DNA from: an uncultured Lachnospiraceae bacterium
Lineage (GTDB): Bacteria > Bacillota > Clostridia > Lachnospirales > Lachnospiraceae
DNA: 64,000 nt
Direction: 5' to 3'
Assembly: GCA_900317555.1 (NCBI GenBank)
Contig: ONHF01000005.1
Location: 62,001-126,000 of the forward strand
Shown here one piece after another: positions 1-64,000 of the stretch; positions within the stretch are counted from its first letter, which is position 1, and each line of letters opens with the position of its first letter. The notes beneath the pieces were generated by a model. That model was not told the origin of the DNA and made no database searches. It was given only the letters and a program-made list of their open reading frames with translations. Made by a program: the position numbers and the translations under genes.

Positions 1-459
1 GGATGTCTCCTGCGCGGACCGGACCGCTCTTCCGGCAGCCGCCTGATCAATCGCATTCTGCTGCTGTTCGATCGAAAGCTTTTTCTGCGCAAGCGCGATA
101 TCATTTTCAACGTCGGTCATATCCAGCGTATACAGACGGTCTCCTGCCTTCACGCTGTCCCCTACCTTGACAAACACTTCCTTGATCGGATATGTGGTAT
201 CGCCGAAGCTCTGCGGATTCGCGTTATTTTCATCCGCGCTGATAACGCTGCCTGACGCGCTGTAGATATTCTCCAGATCCGTGCGGATCACCTGCTCCGG
301 CACGGGGGACGCGTCCGCCGGCATCTCTTCCTGCTTATGAAAATGTCTGTAGACAAAAAAACCGGTCACCGCCGCTGCTGCCAGGATCAGTACCGCCGCG
401 ATGATCCGTTTTCCATACTTCTTTTTCCCTGTGTGTCTTGTTTTGTCTGCTTTGCGCAT
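1..459 (-). CDS. Efflux RND transporter periplasmic adaptor / HlyD family protein (partial, N-terminal part)
   Basis: The minus strand is open from an ATG at 457-459 to the window edge, giving 153 residues. It begins MRKADKTRHTGKKKYG, followed by one hydrophobic segment (about residues 18-36), an extracellular stretch, and then a lipoyl-like hairpin start (FVKVGDSVKAGDRLYTLD) leading into a coiled-coil helix. That order is the signature of membrane-fusion adaptors that link an ABC (MacB-type) or RND pump to the outside; in a Gram-positive an ABC partner is more likely. A GGGGAG ribosome site precedes the ATG. The gene is cut by the window edge, so the partner pump is not visible. Family call is solid, substrate unknown. 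Confidence 0.85.
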   Translation of the reverse strand, partial: MRKADKTRHTGKKKYGKRIIAAVLILAAAAVTGFFVYRHFHKQEEMPADASPVPEQVIRTDLENIYSASGSVISADENNANPQSFGDTTYPIKEVFVKVGDSVKAGDRLYTLDMTDVENDIALAQKKLSIEQQQNAIDQAAAGRAVRSAQETS

Positions 460-502
460 CACAATTTCTCCCCTGCCCGGTGCATTAGAGCTTTGATCAC
501 TG

Positions 503-577
503 ATACAGCCTTGTCTGTATTAAGTGTACTGCATGTATTAATACAGTTATTTTATTCCCTGCGAACTGAAATTGCAA
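503..577 (-). promoter_or_regulatory. Promoter and palindromic operators of the efflux adaptor gene
   Basis: On the minus strand TTGCAA (572-577) and TAAAAT (549-554) are separated by exactly 17 bp. Downstream lie a 12-bp palindrome TGTATTAATACA (534-545) and a split palindrome ATACAG-N6-CTGTAT (503-520), sharing the half-site ATACAG. This fits a repressor or activator that controls pump expression, but the regulator is not in the window. Confidence 0.5.
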
Positions 578-609
578 CTAAAAAGAGCGCGGACCTGCCG
601 CGCTCCTTC
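577..609 (-). terminator. Rho-independent terminator of purF
   Basis: An 8-bp GC stem (GAGCGCGG 585-592 with CCGCGCTC 598-605) is followed on the minus strand by TTTTTAG, 20-50 bases after the purF stop codon. It partly overlaps the -35 box of the adjacent efflux promoter. Confidence 0.85.
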
Positions 610-627
610 AAATTGATTGTTCTATAT

Positions 628-2082
628 TTATTCCTGTTTCGTGTGACGGTCCAGCCATTCCCTCGGAATCTTCTGTTCGAAGCGGTCTTTGCCGTTTTCC
701 GGAATTTCAGTCGGATAATTGCCGTCAAAGCAGGCAGCGCAGTAACTCCCGCGCCCGTTCGATCCCTGTGCGAGCTTCATCGCGCTGTCTACGGAAAGAT
801 AGCCGAGCGTATCCGCACCGATGATTTCCGCGATTTCGCTGACAGAATGGTGGCATGCAATCAGGTTGTCCCTGGAATCGATGTCCGTGCCGTAGTAGCA
901 GGGATTGAGAAACGGCGGTGCCGAAACCCGGAAATGAATTTCCTTAGCCCCTGCGTCCCGCACAAGCTTGACAATTCTCTGCGACGTAGTGCCGCGCACA
1001 ATTGAATCATCGATCAGAACAACTCTCTTCCCACGGATTGTCTCCGCAATCGGGTTCAGCTTGATTTTGACAAGATCCTCTCGAGCCGCCTGGCCGGGGG
1101 AGATGAATGTTCTGCCGATGTATTTGTTTTTCAGCAGTCCGATACCATACGGAATACCGGACTGTCTGGCATAGCCGAGCGCCGCGTCCAGTCCCGAGTC
1201 GGGAACACCGATGACTACATCCGCCTGCACGGGATGCTCGAGAGCCAGGAACGCGCCGGCCCGCATTCTCGCTTCATGCACGGACGCGCCGTCAATGATG
1301 GAATCCGGCCTTGCGAAATAAATATACTCGAAAACGCACATGGAAGGCTTTGCCTTGCCGCAGTGTTCCTTGATGGAACGGATGCCGTTCTGATCGACGA
1401 TCATAATCTCTCCGGGCTGCAGATCCCGTTCAAACCGGGCGCCTACGGCGTCGAGAGCGCAGCTTTCCGATGCGAAAACAATAGAGCCGTCCGCGCACTT
1501 TCCATAGCAGAGAGGGCGGAAGCCGTGCGGGTCACGGACCGCGATCAGCTTGGTCGGAGACATCATGACAAGAGAAAACGCGCCGTGAATCCTGTCTACC
1601 ACGTTGTTGACCGCCTCTTCAATGCTGGCAGTATGCAGGCGTTCTCTTGTAATCAGATAAGAAATGACCTCGGTATCGGTCGTTGAATGGAAAATACAGC
1701 CGTCGTTTTCGAGAGCACAGCGAAGCTCATAGGAATTGACAAGATTTCCGTTATGGCAGAGTGCCATGCTTCCCTTGATATGCTTGACGACAACCGGCTG
1801 GGCGTTGCTTCTGTTGGAAACACCGCTTGTCGAATAGCGGACATGACCGACCGCAATATTGCCTCCGCCGAGGCGGTCCAGCTCTTCTTTATTGAAAACT
1901 TCGTGAACAAGCCCCAGATCTCTGTGGTAATGGAAAACGCCGTCGTCATTGACGGCAATGCCGGCCGCCTCCTGTCCTCTGTGCTGCAGGGCAAACAACG
2001 CGTAGTAAGCGGTGAACGCCAGGTTCTGTTTTACCGGAGACCAGATACCGAATACGCCGCACTCTTCTCCAATTTTCTGCAT
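628..2082 (-). CDS. purF: Amidophosphoribosyltransferase
   Basis: First committed enzyme of purine synthesis: glutamine plus PRPP gives phosphoribosylamine. The 484-residue product starts MQKIGEECGVFGIW; in this family the short propeptide is removed so that the Cys (here C8) becomes the N-terminal nucleophile of the class II glutaminase domain (about 8-235). The phosphoribosyltransferase domain carries the PRPP loop VVLIDDSIVRGTTS (354-367). Cysteines 249, 395, 448 and 451 match the 4Fe-4S ligands of the Bacillus-type enzyme (established for that family; inferred here). It stands alone rather than in a pur operon, ending at a clear terminator. Confidence 0.96.
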   Translation of the reverse strand: MQKIGEECGVFGIWSPVKQNLAFTAYYALFALQHRGQEAAGIAVNDDGVFHYHRDLGLVHEVFNKEELDRLGGGNIAVGHVRYSTSGVSNRSNAQPVVVKHIKGSMALCHNGNLVNSYELRCALENDGCIFHSTTDTEVISYLITRERLHTASIEEAVNNVVDRIHGAFSLVMMSPTKLIAVRDPHGFRPLCYGKCADGSIVFASESCALDAVGARFERDLQPGEIMIVDQNGIRSIKEHCGKAKPSMCVFEYIYFARPDSIIDGASVHEARMRAGAFLALEHPVQADVVIGVPDSGLDAALGYARQSGIPYGIGLLKNKYIGRTFISPGQAAREDLVKIKLNPIAETIRGKRVVLIDDSIVRGTTSQRIVKLVRDAGAKEIHFRVSAPPFLNPCYYGTDIDSRDNLIACHHSVSEIAEIIGADTLGYLSVDSAMKLAQGSNGRGSYCAACFDGNYPTEIPENGKDRFEQKIPREWLDRHTKQE

Positions 2083-2230
2083 AAGCTGTTCCTTTCTGCT
2101 GGATATGCTTTTCCGGAATACTTCTGCATCATATCACACAAAAGGCGGATGTTACAGAAAATATTCGGCGGATCAGCTGTCTTTCCGGTTACGCTTGACT
2201 ATCCCGCATCCCCATGACTAGACTGATGGC

Positions 2231-3403
2231 ATGATGAACTTTCTTGTAAAAAAATTCATACCGGACTACCCGGAGAACAATGTCGCCGTACGTACAGCCG
2301 CCGGCGTTCTTTCGGGCACGGCCGGAATCTTCTTTAACCTGTTATTATTTGCGGCAAAACTCATTGCCGGCATTTTGTCAAACTCGATCGCGATTGTTGC
2401 CGACGCGTTCAACAACCTCTCCGACGCGGGGTCCAGTATCATCACGATGATCGGCTTCCGGCTTGCCGGCCACAAAGCGGACGCGGGGCATCCGTTCGGG
2501 CACGGAAGAATCGAATACATCACCGGCATGCTGGTTTCGACGCTGATCTGCATCATGGGCTTTTCGCTCGCGCGGGAATCGCTGGGCAAAATCCTGCATC
2601 CGCAGGAAACCTCTTTCACATCCGCCACTGCCCTGATTCTTATGCTGTCGATTGCGGTCAAACTGTATATGTTCTGCTACAACAGAAGGTTCGCGAAGGA
2701 TCTGAACAGTGTAGCGCTTGCATCCACAGCTCTTGATTCCAGAAATGATACAATTACAACCGCTCTCGTTCTGCTGGGACAGCTGGCAGGGTTTTTCTTT
2801 CATATCAGAATAGACGCCTGGCTGGGACTTGGCGTTGCGGTTTTCATTCTGATTTCCGGCTTCGGCTCCATTATCGAAACCGTAAATCCGCTGCTTGGTC
2901 AGGAGCCTGACAAGGATCTTGTAAAAAACATAACCGCATCTGTAATGAACAACAAAAATGTTCTCGGCATGCACGACCTGATGATCCATGACTACGGTCC
3001 CGGCCGCCGGATGATGTCTCTGCACCTGGAAGTGCCGTACACTATGACACTCGAGGAAGCACACGAACTGGCCGACCGCATCGAACAGCGCCTTTCCGGT
3101 GAGTACGGCATCGAAACCGTGATCCATGTTGATCCGGTGGATAACAGCGATGTTTTAACGAGAAAACTCAGGGAAGATCTGGAAGGCTTCCTGCGGGAGC
3201 TGGGGCCGGACGTTCATTATCATGATTTCCGGACCGTCCATGAAAAACCGCATTTCCGGATTCTGTTTGACGTCGCGGTTCCGTACGGTTTCCGGCTCTC
3301 CGATCAGGAAGTAACCGCATACCTCAAAGACCGTTTTCACGAAGCCGCGCCGGGCGCGAGAGTCATCATATCCGTGGATCATTATGCGCCGGCGAAGGCA
3401 TAG
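2231..3403 (+). CDS. Cation diffusion facilitator family transporter
   Basis: A 390-residue member of the CDF family, which exports divalent metal ions (Zn, Mn, Fe, Cd or Co) in exchange for protons. Six membrane segments are visible in about residues 20-220, with metal-site acids in ADAFNNLSDAGSS (D58, D65) and the HPFGHGRIEY loop (87-96); a second motif TALDSRNDT lies in the fifth segment. A cytoplasmic ferredoxin-like C-terminal domain follows, longer than usual by about 80 residues. It is a single gene, divergent from purF and convergent with the thiamine kinase gene; no terminator is evident between them. Metal specificity cannot be read from sequence. Confidence 0.92.
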   Translation: MMNFLVKKFIPDYPENNVAVRTAAGVLSGTAGIFFNLLLFAAKLIAGILSNSIAIVADAFNNLSDAGSSIITMIGFRLAGHKADAGHPFGHGRIEYITGMLVSTLICIMGFSLARESLGKILHPQETSFTSATALILMLSIAVKLYMFCYNRRFAKDLNSVALASTALDSRNDTITTALVLLGQLAGFFFHIRIDAWLGLGVAVFILISGFGSIIETVNPLLGQEPDKDLVKNITASVMNNKNVLGMHDLMIHDYGPGRRMMSLHLEVPYTMTLEEAHELADRIEQRLSGEYGIETVIHVDPVDNSDVLTRKLREDLEGFLRELGPDVHYHDFRTVHEKPHFRILFDVAVPYGFRLSDQEVTAYLKDRFHEAAPGARVIISVDHYAPAKA

Positions 3404-3438
3404 CTTATAACTGCGGATCGTCTCCTCCATCGATACGG

Positions 3439-4086
3439 TTATCCCCAGCTGACATACGCCAGTGCCATGCCTTCGCGAATCGTCACACTGGCTTTCTGAT
3501 CTCCCGGTATATAGTTGGAAACGCCGATCGGAAATGTATTCGTAATCTCCGCGTCTTCCAGCTCATATTTCATTCCGCGGATTGTCACGCCGCGGCACCG
3601 GTCTCCGAGGGAAAACAGGGAAAAACCTCCGCGGAACCCCTTCGAAAACTCTCTTGTTTCATTCGAAAGAACAAACAGCATGCTGTCCGCGGACAGAATA
3701 TATCCTTTCGCTCCCTTCGACCTAATGAAAGCAAGCGTCTGGATATTCGCCAGTGTATGATCCAGACGTCCTCCGAGCGCCGCATAGAGGTAAAAGGTGT
3801 CATATCCCCTTGCGAGTCCCTCACGGACTGCAGCCATCGTATCTGTATCATCCTTTTCCACCGGCAGGTGCACTACGCGTTCGGGCTGCGTCTCTTCGAG
3901 TTCGCGGAGCGTGCGCTGTCCTTCCGGCGACAGCGAATCATAATCTCCGATGACTATGTCCGGCAGAATTCCCAGCTCCAGAAGATACGACAGGCCATTG
4001 TCCGCGGCGATCACAAAATCGCCCTCTTCTTTTTCAATCTGCAGCGGCTCGAACTCTCCGGCGCACATGATGATGCATTTGCTCAT
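3439..4086 (-). CDS. thiN: Thiamine diphosphokinase
   Basis: Transfers pyrophosphate from ATP to thiamine, making the cofactor TPP. The 215-residue protein shows the family landmarks: FVIAADNG with D29, PDIVIGDYDSL with D48 and D50, VEKDDTDTM with the metal-binding acids, and LGGRLDHTLANI. The length is typical. It follows the glycosyltransferase run but is separated from it by a strong hairpin terminator, so it probably has its own promoter in 4087-4150. No TPP riboswitch was recognised upstream. Confidence 0.93.
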   Translation of the reverse strand: MSKCIIMCAGEFEPLQIEKEEGDFVIAADNGLSYLLELGILPDIVIGDYDSLSPEGQRTLRELEETQPERVVHLPVEKDDTDTMAAVREGLARGYDTFYLYAALGGRLDHTLANIQTLAFIRSKGAKGYILSADSMLFVLSNETREFSKGFRGGFSLFSLGDRCRGVTIRGMKYELEDAEITNTFPIGVSNYIPGDQKASVTIREGMALAYVSWG

Positions 4087-4106
4087 GACAGCCTCCCGTT
4101 ATTCAA

Positions 4107-4143
4107 AACGGCTGTGAAGCGATTCTCTCGTTTCACAGCCGTT
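4107..4143 (-). terminator. Terminator after the glycosyltransferase gene
   Basis: Perfect 12-bp stem AACGGCTGTGAA (4107-4118) and TTCACAGCCGTT (4132-4143), then TTTTG on the minus strand, starting six bases after the stop of the gene at 4149. Confidence 0.85.
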
Positions 4144-4148
4144 ATACA

Positions 4149-5159
4149 CTAATTTTGGTTCTCTTCTTCCATGTTGTTCCGCGCAGGCAGGTCTCTTGTG
4201 GTAAAGCCATGCTCCGAATCAAGAAACTGCTCGATAATGTAACGCGGTCTTCTCTTGGTCTCCAGGTAAATCTTTCCAATATACTCTCCGATGACACCAA
4301 GAGCGAGCAGAATCAGACCTCCGATCGCCCAGACAGATACGGCAAGGAAAGTCCAGCCGACAACAGTCGCGCCAATCGCGTGCCGGATCAGGGAATAAAT
4401 CAGGATTCCGATACTGACAAGAAAAATAATGATTCCCAGATTCGTAATCATCTGGATCGGCTTCGTCGAAAGCGACGTGATTCCTTCGACAGCGAAGGAA
4501 ATCATCTTTTTCAGCGGATATTTGCTCTCGCCCGCAAACCGCTCCGCTCTTTCGTAATATACAACCGTGCTCGGATACCCGATCATCGGAACAATTCCGC
4601 GAAGGAACAGATTGACCTCGCCGAATTCAGACAGTCCTTCCAGCGCTCTTCTACTCATCAGGCGGTAGTCCGCGTGATTGTATACCGTGTTCGCGCCCAG
4701 CCTGTCCATCAGCTTGTAAAAGCCAAGCGCTGTCGTCCGTTTGAAAAACGAATCCGTGTTCCTCGCGCTGCGGACGCCGTATACGATGTCAAAGCCCTGC
4801 CCGTACTTTTCGATCATTTCATCACAGGCATTGATATCGTCCTGCAGATCCGCGTCCATCGAAATCGCCATGTCACAGTAGCTGCGGACTGTCATGAGCC
4901 CCGCAAGCAGAGCGTTCTGGTGTCCTCTGTTACGACTTTCATTGATACCGGAAAACAAAGGATCCTGCTCGTGCAGCGAACGGATAATATCCCATGTTTT
5001 GTCTTTGGAACCGTCGTTGACAAATACAACTCTGCTCCGATCCGAGATCCTGCCGGACTCCATGAGCGCGCGCATCTTTTCCCGCAGCCGCCTTGCCGTC
5101 TCCGGAAGAACCTCCTCTTCGTTATAACAGGGAATTACAAAATACAGAATGTCATTCAT
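4149..5159 (-). CDS. Family 2 glycosyltransferase, GtrB / dolichol-phosphate-mannose-synthase type
   Basis: A 336-residue membrane-anchored GT-A enzyme. The N-terminal catalytic domain has VIPCYNEEEVLP (about 8-19), FVNDGSKD and the metal-binding DADLQDD motif; two membrane helices follow (about 230-255 and 265-290). Such enzymes load a sugar onto undecaprenyl phosphate. The start codon overlaps the end of gtrA by 8 bp, and GtrA proteins are the proposed flippases for these lipid-linked sugars, so the pair probably glycosylates a wall polymer or other surface glycan. The sugar and acceptor are not predictable. Confidence 0.9.
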   Translation of the reverse strand: MNDILYFVIPCYNEEEVLPETARRLREKMRALMESGRISDRSRVVFVNDGSKDKTWDIIRSLHEQDPLFSGINESRNRGHQNALLAGLMTVRSYCDMAISMDADLQDDINACDEMIEKYGQGFDIVYGVRSARNTDSFFKRTTALGFYKLMDRLGANTVYNHADYRLMSRRALEGLSEFGEVNLFLRGIVPMIGYPSTVVYYERAERFAGESKYPLKKMISFAVEGITSLSTKPIQMITNLGIIIFLVSIGILIYSLIRHAIGATVVGWTFLAVSVWAIGGLILLALGVIGEYIGKIYLETKRRPRYIIEQFLDSEHGFTTRDLPARNNMEEENQN

Positions 5160-5577
5160 GTTTTTCCAGAAAAACCTTTCGGGAAATGAAATTGTAGATC
5201 ATGACAATGCCGGTTGCACCAAGCTTTGCCAGAGTCTCGACCGTGTGTACACCGAAGGTCTGCCGCAGCCACGACCAGTGCGGATAAATGAGTCCGAGGC
5301 AGATGTACAGCACAAGCTCATTGATCAGAAGACCGAATGCGCTGAGAATCACAAAAATCGTAAACTCTTTCGTCCTCGAGAGGTCATCCCTGCGGACGAA
5401 AACATACTTCATGCTCAGAAGATAGTTCACGACAACAGAAATGGTAAAGCCGAGAAAGCCGGAAAACAGGTACGGCACGCCGGCAAAGTTGCAGGCTGTA
5501 TATACGCCGAAGTCTACAAAAAACGCGATAACGCCGACGATTCCGAATTTCAGAATCTGATCAATCAATTTTTTCAA
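5152..5577 (-). CDS. GtrA family membrane protein
   Basis: A 141-residue protein with four predicted membrane segments and the GtrA features GIVGVIAFFVDFGVY and FLGFTISVVVNYLLSMKYVF. The family is thought to flip undecaprenyl-phosphate-linked glucose or similar sugars across the membrane. It overlaps its glycosyltransferase partner by 8 bp and the cinA-like gene by 17 bp, so it is translationally coupled in a compact leftward operon. Confidence 0.9.
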   Translation of the reverse strand: MKKLIDQILKFGIVGVIAFFVDFGVYTACNFAGVPYLFSGFLGFTISVVVNYLLSMKYVFVRRDDLSRTKEFTIFVILSAFGLLINELVLYICLGLIYPHWSWLRQTFGVHTVETLAKLGATGIVMIYNFISRKVFLEKHE

Positions 5578-6055
5578 AACAATTCCTCTTGAGTTCCCTG
5601 CACAACATCTTCAGAGCCGTTTCCACTGTCTGTTTCCGGATAGACGCGCGGCTTCCTTCAAAACTGCATTTCTTGACACGCGTATTTCCGAACGCACGGA
5701 TTCCGATATAGACAAGACCTACGGGTTTGCCCTCCGACGGTTCGGGTCCTGCGTTCCCCGTCGTGGAGACAGCGATGTCCGCGTGCGCCGCGGCAGCTGT
5801 TCCTTCCGCCATGGCAGCCGCGCACTTCTTACTGACAGCGCCCTTCCGGGAGAGCACTTCTTCCGGCACCGCAGCCAGTTCGTGCTTCATCTCATTGGTA
5901 TAGGTAATGAAGCCTCCGCGATAGACGGCAGACGCGCCCGGAACCGCAGTAACCGCTTCTCCGAGCATTCCGCCGGTCAGCGATTCACAGGTTGCGAGTG
6001 TCAGTCCCTGCTCTTTCAATTGATGAACCGCAAACGCTGCTCTGTCCTTTTTCAT
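5561..6055 (-). CDS. CinA C-terminal domain protein (nicotinamide-nucleotide amidase)
   Basis: A 164-residue stand-alone CinA C-domain, the PncC amidase that deamidates nicotinamide mononucleotide to nicotinate mononucleotide. Motifs: LATCESLTGGMLGEAVT with the nucleophile serine, GAVSKKCAAAMA, and STTGNAGPEPSEGKPVGLVYIG. The N-terminal MoCF domain of full-length CinA is absent, as is common in bacteria with the short form. It lies directly downstream of pgsA with a 4-bp overlap; the pgsA-cinA pairing is widely conserved in Firmicutes. Confidence 0.92.
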   Translation of the reverse strand: MKKDRAAFAVHQLKEQGLTLATCESLTGGMLGEAVTAVPGASAVYRGGFITYTNEMKHELAAVPEEVLSRKGAVSKKCAAAMAEGTAAAAHADIAVSTTGNAGPEPSEGKPVGLVYIGIRAFGNTRVKKCSFEGSRASIRKQTVETALKMLCRELKRNCFEKID

Positions 6056-6591
6056 TCATTTGTATCCTTCAGAATATCTTTATTCTGCACAATATATACA
6101 ACGAGCGAAATTACGGTGAGCACAAGAGCGATCCACATGATGACCGCAGTCAATATCCGCAGCTGCGGGATATCCGCGATCATCAGAATGACCATGATCA
6201 TCTGAAAGGTTGTCTTGAACTTTCCCCAGTAATTCGCGGCTATAACCGAGCCTTTTTCCGCGGCGATCAGACGGTAGCCGGAGATTGCAAACTCCCTTGC
6301 GATAATAATGCAGACAATCCATGCAGGAATCTGTCCGAGCTGGATCAGGCAGATCATGGCAGAGCAGACAAGAAGCTTGTCCGCAAGCGGATCCATGAAT
6401 TTGCCGAAATTGGTAACCAGATTGTACTTTCTGGCAATCTTGCCGTCGAGAAGGTCCGTGAGACTTGCGACGATGAAGATCGCAAGCGCAATCCAGCGGC
6501 TTGCGGCGCCCGCCGGCTGCGCAAGCAGAAAGACCACAAAGAACGGAATCAGTATAATCCGGAACATTGTCAGCTTATTGGGCAGATTCAT
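6052..6591 (-). CDS. pgsA: CDP-diacylglycerol--glycerol-3-phosphate 3-phosphatidyltransferase
   Basis: Makes phosphatidylglycerophosphate, the committed step to phosphatidylglycerol. The 179-residue integral membrane protein contains the CDP-alcohol phosphotransferase signature as DLLDGKIARKYNLVTNFGKF followed by MDPLADK, with the invariant Asp residues. It starts MNLPNKLTMFRIILIP, typical for PgsA. The start overlaps rimO by 17 bp. Confidence 0.95.
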   Translation of the reverse strand: MNLPNKLTMFRIILIPFFVVFLLAQPAGAASRWIALAIFIVASLTDLLDGKIARKYNLVTNFGKFMDPLADKLLVCSAMICLIQLGQIPAWIVCIIIAREFAISGYRLIAAEKGSVIAANYWGKFKTTFQMIMVILMIADIPQLRILTAVIMWIALVLTVISLVVYIVQNKDILKDTNE

Positions 6592-7924
6592 AATATATTT
6601 CTCCTATCAGATCATAGCCGTCCGCGCCGGTGACCTTTGCCTTGATAAAATCGCCGGTCATCAGTTCGCGTTTTGTTTCCACGAAAATATTGCTGTCCAC
6701 GCCCGGAATATCTTTATATGTCCTTCCGACATAGACATCCTCATCCGCGATTTTGCCTTCGATGATGACATCCAGAACCTTGTCCTTCATCTTTTCCGCG
6801 GCATCAAACGCAATCTGCTGCTGCAGAAGCATCAGCTCCTTCTGTCTTCTCTTTTTCGTGGAAGGATGCACCTGATTCTTCATTGCCGCAGCCGGTGTCC
6901 CTTCTTCCTTTGAATAAGTGAAAACACCGAGCCTGTCAAATTTCATCCTCCGGACAAAAGAAAGCAGTTCTCTGTGATCTTCTTCCGTCTCTCCGGGAAA
7001 GCCTGTGATCAGCGTCGTCCGAAGGCAGACATCCGGAATCTGCTCCCTGATATATCCGATGATCTCTTCGAGCTCTTTCCGGTTTGTCCTTCGTCCCATT
7101 GCCTTCAGAATTTTATCAGACGCGTGCTGAACCGGCATGTCAAAGTAAGGTACGATCCTGGATTCGCTGCGAACGACTTCCACCAGTTCTTTCGTAATCT
7201 CTTCGGGATAGCAGTACAGAATCCGGATCCATCTGACACCGCCGAGAAGGCAGAGCCTTCGAAGAAGTTCCGGCAGCATCTTCTTCCCGTACAGGTCTAC
7301 GCCGTACAGCGTCGTCTCCTGCGCGACAAGGATCAGCTCGCGGGTGCCTCCTGCCAGCAGGGTTTTCGCGTCTTCGAGTACCTGTTCCATCGGAACACTT
7401 CTGTAATGGCCGCGAAGCGAGGGAATGACGCAGTAGCTGCAGCATTTATTGCAGCCTTCCGCGATTTTCAGATACCCGACCGGGCTTTCGAGGGAAAGAA
7501 CCGGCGCGCTTTGTTTTGCCGGCACTTTGTCAAGGTCCGCGGTCAGAACCTTCGGAGCGCTCTTTCCATGCAGAATCCCGTCAAGGACTATGCCCAGCTG
7601 ATCTTCCGCCGTCGTTCCAAGGACGGCGTCCACCTCCGGAATATCTTTCCCGATTTCCTCCTGATATCGCTGCGCAAGGCATCCTGTCACAATCAGGGCT
7701 TTCAGCTGCCCGTTTTTTCTGCGCTCCGCAAGAGAAAGAATCTGTCCGATGCTCTCCTCTTTCGCGGAATTGATAAACGCACAGGTATTGACAACCGCGA
7801 TATCCGCTTCCTCTTCATCGTCCGTAAAGGTGTACTGCGCCGCGCTGTCCTGCAGCATGCCTGCCATCTGCTGCGTATCCACCGTATTCTTGTCGCAGCC
7901 AAGCGAGATAAAAACTACCTTCAT
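6575..7924 (-). CDS. rimO: Ribosomal protein S12 methylthiotransferase
   Basis: Adds a methylthio group to the conserved aspartate of ribosomal protein S12. The 449-residue protein has the N-terminal methylthiotransferase domain with cluster cysteines C10, C48 and C82, the radical SAM motif C158-x3-C162-x2-C165, and a C-terminal TRAM domain (about 375-445). GVFTYSKEEGT supports RimO rather than the tRNA enzyme MiaB. It overlaps pgsA and follows rpoZ after 3 bp. Confidence 0.95.
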   Translation of the reverse strand: MKVVFISLGCDKNTVDTQQMAGMLQDSAAQYTFTDDEEEADIAVVNTCAFINSAKEESIGQILSLAERRKNGQLKALIVTGCLAQRYQEEIGKDIPEVDAVLGTTAEDQLGIVLDGILHGKSAPKVLTADLDKVPAKQSAPVLSLESPVGYLKIAEGCNKCCSYCVIPSLRGHYRSVPMEQVLEDAKTLLAGGTRELILVAQETTLYGVDLYGKKMLPELLRRLCLLGGVRWIRILYCYPEEITKELVEVVRSESRIVPYFDMPVQHASDKILKAMGRRTNRKELEEIIGYIREQIPDVCLRTTLITGFPGETEEDHRELLSFVRRMKFDRLGVFTYSKEEGTPAAAMKNQVHPSTKKRRQKELMLLQQQIAFDAAEKMKDKVLDVIIEGKIADEDVYVGRTYKDIPGVDSNIFVETKRELMTGDFIKAKVTGADGYDLIGEIYYESAQ

Positions 7925-7927
7925 ATA

Positions 7928-8314
7928 TTATTCGTTGTCGTCCGTTTCTTCGGAATCCGAATCTCCCATCTCGTAATCCTTGTCTTCGTCTGCGGATTCC
8001 TCGAGCATATCATCCGCAAAATTTTCTTCAAGCGCTCTTGCCTTGGCAAGCGCTGCATCTTCAGCCTTCTCAAGCTCGAGCTCATCGGTCGAAATGATCT
8101 GCAGCTTTTCCTTTTTGAGCTCTTCAATCGCGATCGAGAGCGGCTTTTTTCCCTCCGCGTCATCTACCATCGGCTCATCTCCGTCCACGATCTGTCTTGC
8201 TCTCTTGGCCGTTGCCATGACGATGGAGTAGCGGCTGTTGATAACGGGCGTTTCGCCTTCTTCAACGCCTTTATTAACCACATTCATAAGATCTACATAA
8301 GAAGGATGAATCAT
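7928..8314 (-). CDS. rpoZ: DNA-directed RNA polymerase omega subunit with extended acidic tail
   Basis: Small RNA polymerase subunit that helps assembly of beta-prime. The omega core is in residues 1-75: INSRYSIVMATAKRARQI and KKPLSIAIEELKKEKL are the characteristic helices. The protein runs to 128 residues, against roughly 65-90 for most Gram-positive omegas; the extra C-terminal half is very acidic (ending in a run of D, E and S). The neighbours gmk and yicC upstream are the classic omega context. The tail is discussed as a finding. Confidence 0.93.
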   Translation of the reverse strand: MIHPSYVDLMNVVNKGVEEGETPVINSRYSIVMATAKRARQIVDGDEPMVDDAEGKKPLSIAIEELKKEKLQIISTDELELEKAEDAALAKARALEENFADDMLEESADEDKDYEMGDSDSEETDDNE

Positions 8315-8413
8315 ATAGCACCTTTCCTTTCAAGTGCCGGAGCACTTTTCGTTGTCCTGTACATTGCGAAATGCTATTGTACCACAAAAACAGAGCTGTT
8401 CAAATGAAAGAAT

Positions 8414-9070
8414 TCAGAATGTTTCCTGCGAAATATTGATTTCCCGCAGGTCTTCTCCGAACTTTTCGACAAAATCGCGGATACGCCCCGGAGCTCTTTT
8501 CTGCGCCTGAATTGCTTCATGAACACGTTCGGCTGCTTCCTCTGACTTGCCGGCCTCGTTGATAATTACCGTGTCATACTGATCGATTCTGCCACACTCG
8601 GTCTGCGCCTGCAAAAGCCGCTCTCTGACCTTGTCCATGGTCTCGGTTCCCCGGCCGATCAGCCGGTCCTTCAGCATCTGCGCCGACGGCGTCATAACGA
8701 AAATCATGATTGCCGAAGGACACTTGGCCTTGATAATGGCCGCGCCCTGCGATTCAATTTCCAGAATCACATCCGCCCCTTCCGCGATTTTCCTTTCGAC
8801 AAAAGCGCGGGGAGTGCCATAGCTGCACGAAGCGTAATCCGCATGCTCTAAAAGCTCGTCTTCCCTGACCATGCGGGCGAATTCCTCTTTGGAAATGAAG
8901 AAGTAACTTTTGCCTTCCTCTTCACCCTCGCGCGGCTCTCTCGTCGTAACGGATACGGACAAAACATACTCCGGATGCGCCTTCAACAGTTCCTTCATGA
9001 TTGTTCCCTTTCCGGCTCCGGAAAAACCGGAGATCACCGTCAGGCTTCCTCTGTCCGTCCAGTTCTCCAT
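8414..9070 (-). CDS. gmk: Guanylate kinase
   Basis: Phosphorylates GMP to GDP with ATP. The 218-residue protein has the P-loop GFSGAGKGT (about 15-23), the GMP-binding segment VTTREPREGEEEGKSYFFI, and the lid region. It sits between yicC and rpoZ in the conserved yicC-gmk-rpoZ order. A 99-bp gap separates it from rpoZ, which could hold an internal promoter. Confidence 0.96.
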   Translation of the reverse strand: MENWTDRGSLTVISGFSGAGKGTIMKELLKAHPEYVLSVSVTTREPREGEEEGKSYFFISKEEFARMVREDELLEHADYASCSYGTPRAFVERKIAEGADVILEIESQGAAIIKAKCPSAIMIFVMTPSAQMLKDRLIGRGTETMDKVRERLLQAQTECGRIDQYDTVIINEAGKSEEAAERVHEAIQAQKRAPGRIRDFVEKFGEDLREINISQETF

Positions 9071-9109
9071 TCGTTTGCAGCTCTCCTTTCTTTCATTCCT
9101 TCCCTATGG

Positions 9110-9988
9110 TTACTCCAGGTTCTGAATCTGTTCCCGGACTTTCTCAATTTCTGTCTTGAGCTCGATTGCCGCAGCCGCTGACTGCGCGTCATCGGTCTTC
9201 GAAAGAATCGTATTCGCTTCCCGGTTCATTTCCTGCGCGAGGAAATCGAGTTTTCTTCCTACGCTTTCCGCAGAAGAAAGCGCGTCCCTTGTCGCCCTGA
9301 GATGGCTCCGAAGACGTACAAGTTCTTCATCAATACAGACTTTATCAGAATACAGCGCAGTTTCCTGCAGGATTCTTGTCTCATCAATATTCACGTCCGA
9401 CAAGAGCTCGGTCATCTTCTCCTTGAGCCTTTTCTGATACGCTTCCACAATCGAAGGCGCCCTGCCGGCAATAAAGTCAACGAGCTTCTGAATATCGTCC
9501 AGTTTCTTCAAAAGGTCGCTTTCAATAAACGCACCTTCCTTGATTCTGGCCTCCAGAAACTGCTGCGCGGCATCCTGCAGGCAACGCTGCAGCGGCTCAT
9601 ACAGCTGCGATTCATCCGGTTCCACTTCCTGCTCCGTGAAAACGCCGGAATAAGTCGAAAGTCTGTCCGCTGTCATATTGTTCAGAAGATGATAATCCTG
9701 CGCGAGTTCCGACAGTCGCTCCAGATACTGACCTGCCAGCGCGCGGTTATAAGTTACGCAGACAGATTCTCCGGAAAGATCTTCAAACGAAATGTAGACG
9801 TCCACTTTTCCGCGCGTAATATAGTCCTTAAGCAGCGCTCGCAGCTGCGCCTCGAAAGGATTGAACTGCCGCGGCATGCGGATATTGATGTCCAGATACC
9901 GGTTATTCACCGATTTGATTTCAACCGTAAATTTTCTGCCGTTCCAGCCAAGCTCGCTCCGGCCATATCCCGTCATGCTTTTCGCCAA
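9110..9988 (-). CDS. YicC family endoribonuclease-type protein, TTG start
   Basis: Member of the YicC/YloC family of conserved proteins; the E. coli protein is a reported endoribonuclease. The core begins AKSMTGYGRSE and includes the family segments KSVNNRYLDINIRMP and EELVRLRSHL, with a coiled C-terminus. A longer in-frame start exists at 10057, but the added 23 residues are not family-like, whereas TTG at 9986-9988 has AAAGGGGG six bases upstream. I therefore choose TTG, giving 292 residues, the usual family length. Confidence 0.92.
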   Translation of the reverse strand: MAKSMTGYGRSELGWNGRKFTVEIKSVNNRYLDINIRMPRQFNPFEAQLRALLKDYITRGKVDVYISFEDLSGESVCVTYNRALAGQYLERLSELAQDYHLLNNMTADRLSTYSGVFTEQEVEPDESQLYEPLQRCLQDAAQQFLEARIKEGAFIESDLLKKLDDIQKLVDFIAGRAPSIVEAYQKRLKEKMTELLSDVNIDETRILQETALYSDKVCIDEELVRLRSHLRATRDALSSAESVGRKLDFLAQEMNREANTILSKTDDAQSAAAAIELKTEIEKVREQIQNLE

Positions 9989-10109
9989 AACAGGCCCCCT
10001 TTCCGTCCGTTTCCACACATACAGAATTATTATAGCTTTGCGTGTATGTTGTATCAAGGTTGTTTTTGCTGTATCCTAAGAGGACGCAGACAATGTTTCG
10101 GAGGCGATT

Positions 10110-11912
10110 ATGGCATTTGACGGATTTACAACAGCAGCTCTTGCGGAAGAACTCTCTGACAGGCTGACCGGCGCGCGTGTTTTCCGGGTTATTATGCCGG
10201 AAAACGACGAACTGCTGCTTACATTAAAACCTATGATGGAAAAGGGCGGCGGCCAGGTGCGCCTGTGCCTTAGCGCGGACCCGTCTCTTCCGCTCTGCTA
10301 TCTGACAGACACGAACAAACAGGCACCTGCCAGCGCGCCCGCGTTCTGCATGCTTCTGCGTAAATATCTGCAGAACGGGAAAATCGTTTCCGTAACGCAG
10401 CCGGGACTCGAGCGCAGTATCCGGCTGGAAATCGAGCATATGAATGAAATGGGGGATCTGTGCCGGCATGTTCTTGTCATCGAGCTCATGGGTAAACACT
10501 CCAACATCATTCTTCTGGATGACAAGGAACATACGCACATTGTAGACAGTATCAAACACGTCTCCGCGATGGTCAGCTCTGTACGGGAAGTTCTGCCGGG
10601 CAGAGAATACTTTATTCCGGAAACGCAGGGGAAAAGAAATCCGCTGTCGGAGACAAAGGAAAATTTCATGGCGGCGCTGCAGGAAGAACACGTACCGGCC
10701 GCAGCTTTTCTGGTCCGCAGTTTTACCGGATTTTCGAATGTCATTGCTGAAGAGACTGTTTTCAGGACAAGGCTTGGTCAGGACCGCAGCGTGTCAGAGT
10801 TCACAAAGGACGAGCAGAAACTGTTCTACAACACCTTTGAAGCGATGCTGGAATATGTTCGGAATGGGGATTTTTCGCCGACGGTGTATTATCATCTCGG
10901 CGCGGCGGACACATTATCGCAGGGAGAGCCGGTCGAATACAGCGCGGTTCCTCTTACGATGTACAGGGATCTGCCGTCCAGGACATACGATTCCATTTCC
11001 TCTCTCATAGAGAACTATTATCAGGAAAAAAATGCTGTCACCAGAATCCGCCAGAAGTCGCAGGACCTCCGCCGGATTGTGCAGACGATTCTGGAAAGAG
11101 ATGTGCACAAATACGACCTGCAGAGCAGGCAGCTCAAAGATACACAGAAAAGGGAAAAGTACCGGCTGTACGGCGAGCTTTTAAACACCTACGGATACAA
11201 TATTCCGGAAGGCGCGGAAAGCGCGCAGCTCGAGAATTACTACGCCGGAGAGACCGTAAAGGTTCCTCTGGATCCTGCCAGAACACCGCAGCAGAACGCG
11301 CAGCGCTATTTTGACAGATATATGAAGCAGAAGCGCACTGCCGAGGCTCTCACGCAGCTGACAGAGCAGGTAAAAGCCGAAATCAGTCAGTTGCGGAGCA
11401 TCCGCACTTCGCTTGACCTGTCTACAACCGAAGGGGATCTCGCACAGATCCGCAGAGAGCTGGAAGAGTCCGGTTTTATCCACGCAAAGCCGCAGAAGGG
11501 CTCCGGGAGGGGAAGCTCCAAAGTGCAGAAAGGCAGACCCCTGCACTATGTCTCTTCTGACGGCTATGACCTGTATGTCGGGAAAAACAACACACAGAAC
11601 GATGAACTGACCTTCCATTTTGCAAAGCCAACGGACATCTGGTTTCACGCGAACGATGTTCCCGGTTCTCACGTGATTCTTTGCACCGGCGGAAAACCGT
11701 TCGAGCAAATCCCCGACAGAGCTTTTGAGGAGGCCGCTGCGCTTGCCGCCTACTACTCGCAGGGAAGAGAAGCCGGACGCGTGGAGATCGACTATCTGGA
11801 ACGGAAAGGCGTTAAAAAGCCTTCCGGCGCAAGACCGGGCTTTGTCATATACCACAGCAATTATTCTCTGACCGCAAAGGCAGATATCAAAGGACTGCGC
11901 CTTATAGAATAG
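10110..11912 (+). CDS. rqcH: NFACT family ribosome-quality-control protein RqcH
   Basis: Binds obstructed 50S-peptidyl-tRNA and adds C-terminal alanine tails to stalled nascent chains; formerly called fibronectin-binding protein. The 600-residue protein has an N-terminal NFACT-N domain (starting MAFDGFTTAALAEELSD), central helix-hairpin and coiled-coil regions (about 290-450), and the NFACT-R domain with PTDIWFHANDVPGSHVIL (about 506-523). GARVFRVIMPENDELLL is the usual N-domain motif. It is transcribed alone, divergent from yicC, and its 3' end forms its own terminator. Confidence 0.94.
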   Translation: MAFDGFTTAALAEELSDRLTGARVFRVIMPENDELLLTLKPMMEKGGGQVRLCLSADPSLPLCYLTDTNKQAPASAPAFCMLLRKYLQNGKIVSVTQPGLERSIRLEIEHMNEMGDLCRHVLVIELMGKHSNIILLDDKEHTHIVDSIKHVSAMVSSVREVLPGREYFIPETQGKRNPLSETKENFMAALQEEHVPAAAFLVRSFTGFSNVIAEETVFRTRLGQDRSVSEFTKDEQKLFYNTFEAMLEYVRNGDFSPTVYYHLGAADTLSQGEPVEYSAVPLTMYRDLPSRTYDSISSLIENYYQEKNAVTRIRQKSQDLRRIVQTILERDVHKYDLQSRQLKDTQKREKYRLYGELLNTYGYNIPEGAESAQLENYYAGETVKVPLDPARTPQQNAQRYFDRYMKQKRTAEALTQLTEQVKAEISQLRSIRTSLDLSTTEGDLAQIRRELEESGFIHAKPQKGSGRGSSKVQKGRPLHYVSSDGYDLYVGKNNTQNDELTFHFAKPTDIWFHANDVPGSHVILCTGGKPFEQIPDRAFEEAAALAAYYSQGREAGRVEIDYLERKGVKKPSGARPGFVIYHSNYSLTAKADIKGLRLIE

Positions 11913-11922
11913 GCGCAGTCCT
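11891..11922 (+). terminator. Terminator embedded in the 3' end of rqcH
   Basis: AGGACTGCGCC (11891-11901) pairs with GGCGCAGTCCT (11912-11922), followed by TTCTTCT. The left arm encodes the last residues and the stop codon falls in the loop. Confidence 0.8.
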
Positions 11923-11948
11923 TTCTTCTCAGATCCAATTGATCTTTT

Positions 11949-13616
11949 TCAAAGCCATTTGATTTTCCGGAGAAGCCGGACGATCTTCTCTCCTTTCGGA
12001 AGGCTCCGCAGATTCTCCTCCGTCATTGTACGACTCTTTATGAGCAGGAAAAAATAAACGATCACCGCGATCAGAAGTCCTGCTGCAGCGCCTGCCAGAT
12101 TAACGAAATACGCGCGGTGCAGTCCGGCTGCCGAAACAAGCAGACATACCGCATGATAGACCATCCATGCTGCGGCTCCCATCACCACTGCACATAGAAG
12201 CGGACGGATGAACAGTATCTTCAGATCCCGCCGTATTCCGAGATATTTCTTCAAAAACAGCTCATTTACGATAAAAATCATGAAGGAATACAGCACGCTC
12301 ACAATCACAAGGGCATAGATATCCGCATTCGTTGTTACAAGAATCAGACACAGTGCTGCTGTCTGCACAATCAGAGCGATTCCCGCCGAAACAAGAGGCA
12401 TGCTCATCCTGCCGATCGACTGCAGCGCCGCGTTTGTAATCGTCGAAATCGAATAAAATACAACCGTAATGGAAAGGAGCGACAGAAGCAGCGCTGCCAT
12501 GGGCAGCGATTCCATCTGCGGAAACATCAGCATCGTAACAGGTCTTGCGAGAGTCAGGAGGCCGGCAAACGAAGGAATCGCAATCATCGCGGTAATTCTT
12601 GTAGCGTTCGTCACGCGCCGTTTCGTATCCTCCAGATCTCCCTTCGCAAAGGAGGCGGATATGCCTGGAATAATCGCCGAGGACACCGCGGTCGCGATCG
12701 AAATCGGAATATTGGAAATTACGACTGCCTTGTTCGAGAAAATCCCGTACAATGTCGTTGCGAGCGTTTCGTCCATGCCGCGCAGATTGATCATAATTTT
12801 GTAATAGATCGTCTGATTCAGCGATGTCGTCAGATTCAGAATAAAGCCGCTGAGCATAAACGGCGTAATAACAAGAACCGTTTCTTTCAGAATATGACCA
12901 TATGTATCCAGTCTGCCCGTTTGATCTTCCAGCAGCGATCTTCTGATCTTTCCGCGGCCCTGAAAGTAGCAGAATGCCATGAAAACAAGCGCGGTCAGAA
13001 CACCCGCACCGGTTCCAAGAGCACTTCCCGACGCGCCCATCTGCGCCTTCTTCGTTGTATCCGCTCCGTGTGCGGCGGCGATCCGGATTAAAAGCGCGGC
13101 AGCGCCGATGGAAACGACCGCATTCGCGAGCTGTTCCAGGATCTGGGATACCGACGTCTGCACCATCGATCCATGTCCCTGAAAATAGCCGCGCAGAGCA
13201 GCCAGAATCCCGAAAAAGATGATTGTCGGCGCAAAGACGCGAAGAACCGGCACAGCAACCGCGGGGACAAGCGCTCCGGCACCGAAGTATAACAGCGCGC
13301 TGCCAAGGAAACCGACGCCAAGGCCGTACAGGACTGCGCAGAGAAAAACTCTGTGCGCGTTTTTGTATTCTCCGACCGCTCTTTTCTGTGCGATCAGTTT
13401 GGATATAGCGGATGGGATGCTATAAGAAGAAACCATCAGAATGATGGTATAGATGTTATAGGCAGTGCCGTAATAACCATTGCCTTCATCGCCGATAATA
13501 GCGGTTAAAGGAGCCCGGTATAAAAGGCCGACGATTCTCACGATCATACTTGCTGCCGCGAGAATCCCGGCCTGTACCAGTACTCCATCCGAGGTTCGTC
13601 TGGAATTGTCTGTCAT
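11949..13616 (-). CDS. Polysaccharide biosynthesis / SpoVB-MurJ type lipid flippase
   Basis: A 555-residue integral membrane protein of the MVF/MOP superfamily with about 14 hydrophobic segments. Family features include the N-terminal LYRAPLTAIIGDEGNGYYG and the repeated SAISKLIAQKRA segment. Members translocate undecaprenyl-linked wall precursors (MurJ, SpoVB) or polysaccharide units. The combination with an N-terminal GILAAASMIVRIVGLLYR fits the SpoVB/YtgP group of Firmicutes. It is 16 bp downstream of glgA and likely in the same transcript. The substrate cannot be assigned. Confidence 0.88.
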   Translation of the reverse strand: MTDNSRRTSDGVLVQAGILAAASMIVRIVGLLYRAPLTAIIGDEGNGYYGTAYNIYTIILMVSSYSIPSAISKLIAQKRAVGEYKNAHRVFLCAVLYGLGVGFLGSALLYFGAGALVPAVAVPVLRVFAPTIIFFGILAALRGYFQGHGSMVQTSVSQILEQLANAVVSIGAAALLIRIAAAHGADTTKKAQMGASGSALGTGAGVLTALVFMAFCYFQGRGKIRRSLLEDQTGRLDTYGHILKETVLVITPFMLSGFILNLTTSLNQTIYYKIMINLRGMDETLATTLYGIFSNKAVVISNIPISIATAVSSAIIPGISASFAKGDLEDTKRRVTNATRITAMIAIPSFAGLLTLARPVTMLMFPQMESLPMAALLLSLLSITVVFYSISTITNAALQSIGRMSMPLVSAGIALIVQTAALCLILVTTNADIYALVIVSVLYSFMIFIVNELFLKKYLGIRRDLKILFIRPLLCAVVMGAAAWMVYHAVCLLVSAAGLHRAYFVNLAGAAAGLLIAVIVYFFLLIKSRTMTEENLRSLPKGEKIVRLLRKIKWL

Positions 13617-13632
13617 AAAACTCCTGTGAGGC

Positions 13633-15081
13633 TTATCCGATCAGCCAGTCATACATCAGCTGATACTTGCCCGCCGATACCTTCCACGAGAAATCTGCCG
13701 CCATATCTCTGTCGACGATATGATTCCAGTCTCTCTTCTTGTCATAGAAAATCCGCTCCGCATAGCGCACGGCATGCATCATTTCATGAGCGTTATAATT
13801 GCTGAACGTAAAGCCCGTGCCGGTCTGTTCAAACTCATTGTAAGGAGAGACGGTATCTTTGAGACCGCCGGTCTCGCGGACAATCGGAACCGTACCGTAG
13901 CGCAGCGCCATAAGCTGGCTGAGTCCGCATGGCTCAAACAGGGAAGGCATCAGAAAAGCGTCACTGGCCGCATAAATCTTGTGCGACATGTCTTCCGAAT
14001 AATAAATATTCGCAGCGAGCTTATCCGAATACTTTTCATCGAAATACCGGAACATATTCTCGTAGCGTTCCTCGCCGGTTCCCAGAACAACGACCTGAAT
14101 AGCGTCGAGTGAAAGCATCTCTTCCATCACATAAGCGATCAGATCAAAGCCCTTCTGATCAGTCAGACGGGAGACAATACCGATCATAAAGCACTTCTCA
14201 TCCTGCCGCAGTCCCAGTTCCTTCTGCAGCTCAATCTTGTTCCTGATCTTCTCCTTGCGGAAATTGGAAGCGTTATACGGGTGCGGAATCCGCCTGTCGG
14301 TTTCCGGATTGAACTCGTCATAGTCAATACCGTTCAAAATGCCGCGAAGGTCATGCGCCCTTGCGTTCAGAATGCCGTCAAGGCCTTCTCCATAATACTG
14401 CGTCTTGATTTCTTCCGCGTAAGTCGGGCTGACCGTCGTAATCGCGTCCGCGTAAACAATTCCGCCCTTCAACAGGTTCGCGTCCTTATATGCCTCCAGT
14501 TTATCCGGTGTGAAATAATACCCCGATAATCCTGTGATATTCTCTACATCTCTGACATTCCATTTGCCCTGAAAACGGAGATTGTGGATTGTCATTACCG
14601 TCTTGATACCGCGGTAAAACTCATTCTCCTGAAAACGTTCCTTGAGATAAACCGGAACAAGCCCTGTCTGCCAGTCATGGCAGTGAATCAGATCCGGACG
14701 GAACCCGATCGTCGGCAAAGCGGAAAGAACTGCCTTCGAGAAGAAAGAAAAACGCTTGATTTCGAAAAGTGCGTCATCCGTGTACGGCTTGTAGGTATTG
14801 AAAAGCTCTTCATTGTCGATGAAGTAATAGATTACACCATTCGCTTCCGCCTTCAGAATGCCGACATACATGCTCTTCCAGTCAAAATCCATATAAAAGC
14901 TGGTGATGTATTCCATGCGGTCTTTCATCTCCTGCCGTATGCAGGAATACTTGGGAAGGAATACCCTGACGTCATAATAATTCTTGTCAATTTCCTTTGG
15001 CAGAGAACCTACGACATCCGCAAGTCCGCCTGTTTTGATAAAAGGAACGCCTTCCGAAGCTACGAACAGAATGTTTTTCAT
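13633..15081 (-). CDS. glgA: Glycogen synthase (ADP-glucose type)
   Basis: Transfers glucose from ADP-glucose to glycogen; a GT5 enzyme. The 482-residue protein opens with ILFVASEGVPFIKTGGLADV, whose KTGGL motif binds ADP-glucose, and carries the C-terminal PSLFEPCGLSQLMALRYGT motif with the catalytic glutamate (about 382-400). Length is typical. No other glg genes are nearby, so it is detached from a glycogen operon. Confidence 0.95.
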   Translation of the reverse strand: MKNILFVASEGVPFIKTGGLADVVGSLPKEIDKNYYDVRVFLPKYSCIRQEMKDRMEYITSFYMDFDWKSMYVGILKAEANGVIYYFIDNEELFNTYKPYTDDALFEIKRFSFFSKAVLSALPTIGFRPDLIHCHDWQTGLVPVYLKERFQENEFYRGIKTVMTIHNLRFQGKWNVRDVENITGLSGYYFTPDKLEAYKDANLLKGGIVYADAITTVSPTYAEEIKTQYYGEGLDGILNARAHDLRGILNGIDYDEFNPETDRRIPHPYNASNFRKEKIRNKIELQKELGLRQDEKCFMIGIVSRLTDQKGFDLIAYVMEEMLSLDAIQVVVLGTGEERYENMFRYFDEKYSDKLAANIYYSEDMSHKIYAASDAFLMPSLFEPCGLSQLMALRYGTVPIVRETGGLKDTVSPYNEFEQTGTGFTFSNYNAHEMMHAVRYAERIFYDKKRDWNHIVDRDMAADFSWKVSAGKYQLMYDWLIG

Positions 15082-15152
15082 AGAGCTTTACCCCCTTGTG
15101 GCTGCAAACACATTTAGATTATACCGCCGATTCATGATGGCGGCAATCAGAC

Positions 15153-16181
15153 TCACACCATTTCCGCGATCTCTTGAATCAGCCTTTCGGTATCTTCCCA
15201 GCCAAGACACGGGTCGGTAATCGACTTGCCGTAAATACCTTCTCCGATCTTCTGACAGCCTTCTTCCAGATAGCTTTCGATCATCAGGCCTTTAACCATT
15301 TCCCTGATCGCCGGGTTGGATTTTCTGTTCTGCAGTACTTCCTTGGAGATGCGGATCTGCTCGCAGAACTGTTTATTGGAATTGCTGTGGTTTGTATCGA
15401 TGACACAGGCGGGGTTTTTCAGATCCCGTTTCTCATACAGATCGATCAGCCGCACGATATCTTCGTAGTGATAGTTGGGTGTATTATTGCCGCGTTTATT
15501 GACAGCGCCGCGCAGCACGCAGTGGGCATACGGGTTGCCGTCCGTGCGCACTTCGTATCCTCTGTAGGTGAACTCATGCGGGTGTTGTGCCGCAAAAACA
15601 GAATTCAACATGACATTAAAATCTCCGCTCGTCGGATTCTTCATGCCGCTGGCTACATCAAAGCCGCTCGTCGCAAGCCGGTGCTGCTGATCCTCGACGC
15701 TGCGCGCCCCGATCGCGACATAGCTCAGGATGTCCTGCACGTATCCCCAGTTGTCCGGATACAGCATCTCATCGGCAGCTGTGAGGCCCGAGACCTCGAT
15801 CGCGTGAATCTGCATCTTGCGCATGGCAATGAGGCCCGCCTTAAAATCTGTCCGTCCCTGCGGATCCGGCTGGGAAGTGATTCCTTTATACCCTTCGCCG
15901 GTTGTCCTTGGTTTGTTTGTATAAATTCTGGGAATCAGAAGCAGCTTCTCCGAGACCCGTTCGTTAACTTTCGCAAGGCGGGAGACATATTCACAGACTG
16001 CGCTCTCATTGTCTGCGGAACAAGGCCCGATAATCAGCAGGAATCTGGGGTCTTTTCCCGCAAGGACGTTCTTGATCTCCTGATCCCGCTTCTGCTTGAG
16101 TTCTGCGAAAGCGGCCGGAAGCGGGTATGCTTCACGGATTTCCGCCGGCGTCGGCAGCGCCTGTACAAAGGTGAATGACAT
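15153..16181 (-). CDS. 3-deoxy-7-phosphoheptulonate synthase
   Basis: First enzyme of the shikimate pathway, condensing phosphoenolpyruvate with erythrose 4-phosphate. The 342-residue protein is the AroF/G/H class I-alpha type: LLIIGPCSADN, PRIYTNKPRTTGEGYKG, GARSVEDQQHR, and DTNHSNSNKQ with metal-site residues. The NUDIX gene lies 3 bp upstream. Feedback specificity (Phe, Tyr or Trp) cannot be read safely from sequence, so no aro letter is given. Confidence 0.95.
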   Translation of the reverse strand: MSFTFVQALPTPAEIREAYPLPAAFAELKQKRDQEIKNVLAGKDPRFLLIIGPCSADNESAVCEYVSRLAKVNERVSEKLLLIPRIYTNKPRTTGEGYKGITSQPDPQGRTDFKAGLIAMRKMQIHAIEVSGLTAADEMLYPDNWGYVQDILSYVAIGARSVEDQQHRLATSGFDVASGMKNPTSGDFNVMLNSVFAAQHPHEFTYRGYEVRTDGNPYAHCVLRGAVNKRGNNTPNYHYEDIVRLIDLYEKRDLKNPACVIDTNHSNSNKQFCEQIRISKEVLQNRKSNPAIREMVKGLMIESYLEEGCQKIGEGIYGKSITDPCLGWEDTERLIQEIAEMV

Positions 16182-16184
16182 GGC

Positions 16185-16721
16185 TTATTTCCTCCGAAGG
16201 TATGCAAGTATACCCGCTATTGTCTTGGCGTCAATGATTTTACCGCTGTAGATCATCTGTTCCAGTTCCTCCGGCGTATACGTTTCAACGCTCAAGAATT
16301 CATCGCTGTCCAGATGCTGCTCTCCCTTATGCAGTCCCGTGGCAAGGTAGACATCAATCTGCTCGTTGCAGAAAGCAATGGTCGTATAAAAGCCGACGAG
16401 CAGCTCGAGCTTATCCGCTTTGTAACCTGTCTCCTCGGAAAGCTCCCGCGCCGCGATTTCCGAAGAGGCTTCTCCTTTTCTGTCGCGCTTGCCCGCAGGC
16501 AGTTCCAATGTATAATCCGAAACCGTTGTTCTGAACTGGCGGACCATCAGAATCCGGCCATCATCACGGACAGCCACAACTGCAGCGGCCCCAAGGTGAT
16601 CAATAAAATCCCAGTTCTCTTCCCGTCCGTCCGGCAGAGACATCCTGTCTGAATAGATATCAATAATAGAGCCGTGCTTTACAAGTTCACGGCCGATTCT
16701 CTCATATTTACCGTTTGCCAT
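16185..16721 (-). CDS. NUDIX hydrolase, ADP-ribose pyrophosphatase type
   Basis: A 178-residue protein with the NUDIX box core AARELSEETGYKADKLELL (about 91-109), the preceding LELPAGK motif, and FYTTIAFCNEQIDVYLA, which together resemble ADP-sugar pyrophosphatases such as NudF. These recycle ADP-ribose to AMP and ribose 5-phosphate. Spacing of 3 bp to the DAHP synthase gene implies co-transcription, without an obvious biochemical link. Confidence 0.88.
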   Translation of the reverse strand: MANGKYERIGRELVKHGSIIDIYSDRMSLPDGREENWDFIDHLGAAAVVAVRDDGRILMVRQFRTTVSDYTLELPAGKRDRKGEASSEIAARELSEETGYKADKLELLVGFYTTIAFCNEQIDVYLATGLHKGEQHLDSDEFLSVETYTPEELEQMIYSGKIIDAKTIAGILAYLRRK

Positions 16722-16760
16722 TTCTTCCGCTCCTTCCGCGTAAATATATCCGGATATGTT

Positions 16761-16792
16761 AAAAGGCGGAAGCGCACCGCGTTTCCGCCTTT
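16761..16792 (-). terminator. Terminator after rny
   Basis: AAAAGGCGGAA and TTTCCGCCTTT form a 10-11 bp stem; the minus strand continues TTTTAACA. It lies 20 bp beyond the rny stop codon. Confidence 0.8.
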
Positions 16793-16811
16793 ACAGCTTA
16801 CAGCAAACAAG

Positions 16812-18359
16812 TTACTTCGCGTAATCCGTCACTCTTGATTCACGGATTACATTGACTTTGATCTGGCCCGGATACTCCATCTCGTCTTCAATCTTCTTGG
16901 AGATATCATGGGCAAGCAGTACCATATCGGTATCGCTGATCTTTTCAGGAACTACCATTACGCGAACTTCTCTGCCCGCCTGAATAGCGTAAGAATTGCT
17001 GACCCCTTTAAAACTGTTGGTAATTTCTTCAAGCTGTTTGAGCCTTGTAGTATAAGTCTCAAGCGTCTCTCTTCTGGCACCTGGACGGGCAGCGGAAATC
17101 GTGTCCGCCGCCTGCACAATGCACGCAATAAGACTGGTAGGATCGGTGTCTCCATGATGAGATTCAACCGCGTTGATCACGATCGGAGATTCCTTGTACT
17201 TGCGGCACAGTTCCGCGCCAAGCTGTACATGGGAGCCTTCCATCTCATGGTCTACCGCCTTTCCTATATCATGCAGAAGACCCGCGCGCTTCGCCATGCG
17301 CACATCCAGCCCCAGCTCGCCGGCAAGAAGTCCGGACAGCTGTGCAACCTCAATTGAATGTTTGAGTGCATTCTGCCCGTAACTCGTACGGAATCGCATC
17401 TTGCCAAGCAGTCTTACCAGCTCCGGATGAATGCCATGGACACCGACTTCCAGCGTCGCGGCTTCGCCTTCTTCCTTGATCATGGCTTCGACTTCCTTCT
17501 TGGCCTTCTCGACCATCTCTTCGATTCTGGCAGGATGAATCCGGCCGTCAACGATCAGACGCTCCAGAGCGATACGCGCCACTTCACGGCGGATTGGATC
17601 AAACCCCGAGATAACGACCGCTTCCGGTGTGTCATCAATAATCAGATCCACACCCGTCATCGTCTCGAGTGTACGGATATTCCGTCCCTCGCGGCCGATG
17701 ATTCTGCCCTTCATCTCATCATTCGGCAGTTGCACAACCGAAATTGTAGCTTCCGCGACATGATCCGCGGCGCACCTCTGAATTGCGCTGACGACATATT
17801 CCTTCGCCTTTTTGTCTGCCTCTTCCTTTGCCTGCGCTTCCGCTTCCTTGATCATGACAGCGGAATCGTGTTTCACATCCTCTTCAACAAGTTTTAAAAG
17901 GTATTCTTTTGCCTGTTCAGTAGTCAGGCCTGAAATTCGTTCGAGTTCCTGTGTACGCTGTTCACCAAGCTTCGCAACTTCTTCCTGCTTCTTGCGCAGT
18001 GAATCTTCCCTTGATGACAGGGACTGTTCCTTCCGTTCCAGTCCGTCCGACTTCTTGTCGAGCGCCTCTTCCTTCTGCTGAAGTCTTCTCTCGTTGCGCG
18101 AAACCTCTGCCCTTCTGTCGCGAATCTCCTTTTCCAGATCATTTCTGGCCTTGAGATTCTCCTCTTTAGCTTCCAGAAGAGCTTCCCGCTTCTTGTTCTC
18201 AGCATCGGAAATGGCCTTGTCAATAATCGCTCTCGCTTCATCCCCGGCACTCTGCACCTTTTTCCGGTCGGCATCGTTTCGCCGGCTGTTCGTGAGAAAT
18301 ACACTGAGGGGAACCGCAATCGCAAGGGCAACAATCACCGCAATGATCGTAACCAGCAT
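16812..18359 (-). CDS. rny: Ribonuclease Y
   Basis: Membrane-anchored endoribonuclease that starts mRNA decay in Firmicutes. The 515-residue protein has an N-terminal membrane helix (about 3-25), a long charged coiled coil (about 35-200), a KH domain containing [21 protein letters not shown], and an HD domain with [13 protein letters not shown] (His-Asp pair) near 355-367. The length matches the family. The start has AAGGAGGTGC just upstream. It is downstream of recX but separated by 142 bp. Confidence 0.96.
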
Positions 18360-18501
18360 GACAGGAGCACCTCCTTATTCAGTTATATTGTATCGTACAA
18401 TGCGTATGCGAAATCTTTTCCAGACGAAAGAAAAGCTTGCTATTCCGCATTCCGATTGACGTTCTACAACAAATAAATATTAAACACAAACGGCTCTGAT
18501 G

Positions 18502-19116
18502 TCAACCGCGGAATGCTCTTCTGACCGCTTCCTGCGTGTAGCCCTTACGCAGCAGAAACGCAGTCATTTTCTGTCTGGCGGCTAGGTCGGCAGCTTCGGG
18601 ATCATAATGTTTCCTGCGCATATAAGCGCGGATCTGCTCCTGCTCGAGTCCGCGGATTTCCTCCCCCATGGTTTCCTCGGCTTCTTCGATGAGCTCCCGG
18701 ATCAGATCTTCCCGGATTCCCCTTTTCTGCAGATCCATCCGGATGCGCAGGAGGCTCCTGTCCTTTGCATGATAGCGGATATAGCTCTCCGCCATCCGCC
18801 GGTCATCAACGTAATGCGCCTCTTTCATCCTGTGAATCGTCTCATCCGCCACAATGTCCGGATATCCTGCCTGCAGGAGCTTGTCCCGAAGACCTTTCTC
18901 TGAATAATCCGAACGGGAAAGCAGGTCGCCGCACTTCCTGACAGCATCCTGCCGCAGCTGTGCAAGCAGATTTTCCAGAATCTCTTCAGGTATTTCCTTA
19001 TTCTCGTGAAAGTCATAAATGCTGATCACACGATCCGAAAGGACCATGGAGAGATCTTCGTCGATTGTTATTCTGGTCTTTGTCCTGCCCGCCTTCGTCA
19101 TCGATGTAATCAGCAT
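18502..19116 (-). CDS. recX: Regulatory protein RecX
   Basis: Modulates RecA filament assembly. The 204-residue protein shows the three-helix RecX repeats: LLSRSDYSEKGLRDKLLQAG, VDDRRMAESYIRYHA and LLRKGYTQEAVRRAF. It starts 44 bp after the recA stop codon in the same direction, the standard recA-recX arrangement, so it should share the SOS-type promoter. Length is normal for Firmicutes. Confidence 0.92.
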   Translation of the reverse strand: MLITSMTKAGRTKTRITIDEDLSMVLSDRVISIYDFHENKEIPEEILENLLAQLRQDAVRKCGDLLSRSDYSEKGLRDKLLQAGYPDIVADETIHRMKEAHYVDDRRMAESYIRYHAKDRSLLRIRMDLQKRGIREDLIRELIEEAEETMGEEIRGLEQEQIRAYMRRKHYDPEAADLAARQKMTAFLLRKGYTQEAVRRAFRG

Positions 19117-19160
19117 GTTTCACTCACCTCATGGCAATGGCAGCCTGCCGCGCCGGTCTC

Positions 19161-20240
19161 TCACGCCTGAACAGTTGCATCTTCCTGTGCGGTATCCTCT
19201 GCCGCGGTGACCTCCGGCGCAGGCGTCCTCGCGCCGTCCGGGTCAAGTCCGTAGTGCTCCCGCACTTTTCTGTCGATTTCGTACAGGAGCTGCGGATGAT
19301 CTTCAAGATACTTCTTCGCATTCTCGCGGCCCTGTCCGATCCTGTCGCCGTTATAGTTGTACCAGGCGCCGCTCTTATTGACGATGTCCGCGCCTGCCGC
19401 AAGATCCAATACGTCTCCGGAATACGAAATACCTCTGCCGAACATGATATCGAATTCGGCCTCCTTGAACGGCGGCGCGATCTTGTTCTTCACAACCTTG
19501 ACTCTGGTACGGTTGCCGATAACCTCGCCGTTCTGCTTGATTGCTTCTATTCTGCGCACATCCATACGGATGGACGAATAAAACTTGAGCGCGCGTCCGC
19601 CGGTTGTCGTTTCCGGGCTTCCGAACATGACGCCGACCTTCTCACGCAGCTGGTTGATGAATACGACCGTACAGTTTGTCTTGGAAATGACAGCCGTCAG
19701 TTTACGCAGCGCCTGGGACATCAGTCTTGCCTGCAGGCCGACATGGGAATCTCCCATTTCGCCGTCAATTTCCTGCTTCGGAACAAGTGCCGCGACAGAG
19801 TCGATAACGACAATGTCGATCGCGCCGGAACGCACCATTGTCTCTGCGATCTCCAGTCCCTGTTCACCGGAATCCGGCTGGGATATATACAGATTGTCAA
19901 TGTCGACGCCGATATTGCGCGCATAGACAGGATCCAGTGCATGTTCTGCGTCAATGAATCCCGCGATGCCGCCGCGCCTCTGCACTTCAGCGACCATATG
20001 CAGGGTCAGTGTCGTCTTACCTGAAGATTCCGGCCCGTAGATCTCGACAACTCTCCCCTTCGGGATTCCGCCCAACCCCAGCGCGATATCCAAAGACAGC
20101 GAACCGGTCGGCGTAGTCTCCACATTCATATTGTTGGAAGGGTCTCCGAGCTTCATGATCGCGCCCTTGCCAAACTCCTTTTCGATCTGCGATACAGCAG
20201 CGCTTAACGCCTTCTCGCGGTCTTCCCGATTCATAGCCAT
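19161..20240 (-). CDS. recA: Recombinase RecA
   Basis: ATP-dependent strand-exchange protein and co-protease for LexA. The 359-residue protein has the Walker A loop GPESSGKTT (69-77), the [11 protein letters not shown] loop, [31 protein letters not shown] around loop L1 (cited in part), [21 protein letters not shown] in L2, and an acidic C-terminus. AGAAAGGAT lies upstream of the ATG. The promoter and a LexA-type box are visible upstream (separate entry). Confidence 0.97.
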
Positions 20241-20279
20241 AATTTAATAAATCCTTTCTTTACGAAACGAACAAAAACA

Positions 20280-20329
20280 GAACATGTGTTCTTGTTTTGT
20301 AGTATAGCATCCGCTTCTTTTGATTGCAA
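20280..20329 (-). promoter_or_regulatory. recA promoter with LexA (SOS) box
   Basis: Minus strand: TTGCAA (20324-20329), 17-bp spacer, TATACT (20301-20306). A 12-bp palindrome GAACATGTGTTC (20280-20291) lies just downstream of the expected start site. It matches the Firmicutes LexA consensus GAAC-N4-GTTC, so LexA would block early transcription of recA-recX. This is inference from a known consensus. Confidence 0.8.
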
Positions 20330-20476
20330 CAACGAGGATACATGAAGACGCGGCTGCTGGAAATACCGCCGGATGACACGATTTGAAGACAGATATAAGA
20401 ACGCGTTTATGCGTTCCCCGGTTCCCCGCGCTGCTGCGGCAGGCCATGGATTTATTATATGCCGGCGGCATAAAAA

Positions 20477-20505
20477 AATCCACCGCACGCAGTGTGCGGC
20501 GGATT
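20477..20505 (-). terminator. Terminator of the 20522-22764 operon
   Basis: Twelve-bp stem AATCCGCCGCAC with GTGCGGTGGATT on the minus strand, followed by TTTTT, 17 bp after the stop of the last gene. The remaining 20330-20476 holds no recognisable gene. Confidence 0.88.
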
Positions 20506-20521
20506 GATAAAGGCCATGCTG

Positions 20522-20941
20522 CTACATGGCAAATGTCATAAGGCCGAGCTTCGAGAGCTGCAGTTCATGTACAATCATGCCGCGGCGGTTCTTTTCCGAA
20601 AGCGGTATCTTCGAGAGTTCATCCGCCTTCAGAATCTGTTCCTTATAGATCGTCTTTGTTCTGCCGAATGATTTACCCGTGACGGGGCAGTAAACGCGGA
20701 TTTTTGCCTTGATCTGTGCATAGATTCTGCAGCTTTCATCTTCCGGTTTCATATAATACAGATGGCTCTCAAGGCTTGTCTCCCTCCCCACTTCCTGTTC
20801 GAAAAACCGCTTGATGATACAACGGAATTTGTAGCTCAGCTCCGGATTGTCTTCCAGCTCGGCATAGGTATATCTGGTACCCACCGCAATTTCCGTGAGG
20901 CCTTCCATGATGTACTTGTAATCATTGCCCTGCGTTTCCAT
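20522..20941 (-). CDS. Conserved-looking hypothetical protein, last gene of a three-gene operon
   Basis: A 139-residue soluble protein beginning METQGNDYKYIMEGLTE. I do not recognise a family. It has a mixed alpha/beta composition, no membrane segment, no signal peptide, and two separated cysteines (C57-type position near the middle and one in RVYCPVTGKSF). The coding frame is clean and ends at a strong terminator. The 12-bp gap to the sigma-like gene implies co-translation with it and a shared role. Confidence 0.75.
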   Translation of the reverse strand: METQGNDYKYIMEGLTEIAVGTRYTYAELEDNPELSYKFRCIIKRFFEQEVGRETSLESHLYYMKPEDESCRIYAQIKAKIRVYCPVTGKSFGRTKTIYKEQILKADELSKIPLSEKNRRGMIVHELQLSKLGLMTFAM

Positions 20942-20953
20942 AGATTTTCCGTC

Positions 20954-21703
20954 CTACGCCTTATAATCAATGCTGTCGATATGGTTTCCGGTGATCCTGA
21001 TGGCATCCATGATCTCTTCTTCCGAAAGCTCGCCTTCCGCTGCCAGCTCTCCGACCGTGACTTTCCTTCCAAGTTCTGCCGAAAGCTCATTCGCTTTGTC
21101 CAGCACCTGATTGGATTTTTCGGCGGCATCCGCCGCGGTCGCGTGTTCTTCCAGCTCCTGTTCGATCAGGTCTTCCATGGCCTTCATGATTCTCTGCGCA
21201 AGGTCAGGCTCCACCTCTTCCGGTTTTTCGAGAGGTCCGAGCAGCTTTGTTCCGCGCACCAGCGCCATATTGCCGGCACCGATCAGGTCTTCCATATATA
21301 CGCCCTGACCGGCATAAAGCTTCGCGATATCCACGACTTTGGGCAGCATCAGCTCGGCAAGCTGCTGCTGCGCCTCTTTGTCGCCAGCCATCGCGTTCAG
21401 CTTGATCGCGTCGAAGACGCCATCCGAGGGCTGCTCAATGGAAGCCACGGTTTCCTGATAATCCGCAAGATAGTCATGGTCCTCCCGGCTCATCCTCTCC
21501 TCCGCGTCAAGCGGCTCATCAATGCCGATTTTATTGTCTTTCAGATAATTTTTCACCTGCTGCAGCTGCTCTTTCGAAAGCTGCATCCCATCGAACGCCT
21601 TCTCGATCTGCCTGCTTGTCACAACACCTCTGTTCTTCTGCGCGCTTTTGATCAAGGCCTGCAGCATCCTGACAAAACTTTCCTCACGGCTGATTTCGTC
21701 CAT
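20954..21703 (-). CDS. Sigma-70-like protein lacking region 4
   Basis: A 249-residue protein with parts resembling a primary sigma factor. Residues 20-60 (VTSRQIEKAFDGMQLSKEQL and on to LKDNKIGI) look like region 1.1; about 115-150 (LMLPKVVDIAKLYAGQGVYMEDLIGAGNMAL) resembles region 2.1-2.2, the core-polymerase-binding part; about 200-240 (SAELGRKVTVGELAAEGELS) resembles region 3. The -10 recognition helix of region 2.4 and all of region 4 are missing. It cannot act as a normal sigma factor; it may bind core polymerase. Function unknown; similarity is by eye. Confidence 0.7.
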   Translation of the reverse strand: MDEISREESFVRMLQALIKSAQKNRGVVTSRQIEKAFDGMQLSKEQLQQVKNYLKDNKIGIDEPLDAEERMSREDHDYLADYQETVASIEQPSDGVFDAIKLNAMAGDKEAQQQLAELMLPKVVDIAKLYAGQGVYMEDLIGAGNMALVRGTKLLGPLEKPEEVEPDLAQRIMKAMEDLIEQELEEHATAADAAEKSNQVLDKANELSAELGRKVTVGELAAEGELSEEEIMDAIRITGNHIDSIDYKA

Positions 21704-21711
21704 AATTCACC

Positions 21712-22764
21712 TTACTTTCCGATGTTATCCGGATTCTGTCCTGATGGTCCCTGCTTCTCATCTTCCCGGCTGTCTGCCACGGAAGTCATTGGCACCGGTC
21801 CCATTCCTCCCTTTGCATGAACATGCGTGAACAGATGATCCTGACAAAATTCATAAGTACCGTCACATTTCGAGCAGTAACGGAATTCCAGCGTCGGATC
21901 ATCCAGCTCGGTTCTTCCGCAAATGGCGCAGCGATGTCTCGCGGCCATCTTTCTTCTCATAGTCTCTCCCGCATGCTGTTCACTGCGCGCTGCCTTCGCG
22001 GCTGCAGCTGACTCCGGCGCAGGTCCCGCGGCCGCGCCCTTTCCAGACGACATCGCCTTCCGGAAACGGGCCTTTCTCCTTGCCTCCTGCGGGTGCAGGA
22101 ATGCCGGATTCTTCTTCTGAAGGAAGAAGATTAAAAAATTCAGGAGCGATGCCAGCATGGCAAAACACAGATAAAACTGCCCTGCGGCCGCCGCCTGCAC
22201 AAAATCGACACCGAGCAGTACGGCATAGACAATCCCAAGCCATTTCACCTTCACAGGCAGTATGAACATCAGCAGCACAACAGCGTCCGGGAAAGTCGCT
22301 GCATACGCAAGAAAAATGGACATGTTAATATAGTATGTGCTGAACGCCGGGCTGACTCCCGCAAAAAATGCGGCAGCACCGAGTCTTTCTATCATGCCCG
22401 CATGAAAGAGATAAGCGTACCCCATCATCAGAAACGCGCCGGCGATCGTACATAAGAATCCGGCGAACATATAGACATTATAGCGCCAGGTTCCCCACGC
22501 ACGCTCGAGAGACGTTCCGATCGAATAGTAGAACAGAAGCATAATCAGGACAAAAATCAGGTTTGTCTGCTCCGGTGGAATGATCAGCCATGTAAAAAGT
22601 CTCCAGATCTGTCCGTGCAGGATCGCGTAAGGATTCAGCGTCAGATACAGTATAAAAGAGGGATTGATAATCTGGATCAGATATCCGAACGCGTAGCACA
22701 GGATCAGAACCAGTGACAGATTCCGGATCGCGTATCTTGAAAATTTCTTTTCGAACCAGCTCAT
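21712..22764 (-). CDS. Rhomboid-fold membrane protein with C-terminal zinc ribbon, catalytic motif absent
   Basis: A 350-residue protein. Residues 15-215 have about six membrane segments with rhomboid-like landmarks (GQIWRLFTWLIIPP after the first helix, LERAWGTWRYNVYMF after the second). The GxSG serine motif and the C-terminal helix histidine of active rhomboids are not visible. After a charged linker, residues about 285-325 contain CAICGR and CSKCDG pairs followed by C and H residues (zinc-binding). It begins a tight operon with the sigma-like gene 8 bp downstream. I infer a membrane adaptor rather than a protease. Confidence 0.72.
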   Translation of the reverse strand: MSWFEKKFSRYAIRNLSLVLILCYAFGYLIQIINPSFILYLTLNPYAILHGQIWRLFTWLIIPPEQTNLIFVLIMLLFYYSIGTSLERAWGTWRYNVYMFAGFLCTIAGAFLMMGYAYLFHAGMIERLGAAAFFAGVSPAFSTYYINMSIFLAYAATFPDAVVLLMFILPVKVKWLGIVYAVLLGVDFVQAAAAGQFYLCFAMLASLLNFLIFFLQKKNPAFLHPQEARRKARFRKAMSSGKGAAAGPAPESAAAAKAARSEQHAGETMRRKMAARHRCAICGRTELDDPTLEFRYCSKCDGTYEFCQDHLFTHVHAKGGMGPVPMTSVADSREDEKQGPSGQNPDNIGK

Positions 22765-22801
22765 GTGGTTTTTCCTTTCTTTTTCTGTTCAATCGGATTT
22801 T

Positions 22802-22830
22802 AGAATAGCATCCGCACCCGTAAAAGTAAA
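22802..22830 (-). promoter_or_regulatory. Candidate promoter of the rhomboid-like/sigma-like operon
   Basis: Minus strand TTTACT (22825-22830), 17-bp spacer, TATTCT (22802-22807), 38 bp upstream of the ATG. The GCGGATGC just before the -10 box is identical to the corresponding 8 bp of the recA promoter, though no LexA box is present. Confidence 0.5.
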
Positions 22831-22894
22831 CGAACGCCGGCCTCCCACCGGAGACATTTAAGACAAATTTCATTTTTTGAGGTACGCGGGTTTG

Positions 22895-22923
22895 TTGACT
22901 TTAAATTGTGCGCGATTTAGAAT
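22895..22923 (+). promoter_or_regulatory. Promoter of the CoA-dehydratase activase gene
   Basis: TTGACT (22895-22900), 17-bp spacer, TAGAAT (22918-22923). Expected start is near 22930, giving a leader of about 77 bases. Confidence 0.65.
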
Positions 22924-22960
22924 CCGATAGTGATTTGATAAGTTTGCATTATTAATAAGA

Positions 22961-22988
22961 AAGCTCCGGTTCCGGCCGGCGGCTTTTT
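22961..22988 (+). promoter_or_regulatory. Terminator-like hairpin in the activase leader
   Basis: AAGC-T-CCGG and CCGG-CG-GCTT form an interrupted GC-rich stem with a TTCCGG loop, followed by TTTTT and, 7 bases later, the GGAGA ribosome site. It could be an attenuator for the downstream gene. Confidence 0.45.
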
Positions 22989-23006
22989 ACTTGCAGGAGA
23001 TCAATT

Positions 23007-26000
23007 TTGAGTTCGAAAGAGTACACTTTAGGCATTGATATCGGTTCTACAACCGTCAAAATCGCAGTCATGGATACTTCGGACAGTCTGGCATTCGGTG
23101 AATACCGCCGCCACCACGCCGAAATCCGTAAGACCCTTTACACACTGCTTGTCGAAGCGAAGGAAAAGCTCGGAGACATCATGGTTCACCCCGTGATCAC
23201 AGGTTCCGGCGGTCTTTCGCTCGCGAATCATCTCGGCATCCCGTTCGAGCAGGAGGTTGTCGCAGAGGCAGCTGCTGTAAAGAAGATCGCTCCGAAAACC
23301 GATGTCGCTATTGAACTTGGCGGCGAAGACGCCAAAATCATTTATTTTGAAAACGGCAATGTTGAGCAGAGAATGAACGGAACCTGTGCGGGCGGCACAG
23401 GTTCTTTCATCGACCAGATGGCTTCCCTTCTGCAGACAGACGCGAAGGGCCTGAACGAGTACGCGAAACATTACCAGTCATTGTATACCATTGCAGCGCG
23501 CTGCGGCGTCTTTGCGAAGTCGGACATTCAGCCCCTGATCAACGACGGCGCGCGCAAAGAGGATCTCGCCGCATCCATTTTCCAGGCGGTCGTCATACAG
23601 ACGATTTCCGGACTCGCGCAGGGTAAACCGATTCGCGGACACGTTGCATTCCTTGGCGGACCGCTCCATTTCCTTACAGAACTGAAGGCGGCTTTCATCC
23701 GGGAGCTGAAGCTCGATGATGAACATATCATCGATGTTGAAAATTCCCATCTGTTTCCCGCGATGGGCAGTGCTCTTAATGCACATGAAGACGTTGTCTT
23801 CTCTCTGAATGAACTGATCGGCAAGACGTCAAGGCCCATGAAGATGGAGTTCGAAGTCCACCGGATGGACCCTCTCTTCGCGACCAGGCAGGAGTATGAC
23901 GCATTCAGTGAAAGGCACGCGCAGCATAAGGTTAAAACCGGCAACATCAGAGATTACAAAGGGCGCACGTTCCTTGGCATAGATGCGGGCTCAACGACAA
24001 CAAAACTCGCGCTTGTCGGCGAAAACGGAGAGCTGCTGTACTCTTTCTATTCTTCCAACAACGGTTCTCCGATTAAAACAGCAATCCGCGGAATCACGGA
24101 GCTTGCACGCAAGATGCCGGAGGGCGCTGTGATCGCCGGCAGCTGCTCTACCGGTTACGGTGAAGCGCTGTTAAAATCCGCGTTCAAGCTCGATCACGGA
24201 GAGGTAGAGACAATCGCGCACTATTACGGTGCATCTTATTTTGACCCGCAGGTCGACTGTATTCTCGACATCGGCGGACAGGATATGAAATGCATCCGGA
24301 TCAAGAACGGCGCAGTGGATTCCGTAACGCTGAACGAAGCATGCTCTTCCGGCTGCGGTTCCTTTATCGAAACGTTCGCAAAATCCCTGAATTACTCGGT
24401 GCAGGATTTCGCGAAAGCCGCTCTTTTTGCGCAGCATCCGATTGATCTTGGCACACGCTGCACTGTTTTTATGAATTCCAGAGTCAAGCAGGCACAGAAG
24501 GAAGGAGCGGAAGTCTCCGACATTTCCGCAGGTCTTGCGTACTCCGTCATTAAAAACGCGCTGTTCAAGGTTATGAAGGTTTCCTCCGCAGAGGAACTTG
24601 GTAAGAATATCGTCGTACAGGGCGGAACTTTCTACAACGATGCGGTTCTTCGTGCGCTCGAGAAAATCGCGGACGGTCATGTGATCCGGCCGGACATTGC
24701 AGGTATCATGGGCGCGTTCGGCGCCGCTCTGATCGCGAGGGAGCGCTATGACGAGAGCCGTCCGACTTCTATGCTCTCTTTTGAAGAGATGGAGAATCTG
24801 ACGTTCGAGACAACGCTCTCAAACTGCGGCCGCTGCAATAACAACTGCAGACTGACCATCAACCATTTCAGTGACGGAAGGCAGTTTATTTCCGGCAACC
24901 GCTGTGAAAGAGGCCTTGGCCTTGAAAAGACCGACAACGGCATTCCCAACCTGTACAAGTATAAGATGCGCAGGATTTTCGGCTACCGTCCGCTTCCCGC
25001 AGCGCAGGCTGTCCGCGGCACGGTGGGGCTTCCCCGCGTTCTGAACATGTATGAAGACTATCCGTTCTGGTATACGTTCTTTACAAAGCTGGGATACCGC
25101 GTTGTTTTGTCGCCGCCTTCCACACATAAGATTTTTGAGATGGGAATTGAATCCATTCCGTCCGAGTCTGCCTGCTACCCCGCAAAAATCACGCACGGGC
25201 ATATCCAGTGGCTGATGCAGCACGGGGTCGACTTCATCTTCTATCCGTCTTTGTTTTACGAGAGAAAGGAATTTGACGAATCGGACAACCATTATAACTG
25301 CCCGATCGTCAGCTCCTATCCGGAGAATATCAAGAACAACGTAGAGGAAATCATGAACGGAAGCGTTGTTTTCCGCCATCCGTTTATGGCATTTACCGAC
25401 CTGAAAACCATCACGGAGGGTCTTACACGCGAGTTCAAAGAGCTTCCGGAGAAGGAAGTGATTGCTGCGGCAAGGGACGCGTGGGACGAGCTCGCAAAGA
25501 CCAGAAAAGACATTCAGGCAGAGGGTGAGCGGGTGCTGCGCTACATGCAGGAGAATCATGTCCGCGGCATCGTGCTTGCGGGGCGTCCGTACCACCTCGA
25601 CCCGGAGATCAACCACGGTATCCCCGAAATAATCAGTTCCTACGGCTTCGCGGTTCTGTCCGAGGACAGTATCTCGCATCTGGCCTCGCCCGAACGGCCA
25701 CTTGTCGTACTGGATCAGTGGATGTATCATTCCCGCCTGTACGCGGCTACGAGCTTCGTAAAAACAAGAGATGATCTGGACATGATCCAGCTCAATTCGT
25801 TCGGCTGCGGCGTGGACGCGGTCACAACGGATCAGGTAAACGATATTCTTTCGGGTTCCGACAAGATTTATACCTGCCTCAAGATCGATGAGGTCAACAA
25901 TCTGGGTGCCGCGAGAATCCGCGTCCGTTCCCTGATCGCGGCAATCCGGATCCGCGACCGCAGAAAAACAAAGCGTACCATCCGTTCCAGTGCGATTAAA

Positions 26001-27257
26001 AAGGTACCTTTCACCGAGAAGATGTTCGAAGAAAGATATACGATACTGTGCCCGCAGATGTCGCCGATTCATTTCGATCTGATCGAACCTGCGGCAAGAT
26101 CCTGTGGCTATAATCTGGTCGTTCTGAAGAACGACAACAGGAAGGCGGTTGACTACGGCCTGAAGTATGTAAACAACGATGCCTGCTACCCTTCCCTGTA
26201 TGTTGTCGGACAGTTTATGGAAGCGCTTGAATCCGGCCAGTACGATCCGGACCATACGGCGATCATCATGTCGCAGACAGGCGGCGGGTGCCGCGCTTCA
26301 AACTACATCGGCTTTATCAGAAGAGCGCTCAAGAAAGCCGGCATGGAGCAGATTCCGGTTATTTCCGCCAACCTTTCGGGTCTGGAAGGGAACCCCGGAT
26401 TCAAGATTTCGATGAAGCTCCTTGCAAGGCTTGCGTTCGCGGTCATGTTCGGCGATGTCATGATGAAGTGCGTTTACAGAATGCGCCCGTACGAAAAAGA
26501 AAAAGGCTCTGTCGAAGCACTGCATCAGAAGTGGCTTGCAAAATGCACGGAATTTCTTGTAAACATGAAAGGACTCCCGATCCGGAAAGTCCAGAATATG
26601 TGCATACAGATGATCCGGGATTTTGATGCGGTGCCGGTCCGGGAAGACCTCAAAAAACCGAGGGTCGGCGTTGTCGGCGAAATTCTGGTCAAGTACTCCT
26701 ACGCTGCCAACAACCATCTTGTGGAAACACTGGAAAAGGAAGGCGCGGAGGCCGTTGTTCCGGATCTGATGGGCTTTATGCTTTACTGCTTCTATAACCA
26801 GATTTACAAGGCGGAGTTTCTCGGGACAAGCAAAAAGACCGCTGCCGCGATGCGCGCCGCAATTTTCATGATCGAGAAAGTGCTTCTGCGTCCGATTTAC
26901 AAGGCTTATGATAAGAGCAGGCATTTTGAAGCGCCTTCAAGCATCTATACATTGGTTTCATACGCGGAGCCGATTGTCGACATCGGAAACCAGACCGGTG
27001 AGGGCTGGTTCCTGACAGGAGAAATGGTGGAGCTGATTAAATCCGGCGTTCCGAACATTATCTGCATACAGCCGTTCGGTTGCCTTCCGAATCATGTTGT
27101 CGGAAAGGGTGTTGCGAAGAAAGTCCGCCAGCTTTATCCGCAGGCGAATCTTGCGGCTATTGACTATGACCCGGGCGCATCGGAAGTAAATCAGTTGAAC
27201 CGGATCAAGCTTCTGCTTGCGGGCGCGCAGAATAATATGCGCCGGGAAGCCGAATAA
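23007..27257 (+). CDS. 2-hydroxyacyl-CoA dehydratase activase-like fusion protein
   Basis: A 1416-residue fusion. Two BadF/BcrA-type ATPase domains occur in tandem: the first with GIDIGSTTVKIAV (about 9-21) and CAGGTGSFIDQMA, the second with GIDAGSTTTKLALV (about 325-338) and ACSSGCGSFIETFA. Next is a Cys-rich segment (CGRCNNNCR) and a DUF2229/HgdB-like region with several conserved cysteines. The family couples ATP hydrolysis to low-potential electron transfer; the target of this large clostridial form is not established. The start is TTG at 23007, supported by AGGAGA six bases before it. Single-gene transcript. Confidence 0.88.
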   Translation: MSSKEYTLGIDIGSTTVKIAVMDTSDSLAFGEYRRHHAEIRKTLYTLLVEAKEKLGDIMVHPVITGSGGLSLANHLGIPFEQEVVAEAAAVKKIAPKTDVAIELGGEDAKIIYFENGNVEQRMNGTCAGGTGSFIDQMASLLQTDAKGLNEYAKHYQSLYTIAARCGVFAKSDIQPLINDGARKEDLAASIFQAVVIQTISGLAQGKPIRGHVAFLGGPLHFLTELKAAFIRELKLDDEHIIDVENSHLFPAMGSALNAHEDVVFSLNELIGKTSRPMKMEFEVHRMDPLFATRQEYDAFSERHAQHKVKTGNIRDYKGRTFLGIDAGSTTTKLALVGENGELLYSFYSSNNGSPIKTAIRGITELARKMPEGAVIAGSCSTGYGEALLKSAFKLDHGEVETIAHYYGASYFDPQVDCILDIGGQDMKCIRIKNGAVDSVTLNEACSSGCGSFIETFAKSLNYSVQDFAKAALFAQHPIDLGTRCTVFMNSRVKQAQKEGAEVSDISAGLAYSVIKNALFKVMKVSSAEELGKNIVVQGGTFYNDAVLRALEKIADGHVIRPDIAGIMGAFGAALIARERYDESRPTSMLSFEEMENLTFETTLSNCGRCNNNCRLTINHFSDGRQFISGNRCERGLGLEKTDNGIPNLYKYKMRRIFGYRPLPAAQAVRGTVGLPRVLNMYEDYPFWYTFFTKLGYRVVLSPPSTHKIFEMGIESIPSESACYPAKITHGHIQWLMQHGVDFIFYPSLFYERKEFDESDNHYNCPIVSSYPENIKNNVEEIMNGSVVFRHPFMAFTDLKTITEGLTREFKELPEKEVIAAARDAWDELAKTRKDIQAEGERVLRYMQENHVRGIVLAGRPYHLDPEINHGIPEIISSYGFAVLSEDSISHLASPERPLVVLDQWMYHSRLYAATSFVKTRDDLDMIQLNSFGCGVDAVTTDQVNDILSGSDKIYTCLKIDEVNNLGAARIRVRSLIAAIRIRDRRKTKRTIRSSAIKKVPFTEKMFEERYTILCPQMSPIHFDLIEPAARSCGYNLVVLKNDNRKAVDYGLKYVNNDACYPSLYVVGQFMEALESGQYDPDHTAIIMSQTGGGCRASNYIGFIRRALKKAGMEQIPVISANLSGLEGNPGFKISMKLLARLAFAVMFGDVMMKCVYRMRPYEKEKGSVEALHQKWLAKCTEFLVNMKGLPIRKVQNMCIQMIRDFDAVPVREDLKKPRVGVVGEILVKYSYAANNHLVETLEKEGAEAVVPDLMGFMLYCFYNQIYKAEFLGTSKKTAAAMRAAIFMIEKVLLRPIYKAYDKSRHFEAPSSIYTLVSYAEPIVDIGNQTGEGWFLTGEMVELIKSGVPNIICIQPFGCLPNHVVGKGVAKKVRQLYPQANLAAIDYDPGASEVNQLNRIKLLLAGAQNNMRREAE

Positions 27258-27277
27258 GAAGTAAAAAAGACATGAGA

Positions 27278-27315
27278 AAAGGGACATCAACCTTCTTTAC
27301 GATTGATGTCCCTTT
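27278..27315 (-). terminator. Strong terminator, minus strand, ending the candidate RNA gene
   Basis: Perfect 13-bp stem AAAGGGACATCAA / TTGATGTCCCTTT with a 12-base loop, followed on the minus strand by TCTCATGTCTTTTTT. On the plus strand the activase gene ends 20 bp before it, so it may serve both directions, but the T-rich run favours minus. Confidence 0.8.
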
Positions 27316-27693
27316 ACTGCTGTTCGTTGTCCAATGGACTAAACCTCCTCTGGATCTGAACTCTGCCTTTCCCGTATCCGCGTTCCATTCTCTGCCTTTG
27401 TACTGATTGTACTGCGATGTCCTGATCCTGAACCAAAGTCTTCACCGGGCAGCCTGATCCACGTTCGATCAGTTCCCGGCGGGCATCCTTCGTCCCGTCA
27501 AGGATTTCATCACATCCTTCATGTACTTGCATCAACGAGTCTGAGATGAACAATTATACTTCTGTGGAACTTAACTATTCGGGTGGTCCGTACCTCCTTC
27601 CTGTAAAATTCCCCTGAAGCTCTTGTCCGATCGGGGTCCTGTCATGAGAACTGATCTCTCATCTTCATTTTCCTGATCTTTTATCTCTTTGCT
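27279..27693 (-). ncRNA. Candidate large structured non-coding RNA (about 410 nt)
   Basis: The interval between two convergent genes has its own minus-strand promoter (27700-27728) and ends in a strong terminator. Within it, reading the minus strand, are ATGAGA-N7-TCTCAT, a CCCC/GGGG-closed hairpin, AAGGAT-N8-ATCCTT, CGGG-N9-CCCG, a two-tier hairpin CCGGG/CTGATC with GATCAG/CCCGG (27445-27479), GTAC-N5-GTAC and GTCC-N3-GGAC. The transcript would be purine-rich, and the only open frame inside (79 codons) has no protein-like features. I suspect a known clostridial class such as the raiA RNA, but cannot confirm from memory. Confidence 0.55.
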
Positions 27694-27699
27694 GACTTT

Positions 27700-27748
27700 A
27701 AAATAACACCGTGCAGTTAATTTGTCAATCAATTATCTGCACGGTGTT
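27700..27748 (-). terminator. glyA terminator with a promoter embedded in it
   Basis: A perfect 12-bp stem AACACCGTGCAG (27705-27716) / CTGCACGGTGTT (27737-27748), followed on the minus strand by ATTTT, ends glyA transcription. The same DNA holds TTGACA (27723-27728, in the loop), a 17-bp spacer, and TATTTT (27700-27705), a near-ideal promoter reading leftward into the candidate RNA. Confidence 0.75.
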
Positions 27749-27809
27749 GTATTATCTGTTTATTCGTAATATTGCTGTCAATTCTGACACTTATTAATAT
27801 CAACGTGCC

Positions 27810-29048
27810 TCAAATGAGAGGATACTTTTCCGTAAGACCGGCAACGATCGCTCTGGCCTTCGGAATGCCCTCCTCTTTCTGCCGGATCACGCAGGCAATC
27901 GCTTCGGCAATCCGATCCATATCCTGTGTATCCATGCCCCGCGTTGTCACTGCAGGCGTTCCAAGGCGAATGCCGCTTGTTACAAACGGCGATCTCTTTT
28001 CATTCGGAATTGTATTCTTATTCGCTGTAATATGTGCATCATCGAGCCATTTCTCAACTTCCTTGCCGGTCAGATCAAAGTTTGTAAGATCAATCAGCAT
28101 CAGATGGTTGTCCGTGCCTCCGGATACAATCTGCACGCCTCTGTCCATGAGTCCTTTCGAAAGAGCCTTCGCGTTATCCAGTATTCTCTGCTGATAGACC
28201 TTGAAGGAAGGATCGAGCGCCTCTTTGAAGCAGACCGCCTTCGCGGCGATCACGTGCTCCAGCGGGCCGCCCTGAATGCCCGGGAAGACCGCCTTGTTCA
28301 GCTTGTACTTGTCCGCTGCTTCCTGATTTGCCAGAATCAGACCGCCTCTGGGTCCGCGCAGCGTTTTATGTGTTGTTGTCGTGACAATATCACACCACGG
28401 GAACGGGCTGGGATGCAGCCCTGCCGCGACCAGTCCCGCAATATGCGCTATATCCGCGACCAGAACAGCGCCGGCGGCATCCGCGGCTTCGCGGAACTTT
28501 TTAAAATCGATGGTCCTCGCGTATGCCGAAGCGCCGGCGATGATCATTTTCGGATGATGCTCTTTGGCGAGGCGCAGCATTTCATCATAGTCGAGGAAGC
28601 CGTTCTCATCGACGCCGTAAGGAATAACGTTATAATATGTTCCGGAAATGTTCGCAGGCGATCCGTGTGTCAGATGCCCTCCCTGATTCAGATTCATGCC
28701 CATCAGGGTATCTCCGGGCTTCAAAACAGCAAATTCTACCGCGAGGTTTGCCTGCGCGCCGGAATGCGGCTGAACATTGGCATATTCACAGCCAAACAGT
28801 TTCTTCGCGCGTTCAATGGCAAGCGTTTCCACGACGTCCACGCACTGGCAGCCGCCGTAATAGCGGTGTCCGGGATATCCTTCCGCGTATTTGTTCGTCA
28901 GAGGGCTGCCCATTGCTGCCATAACTGCCTTGCTGACCCAGTTCTCCGAAGCGATCAGTTCGATATGATCATTCTGCCGCTGCATCTCCTGCTCGATCGC
29001 TTCCGCGATCTCGGGATCTTCTCTTTTTACTTCATCGAGTGAATACAT
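27810..29048 (-). CDS. glyA: Serine hydroxymethyltransferase
   Basis: Interconverts serine and glycine while charging tetrahydrofolate with a one-carbon unit. Using the ATG at 29046-29048 the protein has 412 residues, beginning [18 protein letters not shown], normal for GlyA. Motifs: [10 protein letters not shown] (30-39), [15 protein letters not shown], and [15 protein letters not shown] with the PLP lysine K228. A longer in-frame start at 29129 adds 27 non-homologous residues; AAGGAGG eight bases before the chosen ATG decides against it. Monocistronic. Confidence 0.95.
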
Positions 29049-29178
29049 GATCTGCGCCTCCTTGCCGCTGCCTGTCTTCTGAACCGGTACAAACTCCTCC
29101 GCATCGGATGCGTCAAAGTTTTCGTTCATTATAGCATGCTGTTTATTGAAAAATCATCCAATTTTCACACATCGGATA

Positions 29179-29207
29179 TTGCGTCCTGAAAAAGGCCGGT
29201 GTACTAT
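29179..29207 (+). promoter_or_regulatory. Promoter of the PAP2-like gene
   Basis: TTGCGT (29179-29184), 17-bp spacer, TACTAT (29202-29207). A small hairpin ACACC/GGTGT (about 29222-29240) lies in the 5' leader. Confidence 0.5.
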
Positions 29208-29287
29208 CGTACTGATGTAAAACACCACAATTCGGGGTGTCTGATTTTAGTAATTATTACAGTGATCTCTTTAGCAGAGAATGGATT

Positions 29288-29995
29288 ATGAAGATTAAGA
29301 ATAAAACAACGAAGCAGAAGCTCTTATGGCTGCGTGACCTCTCCAGGGATTCCTGGCCGATGCTGATTTTCATGCTGATGTATATACTGGTCTTCACGCT
29401 GCTCGAAAAGGCGACAAGACTGCATTATACGGTCATTCACTCTCCTCTGGATGACAGAATTCCGTTCATCGAGTATTTTGTGGTTCCGTATTTCATGTGG
29501 TTCGGCTATATCGCATTCAATATGATCAGTCTGTATCTGAAAGACCGCCGCACCTATCTTGCCATATCCGTCTTCCTGATGATCGGAATGACCGTAATGC
29601 TGGTGGTCTCGTTTGTTTTCCCCAATATACAGTATCTTCGCCCGCAGGTGATGCCGAGGAACAATCTGTTTACCCGCATGGTGGCACACCTGTATAAGAC
29701 AGATACGCCAACCAATATCTGTCCCAGTATCCACGTATACAACACGGTCGCTGTCATGCTTGGTCTTTGGCGTACAGATTCTTCGATGCACAGGAAGGCT
29801 TTCCGGATCCCGATGAATATCATCGGCGTTCTGATTATCCTTTCCACCATGTTCATCAAGCAGCACTCGGTTCTGGATGTCGCTGCCGCGTTTGCGCTTT
29901 CGTATGCCAGCTACCTTGCTGTTTTCCGCTACCATGCCGGCAGCATACTGCTGCGCGGCAATGCAGGTAAGCAGGAACCGCTGCAAGGCGAATAA
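29288..29995 (+). CDS. PAP2-superfamily membrane protein
   Basis: From ATG 29288 the protein has about 235 residues with six membrane segments. Late in the sequence NICPSIHVYN resembles the PSxH motif and KQHSVLDVAAA the SxxxH-x3-D motif of the PAP2/inositol-phosphotransferase superfamily, where the histidines form a phospho-enzyme. Candidates are a lipid phosphatase or a phospho-head-group transferase. An in-frame GTG at 29237 could extend it by 17 residues; neither start has a strong ribosome site, so the start is uncertain. Confidence 0.8.
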   Translation: MKIKNKTTKQKLLWLRDLSRDSWPMLIFMLMYILVFTLLEKATRLHYTVIHSPLDDRIPFIEYFVVPYFMWFGYIAFNMISLYLKDRRTYLAISVFLMIGMTVMLVVSFVFPNIQYLRPQVMPRNNLFTRMVAHLYKTDTPTNICPSIHVYNTVAVMLGLWRTDSSMHRKAFRIPMNIIGVLIILSTMFIKQHSVLDVAAAFALSYASYLAVFRYHAGSILLRGNAGKQEPLQGE

Positions 29996-30021
29996 AGAAA
30001 CGCGCGCCGCCGGGCGCACAT

Positions 30022-30067
30022 AAAAAACCTGCCGGATTCCCGAACCTGGAATTCCGGCAGGTTTTTT
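30022..30067. terminator. Bidirectional terminator between convergent genes
   Basis: AAAAACCTGCCGGA and TTCCGGCAGGTTTTT form a long stem flanked by A and T tracts on both strands, ending both the PAP2-like gene and the leftward glycosyltransferase gene at 30080. Confidence 0.88.
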
Positions 30068-30079
30068 GTGTCGATGCGG

Positions 30080-31111
30080 TTAATTGAACTGAAAGAAATG
30101 CCGTACAATCTTATATCCGCCCGCTGTCAGAGCACGGCCGCCTCTGCCGGGGAGATTCACGCCAAGGCCGAAGATACCATTGCGCAGGCGAAGATACAGG
30201 AAGTAATCCTTGCTCCGAAGATACTTCCACAAATCATCTTTCTTTTTAAGATCTTCCGGCGTATTGGCCAGAATCGCGAGCACGCAGGAAATCGTCGTAA
30301 TAATCTCCAGATAATTGTACATATATTTGCGAAGCTGCGGGTGCGCATTGATCTTCGGCTGATTTTCCTTGTCAGTATAATAATCGATCATCAGTTTATT
30401 GACGCGCAGCTGCTGGTCAATTCTGGAAATCATGACTTTCTGGTTGACGGACTGATCTACACGGCCGATGTAATAGTAATACAGATTCAGGTCCATGTAG
30501 TACATGTTCCGTACGTACGGCAGCGGCTCAAAAACATAGATATTGTCCACATAAAAACAATGTTCCGGAAGACGGACGCCGCACTCCCGCAGAAGCTTTG
30601 TACGGAAAATAACCGAGTGCATGAGAATATAATGTCCCTTCCGGAAATGCCCGACATCTTCCCACGTGAACATTTTATCGGTCGGAAGGGTGCTGCGGTA
30701 ATGAATTACCTTATGTTTTTTCTCGCCCTCCTTATCATAGACATAATTGCATAAAAGCATATCCAGCTGCGGGCTCGCCCCCGAAAGCTCGCGAAGCTTG
30801 TCCAGTACCTTCAGATACGCGCTCTGCTTGAGTCTGTCGTCACTGTCAACCACCTTGAAAAACACGCCCGTCGCATTCTCGATTCCGGTATTGACCGCGC
30901 TGCCATGCCCTCCGTTCTCCTTGTGAATTACACGAACAAGGTTGGGATGCAGAACCTGATACCGGTCCGCGATCTCCGCGGTCCGGTCTTTGGAGCCGTC
31001 ATCCACAATGATGATTTCCACATCTTCGCCACCGACGAGAAGCGAGTCAATGCATTTAGCCATATATGCTTCCGAGTTGTAGCAAGGTACACAAATCGAT
31101 AGTAATTTCAT
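30080..31111 (-). CDS. Family 2 glycosyltransferase
   Basis: A 343-residue cytoplasmic or peripheral GT-A enzyme: LLSICVPCYNSEAYMAKCIDSL at the N-terminus, EIIIVDDGSKDRTAEIADRY, and the metal-binding VVDSDDRL near residue 93. It lacks clear membrane helices. Similar enzymes make capsular, teichoic or glycolipid structures. It ends the large comEA-holA operon region, 72 bp downstream of the DUF1653 gene. Donor and acceptor unknown. Confidence 0.88.
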   Translation of the reverse strand: MKLLSICVPCYNSEAYMAKCIDSLLVGGEDVEIIIVDDGSKDRTAEIADRYQVLHPNLVRVIHKENGGHGSAVNTGIENATGVFFKVVDSDDRLKQSAYLKVLDKLRELSGASPQLDMLLCNYVYDKEGEKKHKVIHYRSTLPTDKMFTWEDVGHFRKGHYILMHSVIFRTKLLRECGVRLPEHCFYVDNIYVFEPLPYVRNMYYMDLNLYYYYIGRVDQSVNQKVMISRIDQQLRVNKLMIDYYTDKENQPKINAHPQLRKYMYNYLEIITTISCVLAILANTPEDLKKKDDLWKYLRSKDYFLYLRLRNGIFGLGVNLPGRGGRALTAGGYKIVRHFFQFN

Positions 31112-31182
31112 ACTTCAGCCTTTCCAGCTTATTATTGCGCTGCGCTGCCATACAGACTTCCTGCAGACATACGCGGCAGATT

Positions 31183-31761
31183 TCATTCCTCCGGATTTCC
31201 GCGGAGCCTGCCGCGCGGCGGCTCGTACCGGTCGATTGTAAGAAGACAGTCCCTCAGATCTTCATATCTTTTCTGCACCTCGCCGGGTCCGATTTCAAGG
31301 CCTGCTGCGACAGCCATGGTGTCGATCATATCGTTCGTAATCCGCGGACGGAGCGCTGTCAAAGCGTCCAGCTTCTCCTGCATGTTCTTTGCGTCAAGAA
31401 AAGCTTCCACCAAGGGATCCAGCGTTGAATCTTCCGGCGCCGCGTTCACAAAGACCTGTGCCTTCTCCGCTGCGGGCTGTTCCTTCGGCAGTTCCTCCGC
31501 CGTTTCCCTGTCTTCCACTTCTTCAAAACGGTAGCGGGCAGCAACCCCGGGATATTTTACATGGTCCACTTCACTCAGGAATTCTTCTTCAGGCCGTACA
31601 AAAAAGCCGTAATCGCCATACAGTGCCTGATAAACCACAACCCTGCGGCCGGTAGCCTCCTCGCGTGCGATAAGAAGCACCTGATATAGCTTTCCCTTGA
31701 AATGTCTGTACCGGCCCAGTATCTTTACTTTTCTAGTATCCATTCTCCATCTTCCTTCCAT
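31183..31761 (-). CDS. DUF1653 domain protein
   Basis: A 192-residue soluble protein. Residues about 8-75 (ILGRYRHFKGKLYQVLLIA, VVYQALYGDYGFFVRP, EEEFLSEVDHVKYPG) match the small DUF1653 domain, whose function is unknown. The C-terminal half is helical and acidic, with no recognised domain. It lies 62 bp downstream of holA. Confidence 0.82.
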   Translation of the reverse strand: MEGRWRMDTRKVKILGRYRHFKGKLYQVLLIAREEATGRRVVVYQALYGDYGFFVRPEEEFLSEVDHVKYPGVAARYRFEEVEDRETAEELPKEQPAAEKAQVFVNAAPEDSTLDPLVEAFLDAKNMQEKLDALTALRPRITNDMIDTMAVAAGLEIGPGEVQKRYEDLRDCLLTIDRYEPPRGRLRGNPEE

Positions 31762-31823
31762 CGCCCGGTCAAGCCGGCGAAGTTTCCCTGCGAATTTACG
31801 CTTCTCCCGTCTTCCAGTCCGGT

Positions 31824-32873
31824 CTATGACCGGTGGGCCCCCGTTTTCCGTGTGATTTCGGCAATCAGCACTTCCACAGCCAGCCGGTCCCCGATCTTCC
31901 CGCGTTTGTATTCATAGTCTGCCTGCACACAACGCTGCAGCGCATCCATGAGTCCGCGCAGTGTATGACCGCGCAGCAAAGGCCGGATTCTTTTCGTCAG
32001 CACATAAAAATTCAGTCCTGTGACCGAGGCAATTTCCTGATCCGGCTTACCCTGCCGGATCAGTTCTCCGACTTCCAGAAGCTGGTTAAGCTGCCGGATC
32101 ATCAGGGCGAGGATCTGCTGCGGCGGAGTCTGCAGAAGCAGCATTTTATAATAAAGCGCGAAAGACGTATCCGCGTCACCTCGCATGACTGCGGCAATCA
32201 GATCAAAAATACTGTCCTGTATGCGTTCGCTGCACACCGCGCGCACATCCTGCATAGTGATCTCGGTCCGTCCGAGACAGTAGCCGATGACTTTGTCTGT
32301 CTCGTTGACCGCATTCATAAGATCGCTTCCCGCGTACTCCGAAAGCAGTGAAAATGCCTCGTCTGTAAGCGTAAGCCCCGCCTTTTTGCACCTGTCCGTC
32401 AGAAGCTTCCGACAGAGTCTCTCATCCGGCTCCGTGCAAGGCAGCACAAAACCGTTCCGGCTGACTGCCTTATACAGCTTCGTCGTGCGGTTTACTTCCT
32501 CCTGCGAGAATATAAGTACGGTCGTTTCCGGCACCCTGGAAATAAAATCCGTGATCGGATCCAGCGCTTCTCCTGTCTTCTCAAAGAGCCAGGAATTCTC
32601 GATCACGATTACCCGTCTGTCCGCGAAAAACGGAAGCGTCTGCGCAATATCGATCACCTCTTCCGTTGTAAATCCCGCGCCTGTAAAGTACGAGTAATTC
32701 ATTCCCCGTCCGCCGGGCAAAGCCGCATCTGTGATTTTATCCCTGTTTTGCAGCCGCAGATATGCCTGATCCCCGTACAGAAGGTATACTCTCTGAAATT
32801 CACCGCTCCCGATCTGCTGTTCCAGAAGGCGGACACTGTCCGCGTATTTTTGTTCGTTCTTCTTCACTGCCAT
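31824..32873 (-). CDS. holA: DNA polymerase III subunit delta
   Basis: Clamp-loader subunit that opens the sliding clamp. From ATG at 32873 the protein is 349 residues, normal for HolA, with VYLLYGDQAYLRLQNRD near the N-terminus, PFFADRRVIVIENSWL (delta motif) and C-terminal helical domain ALMIRQLNQLLEVGELI. A longer in-frame GTG start at 33071 would add 66 low-complexity residues and overlap comEC, so I reject it. It follows comEC closely, the usual comEC-holA order of Firmicutes. Confidence 0.92.
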   Translation of the reverse strand: MAVKKNEQKYADSVRLLEQQIGSGEFQRVYLLYGDQAYLRLQNRDKITDAALPGGRGMNYSYFTGAGFTTEEVIDIAQTLPFFADRRVIVIENSWLFEKTGEALDPITDFISRVPETTVLIFSQEEVNRTTKLYKAVSRNGFVLPCTEPDERLCRKLLTDRCKKAGLTLTDEAFSLLSEYAGSDLMNAVNETDKVIGYCLGRTEITMQDVRAVCSERIQDSIFDLIAAVMRGDADTSFALYYKMLLLQTPPQQILALMIRQLNQLLEVGELIRQGKPDQEIASVTGLNFYVLTKRIRPLLRGHTLRGLMDALQRCVQADYEYKRGKIGDRLAVEVLIAEITRKTGAHRS

Positions 32874-32916
32874 AAGAATACCTGTCAATACATTATACAA
32901 TCCGCACGCCGTCTTG

Positions 32917-35154
32917 TCATGGTTTTTGCGTTCTGCTGACGAAGACGCGGCTGCCATCGGTTTCAAAACAAATTCCCCCGCACTCTCTGGTATCCAGAAT
33001 CCGGCTGCCGCAATTTCGTAGTCTCCGGATGGTTTCTTTGTGCGGATGCCCGTACGGATTATTTCTGCCACAGGAAATCACGGTCCAGGCAGGGCGCAGG
33101 GTGTTCAGAAACTCTTCCGTCGTAGCTCCCGATGATCCGTGATGCGCAGCCTTTAATACCGTGACCGGAAGCGTATCGCCGTAGCGGGAACGGATCACGG
33201 AAAGACAGTGTTTTTCCCCCTCGCCTTCCAGATCGCCTGTTAAAAGCGCCCGGAATTTCCCATAGGAAACAAGGAGCGTCACCGACATCGCGTTGCTCTC
33301 CTGATAAGCGCTGTCCTTCTCCGGATGCAGGCAGGTGATTGTAAGACCGCCTGTGTGCAGACTCATATTCGTCTCAAGATAGCCTGCAGGAACGCCGGCG
33401 CGCGCTGCAGCATGCAGAAGGTCGCGGTACGCTTCTTCCATGGCGGTCTCTGTGCAGGAAGGCAGAAGCAGCATCCGCACCTTTGGAGCTCCCTTTCCCT
33501 GCCTTTCCAGAAGCTCCTTTACTGCTCCGCAGTGGTCCTGATCCGGATGTGTAACCACTGCGTAGTCCAGCGCATCGATTTTTTCGTAAAACAGATACGG
33601 CTCCACCGTATACTCTTCGAGCGCGTTCCGGTCGGAGCTGCCTGCGTCGATCAGCATCGCATGACCCCGATATTCGAGGACAATGCCGTCTCCCTGCCCT
33701 ACATCTAGGAAAAACAACCGAAGATTCCCCGGATGCCGCGTGATAAGGAACAGCATTGACACAAGCAGACACAAGCTTCGAAGCCGCCCGGGAATCCACC
33801 GCGAAAATGCGATAATTCCGGCAATCATGGCAAGATAGATCATCAGCTTTACAGGCTGCGCGTGGCCGACGACAAATTGTTCCGCCGCGGCTGTCTGCGA
33901 AATTGTGCAGAGCGCTTTATAAAAATACAGTATCACATGACAGCAAAGCGAGGTCACTCTGCCGGCGCGCACGGACAGAAAACCTGCGGCAAGAACGGCT
34001 CCTCCGGAAATCATCAATGTCTGCATAAAAGGCAGAACAAGAAAGTTCAGGAAAACACCGGCGAGCGGGAAAGTATATCCGCTGACCATATATACCGGAA
34101 GTGTAAGGGCGGGGATCGCCAGTGTTTTGCCGGCTTTCCCGGGCAGCACAGGCATCAGTGCGCCGATCGAAAGCGCCGCCGCGAACGAAAACAGAAAGCC
34201 TGTATGATACAGAAACAGCGGCTGACGGAGCAGGAGAAAGATTTCCGCAAGTGAAAGACTTGTCAGAAAATCCGGTGTCCTTCCGATCCGGTATCCCAAA
34301 GCGCCGGTCAGGTACATGATCAGCGCGCGGACAGAAGAAGGTCCGGGGCCTGCCATCAGGCAGTAGATGCTGACGACAAGAGGCGCGAGGAGTCTTTGCA
34401 GACATTTCGGTGCATGTATTTGGCGCAGAAGTCCTGTAATGCCAAGGCCAACGAGTGAAATATGAAGGCCTGAAACCGCCAGAATATGGATAATTCCGCT
34501 CCGCCTGTACAGATCTTTCGTCTCCTGATCCAGCCACCCCTTCTCTCCAAGGAGCAGTGCTTTCATGACAGACGCATCTTCCTGTGAAAGACACCGGTCA
34601 AAAACCCCGGCCATTGCTCTCCGGAGTCTGTATAAAGTGTCACCGATCACACTTCTTTTTCCGTTTACCGCCGTAACCCGCGCACCGGAAATCGAGTAAT
34701 CACACCCCAGCGTCCGGTAATAGAGCCGGGCATCAAATTCGCCGGGATTGCGCGCGGTTTCGAAAGCGCGCACCTTTCCTGTAACACAGATCAGTGCGCC
34801 TATCGGCGTCAGGTCATCTTCCGGCGCCTCCGGGAACTCCCGGGGAATATGCGACATGTGACCTTCATATTCGGTCTTGTTATCATTTTCGGAAACAGGG
34901 ACCCTCACAAGGACATGATTTTTCGTAGAGGGTCCGGACGGGCAATGAATATTGCCCAGCGTGATCAGAAGGGAAATAACGCCGTTTTTTGATACACGGT
35001 ACTCTTTCGAAAGGACTCTTCCCTGCAGCCGCACGGTGCTGCCATCAAACTCTGCATAGTCTGGCAGCGCCGGCGGCAGAAACCGCAGGACCAGATACAT
35101 GACCGCCGTTACAGCCAGTGCAAGCGCACAGAGCGGACGGCGCATAAAGCTCAC
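32917..35154 (-). CDS. comEC: ComEC/Rec2 family DNA-uptake channel protein
   Basis: A 745-residue membrane protein that imports single-stranded DNA during natural transformation. It has an N-terminal DUF4131/OB-like region after two hydrophobic stretches, the competence membrane domain (about 190-470, including HILAVSGLHISLVGLGI), and a C-terminal metallo-beta-lactamase domain (about 480-745) with LDVGQGDGIVLEYRG and VVTHPDQDHCGAV. The gene looks intact. Upstream neighbours are a GerMN lipoprotein and a two-component system, with comEA further up. Confidence 0.93.
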   Translation of the reverse strand: MSFMRRPLCALALAVTAVMYLVLRFLPPALPDYAEFDGSTVRLQGRVLSKEYRVSKNGVISLLITLGNIHCPSGPSTKNHVLVRVPVSENDNKTEYEGHMSHIPREFPEAPEDDLTPIGALICVTGKVRAFETARNPGEFDARLYYRTLGCDYSISGARVTAVNGKRSVIGDTLYRLRRAMAGVFDRCLSQEDASVMKALLLGEKGWLDQETKDLYRRSGIIHILAVSGLHISLVGLGITGLLRQIHAPKCLQRLLAPLVVSIYCLMAGPGPSSVRALIMYLTGALGYRIGRTPDFLTSLSLAEIFLLLRQPLFLYHTGFLFSFAAALSIGALMPVLPGKAGKTLAIPALTLPVYMVSGYTFPLAGVFLNFLVLPFMQTLMISGGAVLAAGFLSVRAGRVTSLCCHVILYFYKALCTISQTAAAEQFVVGHAQPVKLMIYLAMIAGIIAFSRWIPGRLRSLCLLVSMLFLITRHPGNLRLFFLDVGQGDGIVLEYRGHAMLIDAGSSDRNALEEYTVEPYLFYEKIDALDYAVVTHPDQDHCGAVKELLERQGKGAPKVRMLLLPSCTETAMEEAYRDLLHAAARAGVPAGYLETNMSLHTGGLTITCLHPEKDSAYQESNAMSVTLLVSYGKFRALLTGDLEGEGEKHCLSVIRSRYGDTLPVTVLKAAHHGSSGATTEEFLNTLRPAWTVISCGRNNPYGHPHKETIRRLRNCGSRILDTRECGGICFETDGSRVFVSRTQKP

Positions 35155-35182
35155 CTCTTTCGTTTTCAGACTGTCATTTCAT

Positions 35183-36169
35183 TTACTGCTCCCCGCCGGT
35201 GGCCTCTTCGCCGGAGGATGTCAGGTCAGGGTTTTCTTCATAGGTATTCTGCAGGCTCATGGTCTCCATAAAGGAATCCGCGGTCTTGCCTTCAACGGAA
35301 AACTGCACTTTGCTGACCGTGGGAAGCTGCGTCAGAGAATTGACCAGCGAATAAACCGCGACCTGCGGCGTTACATTGTACGGCTCCGTGAGAAACGCAC
35401 TGTCCAGATTCACATAACAGACGCCGTCACGTGTCGTGACAGACAGCACCTTCGTGTCCTGATTGAGTGTAGGATAGACGGCATCACTGTTCGGCCCCTT
35501 GAGCACCTGCTCGACGATCAGCCTCTCCGGCGCGATGTTGCTGTTATAAACGACATTCCGGTAAGTGTCGACCAGCCGGTCTCCTTTCTGATTCGCGAAA
35601 AACAAATGCAGCCGGATCCTCTCATACCCCCGGATCTCACTGCCCGAATTATTGATAAACTGATCTTCACTCATGTTCGCGAGCAATGTGCCGTCCGCGT
35701 CGGAGAGCGGTTTGTTGTCCGCCGTAAAGGTAACCTTCTCGATGCCGGGGATCTGGCAAAGCGTATTCACAACCGCCGTCCTTGCAAGGATTTCCCGCAC
35801 CTGATCCTGTGAGCGGTATTCCTCCGAAAAATCAATGGTCAGCGTCCTTCCGGACAGGTTGAAAGAACGGACGGTATAGCCCTGAATCGGCGCCCTGTAA
35901 TCCACAGAATCCGGCTGTTGGGAAAGCACCTCCAGTATTTCCCGCACGGACTTTTTCCTCTCGTCCGGCGTCTGCAGGTCATAGTCCACAGGGATGACGG
36001 CGTCCGCGTCTTTGCTCACATAATACAGGCGGAACGCACCGTGTGCTTCATCCTCTTTGTTTGTCTGCCCGGAAGAACAGCCGCATACGGCAAGTATGAC
36101 GCACAGAATAAGACAGATGCACAGGCTGCATGTCCTGTTTTCAGTTGGCCTTCTTCTCTTCATGTCCAT
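35183..36169 (-). CDS. GerMN-domain lipoprotein
   Basis: A 328-residue exported protein with a basic N-terminus, hydrophobic core and a lipobox-like end with Cys at about 31. Two GerMN domains follow (about 45-150 and 185-300), each with a pattern like TLTIDFSEEYRSQ and VCYVNLDSAFLT. In Bacillus GerM acts in peptidoglycan work during sporulation and germination; family members are also found with cell-wall kinases. The start lies within the last 29 bp of the histidine kinase gene, so the two are translationally coupled and probably act together at the membrane. Confidence 0.88.
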   Translation of the reverse strand: MDMKRRRPTENRTCSLCICLILCVILAVCGCSSGQTNKEDEAHGAFRLYYVSKDADAVIPVDYDLQTPDERKKSVREILEVLSQQPDSVDYRAPIQGYTVRSFNLSGRTLTIDFSEEYRSQDQVREILARTAVVNTLCQIPGIEKVTFTADNKPLSDADGTLLANMSEDQFINNSGSEIRGYERIRLHLFFANQKGDRLVDTYRNVVYNSNIAPERLIVEQVLKGPNSDAVYPTLNQDTKVLSVTTRDGVCYVNLDSAFLTEPYNVTPQVAVYSLVNSLTQLPTVSKVQFSVEGKTADSFMETMSLQNTYEENPDLTSSGEEATGGEQ

Positions 36170-37754
36170 GCGTCAGCTTCAACTCTCCAATATATTTCTT
36201 CATGACATCCTGCGCGGAAGCCCGCGAAGGCATCTGATCCGGAGAATGTTTGATCGGAATGGTAACCGTAAACTTCGTCCCGACATTCTCTTTGCTTTCT
36301 ACATCAATCTGTCCTTTATGCAGCAGAATCGCGCTCTTTGTAATCGACAGTCCAAGACCCGTGCCGCCGATTTCTCTCGATCTGGATTTATCCACGCGGT
36401 AAAAACGTTCATAGATCCGTCCGATCGATTCCTCCGGTATTCCGATACCGGTATCTTCGACGGTTACAATCACATTTTTGTGATCCGAATTTACGGTCAC
36501 TTTTACTTTTCCATGATCCTTGTTATACTTCACCGCATTTTCGATCAGATTCGTAAATACCATCGTCATCTTGACTTCATCGATTTCCGCGGTGACCTCT
36601 CGCTCGCTCACAAGCGTCATTTCAATATCCCGCTGCATCGCGAGCGGCCGGACACGTTTTAAAATAATCTCCAGCAGGTCATTGATATTGACCTGGGAAA
36701 TATTCATTGTCACCTGACGCCGGTCCATTTTGGCGAGATTCAAAAGCTCGCCGATCATCTTGTTCTCGCGGTCAAGCTCATTGTCGATATCCTGCAGAAA
36801 TTCCCGGTACATTTCAGCAGGAACAGCCTCGCCCTGCTGCAGAAGGGAGTCGGCAAGAACTTTCATCGAAGTCATCGGCGTCTTCAGTTCGTGCGAGACA
36901 TTGGATACAAATTCCTGTCTGGATTCATCAAGTGCGCGCATTCTGCCGAGTACCTGATTGAATGCATCCACCATGTTTTCTGTTTCCAGATAATCATTGA
37001 CAGAAGCAGGTGCGCTGCTGAATCCCGCCTTTACGTCCTGAATCTCTCTGGTGAGCTTTTCGAACGGCCGGACCAGCTCTCCCGAAAGCAGAAGACCGAG
37101 CGAAAAGACAAAGAGCAGAAGGATCACTTCAAGGAGCGAGGCCCGACGGTCGAGAATGTCGATCGTCGCATTGATGGAGTCCGTGGAAACGCTTGCCAGA
37201 ATGACGCCGTAAACGGTCTCCTCTTCCTTTTCGCTTCCTGCGGAATAATCACCGCTTTCCAGTGATCTGGTCTCACTGATCGGGATGATCACTTCAATAT
37301 AGCCGTCTTTCCGGACATAGTTTGATGAAACAGCCTTGCTTCCGTTTCGAAGACACCTGACGACATCCTGTGAGACAATGATCTTGCCGGCAGACATATC
37401 ATAGGTATCTTTGACAATCCGCAGAGCGTCGTCAATAATCAGCACACGGCCGTCATAAAACGAGGAAAACTGGGCAAGCTCTGCGTTTACAATAACAGAA
37501 TCCGGATTTTTCAAATAATTATAGGTAATCAGATGGTTTGCCAGAATCCGCAGCTGTGTCTGCGCCTCGCTGGTACGGACATTCACGACGCGGGTCTCAT
37601 AATTCGACAGGATCCCGTAGCGCATAATGGTTACGGGAATCATCCCGAAAAGAAATGTGATAAGAAAAATACGCAGTTTCAGACTCCGCAGAAACGGAGC
37701 CTTTAACACAAACGCGTGCAGTTTCGAAGAAATCGTATTTCCGGTCTTTTCCAT
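36141..37754 (-). CDS. Sensor histidine kinase, WalK-like
   Basis: A 537-residue membrane kinase: first membrane helix about 28-47, extracytoplasmic sensor domain to about 205, second helix about 207-225, a HAMP segment, HisKA with the phospho-acceptor H288 in SNVSHELKTPMTS, and a C-terminal HATPase with NLIENAVKYN, VEDTGIGIPEE and GGTGLGLSI. It lacks the PAS domain typical of full WalK. It follows its response regulator by 6 bp and overlaps the GerMN gene. A cell-wall sensing role is inferred from neighbours and similarity. Confidence 0.93.
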   Translation of the reverse strand: MEKTGNTISSKLHAFVLKAPFLRSLKLRIFLITFLFGMIPVTIMRYGILSNYETRVVNVRTSEAQTQLRILANHLITYNYLKNPDSVIVNAELAQFSSFYDGRVLIIDDALRIVKDTYDMSAGKIIVSQDVVRCLRNGSKAVSSNYVRKDGYIEVIIPISETRSLESGDYSAGSEKEEETVYGVILASVSTDSINATIDILDRRASLLEVILLLFVFSLGLLLSGELVRPFEKLTREIQDVKAGFSSAPASVNDYLETENMVDAFNQVLGRMRALDESRQEFVSNVSHELKTPMTSMKVLADSLLQQGEAVPAEMYREFLQDIDNELDRENKMIGELLNLAKMDRRQVTMNISQVNINDLLEIILKRVRPLAMQRDIEMTLVSEREVTAEIDEVKMTMVFTNLIENAVKYNKDHGKVKVTVNSDHKNVIVTVEDTGIGIPEESIGRIYERFYRVDKSRSREIGGTGLGLSITKSAILLHKGQIDVESKENVGTKFTVTIPIKHSPDQMPSRASAQDVMKKYIGELKLTHGHEEKKAN

Positions 37755-37760
37755 GAATCT

Positions 37761-38462
37761 TTAAGCGTGGTGCTCCTGATAAAAGTATCCTACACCCCAT
37801 TTTGTCTGAACGTAGACCGGTTCCGAAGGATTCGGCTCAATCTTTTCACGAAGCCGCCGCACATGAACATCGACGGTACGTTCATCACTCCTATCGGTTT
37901 TCCCCCAGATAATATGCAGCAGCTCGGTTCTGCTGTAAACCTTGCCCGGATTGGACACGAGAAAATCCAAAAGCTCGAACTCCTTGCTCGTCAGGTTGAT
38001 CTCCCTTCCGCTGATGGACAGACGCCGGTTCTCCCGGTCGATACGCAGATTTCCGCTCTCGATCACAGACGCGTTCTTCTTGTCCTTGTCAGGAGAAGTG
38101 CGCCGCAGAATTGCCTTGATTCTGGCCTTCAGTTCCAGAATATTGAACGGCTTGGTAATGTAATCATCAGCACCGTATTCGAGGCCGAGGATCTTGTCCA
38201 TATCTTCGCCCTTGGCGGTCAGCATGATCACAGGGACATCCGAAAATTCCCTGATCTGCTGGCAGACCTCGAGGCCGCTCATTTTCGGCAGCATCAGATC
38301 CAGAAGAATCAGGTCATATTGCCCGCTCTTAGCCTTCTCAAGGCCCTCCTCCCCGTCATAGGCAGCGTCTACCTCATAGCTGTCCTGCTCGAGGCTGAAG
38401 CGGATTCCCTTAACGATCAGCTTCTCGTCATCTACGACCAGTATCTTCTTCGCCATTGCCAT
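37761..38462 (-). CDS. OmpR/PhoB family response regulator, WalR-like
   Basis: A 233-residue DNA-binding regulator: receiver domain with acidic pocket D11-D12, phospho-acceptor D55 and K105-type lysine in ITKPFN; winged-helix output domain about 135-232 (LTSKEFELLDFLVSNPGKVYSR and TVDVHVRRLREKIEP). It is transcribed between comEA and the kinase. The strong similarity of the output helix to WalR/VicR suggests wall-metabolism targets, but the cognate genes cannot be shown here. Confidence 0.93.
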   Translation of the reverse strand: MAMAKKILVVDDEKLIVKGIRFSLEQDSYEVDAAYDGEEGLEKAKSGQYDLILLDLMLPKMSGLEVCQQIREFSDVPVIMLTAKGEDMDKILGLEYGADDYITKPFNILELKARIKAILRRTSPDKDKKNASVIESGNLRIDRENRRLSISGREINLTSKEFELLDFLVSNPGKVYSRTELLHIIWGKTDRSDERTVDVHVRRLREKIEPNPSEPVYVQTKWGVGYFYQEHHA

Positions 38463-38475
38463 TACTCCTGCTGCA

Positions 38476-39237
38476 TTAATCCACGCAGATTGCGTCCTTC
38501 ATTCCGGAAAAGGCTGCCTGCTTGATGCCGGAAACCTTCATAATATCCTCAATTGTCGAAAACGGTCCGTGTTCCTGCCGGTACGCTGCAATCGCGGCCG
38601 CTCTGGCCTTGCCGACGCCGGGAATCTTCTGCAGCTCCTGCTCATCCGCGCGGTTTATATTGATCTTTCCGGCGGCTCCGCTCCCGGTCTCATTACTGTT
38701 CCAGCCGGAGGAAATACCGCCCTGCGCGGAAACAGAAGAACCGGCCGCAGATAACGCATCATCCCCCTTCGACGGAACAAGAATTTTCTGTCCGTCTTCC
38801 AGCAGACAGGCAAGGTTTAGGCCGGCTGTGTCCGCCTCTTCCGAGAAGCCGCCGGCAGCCTCAACAGCTGCCGCTGCCCGTGCGGGCTCCGGCAGCGTAT
38901 AAATGCCTGCATGATTCACCGCGCCGCATACATAGACGACTATCTCCCGCGGCTTTTGTTCCTGCTGCTCCCGCGAATCCGTGCGCGCGGCACCCGCGGA
39001 AGCTTCCCCGCAAGCTTCTCCCTGCTCCGCCGGAGATCCTTCCGTCAGCACAGCACCGTCGGAAGAAATAGTAAAAGCCCCCTCCGTACCGCCTTTCGCA
39101 CAGGCGCTGAAACAGATGCAGACAATCAGAACCAGAAAGATTTTCGCGGTTATCGTGACCGCTTTCTTCCTCTGCGAAAATACCCTGCGGGCAGCGTCCA
39201 TCGCAAGACGGATTCGCATTCCAAACTCAATAAGCAT
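38476..39237 (-). CDS. comEA: ComEA family helix-hairpin-helix DNA-binding protein
   Basis: A 253-residue membrane-anchored DNA receptor of the competence apparatus. Residues about 22-45 form a membrane helix; a low-complexity linker follows; a SLBB-like domain (REIVVYVCGAVNHAGIYTL) lies at about 95-160; and the helix-hairpin-helix pair (ININRADEQELQKIPGVGKA) occupies about 190-253. The annotated ATG (39235-39237) is buried in a 13-bp stem; ATG at 39219 (MRIRLAMD) is an alternative and perhaps the true start. First gene of the operon toward comEC. Confidence 0.9.
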   Translation of the reverse strand: MLIEFGMRIRLAMDAARRVFSQRKKAVTITAKIFLVLIVCICFSACAKGGTEGAFTISSDGAVLTEGSPAEQGEACGEASAGAARTDSREQQEQKPREIVVYVCGAVNHAGIYTLPEPARAAAAVEAAGGFSEEADTAGLNLACLLEDGQKILVPSKGDDALSAAGSSVSAQGGISSGWNSNETGSGAAGKININRADEQELQKIPGVGKARAAAIAAYRQEHGPFSTIEDIMKVSGIKQAAFSGMKDAICVD

Positions 39238-39302
39238 AGCGATACCCTTTCCGGGGCCCCGCTATGCTTATTTATTCTAATCTAAATAAACTTTGTTTTC
39301 AA
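39229..39302 (-). promoter_or_regulatory. comEA promoter with 5'-terminal hairpin over the start codon
   Basis: Minus strand TTGAAA (39297-39302), 17-bp spacer, TAGAAT (39274-39279). The expected start (about 39267) falls in the first arm of a perfect 13-bp inverted repeat, AATAAGCATAGCG (39229-39241 as seen on plus) with CGCTATGCTTATT (39260-39272). The comEA ATG at 39235-39237 lies in the second arm, so the message would begin with a hairpin that hides the AUG. Confidence 0.6.
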
Positions 39303-39318
39303 TGGCAGTCAGACAATT

Positions 39319-40689
39319 TCAGTCGCCGCCGGTCAGCTGCGCACTGATATCAATACGCTCCGGATCCGGCAGACGGTTCACCGTAACGCTTCCGCCCGTG
39401 ATCTGCACCATCAGCTGTTCGTACAGATCGTGCATCGTATCGTTTGAATCCGCCCCGTCCCAGATTTTTGCGAAGGCATTTTCCATCAGCATCCAGAAAT
39501 TGCTTGCCTCCCGAAGCTTCGTAATCGGCGCGGACGCATCATAAGACTTGCAGAAGCCCGTCATATGATCATCTGTTGCGCTGTAGTCATAAGAGGACAG
39601 TGCCGGCGCTTTTCCCGTCCGCGCATAGAAATCCGACATCTGCGAGTACAGTACGTACTGGATAAAACTGTTCGCGGCGTTCTGCTGCTCCGAATACCCG
39701 TTTACAACAAAGCAGTCCGTCACCGACATCGGTTTGGATTTCAGATCTTTCGTCAGATCCGGCAGCATCGTGACGCCATAGCGAACCGTACTGTCTCCGG
39801 ATGCTATCTTGTCCCGGAGCGTTTTTACGGCACCTGTCGTCGCGACTGTAAAGACAATCCTTCCGTCCGCGAAGTCATTGATGACACTGCTGTAATCGTC
39901 CGTATCCGTATTAATCGCGAAATAAGAGTTGAGCTGTTGATAAACCTGCAGACACTGGATGACCTTGCTGTTGTATATGTCAAGGTTTTTCGGATCGTCG
40001 CCGTCCTTTCCGCCTACGCTCATATAGTTCCCGATGAAATAATAATTATAGAAAATGTCGCTGACATCCCACTTGAAGATATCCGTGACGCCTTCCGGCG
40101 CGTCAAAACTGTTCGAGAGGGAAATGATATCAATAATTGTCTTCGGCACCGTATCCTCAAGAGACTTCCCGGCCTTGTCCGCCATCATCTGCAGATAGTC
40201 TTCATTGTATAAAAGCGCCGAAGTTTCAAAAGACAAAGGATACGCTACGGTCTCACCCTCATACGTCACCGCGTCAATTGCCGCCTGCGGGAAGTACTTC
40301 GTGTCGGTAAAATGCGTACTGTCCATGACCGGCGCCGCGAGGCCCGTCAGAACAGCTCTCTCCAGAGAATCATTCCCCAGTATATATATGTCCGGCAAGT
40401 CGTTATTGTTAATCGAAGCTTTGTAAATCCTGTCCAGATAATCCGTATCCGATATCAGCTTCGGCTCCACACGGTAGCGGGTCTGCCTGTCATTGTAAGA
40501 GACCGTGACAGAATTCAGAAAATCCGTCAGGGCAGCGTCCTCATACCACAAATACAGCGTTTTCCTGCGCGAAAAGAAAGCCGCGGGCGAGCCTTCCTGA
40601 CTGCCCTGCGGCATGATGGAAAATCCGATAATCGCGGCAAGAAGAACGATTGCGGTCACGGCGGAAGCGATTCTGGTTCTGATACTCAT
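39319..40689 (-). CDS. Extracellular solute-binding protein, family 1 type, membrane-anchored
   Basis: From ATG 40689 (GGAG upstream; the extra 15 codons to 40734 are rejected) the protein is 456 residues. A single N-terminal membrane helix is followed by a periplasmic-binding-protein fold resembling sugar-binding proteins (YLDRIYKASINNNDLPDIYILG). There is no lipobox cysteine, so it is probably held by an uncleaved helix. No ABC permease or ATPase genes are adjacent: it lies alone, 41 bp after argD. Confidence 0.83.
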   Translation of the reverse strand: MSIRTRIASAVTAIVLLAAIIGFSIMPQGSQEGSPAAFFSRRKTLYLWYEDAALTDFLNSVTVSYNDRQTRYRVEPKLISDTDYLDRIYKASINNNDLPDIYILGNDSLERAVLTGLAAPVMDSTHFTDTKYFPQAAIDAVTYEGETVAYPLSFETSALLYNEDYLQMMADKAGKSLEDTVPKTIIDIISLSNSFDAPEGVTDIFKWDVSDIFYNYYFIGNYMSVGGKDGDDPKNLDIYNSKVIQCLQVYQQLNSYFAINTDTDDYSSVINDFADGRIVFTVATTGAVKTLRDKIASGDSTVRYGVTMLPDLTKDLKSKPMSVTDCFVVNGYSEQQNAANSFIQYVLYSQMSDFYARTGKAPALSSYDYSATDDHMTGFCKSYDASAPITKLREASNFWMLMENAFAKIWDGADSNDTMHDLYEQLMVQITGGSVTVNRLPDPERIDISAQLTGGD

Positions 40690-40730
40690 GTACAATCTCC
40701 ATGGATTTTCACACCACCCGGCGTGAAAGT

Positions 40731-41933
40731 TCAAAGCAGCGCGGCAATGACCGGTTCCAGAATGGAGATCATTTCGTCCACGTTCTCTTTGGTTATAATC
40801 AGCGGCGGAACGAAACGGAGAATATTACTGCCTGCATTGATCAGCACAAGGCCTCTGTCCATAGCAGCATTTATAACGGGCGCCACCGGACGGTCAAAAA
40901 CAAGTCCCTGCATCAGTCCGCAGCCGCGCCGCTCCAGAATACACGCGTAGCGCGAAGCGAGCCGGTCAAGCCGCTCCTCAAGATAAGGCGCGATTTCGTT
41001 CACATGATCTATTATATGGTCCTTCCCGTATAATTCAAGGACTTTGCATACCGCCGCGCAGGCAAGCGGATTTCCTCCATAGGTTGTTCCGTGGTCACCC
41101 GGCACCAGCGAATGCTGCGCCACTTCTTCGGTCAGAAGAAACGCGCCGACCGGCACGCCGCAGCCAAGTGCCTTGGCGCTCGTCATGATATCAGGCTTTA
41201 TGCCGTACTTCTGCCAGCGGAACATCGAACCGCACCGCCCCATGCCACACTGCACTTCATCAAAAATCAGAAGGATTCCCCGTTCATCACAGAAATTCCG
41301 GACGTCCCGCAGGAACGACTCTGTGGCCGGCTGCAGACCTCCCTCGCCCTGCACGGGTTCGAGAATCACCGCGCATGTTTTGTCGTCCGCGAGTGCCTCT
41401 ACCGAGGCGAAATCATTGAATTTCGCGAAGCGGGCACCGCATGGCATCGTTCCGAACGCTTCCCTGTAATGCGGATTGCCGGTCACCGAAAGAGCACCAT
41501 ACGTTCTTCCGTGAAACGAATGCTCCATGGCGATCACTTCATGATCCGTGCGCCCGTCCTTTTCATAGGCGTACTTCACAGCAGCTTTGAGTGCTCCCTC
41601 GACTGCCTCTGCACCGGAATTCGTAAAGAACACCCGGTCCATCCCGGAAGCCTGTTTCAGAAGATGCGCAGCGCGGATCGCCGGCTCATTGTAAAAATAG
41701 TTGGAGGTATGCAGGATTTTATCAACCTGTGCCTTCAGCGCGTCATTGTACTCCTGATTTGCGTACCCTAGAGCGAAAACAGCGATTCCCGCGCAGAAAT
41801 CCAGATATTTCTTTCCGTTCACATCATACAGATAGACGCCGGAACCGTGGTCAAAGACAATCGGATAGCGGTTGTACGTGTGCAGCAGATCCTGCTCCGC
41901 CTGTTCGATCATCTGTTTCATTGTATCTGCCAT
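40731..41933 (-). CDS. argD: Acetylornithine aminotransferase
   Basis: PLP enzyme of arginine synthesis: N-acetylglutamate semialdehyde to N-acetylornithine. The 400-residue protein has the class III signature LIFDEVQCGMGRCG (222-235) and the PLP lysine K254 in TSAKALGCG. Motifs FTNSGAEAVEGALK and HSFHGRTYGALS also match. Downstream of argB in the same operon by 24 bp. A dual role as succinyldiaminopimelate aminotransferase is possible in some bacteria. Confidence 0.94.
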   Translation of the reverse strand: MADTMKQMIEQAEQDLLHTYNRYPIVFDHGSGVYLYDVNGKKYLDFCAGIAVFALGYANQEYNDALKAQVDKILHTSNYFYNEPAIRAAHLLKQASGMDRVFFTNSGAEAVEGALKAAVKYAYEKDGRTDHEVIAMEHSFHGRTYGALSVTGNPHYREAFGTMPCGARFAKFNDFASVEALADDKTCAVILEPVQGEGGLQPATESFLRDVRNFCDERGILLIFDEVQCGMGRCGSMFRWQKYGIKPDIMTSAKALGCGVPVGAFLLTEEVAQHSLVPGDHGTTYGGNPLACAAVCKVLELYGKDHIIDHVNEIAPYLEERLDRLASRYACILERRGCGLMQGLVFDRPVAPVINAAMDRGLVLINAGSNILRFVPPLIITKENVDEMISILEPVIAALL

Positions 41934-41957
41934 ACCTGCCTCCTTCCGGCCTGTCGC

Positions 41958-42845
41958 TCAGTCTTTGTCGTCGTCCATATAGAACATGGTGCCATTTCCT
42001 TTATCCGTGAAAATTTCCAGCAGGATACTGTGCGGAATTCTCCCGTCCAGAATATGTACTCTCTTAACACCGCCGCGGACGGCTTCCGTGCAGTTGGAGA
42101 GCTTGGGCAGCATGCCGCCGCCGACAATACCGTCCCGGATCATTTCCTCCGCCTCGCCGACACTGATTCTCGAGATGAACGATGTTTTGTCCTCAAAATT
42201 TCTGTAAAGACCCTCCACGTCGGTCAGATACACCAGCTTGTCGGCGCCGACTGCCTTTGCGATCGCGCAGGCTGCTTCATCCGCGTTGATATTATAAGTT
42301 TCAAAGTGTTCGTCCAGACCGATCGGCGCGACAATCGGCAGATAGTCGTTGTCAAGCATGTCAAACAGGATTTTCGGATCTGCGGAAGTGACTTCTCCGA
42401 CGAAGCCGATGTCCGTGCCGTCCGGAAGCAGCTTTTTCTTCACATGCAGCAGCGATCCGTCCTTGCCACTGATACTGCAGGCTTTGACGCCAAGCTCCTC
42501 CGCCATGGTCACAAGCTTTTTGGAAACGCGCCCGAGCACCATCTCGGCTATCTCCATGGTCTCCTCATCCGTCACCCGGAGGCCTTTGATAAACTGCGCT
42601 TCCTTTCCGGTTTTTCTGACCCAGGATGAAATTTCCTTTCCGCCGCCGTGTACGATGATCGGCTTGAAACCGACGAGTTTAAGCAGCGTGACGTCAGCGA
42701 TCACACTTTTTTGCAGCTTTTCGTCGGACATGGCGGAACCGCCGTACTTGACAACAATGATCTTGCGGTTGAACCTCTGAATGTAAGGAAGCGCCTCAAT
42801 CAGCACTTCCGCCTTTCTCTGCGCCTCGATCTGATACTCTTCCAT
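41958..42845 (-). CDS. argB: Acetylglutamate kinase
   Basis: Phosphorylates N-acetylglutamate. The 295-residue protein has the amino-acid kinase fold: [31 protein letters not shown], the Asp/Lys-rich active site [10 protein letters not shown], and GGMLPKLSN. The N-terminal helix ([21 protein letters not shown]) matches arginine-inhibited hexameric enzymes. Between argJ and argD. Confidence 0.95.
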
Positions 42846-42905
42846 ATGGAAACTCCTTCCCGCACTTTTCCTCTATCCGCTTCAGGAACGAAATCCGCGT
42901 CTTTT

Positions 42906-44132
42906 TCAGGAACGATAGTCCGCATTGATTCTTACATAGTCATAGCTGAGATCACATCCCCAGGCTGTCGCGCCGGCGCCTCCCATATGCATATCGCAGC
43001 GGATGATGACTTTCTCCCCGCCGAGAATTGCGGATGCCTCCTCTTCGGAATAGGCCGCTGCGCTGCCTTTCGAAAAGATCAGGATGCTTTTTGTTTCGGA
43101 AGCAAAATACAGGTCCACATTCTCCGGGTCAAACTGCGCTCCACTGTATCCGAGCGCGCACAGAACGCGCCCCCAGTTGGCGTCTTTGCCGAAAACCGCC
43201 GCTTTCGTCAGATTCGACTGAATGACGGATTTAGCGAGAAGCTTTGCGTCATGTACACTCGCCGCGTTCACAACCACTGCCTCGATCAGCCTTGTCGCGC
43301 CTTCGCCGTCTCCGGCCATTTCCTTCGCGAGACTTTTGCAGATCATTTCGAGCGCTTCGTAAAAACAAACATAATCCACATTCTCCTCCGTAATAACCGG
43401 GTTCCCTGCTTCTGCGTTCGCAAGGACAAGCAGCGTGTCGTTTGTCGACATGTCGCCGTCCACGGAAATCATATTGAAAGAATCTTCTACAACACTCGAA
43501 ACCGCTTTCTGTAAGAGCTTTTTATCAATCGCAAGATCCGTCGTTATAAAAGCAAGCATGGTACACATACCGGGATGGATCATGCCGGAGCCCTTGCACA
43601 TGCCGCCGATCGTTATCGTTTTCCCCGCAATTTCAAACGAAAAAGCCAACTGCTTGTTCTTCGTATCCGTCGTCATGATCGCCTTCGACGCAAGATCTCC
43701 GGCCTTAAAGGAATGCTCTTTCCGTTCGGACAAAAGATCAATACCTGCACAGATCTTGTCGGTGTCGATCTGCATTCCGATAACGCCGGTCGAAGCGACA
43801 AGAACGCCTTCCGGATCTATGGAAAGCGCGCTGCCGGCGGCCTCTGCCTCAGCCCTGCAGATCCGCATTCCCTGTTCTCCGGTGCAGGCATTCGCGATGC
43901 CGGAATTGATGATGACGGCCTGCACTGTTTTATCGCTCTCACGGACGATCTTCCGGTCCCATAAGACCGGCGCGGCCTTCACGACATTGGATGTGAAGGT
44001 ACCTGCACAGGCGCAAGGCACTTCGCTGTAAATGAGCGCCATGTCATCTCTTCCCTGGTATTTAATGCCGGCTGCGGCTGCCGCGGCATAAAAGCCCTTC
44101 GCCGCCGCGACGCCTCCCTTGATCTGCTTCAT
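42906..44132 (-). CDS. argJ: Bifunctional ornithine acetyltransferase / N-acetylglutamate synthase
   Basis: Recycles the acetyl group from N-acetylornithine to glutamate and, if bifunctional, also uses acetyl-CoA. The 408-residue precursor contains the autocleavage site SGMIHPGMC|TMLAF, with the nucleophile T191. Cleavage would give alpha and beta chains. Whether it is truly bifunctional cannot be read from sequence; the GNAT gene directly upstream could alternatively supply N-acetylglutamate. Confidence 0.93.
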   Translation of the reverse strand: MKQIKGGVAAAKGFYAAAAAAGIKYQGRDDMALIYSEVPCACAGTFTSNVVKAAPVLWDRKIVRESDKTVQAVIINSGIANACTGEQGMRICRAEAEAAGSALSIDPEGVLVASTGVIGMQIDTDKICAGIDLLSERKEHSFKAGDLASKAIMTTDTKNKQLAFSFEIAGKTITIGGMCKGSGMIHPGMCTMLAFITTDLAIDKKLLQKAVSSVVEDSFNMISVDGDMSTNDTLLVLANAEAGNPVITEENVDYVCFYEALEMICKSLAKEMAGDGEGATRLIEAVVVNAASVHDAKLLAKSVIQSNLTKAAVFGKDANWGRVLCALGYSGAQFDPENVDLYFASETKSILIFSKGSAAAYSEEEASAILGGEKVIIRCDMHMGGAGATAWGCDLSYDYVRINADYRS

Positions 44133-44173
44133 CTTGTGCCTCCCCGGCCTCTTTGGCCGAATTGCCGCCCGCT

Positions 44174-44635
44174 TCAGTCTCCAATAAAGCGGGTAATGTT
44201 CTTTTCATTCAGTAGGAAATCATAATAGAAGAAATCTTCTCTTTTCTTCCATCCGATGTCTTTCCAGAACGCGTTGCCTTCCTTATTTGTCGTAAAGGCT
44301 ACCAGAGAGACTTTACTGATGCCTTCTTCCCGCAGGGACCGCATGCAGGTGCCGACCATCTGCCGCCCGATCCCGAGCCTCCGGTACGCCTTCGCTACAC
44401 ATACATGATACAGCGTTCCCTGCCGTCCGTCATTCCCGCAGAGAATCGAACCGACAATCTTCCCGTCTATAACGGCTACGACGCTGGTGCTCGGGTTTCG
44501 CCTGATAAATCTTTCGATGTCCTCCCTGCTGTCGTCGACTGCCCGGATACCGAATCCTTTAATTGTAAGCCAGAGCGCGTGCACCTCATCATAATCTTCT
44601 CCGGTCATCGGCCGTATCAGAACGGAGCCTTCCAT
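44174..44635 (-). CDS. GNAT family N-acetyltransferase, first gene of the arginine operon
   Basis: A 153-residue single-domain GNAT protein with the acetyl-CoA loop as YRRLGIGRQMVG (about 86-97) and a C-terminal segment FWKDIGWKKREDF. Its position as the first gene of the argJBD operon, 41 bp before argJ, and behind a dedicated promoter suggests a role in arginine synthesis, perhaps N-acetylglutamate formation, but the similarity is generic. Spacing AGAGG supports the ATG. Confidence 0.85.
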   Translation of the reverse strand: MEGSVLIRPMTGEDYDEVHALWLTIKGFGIRAVDDSREDIERFIRRNPSTSVVAVIDGKIVGSILCGNDGRQGTLYHVCVAKAYRRLGIGRQMVGTCMRSLREEGISKVSLVAFTTNKEGNAFWKDIGWKKREDFFYYDFLLNEKNITRFIGD

Positions 44636-44656
44636 ATCATCTACCTCTCACGTTTT

Positions 44657-44780
44657 GTAAAATATACATCCATCCCGGCGGAAAAGCAACAGCAAAGTTA
44701 CTAATTATGCATTTTTATACGATTATTATGCACTATTGCTTTTATTTATTCAAAATTGGCATTTAAGATGTATATTTTAC
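44657..44780. promoter_or_regulatory. Divergent arginine control region with inverted repeat
   Basis: A perfect 14-bp inverted pair, GTAAAATATACATC (44657-44670) and GATGTATATTTTAC (44767-44780), frames the space between the argJBD and argG transcripts. Leftward promoter: TTGCTT (84-89), 17 bp, TATATT (44661-44666, inside the left repeat). A second leftward promoter is TTGAAT (44748-44753), 17 bp, CATAAT (44725-44730). ATTATGCA occurs twice, 20 bp apart, near 44704 and 44724. Candidate ArgR sites. Confidence 0.6.
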
Positions 44781-44783
44781 CGC

Positions 44784-44812
44784 TTGAATTCGTATATCCT
44801 CTGATGTATAGT
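44784..44812 (+). promoter_or_regulatory. argG promoter
   Basis: TTGAAT (44784-44789), 17-bp spacer, TATAGT (44807-44812), with the start near 44819 and a 42-base leader before the ATG at 44861. The right arm of the inverted repeat ends 4 bp before the -35 box. Confidence 0.7.
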
Positions 44813-44860
44813 CTTGGTAGTTCGTAAATATATGGAAGATTCAGATGGAGGTTTTCCGTT

Positions 44861-46111
44861 ATGGCAAAAGAAAAAGTTGTACTGGCATACTCCGGCGGAC
44901 TTGATACGACCTGTATCATCCCCTGGCTGAAAGAGAATTATAATTATGATGTTGTCTGCTGCTGCATCAACGTCGGACAGGAGCAGGAGCTCGACGGTCT
45001 CGAGGAGCGCGCAAGGTATTGCGGCGCGGATAAGCTTTACATCCTCGATGTCATCGATGAGTTCTGCGATGAATATGTTGCGCCATGCATACAGGCACAT
45101 GCCGTTTATGAGAACAAATATCTGATCGGAACATCCATGGCCCGCCCTCTGATCGCGAAGAAGCTCGTGGAAGTCGCAAGAAAGGAAGGCGCTGTCGCCA
45201 TCTGCCACGGCGCGACCGGCAAGGGTAACGACCAGATCCGTTTTGAACTGGGAATCAAGGCGCTTGCCCCGGATCTGAAGATCATTGCCGCATGGCGTGA
45301 CCCGAACTGGAAACTGGATTCCCGCGAATCCGAAATTGAATACGCGCATAAGCATGGCATCGATCTTCCTTTTTCACAGGATGAAAGCTACAGCCGCGAC
45401 AGAAACCTCTGGCATATCTCGCACGAAGGACTGGAGCTCGAAGATCCTTCCAACGAGCCGAATTACGAGCATCTGCTGGTTCTCTCAAAGACGCCGCAGC
45501 AGGCGCCCGACAAGACGACCTACCTTACAATTGATTTTGAAAAAGGCATTCCCGTTGCCGTGAACGGCGAGAAGATGAAGCTTTCCGACATCATTCGCAA
45601 GCTCAATAAGCTCGGCGGCGAGAACGGTATCGGCATCGTCGACATCGTCGAGAACCGCGTAGTCGGCATGAAGAGCCGCGGCGTCTATGAAACCCCCGGC
45701 GGCACAATTCTCTATGAAGCGCATCAACAGCTCGAGGAGCTTTGCCTTGACCGTGAGACATACGCACTGAAGAATGAAATTGCTTCGAAATTTGCCTCTC
45801 TGATTTATGAAGGCAAGTGGTTCTCTCCTCTTCGGGAGGCCGAGCAGGCATTCATCGAGAGCACCCAGCGTTATGTAACGGGTACCGTAAAGCTCGGGCT
45901 CTACAAAGGCAATATTATCCGGGCCGGCGAGACTTCCCCGTACTCGATGTACAACGAATCCATCGCTTCGTTCAAGACCGGCGATATGTACGATCATACC
46001 GATGCGAACGGCTTTATCAATCTGTTCGGACTTTCCACCAAGGTCCGCGCAATGAAGCTGCAGGAAGTCGCGAAAAAGGAAAATGTTAAGAACTGGCAGG
46101 ATCTTCTGTGA
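44861..46111 (+). CDS. argG: Argininosuccinate synthase
   Basis: Joins citrulline and aspartate with ATP. The 416-residue protein begins with the ATP-pyrophosphatase P-loop [10 protein letters not shown] (9-18), and has [15 protein letters not shown] (about 112-126) and SPYSMYN with aspartate and citrulline residues. Length is typical. argH is not in the window. The following genes are pyrB and pyrI, all using carbamoyl phosphate or its products. Confidence 0.96.
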
Positions 46112-46176
46112 TATCATTGTTGCGGCGGCAGTCTGATTTTCGGCTGCCGCCGCAGCGCATGCATGCGAGGTGATAC

Positions 46177-46677
46177 ATGATATCCTGTACCGTTTTAAAT
46201 CTGCCGTCTTTTATGTCAAAACTGCTCTCTACAGACTGTTTTGACTCTTTTGTTCTGGAGGAAGCGCTCATCCGCATGGCGGCCACCTTTCATATTGACG
46301 GAAGGCTGAATAAGGATTTCTACACGCCGGACGAATGGAGTGATCCTGCCATCCGTCCGTATGATTTCATGCCCTGGAGCGACGCGCGCCGTTTCTGCCG
46401 GGATATCATCAAAGGGAAGAGGGTGCCGGTTTCCATGCAGCTGGTTCTGGAACTGAAACCGGAGTTCATGAAGAAGACACTTGAAGCACAGGGCGCACCC
46501 GGGGATGCAGTATCGGCATTCTGCCTGAACGTCCGGCTCGAAAACGGCAGAATGCATCTGATCACCGGCGTATCCATGAAGACATTCACCGTGGACAGGA
46601 CACCGGAGCAGATCTGGGACAAAACAATCCGGCGTTTTCTGACCGCCAAAGATATTGCCTTTGAGGAGGACACATAA
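46177..46677 (+). CDS. Conserved protein of unknown function (possibly DUF5721)
   Basis: A 166-residue soluble protein beginning [18 protein letters not shown] recall similar sequences in Lachnospiraceae annotated DUF5721, but cannot verify. Visible features: [37 protein letters not shown], and a beta-rich C-terminal half with [11 protein letters not shown]-like strands. It is 5 bp upstream of pyrB, so likely in the pyrimidine operon. Confidence 0.75.
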
Positions 46678-46682
46678 AATCT

Positions 46683-47603
46683 ATGAAAAGAGACCTGATC
46701 ACGCCGCAGGATTTTACTGTGGAAGAACTCGATCATCTGTTTGACCTTGCGGACGATATCCGCGAGCATCCCGCGAAATACGCGCATGCCTGTGAAGGTA
46801 AAAAGATGGCTACCTGCTTCTTTGAGCCCAGTACAAGGACACGTCTGTCCCACGAAACAGCCATGCTCAATCTCGGCGGCCGGACTATGGGCTTTCCGGA
46901 TGCCGGTGTTTCCTCGGCGACAAAAGGAGAAACCGTTGCGGATACAGCGAGGGTCATCTCCTGTTTTGCCGATATTATGGTCATCCGTCACCCGAGAGAA
47001 GGCGCGGCAATGGTAGCCGCGCAGTATGCCTCGATTCCGGTCATCAATGCCGGTGACGGCGGTCATCAGCATCCGACGCAGACCCTCACCGACCTTTTAA
47101 CGATCCGCTCCCTGCAGGGACATCTGGATCACTTCACGATCGGCCTCTGCGGCGATCTGAAGTTCGGCAGGACAGTGCACTCTCTCATCAATGCGCTGGT
47201 ACGCTATCCGGACGTCCATTTTGTTTTCATTTCTCCGCCGGAACTGAAGGTGCCTGACTATATTACCGACAAGCTCGATGAGCTGGGCATTCCATACGAG
47301 GAGCATGTACGGCTGGAAGATGCGATTTCCAAGCTGGATATACTGTATATGACAAGAATTCAGAAGGAACGTTTCTTCAATGAAGACGATTATGTCCGTC
47401 TGAAAAATTTCTATATTCTGGACGCGGAGAAAATGAAGCTTGCAAAGAAAGACTGCTATGTGCTGCATCCGCTGCCGCGTGTCAATGAGATCGCTGCCGA
47501 GGTGGACAGTGATCCCAGAGCAGCATACTTCCGGCAGGTTCAGTACGGCGTATATGTGCGGATGGCGCTCATCCTGACACTGCTGAATATCCACATTGAC
47601 TGA
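46683..47603 (+). CDS. pyrB: Aspartate carbamoyltransferase catalytic subunit
   Basis: Condenses carbamoyl phosphate and aspartate in pyrimidine synthesis. The 306-residue chain has the carbamoyl-phosphate motif S50-T51-R52-T53-R54 in [27 protein letters not shown] and HPLPRVNEI. It is paired with a regulatory chain 77 bp downstream, so an E. coli-type allosteric holoenzyme is expected. Confidence 0.96.
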
Positions 47604-47680
47604 ATACAAAGCGAAAGGAATTTGTTATGAAAACCGCAGCATTCAGCGCCTCGGCCTCCGGGTACAGAAAGGAGCAGTAT

Positions 47681-48124
47681 ATGCTTAACGTTGGTAAGAT
47701 TGAAGAGGGATTCGTGCTGGATCACATCAAGGCAGGCAATGCCATGAAGATCTATCACTACCTCGGACTGGATAAACTGGACTGCACCGTCGCCATCATC
47801 AAGAATGCGCGAAGCAACGCGATGGGCAAGAAAGATATTCTGAAGGTAGAATGTGATATTAACACGCTGAATCTGGATGTGCTCGCGTTCATCGACCGCA
47901 GCATCACAATCAATGTCATCAAGAGCGGACAAATTGTGGAAAAGCGGAAAGTTTCTCTGCCGAAAGAAATCCGCGGCATCATCCGCTGCCAGAATCCCCG
48001 CTGCATCACTTCTGTCGAGCCTTCTCTTCCGCACATTTTCTATCTTGCAGATGAGAAGAAGGAAATCTACCGCTGCCGGTACTGCGACGAGCGGTATGAA
48101 GCCAATGATTCGGGCGAATTATAA
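47681..48124 (+). CDS. pyrI: Aspartate carbamoyltransferase regulatory subunit
   Basis: Nucleotide-binding subunit conferring CTP/ATP control on PyrB. The 147-residue protein has the allosteric domain MLNVGKIEEGFVLDHIKAG and a C-terminal zinc domain with C-x4-C (CQNPRC) and C-x2-C (CRYC). An in-frame ATG at 47627 adds 18 residues with its own AAAGGAA; the strong AGAAAGGAG seven bases before 47681 and homology favour the shorter form, but both may be used. Confidence 0.92.
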   Translation: MLNVGKIEEGFVLDHIKAGNAMKIYHYLGLDKLDCTVAIIKNARSNAMGKKDILKVECDINTLNLDVLAFIDRSITINVIKSGQIVEKRKVSLPKEIRGIIRCQNPRCITSVEPSLPHIFYLADEKKEIYRCRYCDERYEANDSGEL

Positions 48125-48130
48125 AACTTT

Positions 48131-48174
48131 GCCGTCTGGTTCTCCTCACCGGAAAACCAGACGGCCTTTTTCTT
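48131..48174. terminator. Terminator between pyrI and nudC
   Basis: GCCGTCTGGTT (48131-48141) pairs with AACCAGACGGC (48155-48165), followed on plus by CTTTTTCTTT. The nudC stop codon lies in the same segment, so the hairpin may serve both strands. Confidence 0.85.
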
Positions 48175-49024
48175 TAAAATTCATAATCATGTCCGCTGTA
48201 AGAGAAACATTCCGGTTCTCTTCACCGAGCTCTTCCCGCCGGACAAACTTCGCGGCAGCAAGCTCGTTCTCATCCATCAGGATGTCCTCTCCGTCCTGCG
48301 CGTCGCAGTAGAATCCCATCAGAATATCAGACGCAAGTCCCCACGGCTGCGAACCGTAATATCGGATATTCTTCACATGGATACCGGTCTCTTCCATGAC
48401 TTCACGGGCGACCGTCTGTTCCAGTGTCTCGCCGATCTCCGTAAACCCCGCAACCAGCGCGTTTCCGCCATAAGCTCTTCCGGCGTAACGGGTCAGAAGA
48501 ATCGAATCCCCCTTCGTCACGCCGACAATAACCGCAGGATTCAGTCTGGGATACACAATGTTGCCGCACTTCCTGCAGATCATGGCACGTTCTTTATGAT
48601 AATATTCCATTCTGCTGCCGCATCTGCCGCAGAATCGGGTGTCTTTGTACCAGCAGAAAAGATGGAACGCGCTCATGCAGGCAAACCAGTCATTTTTCGG
48701 GCCGGCGCTGCGGAAGGCTGATATATTCGTATAGGTATATCCCTGTACAGCCAGACTTTCCTGCGTGTCGTGGCTGCGGTACAGATAGTAGTTCCGCCTT
48801 TCCGCTCCGCGCTCTTCCGCAAACAGGTACAGCAGCAGATCCGTATCCGTACCGCCGTCAAGGAGTTCCCGCACGGCCGGAAACGAATAAGTGCCGTCTT
48901 CGTTCTGCCGGCACAGGACGGTTCTGTTCTCGAATGCAAAAACAGGATCGGTGGCATGCATTACAACGTCCTGCGTATCTCTAAATTCGTTGCGGAAACG
49001 ATAAGGCGCAATATCCTGAATCAA
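48146..49024 (-). CDS. nudC: NAD(+) diphosphatase (NADH pyrophosphatase, NudC-type), TTG start
   Basis: Hydrolyses NADH and may decap NAD-capped RNA. The protein has an N-terminal domain, a zinc ribbon (CGRCGSRM and CRKCGNIV), and the NUDIX box with REVMEETGIHVKNIRYYGSQPW. The longest frame starts at 49054, but TTG at 49024 has AGAGGAGA six bases upstream and gives the family-like start (M)IQDIAPYRFRNEF, so I prefer it (292 residues). Confidence 0.92.
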   Translation of the reverse strand: MIQDIAPYRFRNEFRDTQDVVMHATDPVFAFENRTVLCRQNEDGTYSFPAVRELLDGGTDTDLLLYLFAEERGAERRNYYLYRSHDTQESLAVQGYTYTNISAFRSAGPKNDWFACMSAFHLFCWYKDTRFCGRCGSRMEYYHKERAMICRKCGNIVYPRLNPAVIVGVTKGDSILLTRYAGRAYGGNALVAGFTEIGETLEQTVAREVMEETGIHVKNIRYYGSQPWGLASDILMGFYCDAQDGEDILMDENELAAAKFVRREELGEENRNVSLTADMIMNFKEKGRLVFR

Positions 49025-49154
49025 AATTAATCTCCTCTTCGCGGACAGGGACATGGCACACAGTTATGTTTTGTCCGAAAATTTTATATCTTTTATATCA
49101 TAGATACTGCGCCAATGAAAGTGCCTTATCAAAAATCCGTCTGAAGGTCAAACA

Positions 49155-50114
49155 TCAATATGTATAAAATCCTTTTCCGGCATTAACCCCTGTTTCGCCG
49201 CAGTCGATCTTCTCTTTCAGTCTCTGCCCGATCTTATACAGGGTTGTCCCCTCTTTCTGCGCGTCCGGCTTCATCTGATTGATATTGTAAGCCGTTTCCA
49301 GCCCGACGATATCCAGAATCTGGAACGGGCCTTTCGGTGCGCCGGTAGCAAGACGCCAGGTCAAATCGATCGTTTCGGGGTCCGCGACACCATTCGCCCA
49401 AAGAGCCTGCGCTGATGACAGGAAAGGCACCAGCATTGAATTCAGTATGTATCCCGGCTGCTCCTTGTGCAACTGCAGCGGCACCATATTCATTTCAGCC
49501 GCAAATTCAACTACCTTTTCATATACCTTCGGATCTGTTCCGGGGTGCCCCATAATTTCCGCGGTATTGTTTTTCCATATTTCATTTGCGAAATGCAGCG
49601 CGCAGTATCTGTCCGGCCGGCCGGTATACGCAGCCAGAGCGCTCGGAAGCAGCGTCGAGGAATTCGTGCAGAGGATTGTTTTCTCGTCCATCAGATCCCG
49701 CATCTTCTCATAGACAGCGATTTTTGCCTTCGGGTCCTCCGACATTGCCTCAATAACGATATCCGCGCCGGCAAGTGCTTTTGAAAGATCCAGCTCCAGA
49801 TGGATCAGCTGCTCAAAGCGTTCCTTTGCCTGCTGCGTCAAAACATCAATCTTTTCCTCCGTAATTCCATCCCATGAGCGGATCAGTCCCTTGGGATACA
49901 GGAATGTGCTCATCGGATTGCCGATCAGCGTTTTCGCCCCGGAAAGCGCTTTCAATATTTCTTCCTGATAACGGGCAAGTCTTGGTTTTGTCCGCCCGAT
50001 GGTTCCTTCGCTCCGCATCCAGAGTGTTGTGTCGTGTCCCGTGTAAGCGCTGATCAGGGCGATCTGCGTACCGAGGACACCGCCGCCGATGATTACGATC
50101 TTTTTAAAGTTCAT
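49155..50114 (-). CDS. 3-hydroxyacyl-CoA dehydrogenase
   Basis: NAD-dependent oxidation/reduction of 3-hydroxyacyl-CoA. The 319-residue protein starts with the Rossmann loop IIGGGVLGTQIAL (about 8-20), followed by the middle segment IVIEAMSEDPKAK and the NTSTLLPS region; the C-terminal dimer domain has PGYILNSMLVPFLSSA and WRLATGAPKGPFQILDIVGL. It may function in butyrate or fatty-acid metabolism, but no thl, crt or bcd genes are adjacent. It is the last chromosomal-looking gene before the recombinase-bearing accessory region. Confidence 0.92.
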   Translation of the reverse strand: MNFKKIVIIGGGVLGTQIALISAYTGHDTTLWMRSEGTIGRTKPRLARYQEEILKALSGAKTLIGNPMSTFLYPKGLIRSWDGITEEKIDVLTQQAKERFEQLIHLELDLSKALAGADIVIEAMSEDPKAKIAVYEKMRDLMDEKTILCTNSSTLLPSALAAYTGRPDRYCALHFANEIWKNNTAEIMGHPGTDPKVYEKVVEFAAEMNMVPLQLHKEQPGYILNSMLVPFLSSAQALWANGVADPETIDLTWRLATGAPKGPFQILDIVGLETAYNINQMKPDAQKEGTTLYKIGQRLKEKIDCGETGVNAGKGFYTY

Positions 50115-50396
50115 ATAATTTTCCTCGTAATTCTGTTCTCGTCAGTTAAATAATAACATATATATACGATTAGAAGCGTGAGTATTTCTTGAATCTGACT
50201 GTATTCCACAGTTCTGGTCGGACGTGGACCATACCGTCAAGCTTGCTATTATGGAATATGCCCGACATTAATATGTACAAGTTTTACAGGATGCAATTTG
50301 GGAAAAGCTCTCTGTATAAAAGTTATTGCTTGCTTCGAACGATGGCAAATCGGTGGCAAATGGCAATTATCGATATCTGGAATATCGCATAAATCC
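50115..50396. other. Gene-poor junction next to the recombinase pair
   Basis: No convincing gene. Two copies of TGGCAAAT (50343-50350 and 50354-50361) lie 11 bp apart with a third partial copy TGGCAATT abutting. CGATAT-N5-ATATCG (50371-50387) and ACTGT-N5-ACAGT (50198-50212) are short inverted repeats. Being between a chromosomal gene and recombinase genes, this is a plausible attachment or accessory binding region of a mobile element. Confidence 0.4.
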
Positions 50397-52088
50397 TTAA
50401 TTTTCGCGTGTTAAAAGGCACACGGTCTCGACTGTGTTTTGTTTGAGCAACCGAATTGTATCACCCTCAGAGCCCTCATAAAACACCGGAAATCCTAAAT
50501 GCAGCTGCTTTAAGATGCGTCCGTCTTCCTGTCTTTTAGGGTACAACTCAATCTCGTCAATGAAATCTCTCATGAACCTCTTCTTTTCGAGATCGGTCAT
50601 CTTAAAGTACATTCTATCAAAACTCAGGAGAACTTTATAGAGCTCATCTGCAGTAATTTTCTCTCCATATGCTCCGCTAATCTTCTCTTCGATTTCAGCT
50701 ATCGTGTCCTCCAGCTCTGATATCCGGTCGTACAGGATATCCAGTCTGTCGTGCATATCCTGATACTTTCTGTCATAGTGCTTGTCGTTTACATCCAGCC
50801 TGTCCAGCATCTCCGCCAGCTTTTTCTTCGCTCCCACGACCTGACGAAGCTGTTCCCTGACCTGATCCCTCTCGGCTTCCAGTGATGAGACATCCACCTT
50901 CTCGTCCATCTTCATCACCATGTAATCCTTGAACTGCGGATCCGCCACCATGTCCAGGATGATCTGCTCCACCTGACTGTTAAGCTCCACCTGACTCAGT
51001 ACCAACCGGAAATCACAGAAATGCGTTTCGTCTATCTTTGTACGGTGCAGGCACTTATAATACCAGTCATCCTTGTACTCGCCGGACTTCTTGTTTTTTC
51101 GCCGTCTAACGGTTCCCACAAGACTCCGGCCGCAGATCGGACATTTAATGATACCCGTCAGAATATGCTCATGATCCATGCTGTGCGTCTTATTCCATTT
51201 GACGCCGGTATCTTTTCGCCTGAGCCTTGTCGCTTCCCAGAGATCCCAGTCAATGATCGCCTCGTGCATCCCGTCCACGACCATATAATCATCAGCCATG
51301 ACTCTCTTATATTCATCCCTGCTGCCTTTAACCTTTTCGGTCTTATGCCTGCCGTATACAATCTTTCCGGTATAAACGGGATTATCAAGGATCTTCATGA
51401 TAAAGCTTCTGGCAAAATAGTTCAGTTCTTTCTTCTTTACCTTCTTTTTTGTATATCCGTGCTGGTTCAGATAGTCACAGATCCTATCAGCTCCAAGACC
51501 TTCATGCGCAAACTTTGAAAATATGATCTTTACGATTTCCGCCTCTTCCGGATTGACGATAAGGGTGCTGTTCTTGGAATCCAGCGTGTACCCAAATGGA
51601 GCCTGTCCACCGTTCCATTTGCCCTCTCTGGCTTTCTGGCGACGTCCTTCCATCGTCTGTACCAGAATGTTTTCTCTTTCTATTTCGGCAACAGCGGACA
51701 GTACCGTAATAGTCAGCTTGCCGGAATCTTTGGAAGAATCAATCCCATCCTCTACGCAGATCAGGTTTACACCGAAATCCTGTATGTACTGAAGGGAATT
51801 GAGGACATCCGCCGCATTTCGTCCAAACCTTGAAAGCTTGAATACCAGGATGAAATCCACTCCGTCACGATCCTCAGCCACATCATTCAGCATCTGCGAA
51901 AACTCAGGTCTGCCGGTGATATTCTTACCGGACTTTCCCGCGTCGCAGTATTCCCTGACTATCTCAATGTCCTGGAAATCCGCGAACTTCGTCAGCCTCT
52001 CCCTCTGGGCTTCAAGGCTATAGCCCTCCACCTGCATTGAGGTGGATACCCTTATGTAGATATAACACTTCAGCTTTTTCTTCTTCAT
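50397..52088 (-). CDS. Large serine recombinase (second of a tandem pair)
   Basis: A 563-residue site-specific recombinase. The catalytic domain starts CYIYIRVSTSMQVEGYSLEAQ with nucleophile S15, followed by KLSRFGRNAADVL; the Recombinase domain continues, with a zinc ribbon (IKCPICGRSL ... YKC ... FCDF) near 330-375, then a coiled coil (about 400-500). Such enzymes integrate and excise mobile elements. The start overlaps the upstream recombinase by 4 bp (ATGA), so both are made together. Confidence 0.94.
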   Translation of the reverse strand: MKKKKLKCYIYIRVSTSMQVEGYSLEAQRERLTKFADFQDIEIVREYCDAGKSGKNITGRPEFSQMLNDVAEDRDGVDFILVFKLSRFGRNAADVLNSLQYIQDFGVNLICVEDGIDSSKDSGKLTITVLSAVAEIERENILVQTMEGRRQKAREGKWNGGQAPFGYTLDSKNSTLIVNPEEAEIVKIIFSKFAHEGLGADRICDYLNQHGYTKKKVKKKELNYFARSFIMKILDNPVYTGKIVYGRHKTEKVKGSRDEYKRVMADDYMVVDGMHEAIIDWDLWEATRLRRKDTGVKWNKTHSMDHEHILTGIIKCPICGRSLVGTVRRRKNKKSGEYKDDWYYKCLHRTKIDETHFCDFRLVLSQVELNSQVEQIILDMVADPQFKDYMVMKMDEKVDVSSLEAERDQVREQLRQVVGAKKKLAEMLDRLDVNDKHYDRKYQDMHDRLDILYDRISELEDTIAEIEEKISGAYGEKITADELYKVLLSFDRMYFKMTDLEKKRFMRDFIDEIELYPKRQEDGRILKQLHLGFPVFYEGSEGDTIRLLKQNTVETVCLLTREN

Positions 52089-54010
52089 ACTGCCGCCTCC
52101 ATATACTCTGTGTCTTCTGTCAGCATCCTGAATGCCTTCAGCGCATCCATGATAGCCAGTTCCTTTTCAACCGGGCATACCGGCACGTGATTCTTGTTCT
52201 GTTCTGGCTTGTTGTAAGCAATCCCGACATCAATGCCGTATTTCCGTTTTATCTGAGCGATATATAACGATGAAACCTTCATTCCAGTATGCTCCAGTAC
52301 ATATGCCCTGATCTCGGCATAGGTCGCTTTCGCTTCCGCTACCGTCACCTGTACCTCGCTGCAATCCAGCACAAAGGCGATTTCATCATCGGGCTCACTC
52401 TCAGTTCCTATCAAAGTCTCGATTGTATCCGTCTCACCGTACCGAACAGGGAATCGGAAATGAATGCTTTTCAGTACCCTCCCGTCTTCCTGCTCTTCCG
52501 GATAAACCTCTATCCGTTCGATGAACTGACGATATAGCTCCCTTTGTTCCTCGGAAGTCAGTTTTTCATAGAATTTCCCGAAATTCTTCAGGAGCTTCTT
52601 TATCCCTTCAATGGAGCTGACGCCCTGCTTGGCTTCATTGCATTTCTTCTTTATCTTCTTAAGAGAAAGCTCCAAGGATTCTATCCTGTCATAGATATCA
52701 TCCATTTCAGCCTGGATCCGCTCATATTCCGTATCGTAGTCATCAGACAAAACATCCAGATTATCAAGCTCCGCTCCGACGCGGTTCTTCTCATGTTCCT
52801 GATGATACAGATCCTTGCGGATTTCCTTCATCCGCTTCTCATAAGCCTCTACTGATTCATCACCGCCTGCAGCCATTGCCATTGCCTTTTCAAATGCCGG
52901 ATGAGCAGCCAAATTACTGACTATCTCATATACCGCAGAATCGATCTTCGCCTGGTTATAAGTATGTTTAAACTCGCAGGTTCTTCCGGCAGACTTCCTG
53001 TAATAACGGCAAGAATAATAATGAATAGTCTTATAATGACCGCCGCGGTTCTTATTGACATGCTTGTTCTTCGTTGCGATAAGACCGTTTCCGCAGGCCG
53101 GACATTTGATCAGACCGGACAATAGGCTCACTCGATCAGGTTCATCCACCTTTTCCTGTCTTCCAGATGAAGCCTCCCGCTTTTCCCGTGCCTGCTGCCA
53201 CAGAGCCCCATCTATGATTGCCTCATGGATCCCGTCAACCTCAACCGCATCTTTCGGATTTTTCCTTATGCCCTTGATATTTGTCCTGCGGAAGTAATTG
53301 ATCTTTCCGTGATAAGTTGGATTATCAAGGACATTCACGATGAAGTCATATGTGAACGGCTTTACTTCGCCCTTGCTGATTCGGCTGTATCCGTTGTTGT
53401 TCAGCCAGATTGCAACTCCGTTCAGTGTTCCATCATCCTGTATATACCTGTCAAAGATCAACTTAACAATCTCCGCCTCTTCCGGTTCTACTACCAGTTC
53501 CTTATTTACACTGCGGTATCCATAAGGAGCAGGTCCACCCGGCCAGCCACCGTTAAGGATTTTCTGCATCTTACCGGCCATGAACTGGACATTGATGTTC
53601 TCACGTTCAATTTCCGCCACGGCAGACAGAATTGTCAGCGTCAGCTTTCCGCCCGGTGTAGAACTGTCAATGGCATCTTCCACGCAGATCAGATCCACCT
53701 CATAATCTTCCAGAAGCTGAAGGGACTTCAATATGTCCGCCGCATTCCGTCCGAACCTGGACAGCTTGAACACCAGCACAAAAGAGATATTGTCCTTCTC
53801 GCTGGATATATCATCCAGCATCTGCAGGAATGCAGGTCTTCCGACTATGCTCTTGCCGGATTTCCCTGCATCGCAGTATTCACCGGCTATTTCAAGATTC
53901 TTATAGTCCGCATACTCGCGGAGGCGTTCCTGTTGTGCCTCCAGGCTGTACCCTTCCGTCTGAGCTGCCGTAGAGACTCGCGTGCAGATATAGCATTTCT
54001 TCTTTCTCAC
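52085..54010 (-). CDS. Large serine recombinase (first of a tandem pair)
   Basis: A 641-residue paralogue of the next gene: N-terminal CYICTRVSTAAQTEGYSLEAQ with nucleophile S13, KLSRFGRNAADILKSL, and AVAEIERENINVQFMAGKMQ; zinc ribbon LIKCPACGNGL ... YSCRYYRKSAGRTCEF; then coiled coil. It differs from its partner by a C-terminal extension of about 90 residues (after about 540) ending in VTVAEAKATYAEIRAY and a helical segment with KVSSLYIAQIKRKYGID, possibly an added DNA- or partner-binding module. Good promoter upstream (54062-54090). Confidence 0.94.
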   Translation of the reverse strand: MRKKKCYICTRVSTAAQTEGYSLEAQQERLREYADYKNLEIAGEYCDAGKSGKSIVGRPAFLQMLDDISSEKDNISFVLVFKLSRFGRNAADILKSLQLLEDYEVDLICVEDAIDSSTPGGKLTLTILSAVAEIERENINVQFMAGKMQKILNGGWPGGPAPYGYRSVNKELVVEPEEAEIVKLIFDRYIQDDGTLNGVAIWLNNNGYSRISKGEVKPFTYDFIVNVLDNPTYHGKINYFRRTNIKGIRKNPKDAVEVDGIHEAIIDGALWQQAREKREASSGRQEKVDEPDRVSLLSGLIKCPACGNGLIATKNKHVNKNRGGHYKTIHYYSCRYYRKSAGRTCEFKHTYNQAKIDSAVYEIVSNLAAHPAFEKAMAMAAGGDESVEAYEKRMKEIRKDLYHQEHEKNRVGAELDNLDVLSDDYDTEYERIQAEMDDIYDRIESLELSLKKIKKKCNEAKQGVSSIEGIKKLLKNFGKFYEKLTSEEQRELYRQFIERIEVYPEEQEDGRVLKSIHFRFPVRYGETDTIETLIGTESEPDDEIAFVLDCSEVQVTVAEAKATYAEIRAYVLEHTGMKVSSLYIAQIKRKYGIDVGIAYNKPEQNKNHVPVCPVEKELAIMDALKAFRMLTEDTEYMEAAV

Positions 54011-54061
54011 CGTATCCCTCCCTTCGGTTGCTCATCGTCACACAGTACCCCTCGGAACTTC

Positions 54062-54090
54062 ATTATGTCGGGCTTTGACTTGTCTGTCAG
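54062..54090 (-). promoter_or_regulatory. Promoter of the recombinase pair
   Basis: Minus strand CTGACA (54085-54090), 17-bp spacer, CATAAT (54062-54067), about 50 bp before the first recombinase ATG. It starts just past the terminator of the small protein gene. Confidence 0.55.
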
Positions 54091-54097
54091 CGCTAAA

Positions 54098-54130
54098 AGC
54101 GCCGTTCGCAAAAAATTCGCAAACGGCGCT
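54098..54130 (-). terminator. Terminator after the small protein gene
   Basis: AGCGCCGTT and AACGGCGCT form the stem, with a T-rich loop and TTTTAG following on the minus strand; it lies 5 bp after the stop codon at 54135. Confidence 0.75.
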
Positions 54131-54134
54131 CCAG

Positions 54135-54329
54135 TCATTCCATATCATGATTGATTTTCTGATCTTCATTGGATTTTTGTCTCTCTTCCTCTTCGATTTC
54201 TTCCAGAACCTCTCTCCCATACTTTTCAATCGTTTCGGCAAGAAAATTTGCGCAGCGCTCCATATTGGCTTTAGCCTTCGGACTAAGCTCTTTAGGCTTA
54301 ATTCCGTCCTTATATTCCAGGATAAACAT
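54135..54329 (-). CDS. Small hypothetical protein next to recombinases
   Basis: A 64-residue soluble, charged, mostly helical protein, starting MFILEYKDGIKPKEL and rich in E and K toward the C-terminus. I do not recognise it. AAAGGAGG seven bases before the ATG and a terminator just after the stop show it is a genuine gene. Small proteins in this position beside serine recombinases are sometimes excision directionality or accessory factors; that role is speculation. Confidence 0.75.
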   Translation of the reverse strand: MFILEYKDGIKPKELSPKAKANMERCANFLAETIEKYGREVLEEIEEEERQKSNEDQKINHDME

Positions 54330-54400
54330 ACCTCAGACCTCCTTTGGCTTTTCTGAAGGTCAAGGTATGAGTTTGGGCTGTTTTCCGATTTTTGAGCAAA

Positions 54401-54440
54401 AAAAAATAACGGCCGGCAGAGAAATCAATCTCCACCGACC
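54401..54440 (-). terminator. Terminator of the SPL/GyrI/VOC/YoaP/TfoX cassette
   Basis: GGCCGGCAGAGA (54411-54422) pairs, with two mismatches or wobbles, with TCTCCACCGACC (54429-54440); the minus strand continues GTTATTTTTTTTT, a strong T tract. It is 13 bp after the TfoX stop. Confidence 0.85.
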
Positions 54441-54453
54441 GAATAAGCCTTAT

Positions 54454-54765
54454 CTATTTTTTCTTTGGAACCGGTAATTCTTCATACATCGCCTCTACCA
54501 GCTCACACAAGAACTCCCGGTTATCAACGTCATCCACCAGAATCATCTCTTTCGCCCCATCATAAGGAAGTTCCATTGATGCGTCCGGCATCAGCTTCAC
54601 CGCTGCCGGAACAGGTTTAACAAGAAGCCTGTCATCATAGATGCCACCGAACACCCTGCCGCGATAGTAGAGGATGTATTCGCCCATCATCGCCCGGTAG
54701 CTGACTTCATCAATCCCCGACAGCTGCTCTAAAACAAAATCCAGATACTCTTTCGTCGATGCCAT
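54454..54765 (-). CDS. TfoX N-terminal domain protein
   Basis: A 103-residue stand-alone TfoX-N domain: SYRAMMGEYILYYRGRVFGGIYDDRLLVKPV is the family core (quoted in part; about 22-52), followed by YDGAKEMILVDDVDNREFLCELVEAMYEEL. Full-length TfoX/Sxy regulates competence in Proteobacteria; short Firmicutes versions have unknown roles. Last gene of the cassette, 12 bp after the GNAT-YoaP gene. Confidence 0.85.
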   Translation of the reverse strand: MASTKEYLDFVLEQLSGIDEVSYRAMMGEYILYYRGRVFGGIYDDRLLVKPVPAAVKLMPDASMELPYDGAKEMILVDDVDNREFLCELVEAMYEELPVPKKK

Positions 54766-54777
54766 ACCGCTTCCCTC

Positions 54778-55524
54778 CTATCCATTAACCAGCTTTAAGA
54801 ACTTCTTATCGTTCATCTGCTCATTTGTAACATATTCCCCATCATGAAACAGGGCATAATTCGTGATCGGAGTCGGAGCATTTTGAGCTTCATCCCTGCT
54901 CTCTATATGGATCGCCCGGAATGGGATACCATTCTCTTCAGCCGTCTGCTCCAAGATCGGAACATACCTTGCATTGAACGGACATTGGCTCGTGTAATAC
55001 AAAACATAGCCTTTCTCTTCTATATGAGGATGCTTAGCGCAATCTTTGAATCGTGGTGTGTCCGTCTTCCCTTCAACCGGCAAATACCAAAGCTGGATAC
55101 CATTATCCGCTTCATCCGCAACGGCAAAGCCCTTGTACTTCAGAAACTTTGGATCAGCCAGAAATGGCTTTTTCTTAGCTGCACATAAAATACAAAGCCC
55201 CTTCTTGCCTTTTCCTTTACTATCCTCGATGCAGGCAGTAAGCAGATCTGTGGAATATCCATGCCCCTTGAAAGACCCGGACACCCACAAACAATCAATG
55301 TACATATACCCTTCCGCCTCTATCGGAACCCAGGCGTTTTCCGCCGGAATATATTCGATAAAACACTTGCCGCGTTCAACACTCTTCAGGAAAACAAGCC
55401 CTTCATTAAATCTGTCAGTCAGCCAGGCCTTCTTTGAAGATACCTGCACATCTTTATTATTGGAAATTGCACAGCAGATGTGTTCCTTTTCCAGATTATC
55501 CTTAGTTACCCTGATATACTCCAT
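54778..55524 (-). CDS. GNAT acetyltransferase fused to a YoaP-like domain
   Basis: From ATG 55524 (GAAGGAGG upstream; 10 extra in-frame codons rejected) the protein is 248 residues. The N-terminal GNAT fold has YIDCLWVSGSFKGHGYSTDLLTACIED (quoted in pieces; about 72-98), a YoaP C-terminal domain follows with VLYYTSQCPFNARYVPIL (about 170-188), a thioredoxin-like segment with one conserved Cys. Known as the YoaP family; substrate unknown. Cassette member. Confidence 0.88.
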   Translation of the reverse strand: MEYIRVTKDNLEKEHICCAISNNKDVQVSSKKAWLTDRFNEGLVFLKSVERGKCFIEYIPAENAWVPIEAEGYMYIDCLWVSGSFKGHGYSTDLLTACIEDSKGKGKKGLCILCAAKKKPFLADPKFLKYKGFAVADEADNGIQLWYLPVEGKTDTPRFKDCAKHPHIEEKGYVLYYTSQCPFNARYVPILEQTAEENGIPFRAIHIESRDEAQNAPTPITNYALFHDGEYVTNEQMNDKKFLKLVNG

Positions 55525-55560
55525 GTAAACAGCCTCCTTCTCTTTACAGATCAAATATAC

Positions 55561-56421
55561 TCATCTGCGGATATTTGTCCGGCAGTTCCTGCATAAATCT
55601 GAAACATTCATCCGGAGTTGACAGGATTCCATTGTCCTTACAGATTCTCTGGAATAGTCCCATAAATTCTTTTGCATTCGGATTTGCAGTTCATATGCAT
55701 TCCCATAACTTTTGATATACCGCTCTTTCATTCCCGGAAAATGCTTATCAAGTGCCGCATAATAATATTCGCGATCACCTTCACGAAGCGTCAGCCCCAT
55801 GCCGAAATCGATAATGCCCTTCACGCCGACTCTTACACACTCATTCAGAATTGCTGTGATGTTATCCTCAGTATCATTGATAAAAGGCAGAATTGGCGTA
55901 AGCCAGGCAATCGTTGGAATGCCCTTCTTATGCATCTCTTCCAGCACTTCAATCCGGCGCTTTGTATTGCAGACATTTGGCTCCAATATTCGGCACAGAT
56001 CATCATCGTAGGTTGTAAGTGTCATCTGCACCACGCATTTTGCAGAACTGTTAATCTTTGATAACAAGTCGATATCCCGGAGTATGCGGTCAGATTTTGT
56101 CTGAATTGCGACCCCGAAATCATTTTCCAGAATAATCTCCAAACATCGCCTTGTCAGCCTTAAATTTTCTTCACAGTGCATATACGGATCTGACATCGCG
56201 CCTGTTCCGATCATGCACTTTTTTCTTTTCGACTTCAACGCCTTTTCCAGAAGCTCCGGTGCATTCTGCTTCACCTCAATATCTTCAAAGGGATGCGTGA
56301 ATTGATAACACTTGCTCCTACTGTCACAGTAAATGCAGCCGTGAGTGCATCCCCGGTAAATATTCATTCCATAGTATCCGCCGCTGCCGGTCAGAATCCC
56401 TTTTGCATCTACAAAATGCAT
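55561..56421 (-). CDS. SPL-family radical SAM protein, frameshifted near its 3' end
   Basis: As read, 286 residues: a radical SAM protein with C-x3-C-x2-C in YRGCTHGCIYCDSRSKC (about 23-39), TGAMSDPYMHCEE and GIPTIAWLTPILPFIND. It resembles the spore-photoproduct-lyase-like/Rv2578c family. After YGNAYELQI the reading frame loses homology: adding one base near 55680-55682 restores PNAKEFMGLFQRICKDNGIL and ends at 55544, as in relatives. So a 1-bp deletion (or sequencing error) replaces the last roughly 44 residues. The cluster and cysteine site remain. Confidence 0.85.
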   Translation of the reverse strand: MHFVDAKGILTGSGGYYGMNIYRGCTHGCIYCDSRSKCYQFTHPFEDIEVKQNAPELLEKALKSKRKKCMIGTGAMSDPYMHCEENLRLTRRCLEIILENDFGVAIQTKSDRILRDIDLLSKINSSAKCVVQMTLTTYDDDLCRILEPNVCNTKRRIEVLEEMHKKGIPTIAWLTPILPFINDTEDNITAILNECVRVGVKGIIDFGMGLTLREGDREYYYAALDKHFPGMKERYIKSYGNAYELQIRMQKNLWDYSRESVRTMESCQLRMNVSDLCRNCRTNIRR

Positions 56422-56424
56422 TTG

Positions 56425-57063
56425 TCAGCTCCCCTTTACTTTAATCGGATGCCTGATCACGGTTTTCAGTTTCTCAGGAGCAACCTTCCTGGCATCACTC
56501 AGATAAATCTCATGATGAAGACGCTTATCTGTAATATCCAGCTCATAACCCTGCTGCTCCATGAACTCATGCATCATAGCAACCGTAGCTGGCTCATCAT
56601 CATAAGAACCAATATGCATACACTGGACGCATAAACCTTCTTCAACAGTCAGGAACTCCACCTTGGAGAAATCCTGCTTTTTCTTTTTCATGGCTTCATC
56701 AACGGCCCATCGGAAATCATCCTCCGTTACGAAATCGGGAAGGCGGATTACAGAAATCCAATGGAAATCTTCTTTGTGAGCATAGTCGATTCCGTCTACA
56801 CCGTCTTGCCACCAGAATCCTTCCAACGGCGGAACAACATAATCGAAGTAACCATCAATCTGATGATTTCCCTTCTTGCTCATCTTGATTGTAAAGGCAA
56901 TTCCATATAGCAATCCGATAGACTGCTTGTATTCACCATCCTCCTGATTTGGATCACCGGTTCCGCGAACAGCGATATAATTCATTCTCGGCACCGTCAC
57001 GATACCAGGCTTATTCTTTGGCATGTAAAACTCTTTATATTCCTTCTTGAAATCAAATGCCAC
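56425..57063 (-). CDS. GyrI-like small-molecule-binding domain protein
   Basis: A 212-residue protein of the GyrI-like/SOUL-type superfamily: MAFDFKKEYKEFYMPK, PRMNYIAVRGTGDPN, IDGYFDYVVPPLEGFWWQDG and HEFMEQQGYELDITDKRLHHEIYLS. Related domains bind hydrophobic drugs or inhibit gyrase, either alone or as effector domain of AraC regulators. It follows the VOC gene by 6 bp and is 3 bp before the radical SAM gene. Confidence 0.88.
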   Translation of the reverse strand: MAFDFKKEYKEFYMPKNKPGIVTVPRMNYIAVRGTGDPNQEDGEYKQSIGLLYGIAFTIKMSKKGNHQIDGYFDYVVPPLEGFWWQDGVDGIDYAHKEDFHWISVIRLPDFVTEDDFRWAVDEAMKKKKQDFSKVEFLTVEEGLCVQCMHIGSYDDEPATVAMMHEFMEQQGYELDITDKRLHHEIYLSDARKVAPEKLKTVIRHPIKVKGS

Positions 57064-57069
57064 CGCAGT

Positions 57070-57486
57070 TTACCTCCCAGCATCCTTCTCTTCAAAAGGC
57101 TTATTCCATGAACCTATCTCAATCAGATTACCTTCCGGGTCAGCAATATAGCAGGTTCTCTGTCCCCAAGGTTCCAACTCAGGTTCTAATACTGGTGTTG
57201 CTCCATTCTCTACCGCATTCCTGAAAGCGGCATCCACTTCATCAAAGGTATCGACATAAAGAGCTATCTCCGAATGACCATTCAGACCCTTAACATACTC
57301 ATACCGTTGGCTTGTCATCTTCTCAAAATCTTTCCTGCCGTATAGCAGAAACAACGTTCCATCTTTCACAAGATATACATTAGAAGTATCCTCTGCTTCC
57401 TTAATCTCAAACCCAAGCACATCCCTATAAAAGCGAATCATCTTCGCCATATCCTCGACCAATAACCCAAAACCATCCAATCTCAT
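57070..57486 (-). CDS. VOC (glyoxalase/bleomycin-resistance) family protein
   Basis: A 138-residue two-beta-alpha-beta-beta-beta protein: RLDGFGLLVEDMAKMIRFYRDVLGF, NVYLVKDGTLFLLYG and CYIADPEGNLIEIGSWNKPF with the terminal metal-ligand-like Glu. VOC members include glyoxalase I, dioxygenases and drug-binding proteins; no specific function is deducible. The start overlaps the regulator gene by 4 bp. Confidence 0.88.
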   Translation of the reverse strand: MRLDGFGLLVEDMAKMIRFYRDVLGFEIKEAEDTSNVYLVKDGTLFLLYGRKDFEKMTSQRYEYVKGLNGHSEIALYVDTFDEVDAAFRNAVENGATPVLEPELEPWGQRTCYIADPEGNLIEIGSWNKPFEEKDAGR

Positions 57487-58412
57487 AACGCTGCATCCTC
57501 CTTGTAAATTGTTGTCATTTTCTGCACCATAAGTGCGATTTTCTTTCTTGCCTTTTTCGGTTCAAGCACTTCCGCCTTATCTCCGAATGTCATAATCCAG
57601 GTGATCAGATTATCCATGTCCGTATAATCCGCCGTAAAGAGAAGCCTGCCATCATCGTTTTCTGTAAAGCATAAAGGTCCGAACTCTTCTACCAACCGCC
57701 ACTTCTGGTCAGGTTCAAACAACGCCTTTACCTTAATCCCACCCGGAAAGATTCTTTCATTTGAGAGATCCGGCATTGTCACATCTCTGCATTCAAAAGT
57801 CTTTTCCGTTTTTTGAACGCCGTCCATGCGGTTAAGCTTGAACAGCCTGAAGTCCTTCCTTATCAGACACCATGCCCACAGATACCAGCTCGACCATCGA
57901 AACACCAGATAATATGGTTCAACCATTCGATCACTTTCCCCTGATGGAGCATAGTATCGAAACCTGATTAAATGTCTGTCTCCGATTGCATCCTGTATGG
58001 TCTCTATCTTCGGAGCCAGCGAATCCCGATACCACGATGACAGATCGATCAGAATGGAATCCCTGCCGGTAATGAACTCAGAGGATCCAGCCTGGATCTT
58101 CTCCATCAGCTGACCGTAATAACTGCTTCCACTCACGCTGTCTAGACTCCGCAGCCCTGCAAGGATCATCTGCATATCCTTTGATGTCAGGATTGTCCTG
58201 TCCATCCGGTATCCGTCCATAATACTGATACCGCCGCCGGTTCCCTGTGATGTACGGATAGGTATTCCTGCCTTGCAGAGATCTTCGATATCACGGTTTA
58301 TTGTTCTTTTTGAAACCTCAAACCTCTCTGCCAGCTCCGGTGCTGTAGTTTTCTCTTCCTGCAGCAGCACTGACAGTATTCCGATCAGCCTGTCTATCTT
58401 CATTCTGCTCAC
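57483..58412 (-). CDS. HTH-WYL transcriptional regulator (YafY type)
   Basis: A 309-residue regulator with an N-terminal HTH_11 domain (RLIGILSVLLQEEKTTAPELAERFEVSKRTINRDIEDLCKAGIP, cited in part) and a WYL domain (about 140-225) with a ligand-binding YYLVFRWSSWYLWAWC. WYL domains sense nucleic acid or small ligands. It is the first gene of the cassette, behind an operator it probably binds, and overlaps the VOC gene by 4 bp. Confidence 0.92.
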   Translation of the reverse strand: MSRMKIDRLIGILSVLLQEEKTTAPELAERFEVSKRTINRDIEDLCKAGIPIRTSQGTGGGISIMDGYRMDRTILTSKDMQMILAGLRSLDSVSGSSYYGQLMEKIQAGSSEFITGRDSILIDLSSWYRDSLAPKIETIQDAIGDRHLIRFRYYAPSGESDRMVEPYYLVFRWSSWYLWAWCLIRKDFRLFKLNRMDGVQKTEKTFECRDVTMPDLSNERIFPGGIKVKALFEPDQKWRLVEEFGPLCFTENDDGRLLFTADYTDMDNLITWIMTFGDKAEVLEPKKARKKIALMVQKMTTIYKEDAAL

Positions 58413-58437
58413 GCTCCGTATGTATCATATCAAAGTC

Positions 58438-58468
58438 AACATGACAACTGTATGTCATGTTTATTATA
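58438..58468 (-). promoter_or_regulatory. Operator/promoter of the WYL-VOC-GyrI cassette
   Basis: A perfect palindrome with 9-bp arms, AACATGACA (58438-58446), 6-bp spacer, TGTCATGTT (58453-58461), lies immediately downstream of a minus-strand TATAAT (58463-58468). The -35 is TTTACG, 17 bp upstream. The operator overlaps the start site, so the WYL regulator probably autoregulates the operon. Confidence 0.7.
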
Positions 58469-58498
58469 GCAGTCAAACTTTTTTTCGTAAACAAAAAT

Positions 58499-58538
58499 AG
58501 CCTGCAAGCATCAGGATTTCTCCCAACACCTGCAGGCT
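58499..58538 (-). terminator. Terminator after the prophage endolysin
   Basis: AGCCTGCA (58499-58506) pairs with TGCAGGCT (58531-58538), with extended pairing inside; the minus strand continues ATTTTTG. An 8-bp-arm palindrome AATAACGA-T-TCGTTATT (58540-58556) lies between it and the endolysin stop codon. Confidence 0.8.
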
Positions 58539-58559
58539 CAATAACGATTCGTTATTCAG

Positions 58560-60056
58560 TTAAACTCTCTTCACAAAATCAAGGCTGATCCATCCGATCC
58601 CGCTCTTCAGCCTTCCCCATGCAGAAGCACCCTTCCCGGGCTTCACTTCCACAATGGTATAAACACCAACCGGGCAAAACTGTACCCTGCCGTAATCCGT
58701 CCCCGGACCCTTCCTGATATTCAGATCGGAGATACTGACCTTCACCAGAAACGGCACCTTCTCCGCAGGCTCCGCCGCCTTCGGCTCATACATCACATTG
58801 CCGTCAGCATCGAACACCTTAAATCCCGGATTCTGATCCGCGCACTTCTTCGCATTGTCCAGAATTTTGAAAGCACCCTTCTGGCTCTTGCTGTCAGCCC
58901 AGCTCTTGCGGACACGGTACCACCGGATCACTTCACCGCCGCCGGAATCCTTCGCGTCATACTGCGTCAGGTTCCATTTCTCAATTATGGAGCAAAGCTT
59001 CTCCACATAAGTCAGGCTTGTGGCATAGCCGCCATCCTTGATGATCTGCACAGCCTTCTTATAATCCGTGCATCCCTTTAAGCCCTCATACCTGAGCTTC
59101 TTTCCGTTCTTCGCTCCAAGCAGATAAGCGGAATGATCGGCAATCGAATCCTCAATGCAGGGATACTTGCGGAAATCAGCCGTAATCGTTTCATAGCTTC
59201 CGTCCGTGTGCTGTTCCTGCGTCTTCTTCGTGTACTTGCTCTTGCCATCCCATGCGGATCCGCTCCAAGTATTCCCGGACAGGCTGCACTTCATCCCGAA
59301 GATATTGTTGGCATTCTGCGCAAGCTCGCTCTTACCATACCCGGATTCCAGAATGAACTGTGCCAGCGATACCGATGCCAGGATACCGCTTTTCTTCATA
59401 TCAGCCGTGAAAAGCTCACCGACCTTCTTGATCGCATCCGCCTCGGTCAGATCTTTCAAAACTGATGCCTGGGTACCCTTTGAAGCAGAACCGCCCCCGG
59501 ATCCCGAATCCGATCCCTGCAGAGCCTTCGTCACCTTCTCCGCCAGATCTCCCATCCGCGCATACATCCAGTTCCCCGGACAGCTTTTATTCGCAAACCA
59601 CCTGTGAACCGTCAGGATCATCTCACCGCTTTTCGGAGCATAATTCAGCGTCTTATCCTTACCCCCGAACCAGATCAGCTTATTCTTGCCGTTACGCTTG
59701 CAGATATCAACGCAAAGCTCGATCAGTCTCTGATACACAATATCTTTGAAAGCATATGGCTCCGTGGTATCAGACGCGCACTCAATCGTGATTGCCCTCT
59801 GGTCATTCGCCCCGGAAGAAGAACACCAGGAACGGTTCTTCTCTTCGACATACATCCCGACACGCCCATCCTTGTCGATTCCATAATTGCTGGATGCCTG
59901 TGTACTGCTCTTATAAAACCAGTCGCCCAGACCTTCCGCCGTACACTGACCGACAACACAATGAGGCGTGATCCTGTCAATCTCCATTGTCCTCTGCCCG
60001 GAATGATTCGGACTCAGTTTCGTATAAACTACCATCGGACTATTCGTGTATCCCAT
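58560..60056 (-). CDS. Phage endolysin: amidase plus glucosaminidase with SH3 domain
   Basis: A 498-residue modular lysin. An N-acetylmuramoyl-L-alanine amidase domain (about 10-180) has zinc-ligand histidine H32 in DRITPHCVV and ILTVHRWFANKSCPG; a glucosaminidase domain (about 205-345) has SVSLAQFILESGYGKSELAQNANNIFGM (quoted in pieces); a linker and a C-terminal SH3_3 domain (about 430-498, with DLNIRKGPGTDYG) bind the wall. The start codon overlaps the holin stop by 1 bp, so it is coupled to holin. Confidence 0.92.
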   Translation of the reverse strand: MGYTNSPMVVYTKLSPNHSGQRTMEIDRITPHCVVGQCTAEGLGDWFYKSSTQASSNYGIDKDGRVGMYVEEKNRSWCSSSGANDQRAITIECASDTTEPYAFKDIVYQRLIELCVDICKRNGKNKLIWFGGKDKTLNYAPKSGEMILTVHRWFANKSCPGNWMYARMGDLAEKVTKALQGSDSGSGGGSASKGTQASVLKDLTEADAIKKVGELFTADMKKSGILASVSLAQFILESGYGKSELAQNANNIFGMKCSLSGNTWSGSAWDGKSKYTKKTQEQHTDGSYETITADFRKYPCIEDSIADHSAYLLGAKNGKKLRYEGLKGCTDYKKAVQIIKDGGYATSLTYVEKLCSIIEKWNLTQYDAKDSGGGEVIRWYRVRKSWADSKSQKGAFKILDNAKKCADQNPGFKVFDADGNVMYEPKAAEPAEKVPFLVKVSISDLNIRKGPGTDYGRVQFCPVGVYTIVEVKPGKGASAWGRLKSGIGWISLDFVKRV

Positions 60057-60487
60057 TATTTCTCACCATCCTTTTCATCCTCTTCCTTCTCGCTGCGGTC
60101 ATGCAGCTGTTCCAGCACCTTCCTGAGTTTCACCGGAATAGGCAGCCCCAGATACGCGGCATTCTCCACCAGCGACAGTCCTTCATTGCTCAGATAGAAG
60201 AAAATGATCGCCGTTCTCAGCACGCCAGCTTCCCCGAAGATCTGTGTATCAAGCAGATGCCCGATACCTACCAGGGCAAAGATCAGCACCTTCCGGCAGA
60301 TACCCTTAAACCCTACGGCAGACGAAAGCTTCTTATCCGCCACCGCGCACATGACCCCTGTGATGTAATCCAGCACCACAAAAGCCAGGAGCGCATAAAG
60401 CAGGCCGTCATTTCCGCCCAGGAAATAACCAAGCCAGCCGCCTACTGCCGCAAAGATCGCCTGAATCACATTCCAAAACTCTTTCAT
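60056..60487 (-). CDS. Phage holin, TcdE/Cph1 family
   Basis: A 143-residue membrane protein with three to four hydrophobic segments: WNVIQAIFAAVGGWLGYFLG, YALLAFVVLDYITGVMCAV, and ALVGIGHLLDTQIF. Members form pores that let endolysin reach the wall and are also used for toxin release in clostridia. Directly upstream of the endolysin. A terminator-like hairpin 26 bp upstream may tune expression. Confidence 0.9.
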   Translation of the reverse strand: MKEFWNVIQAIFAAVGGWLGYFLGGNDGLLYALLAFVVLDYITGVMCAVADKKLSSAVGFKGICRKVLIFALVGIGHLLDTQIFGEAGVLRTAIIFFYLSNEGLSLVENAAYLGLPIPVKLRKVLEQLHDRSEKEEDEKDGEK

Positions 60488-60512
60488 CGCAAATCCTCCT
60501 TCGCATAAAAAT

Positions 60513-60534
60513 AGGGATAGCCGAAGCCATCCCT
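60513..60534 (-). terminator. Hairpin terminator between the tail fibre and holin genes
   Basis: AGGGATAGC and GCCATCCCT flank a CGAA tetraloop (TTCG on the minus strand), followed by TATTTTTA on the minus strand. Probably partial termination so that lysis genes are expressed less than structural genes. Confidence 0.65.
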
Positions 60535-60565
60535 TGAAAACAGATTATTCAGTTGCAAGCAGACC

Positions 60566-61972
60566 TTATGAACTTACCGTCTGCTCTGTCAGCGTATACG
60601 TGATCTTCATTGTCTTATCCGCATTCTTGACTACCGCCTGGCTCAGATTGCAGATCGTAGCCAGATACGGAGTCAGCAGCCAGGTGTATCTGTGCTGATT
60701 CAGATAAGCGCCGCCCCAGGCAAAGACATATTCCTTGTACTGGAAGAACTGTGTGGACACATTTCCGCAGCGTTCCCCGGCAAAGGTCGCAATCACGTTA
60801 TCATTCACATCGATCTCAAAATCACAGCCGATGATGATATCATTCAGAATACTCATGCAGCAGTCACAGCTTCCCGTTTCACCGATGCACCGAATCTTGG
60901 AAGTGAACCCTAGGCTTATCAGCGTCACGTCCGTGCTATTGGAGATATTGATCTTGTATACGCCGGTCTTGTCATAAGACGGCACATACAAATATCCGTT
61001 TCTCACCACAGCGCTTCTGTTTCCGGAAGGATAACTGGAATCCTCCCGGAAGCTTCCCACCGCCATCAGATGTGCGTTCGACAGCGTCCAGCTGCCTTCC
61101 GTAAATGTATAATCACTCTTCTTGATCTTTATCCAGAGCATCGTTGCATTCCCGGAAGAATTCGCCTGATTGGAGAAGCCATACCAGTACCCATCTCTGC
61201 CATCGCAGAAGATTCCATACGGTGTGTAGCTGCCATAGAACTTAAAGGTGGAACACTGCAGAACCGTCGTATCCTCCAGCACCAGTGTGGAGTCATCCAG
61301 CTTCTCATTCAGCCCGATATCAAACACCGGGATTCGGTACCTTTTGATCGTGACCGTATTACTTGCGTAGCCCAGAGAATAAAGCTTCGCATTCTCAAAA
61401 TCCACCGTCACTGTCCGGAACAAATCATTGATGAATCCATCTTCATCATTCAGACTGACCTTCTTGATCTGAAGCAGCGTAGTGTCCACCGCCACATCGG
61501 AGCCATAGGCGTTTGCCCCGCCATGCTTGGATGTAAGCCCGACCGCCGTGATCGTGCCGTTGCCCTGCGAAGGCGTAAACTCCCAGACGAACTTATAACC
61601 GTCTGTCAGCTTCGTACTCTCGGTCAGGTTCATGCTTCCCCTTTTCGTATTCGCCGTAGCATTAACATCATTGGAAGCATAAGCTACCGGCAGATTCGTT
61701 GACGGCTGATAAATGTTATCCGCCTGCTCCGTAATGGAACTTGGAAAAAGCAGGATGCCTCCGATCATGTTCGGGCAGATCGGAAGCAGCTCGTTATTCC
61801 AGGTCAGAGAATCATCATACTCCCCACCGGCCTTATACATGACACCCATCGGATTTACTCCCAGAATGTCATTGACGGCATTGGTGACCATGTTGGTCTC
61901 CGATACCGTCTCCACATTTCCTGTATTCTGGTCTTCCAGTTCAATGACCAGATTTCCTGTATATCTCTTCAT
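60566..61972 (-). CDS. Phage tail fibre / receptor-binding-like protein
   Basis: From ATG at 61972 (AAGGAGG five bases upstream; longer frame to 62020 rejected) the protein is 468 residues. It is beta-rich, low in charged helices, with repeat-like segments (DGRDGYWYGFSNQ, NGYLYVPSYDKTGVYKIN, YKEYVFAWGGAYLNQ) suggesting a beta-propeller or fibre domain. No catalytic motif is seen. Its position right after the tail-tip gene and before the lysis genes matches receptor-binding proteins of siphophages. Confidence 0.75.
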   Translation of the reverse strand: MKRYTGNLVIELEDQNTGNVETVSETNMVTNAVNDILGVNPMGVMYKAGGEYDDSLTWNNELLPICPNMIGGILLFPSSITEQADNIYQPSTNLPVAYASNDVNATANTKRGSMNLTESTKLTDGYKFVWEFTPSQGNGTITAVGLTSKHGGANAYGSDVAVDTTLLQIKKVSLNDEDGFINDLFRTVTVDFENAKLYSLGYASNTVTIKRYRIPVFDIGLNEKLDDSTLVLEDTTVLQCSTFKFYGSYTPYGIFCDGRDGYWYGFSNQANSSGNATMLWIKIKKSDYTFTEGSWTLSNAHLMAVGSFREDSSYPSGNRSAVVRNGYLYVPSYDKTGVYKINISNSTDVTLISLGFTSKIRCIGETGSCDCCMSILNDIIIGCDFEIDVNDNVIATFAGERCGNVSTQFFQYKEYVFAWGGAYLNQHRYTWLLTPYLATICNLSQAVVKNADKTMKITYTLTEQTVSS

Positions 61973-61982
61973 CGCAACCTCC

Positions 61983-63893
61983 TTAAGCGTTACTGCCCGG
62001 CACATCCACCACCATCGCAAAGCCTCCGATGCCGGATCTTCCGTTCTTCACATCCGAATAGTACCGTCTCATGGTTTCCTTGACTTCCCATTCATCCGCA
62101 TCCGTGAACACCTTCACCTGAAGCCTTCCGTTCTGTCTGCCATCACCGATCCGGAACAGATCCACATACTCTTCAATATCGATCCTGCCGTCCCATGCCG
62201 CCGAAGCACCCATGCTCTGACCGGAAATGGAAGCAATACACATTCCGGTATCCACCGCAGCCGTGCCGCCCTCGCAGCGCATATAAACATTGAAGATATT
62301 CGTATAGTTCGGCACCACATTCTCGATCGGATAATACAGAAGGATCGTATGTCTTCCCAAGTGCCAGTTTTCCTGCGGATAATGCACCGGAATCATCTGG
62401 TTATTGAACTCAAAGGAAAAGATCACATCCGCATGACCGTCCTCCTGCCAGCTCATCGGAAGAGATACCGTAATCGTCTGCTCTTCCGTGCTGCCGATCA
62501 CCACCGGCTCTTCCTCCGGATCTTCCGGATCCACAGGTACCCCGTCAACATTCACCGAAGGGATCACCACATCTCCGGAAGCCGTCACCGACCTTGTCAC
62601 CGGCTGAGCCGTCACATCTACGATCACCTGCCCGAAGAACTGCGCATGGTTCGCTTCAGTCGTAGCAAACTCGATGGAAATGATCTTCGTGTCCACATCC
62701 ACCACAGAAAATGCTGAAGCGTTAGTGAAGGTATGGATCCCGATCTTTCCTGCCTCGATCTGAGCCAGAAGCTCTGAAATGTTCTTATCGTTCTTACTCT
62801 TCGCCTGGGACAGCTTCGGATTCTTTCCCACGCACTTGATACTCTGCCTGCCGCCGATCTTGATGCTGTTCGATGTGATGCAGGCATACTTCGTGGCATC
62901 CGCTTGTCCACCGCTGAATGACAAAACATCGCCAACATCCAGTGCTGGATTTCCGATGGTATCCGAATCAAACGGCACGTAGTTCACGACGGCCAGATCA
63001 TTCAGGATATTCTCACAGAGTTGCCGCCTGGTCTCTTCCAGACCGAACTGCAGCAGAGGATTAACGCCCAGGTTCATCGTCAACCCATCATCCGGATCCA
63101 GTGCATAATACTCCGCAATCTGTGTCCGAAGGTTCGTTGAACTGACCGCTGTATATCGCGTGATAAAGTCCGAAAAGCTGGAAGTGAACCTGTGCTTCCT
63201 CTCAACTGTCAGAACCCGCGTATTCCCATACTTCCGAAGCTCCAGCTCCCCGGCTCTGTTGATCACGAAAAAACCGCCAAGCACCTGTCCCACATAGAAC
63301 AGCACATCGCGGTAAGTCTCAATATCATTATCAGAATAGATGGACAGGTTCTCGGTTCCGTTCGGCATCGCCTCAATGGTTGCCCTGTCCTGAGCCAGCG
63401 TCACATCACATGCCGTGCTACAGAGCACCATGAAGTCATAAGCGTTACCGATGGATTCCAGAGAAGTAAATGCCTTCTCGAACCGAACCATGTAATCATA
63501 GGCCTTGATCTCCAGGCACTTCGCTTTTCGGTTCGCCTCTGATACTTCAAAAATCCCCATCGGAATTCTCTCGTAGGAACCACCAGCCACCTGCAGGTGA
63601 TAGAAAAGCTCCACCTTCGCATCTTCCAGCGTATACCGGTTGATCTCGGAGAATAGCGATATCCCCATCTCAGCCGCATAAACCGTTCCCAGTTCTATCT
63701 CTGTGGATCCGCAGCACTGACTGGTAATATACCCGCTGCCCTTGACCATATCATCCTGATCAAACTCATAAACTGTTCCGGCAGTCGTTGTGATCCTGCC
63801 GGTCCAGTAATATTTTCTTGTATTCGCCTTCAGAGCCGGTTTCCCGACCCTCTTAGTAGCTAAATGTGATTTGCTTATTCTGCCTTGTCGCAA
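61983..63893 (-). CDS. Phage tail-tip / baseplate protein, probably 5'-truncated
   Basis: A 636-residue open frame; the family part starts around residue 28 (TRKYYWTGRITTTAGTVYEF) and includes GTVYAAEMGISLFSEINRYTLEDA, GIFEVSEANRKAKCLEIKAYDYMV and MPNGTENLSIYSDNDIE. These resemble siphophage tail-tip proteins; the C-terminal third (after about 460) is a beta-rich extension. The only available start near 63893 is TTG without a ribosome site, and it overlaps the 3' end of the MerR/TipAS gene, so the native N-terminus is probably lost. Confidence 0.78.
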   Translation of the reverse strand: MRQGRISKSHLATKRVGKPALKANTRKYYWTGRITTTAGTVYEFDQDDMVKGSGYITSQCCGSTEIELGTVYAAEMGISLFSEINRYTLEDAKVELFYHLQVAGGSYERIPMGIFEVSEANRKAKCLEIKAYDYMVRFEKAFTSLESIGNAYDFMVLCSTACDVTLAQDRATIEAMPNGTENLSIYSDNDIETYRDVLFYVGQVLGGFFVINRAGELELRKYGNTRVLTVERKHRFTSSFSDFITRYTAVSSTNLRTQIAEYYALDPDDGLTMNLGVNPLLQFGLEETRRQLCENILNDLAVVNYVPFDSDTIGNPALDVGDVLSFSGGQADATKYACITSNSIKIGGRQSIKCVGKNPKLSQAKSKNDKNISELLAQIEAGKIGIHTFTNASAFSVVDVDTKIISIEFATTEANHAQFFGQVIVDVTAQPVTRSVTASGDVVIPSVNVDGVPVDPEDPEEEPVVIGSTEEQTITVSLPMSWQEDGHADVIFSFEFNNQMIPVHYPQENWHLGRHTILLYYPIENVVPNYTNIFNVYMRCEGGTAAVDTGMCIASISGQSMGASAAWDGRIDIEEYVDLFRIGDGRQNGRLQVKVFTDADEWEVKETMRRYYSDVKNGRSGIGGFAMVVDVPGSNA

Positions 63894-64000
63894 TAGATTT
63901 GAATAGCATTATCCACGAACTCTGCAGTTCCTTCTCCGCCATACTCATCGATGTTCTTTGTAAAGTCACCGCCTCCTGAATACATCTTACCCAAGCCTCG
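63875..64000 (-). CDS. MerR-family regulator with TipAS domain (partial, C-terminus)
   Basis: At the right edge a minus-strand frame ends at 63875 with the residues RGLGKMYSGGGDFTKNIDEYGGEGTAEFVDNAIQIYCDKAE (quoted only as its start RGLGKMYSGGGDFTKNIDEY). That is the characteristic end of TipAS antibiotic-recognition domains of MerR-type regulators that bind thiopeptides and other drugs. The rest of the gene is beyond the window. It overlaps the start region of the tail gene by 19 bp. Confidence 0.75.
   Translation of the reverse strand, partial: RGLGKMYSGGGDFTKNIDEYGGEGTAEFVDNAIQIYCDKAE

Follow-up and report, generated by a model that had tools for sequence, protein, structure and literature searches.

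ModT, the raiA motif RNA, is known in read-through isoforms (retrieved sections of PMC11706538). ROOL, GOLLD and OLE are large structured RNAs whose function is poorly understood; ROOL and GOLLD are encoded by phages or prophages, and one ROOL was discovered in cow rumen (retrieved sections of PMC12286853). UpsM, an alphaproteobacterial small RNA, derives from the 268-nt 5' untranslated region upstream of the dcw cluster in Rhodobacteraceae (excerpts of PMC5089854). Regulatory minigenes have been described in mRNA leaders, where ribosome binding at a strong Shine-Dalgarno sequence before a very short reading frame can suffice to stabilise the transcript, and two-codon minigenes are the most toxic (as covered in the passages obtained from PMC8708949).

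Here we describe an RNA gene that ends in such a short frame. It lies in the window, by which we mean the whole 64,000-nt stretch analysed from contig ONHF01000005.1 of an uncultured Lachnospiraceae bacterium of gut or rumen, and occupies about 410 nt of the minus strand, wedged between glyA and a convergent gene for a CoA-enzyme activase. The features of the locus, from the glyA side onwards, are as follows.

27810..29129 (-): glyA (serine hydroxymethyltransferase, PF00464), upstream neighbour
27705..27748 (-): glyA terminator hairpin, an inverted repeat that holds the -35 box of the RNA promoter
27700..27728 (-): sigma-A type promoter TTGACA-17-TATTTT (promoter scan and relatives)
27279..27693 (-): predicted RNA transcript (promoter and terminator positions, conservation)
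27575..27602 (-): 5' Shine-Dalgarno-like module AGGAAGGAGGUACGGACCACCCGAAUAG, with CCC at the place of a start codon and an in-frame stop
27517..27533 (-): conserved AAGUACAUG element upstream of P1, recognised by eye
27508..27513 (-): P1 helix, 5' strand GUGAUG (swap test; minimum-energy fold)
27445..27479 (-): nested stem within P1 (minimum-energy fold only)
27414..27419 (-): P1 helix, 3' strand CAUCGC (swap test; minimum-energy fold)
27400..27412 (-): P2 hairpin GUAC-AAUCA-GUAC, kept in relatives
27344..27350 (-): 3' Shine-Dalgarno sequence GAGGAGG (GAGG stands 8-11 nt before the start in 62/62 elements)
27314..27334 (-): minigene UUG GAC AAC GAA CAG CAG UAA (MDNEQQ*)
27278..27315 (-): intrinsic terminator hairpin of 15 bp, overlapping the minigene stop codon (fold and sequence)
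23007..27257 (+): CoA-enzyme activase gene (BcrAD_BadFG and DUF2229), encoding a large protein, convergent with the RNA

The first-pass annotation had proposed a structured RNA gene of about 410 nt, transcribed from its own promoter and closed by a terminator, with the promoter formed within the glyA terminator, and both proposals hold: the promoter (27728-27700) overlaps the inverted repeat at 27705-27748, and the gene as a whole is backed by conservation in relatives. The 5' end of the transcript was placed about 7 nt past the -10 box, and the terminator was taken as its 3' end. The interval is purine-rich as described (62% purine on the minus strand), and the fold energy of the RNA beats 100/100 shuffles, with z of -4.4 with the terminator and -3.5 without it. 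The terminator hairpin is likewise present, but it folds as 15 bp and not as the 13 bp given earlier; a terminator scan called no site, because the T-run is broken (TTTTCTC). A promoter scan found 1 site versus 1.3 +/- 1.1 in shuffles. No co-directional gene directly follows the RNA in the window, the next gene being convergent. Single-sequence evidence of this kind is by itself weak to modest; judged by conservation, the RNA gene at this locus is real.

BLASTN against 60 relatives found a single near-identical ortholog (in G004, at 96%), and at two fixed motifs many of the genus genomes gave matches that were strong but short. A 15-base motif with at most one mismatch is present in 39/61 genus genomes, compared with 6 matched by a backwards control pattern, and a composite pattern recovered 29 stretches from an 84,980-species collection, with titles that name Lachnospiraceae or, in three cases, Eubacteriales or Bacillota; several come from goat, sheep, roe deer or reindeer samples. 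The own genome carries a second, diverged copy (G000:C20, L002), matched by BLAST over the promoter end and recognised by eye over the rest, which stands outside the 62-element set used below. Tandem RNA copies within about 0.9 kb of each other occur at L194 (G197:C57) and L225 (G064:C27). Home-genus RNAs vary in length, from about 320 nt to about 780 nt between promoter and terminator.

A sequence-only model of the 3' domain (R1) was built from a first set of 32 copies (27 from home-genus genomes and 5 from genome_contigs, namely L060, L066, L067, L069 and L079), collected with patterns that demand GTACAATCAGTACA, GGAGG as the Shine-Dalgarno sequence and a [T/G]TG start and that leave everything past the second codon free. 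R1 matched 50/62 genus genomes at E<=0.1, 40 of these at E<=1.3e-6, and 24/299 family genomes at E<=0.01. These 24 matches beyond the own genome comprise 18 judged real (17 read directly, plus L120, which holds a copy read as L160) and 6 that are coding or doubtful; the match in G232 arises by construction, because L066 is the copy from G232, which belongs to another genus. A broader model (R2) was made from the 20 rows of alignment A2, with 10 other-genus copies and the window's own among them, and matched 167/397 family genomes at E<=0.1 in a search that scored roughly nine candidates in each genome. At E<=4.5e-7, 30 genomes look real on reading, 11 of which match by construction because they contributed sequences to R2. 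From the tail of this search (E 8.7e-7 to 1.7e-4; G098, G231 and G445 left out of the reading, G292 read as L167), 18/20 fetched matches were judged real. E-values here are rough; many of the genomes are draft bins, and related sequences are counted among the elements.

Among the matches read, the RNA family appears only in Lachnospiraceae. An extension beyond it was rejected, 6/6 outside matches proving not real on reading: a class scan of 391 genomes gave 41 outside-family matches at E<=0.05, of which the five best (L171, L172, L174, L175 and L176; the other 36 unread) look protein-coding, and an order scan of 246 genomes gave two at E<=0.001, namely L260, which reads as coding, and G049, unread. 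Viral contigs searched with one exact pattern and plasmids and phages searched with blastn gave no match, and a mobile-element or phage origin was set aside on these grounds. No description of the family was recognised among the listings and passages drawn from an open-access library, and term look-ups in PMC8040213 and PMC11109978 found no Lachnospiraceae passage.

Promoters were scored against TTGACA-16/18-TATAAT in 62 distinct elements gathered by nhmmer over all loci, with first-order resampled upstream sequences as the control. The window promoter scores 10/12, which alone is not remarkable: 89/620 shuffled upstream regions reach 10 or more (10 in 85, 11 in 4 and 12 in 0). Across the family the best upstream match is 12/12 in 35 elements, 11/12 in 22, 10/12 in 3 (window included), and 9 and 8 in one each, so that 60/62 score 10-12 and 57/62 score 11-12. 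Such family-wide scores make the window promoter more than chance, and as a sequence signal they are strong evidence that the RNA has its own transcript.

Covariation in relatives, named by the first-pass annotation as a check on a structured RNA, was found for P1, P2 and, in long forms, P3, consistent with a structured RNA family whose helices vary together beyond relatedness, which the controls preserve only in part. The lack of conservation and covariation that the annotation had named as refuting its idea is not what the relatives showed. P1 joins its strands directly 5' of P2, and in the minimum-energy fold of the window it forms 6/6 pairs at a mean pairing probability of 0.996. Among the 58/62 elements with a recognised P2, which alone entered the test and in which the search for partners was limited to sites following [AG]GTNCA words, perfect 6-bp partners occur in 37, versus 15.9 +/- 2.5 (largest 23) in 300 controls with 3' strands swapped among elements; the pairs include GUAACG/CGUUAC, GUAGUG/CACUAC, GCAGCA/UGCUGC and UCAGCG/CGCUGA, and P1 was not found perfect in 21/58. 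P2 forms a perfect hairpin in 58/62 elements versus 7.7 +/- 2.4 (largest 15) in shuffles. Its arms are GUAC/GUAC in 48 and elsewhere take forms such as GUUC/GAAC, GAUAC/GUAUC, GUGCC/GGCAC and GCAU/AUGC; in 10 element windows without any GUAC a hairpin is present in 8, compared with 1.4 (largest 5) in shuffles, and on alignment A2 all 78 cells (100%) are paired, versus 1-53% when slid. P2 resembles a direct repeat because GUAC is its own complement, and AGUACAAUCAGUACA as a direct-repeat binding motif was dropped in favour of the hairpin on the evidence of the compensating arms. The window's own minimum-energy fold leaves P2 unformed (probability 0.035).

The long forms carry an extra conserved domain in which the stem P3 covaries, with 14 cells changed on both sides and 0/500 shuffles equal; there is no rise in the number of pair types, and 7/162 helix cells are unpaired. 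A mixed alignment of 23 long forms, poor in its 5' half, was left out of these counts. The nested stem at 27445-27479, noticed in the first reading, is part of the window fold (27479 pairs with 27445, 27475 with 27449 and 27470 with 27456). A local hairpin at 27485-27505 was discarded as a part, having a probability of 0.0 in the predicted fold. By eye, elements both long and short, L029, L010, L028 and L053 among them, share a 5' hairpin with a conserved loop GACGAGAAG on a varying stem (GGUGA/UCACC, CUGAUG/CAUCAG), and the GACGAGAAG-loop hairpin recurs elsewhere within the RNA of some members.

The minigene at the 3' end of the RNA had been overlooked in the earlier reading. All 62 distinct elements, collected with motifs that include the Shine-Dalgarno sequence and CCNNTGG, end in the same way: a Shine-Dalgarno sequence, 8-11 nt, a start codon, usually 5 codons and a stop at the terminator. 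The order of Shine-Dalgarno sequence, start, 2-10 codons and stop is conserved in 62/62 elements and in 18/20 tail matches. With any NTG allowed, the start codon is TTG in 53, ATG in 8, GTG in 1 and CTG in 0; the 29 other-genus elements have TTG in 21 and ATG in 8, the 'home' label of the remainder being loose enough to take in unassigned genome_contigs loci, and 18 further real tail matches have ATG in 11 and TTG in 7 (the choice in L244 made by eye). The start column keeps to common start codons and never shows CTG, even though T to C is the most frequent substitution, and so points to translation initiation.

Stops are TAG in 31 elements, TAA in 23 and TGA in 8. In the first set an in-frame stop follows within 10 codons in 32/32 copies, directly at the terminator. 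Over 36 distinct peptides, a stop within 15 codons occurs in frame in 36/36 and in the other frames in 25 and 22, and a stop within 8 codons in 35/36 versus 10 and 13. The peptide has 5 residues in 49/62 elements, and the second codon is GAT in 27, GAC in 24, GAA in 5, GAG in 2 and others in 4. Peptides vary between genera, often reading M-D-S-x-V outside the home genus; in one genus they run to 13-16 codons (L167-L170 and L259, by eye). The predicted duplex of the 3' Shine-Dalgarno sequence with the 16S tail is -14.2 kcal/mol in the window and averages -12.3 over the 62 elements, against -7.8 kcal/mol for 45 long ATG frames of the window, non-gene frames among them. The idea of a longer frame, read through ATGGAAAGAG and GGAGG...CCATTGGA, was rejected because the spacing from Shine-Dalgarno sequence to start takes every value of 8, 9, 10 and 11 nt and L008 and L009 differ by one base.

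Minigene and terminator together are the most constant part of the RNA family, and conservation shows the RNA gene, P1, P2, the minigene and its position. The shortest element seen, in another genus, is L132 (G291:C2:327901-327967), a minimal form of 131 nt from the -10 box to the terminator end with a promoter, a Shine-Dalgarno sequence, the minigene MDVEVF* and a terminator, situated between lysC and a GH3 gene; by eye, L132 and L253 have no recognised P1 or P2. Variants of the minigene were also noted. One G197 copy has only MG*. By eye, the long element L125 / L195 (G269:C53) has four extra minigenes with a Shine-Dalgarno sequence and ATG (MRS*, MDR*, MDR* and MGH*) before the usual RNA, and L238, L239 and L242 have one extra minigene each.

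A second module nearer the 5' end, AAGGAGGUACGGACCACC, is also Shine-Dalgarno-like, with a predicted 16S-tail duplex of -17.2 kcal/mol in the window, and has CCN where the minigene has its start codon. A stop in the CCN frame follows within 5 codons in 23/28 distinct motifs, versus 11 and 13 in the other frames, counts that draw on the 31/62 elements fitting a pattern which itself demands CCN. L238, L239 and L242 have ATG at the seemingly corresponding place (by eye). The 5' module looks like a start-less copy of the minigene.

We tentatively propose, with confidence a little short of even, a free-standing RNA with a regulatory role that docks ribosomes at its 3' end and is related to or derived from a leader of GH3 genes. 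The constancy of the 3' minigene suggests that ribosome binding is of consequence for the RNA, and we infer its transcription, its translation, its gating by ribosomes and its action in trans. The long-range helix P1 would close the middle part of the RNA beside the short hairpin P2. Ribosomes would dock on the minigene as its sequence emerges from transcription, and the leading edge of a docked ribosome would abut or cover the 5' arm of the terminator. On a five-codon frame a ribosome would come up to the terminator base, and its binding could shield the 3' end, hold back termination or serve to count ribosomes; the supply of ribosomes would in this way determine how much of the RNA there is, how stable it is or how often it is read through. 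Once terminated, the RNA would act in trans, and beside GH3 genes the same element could also act in cis as a leader or attenuator. UpsM, for which action in trans has been proposed, is a terminated leader, so cis and trans action may both hold. Several observations count against this proposal, namely that TTG is a weak start, that the peptide varies between genera, that CCN replaces the start within the 5' module of the 31 pattern-fitting elements, for which docking offers no explanation, and that P2 is unformed in the window fold and P1 imperfect in 21/58 elements.

A bolder form of this proposal is unlikely. The RNA would be the first structured-RNA family whose most constant part is a ribosome-docking minigene at its own terminator, and would serve as a ribosome-supply gauge, made or stabilised in proportion to free ribosomes; the start-less Shine-Dalgarno module (CCA-CCN-...-stop) would be a non-initiating dock for the 30S subunit, and the element would serve in cis on a GH3 or cell-wall gene or, in the window, as a free RNA.

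The strongest alternative comes from the neighbourhood of the RNA in other genera. In 25/31 other-genus loci (20 with measured distance, plus L209-L213 from a neighbour survey) a GH3 gene (PF00933, NagZ-like) lies directly downstream on the same strand, at a distance of up to about 0.7 kb; in the other 6/31 it lies 1.2-2.5 kb downstream in 4 and is absent in two, one of these near a contig end. The GH3 protein has what we read from its sequence as an N-terminal membrane anchor. Two other neighbours, glyA, named at other loci by sequence resemblance, and a gene that we take from such resemblance to be lysC, each occur within 14/40 fetched windows. The RNA could be a cis-acting leader (attenuator) of the GH3 gene, in which translation of the minigene decides between termination and read-through, the terminated leader is a mere by-product and the window copy is a relic or has been re-used. 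The position just upstream of GH3 fits such a leader equally well and counts against the free-standing reading. The minigene stop codon at the terminator, the minimal form L132 between lysC and GH3, and R1 matches just before a GH3 gene in three home-genus genomes (G064, G021 and G034, of which only G064's copies were read) favour the leader further.

Against this, no GH3 gene follows in the window or in 9 further home-genus loci, the own second copy included (0/9), and yet the RNA is conserved there; the own genome has only a distant GH3, and in many home-genus cases the RNA is enlarged without one. Open frames intervene between RNA and GH3 in 4/31 loci, which together with the lack of a co-directional gene in the window counts for a free-standing RNA. 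A promoter-like sequence belonging to the GH3 gene itself is seen at several loci, in some of them with its -35 within the RNA terminator; the mean upstream score, however, is only 9.2 versus 8.2 in shuffles. A leader acting only in cis is on balance somewhat unlikely; it would have no gene to act on in the window, so the free-standing RNA fits best. We note that at L185, L186 and L190 (G232, G352 and G285), directly past the minigene, the -35 for GH3 (TTGATA/TTGATG) comes from the 3' arm of the RNA terminator and stands 18 nt before a TATAAT-like box ahead of the gene, an overlap that resembles the glyA case in the window. The RNA terminator as the GH3 promoter was dropped as a general rule, being only partly true.

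An RNA that works by structure, as RNA only or in an RNP of the OLE, ROOL or raiA type, with the minigene incidental or a late addition, would account for the covarying long-range helix and for long forms of up to about 780 nt with their extra conserved domain. It is improbable, set against the constancy of minigene and terminator and the forms without recognised P1 or P2 (L132 and L253, by eye). Less probable still is a translation trap, which likens the minigenes to the toxic minigenes of E. coli and in which strong Shine-Dalgarno sequences would sequester ribosomes or deplete tRNA by peptidyl-tRNA drop-off. Strong Shine-Dalgarno sequences, frames of 2-6 codons and the extra minigenes of L125/L195, L238, L239 and L242 are what such a trap would use; most of the minigenes have 5 codons, whereas those reported as most toxic have two (PMC8708949, as far as its passages go), and the weak TTG start is unsuited to it.

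The suspicion that the RNA is raiA-like, raised in the first-pass annotation together with cmscan against Rfam as the way to name a class, was not borne out: cmscan of the whole window against Rfam 15 gave 0 matches at gathering score and named neither raiA nor another class. At E<=10 the locus gave ten matches, all far below gathering scores and none credible, mostly microRNA models on the two terminator hairpins, and 11 relatives at E<=1 gave only two weak unrelated Rfam matches. Membership of raiA (RF03072), OLE, ROOL or GOLLD was rejected for want of a covariance-model match, and a phage or prophage location of the ROOL/GOLLD kind likewise, given empty viral, phage and plasmid searches and a context of glyA, lysC and GH3. 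A diverged member of one of these or of another Rfam family would suit the size, the host group and the promoter and terminator of its own, and is nonetheless highly improbable with no credible match. We give practically no credence to a CsrA/RsmA sponge, for which a purine-rich RNA with many GGA triplets (by eye) would be apt, csrA (PF02599) being present in 1/25 home-genus genomes and absent from 24/25, the own genome G000 (87% complete) among them, and its sole carrier, G015, being without an RNA match (a single case). Nor do we give any more to a protein gene in the 79-aa frame at 27314-27553 (-), which is open but is ruled out as not conserved, the 96% identical ortholog L005 having a one-base indel inside it (387 versus 386 bases) and the close relatives L008 and L009 differing by one base between Shine-Dalgarno sequence and start.

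Lachnospiraceae are major anaerobes of gut and rumen, and an RNA family absent from Rfam 15 that is spread over many of their genera and has promoters close to consensus represents a missing regulatory part. Its constant 3' minigene links ribosome binding to the fate of a 'non-coding' RNA in a sharp and testable way, and the GH3 gene that recurs beside it suggests a connection with the turnover of glycans or of the cell wall. Should the RNA indeed gauge ribosomes, this would give cells a new means of sensing their capacity for translation.

Compared with described systems, the free-standing RNA proposed here has partial likenesses to each. Like ROOL, GOLLD and OLE it is large and structured, but it differs from them in having no Rfam match, and from the phage- or prophage-encoded ROOL and GOLLD (retrieved sections of PMC12286853) in that its family is without a match in viral contigs by one exact pattern and in phages and plasmids by blastn. 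The raiA motif RNA/ModT (RF03072) is, like it, a stand-alone structured RNA of Bacillota with a 3' terminator; the RNA here does not match its model, and the retrieved sections of PMC11706538 mention no minigene for raiA. The raiA motif occurs in >2,500 species of two phyla, whereas the present family was recognised only in Lachnospiraceae among the matches read. UpsM is alike in lying upstream of a cell-wall related gene and in being a leader-derived small RNA with a Rho-independent terminator and a proposed action in trans (excerpts of PMC5089854); the description excerpted there includes no minigene, and, unlike UpsM, the present family also exists without a downstream gene. With the regulatory minigenes and strong Shine-Dalgarno mini-ORFs of PMC8708949 it shares, in the passages obtained, the strong Shine-Dalgarno sequence, the very short frame and ribosome binding that can stabilise a transcript or alter expression. 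Those minigenes stand in mRNA leaders, whereas the minigene of the window, with no gene downstream, ends a structured RNA and abuts its terminator.
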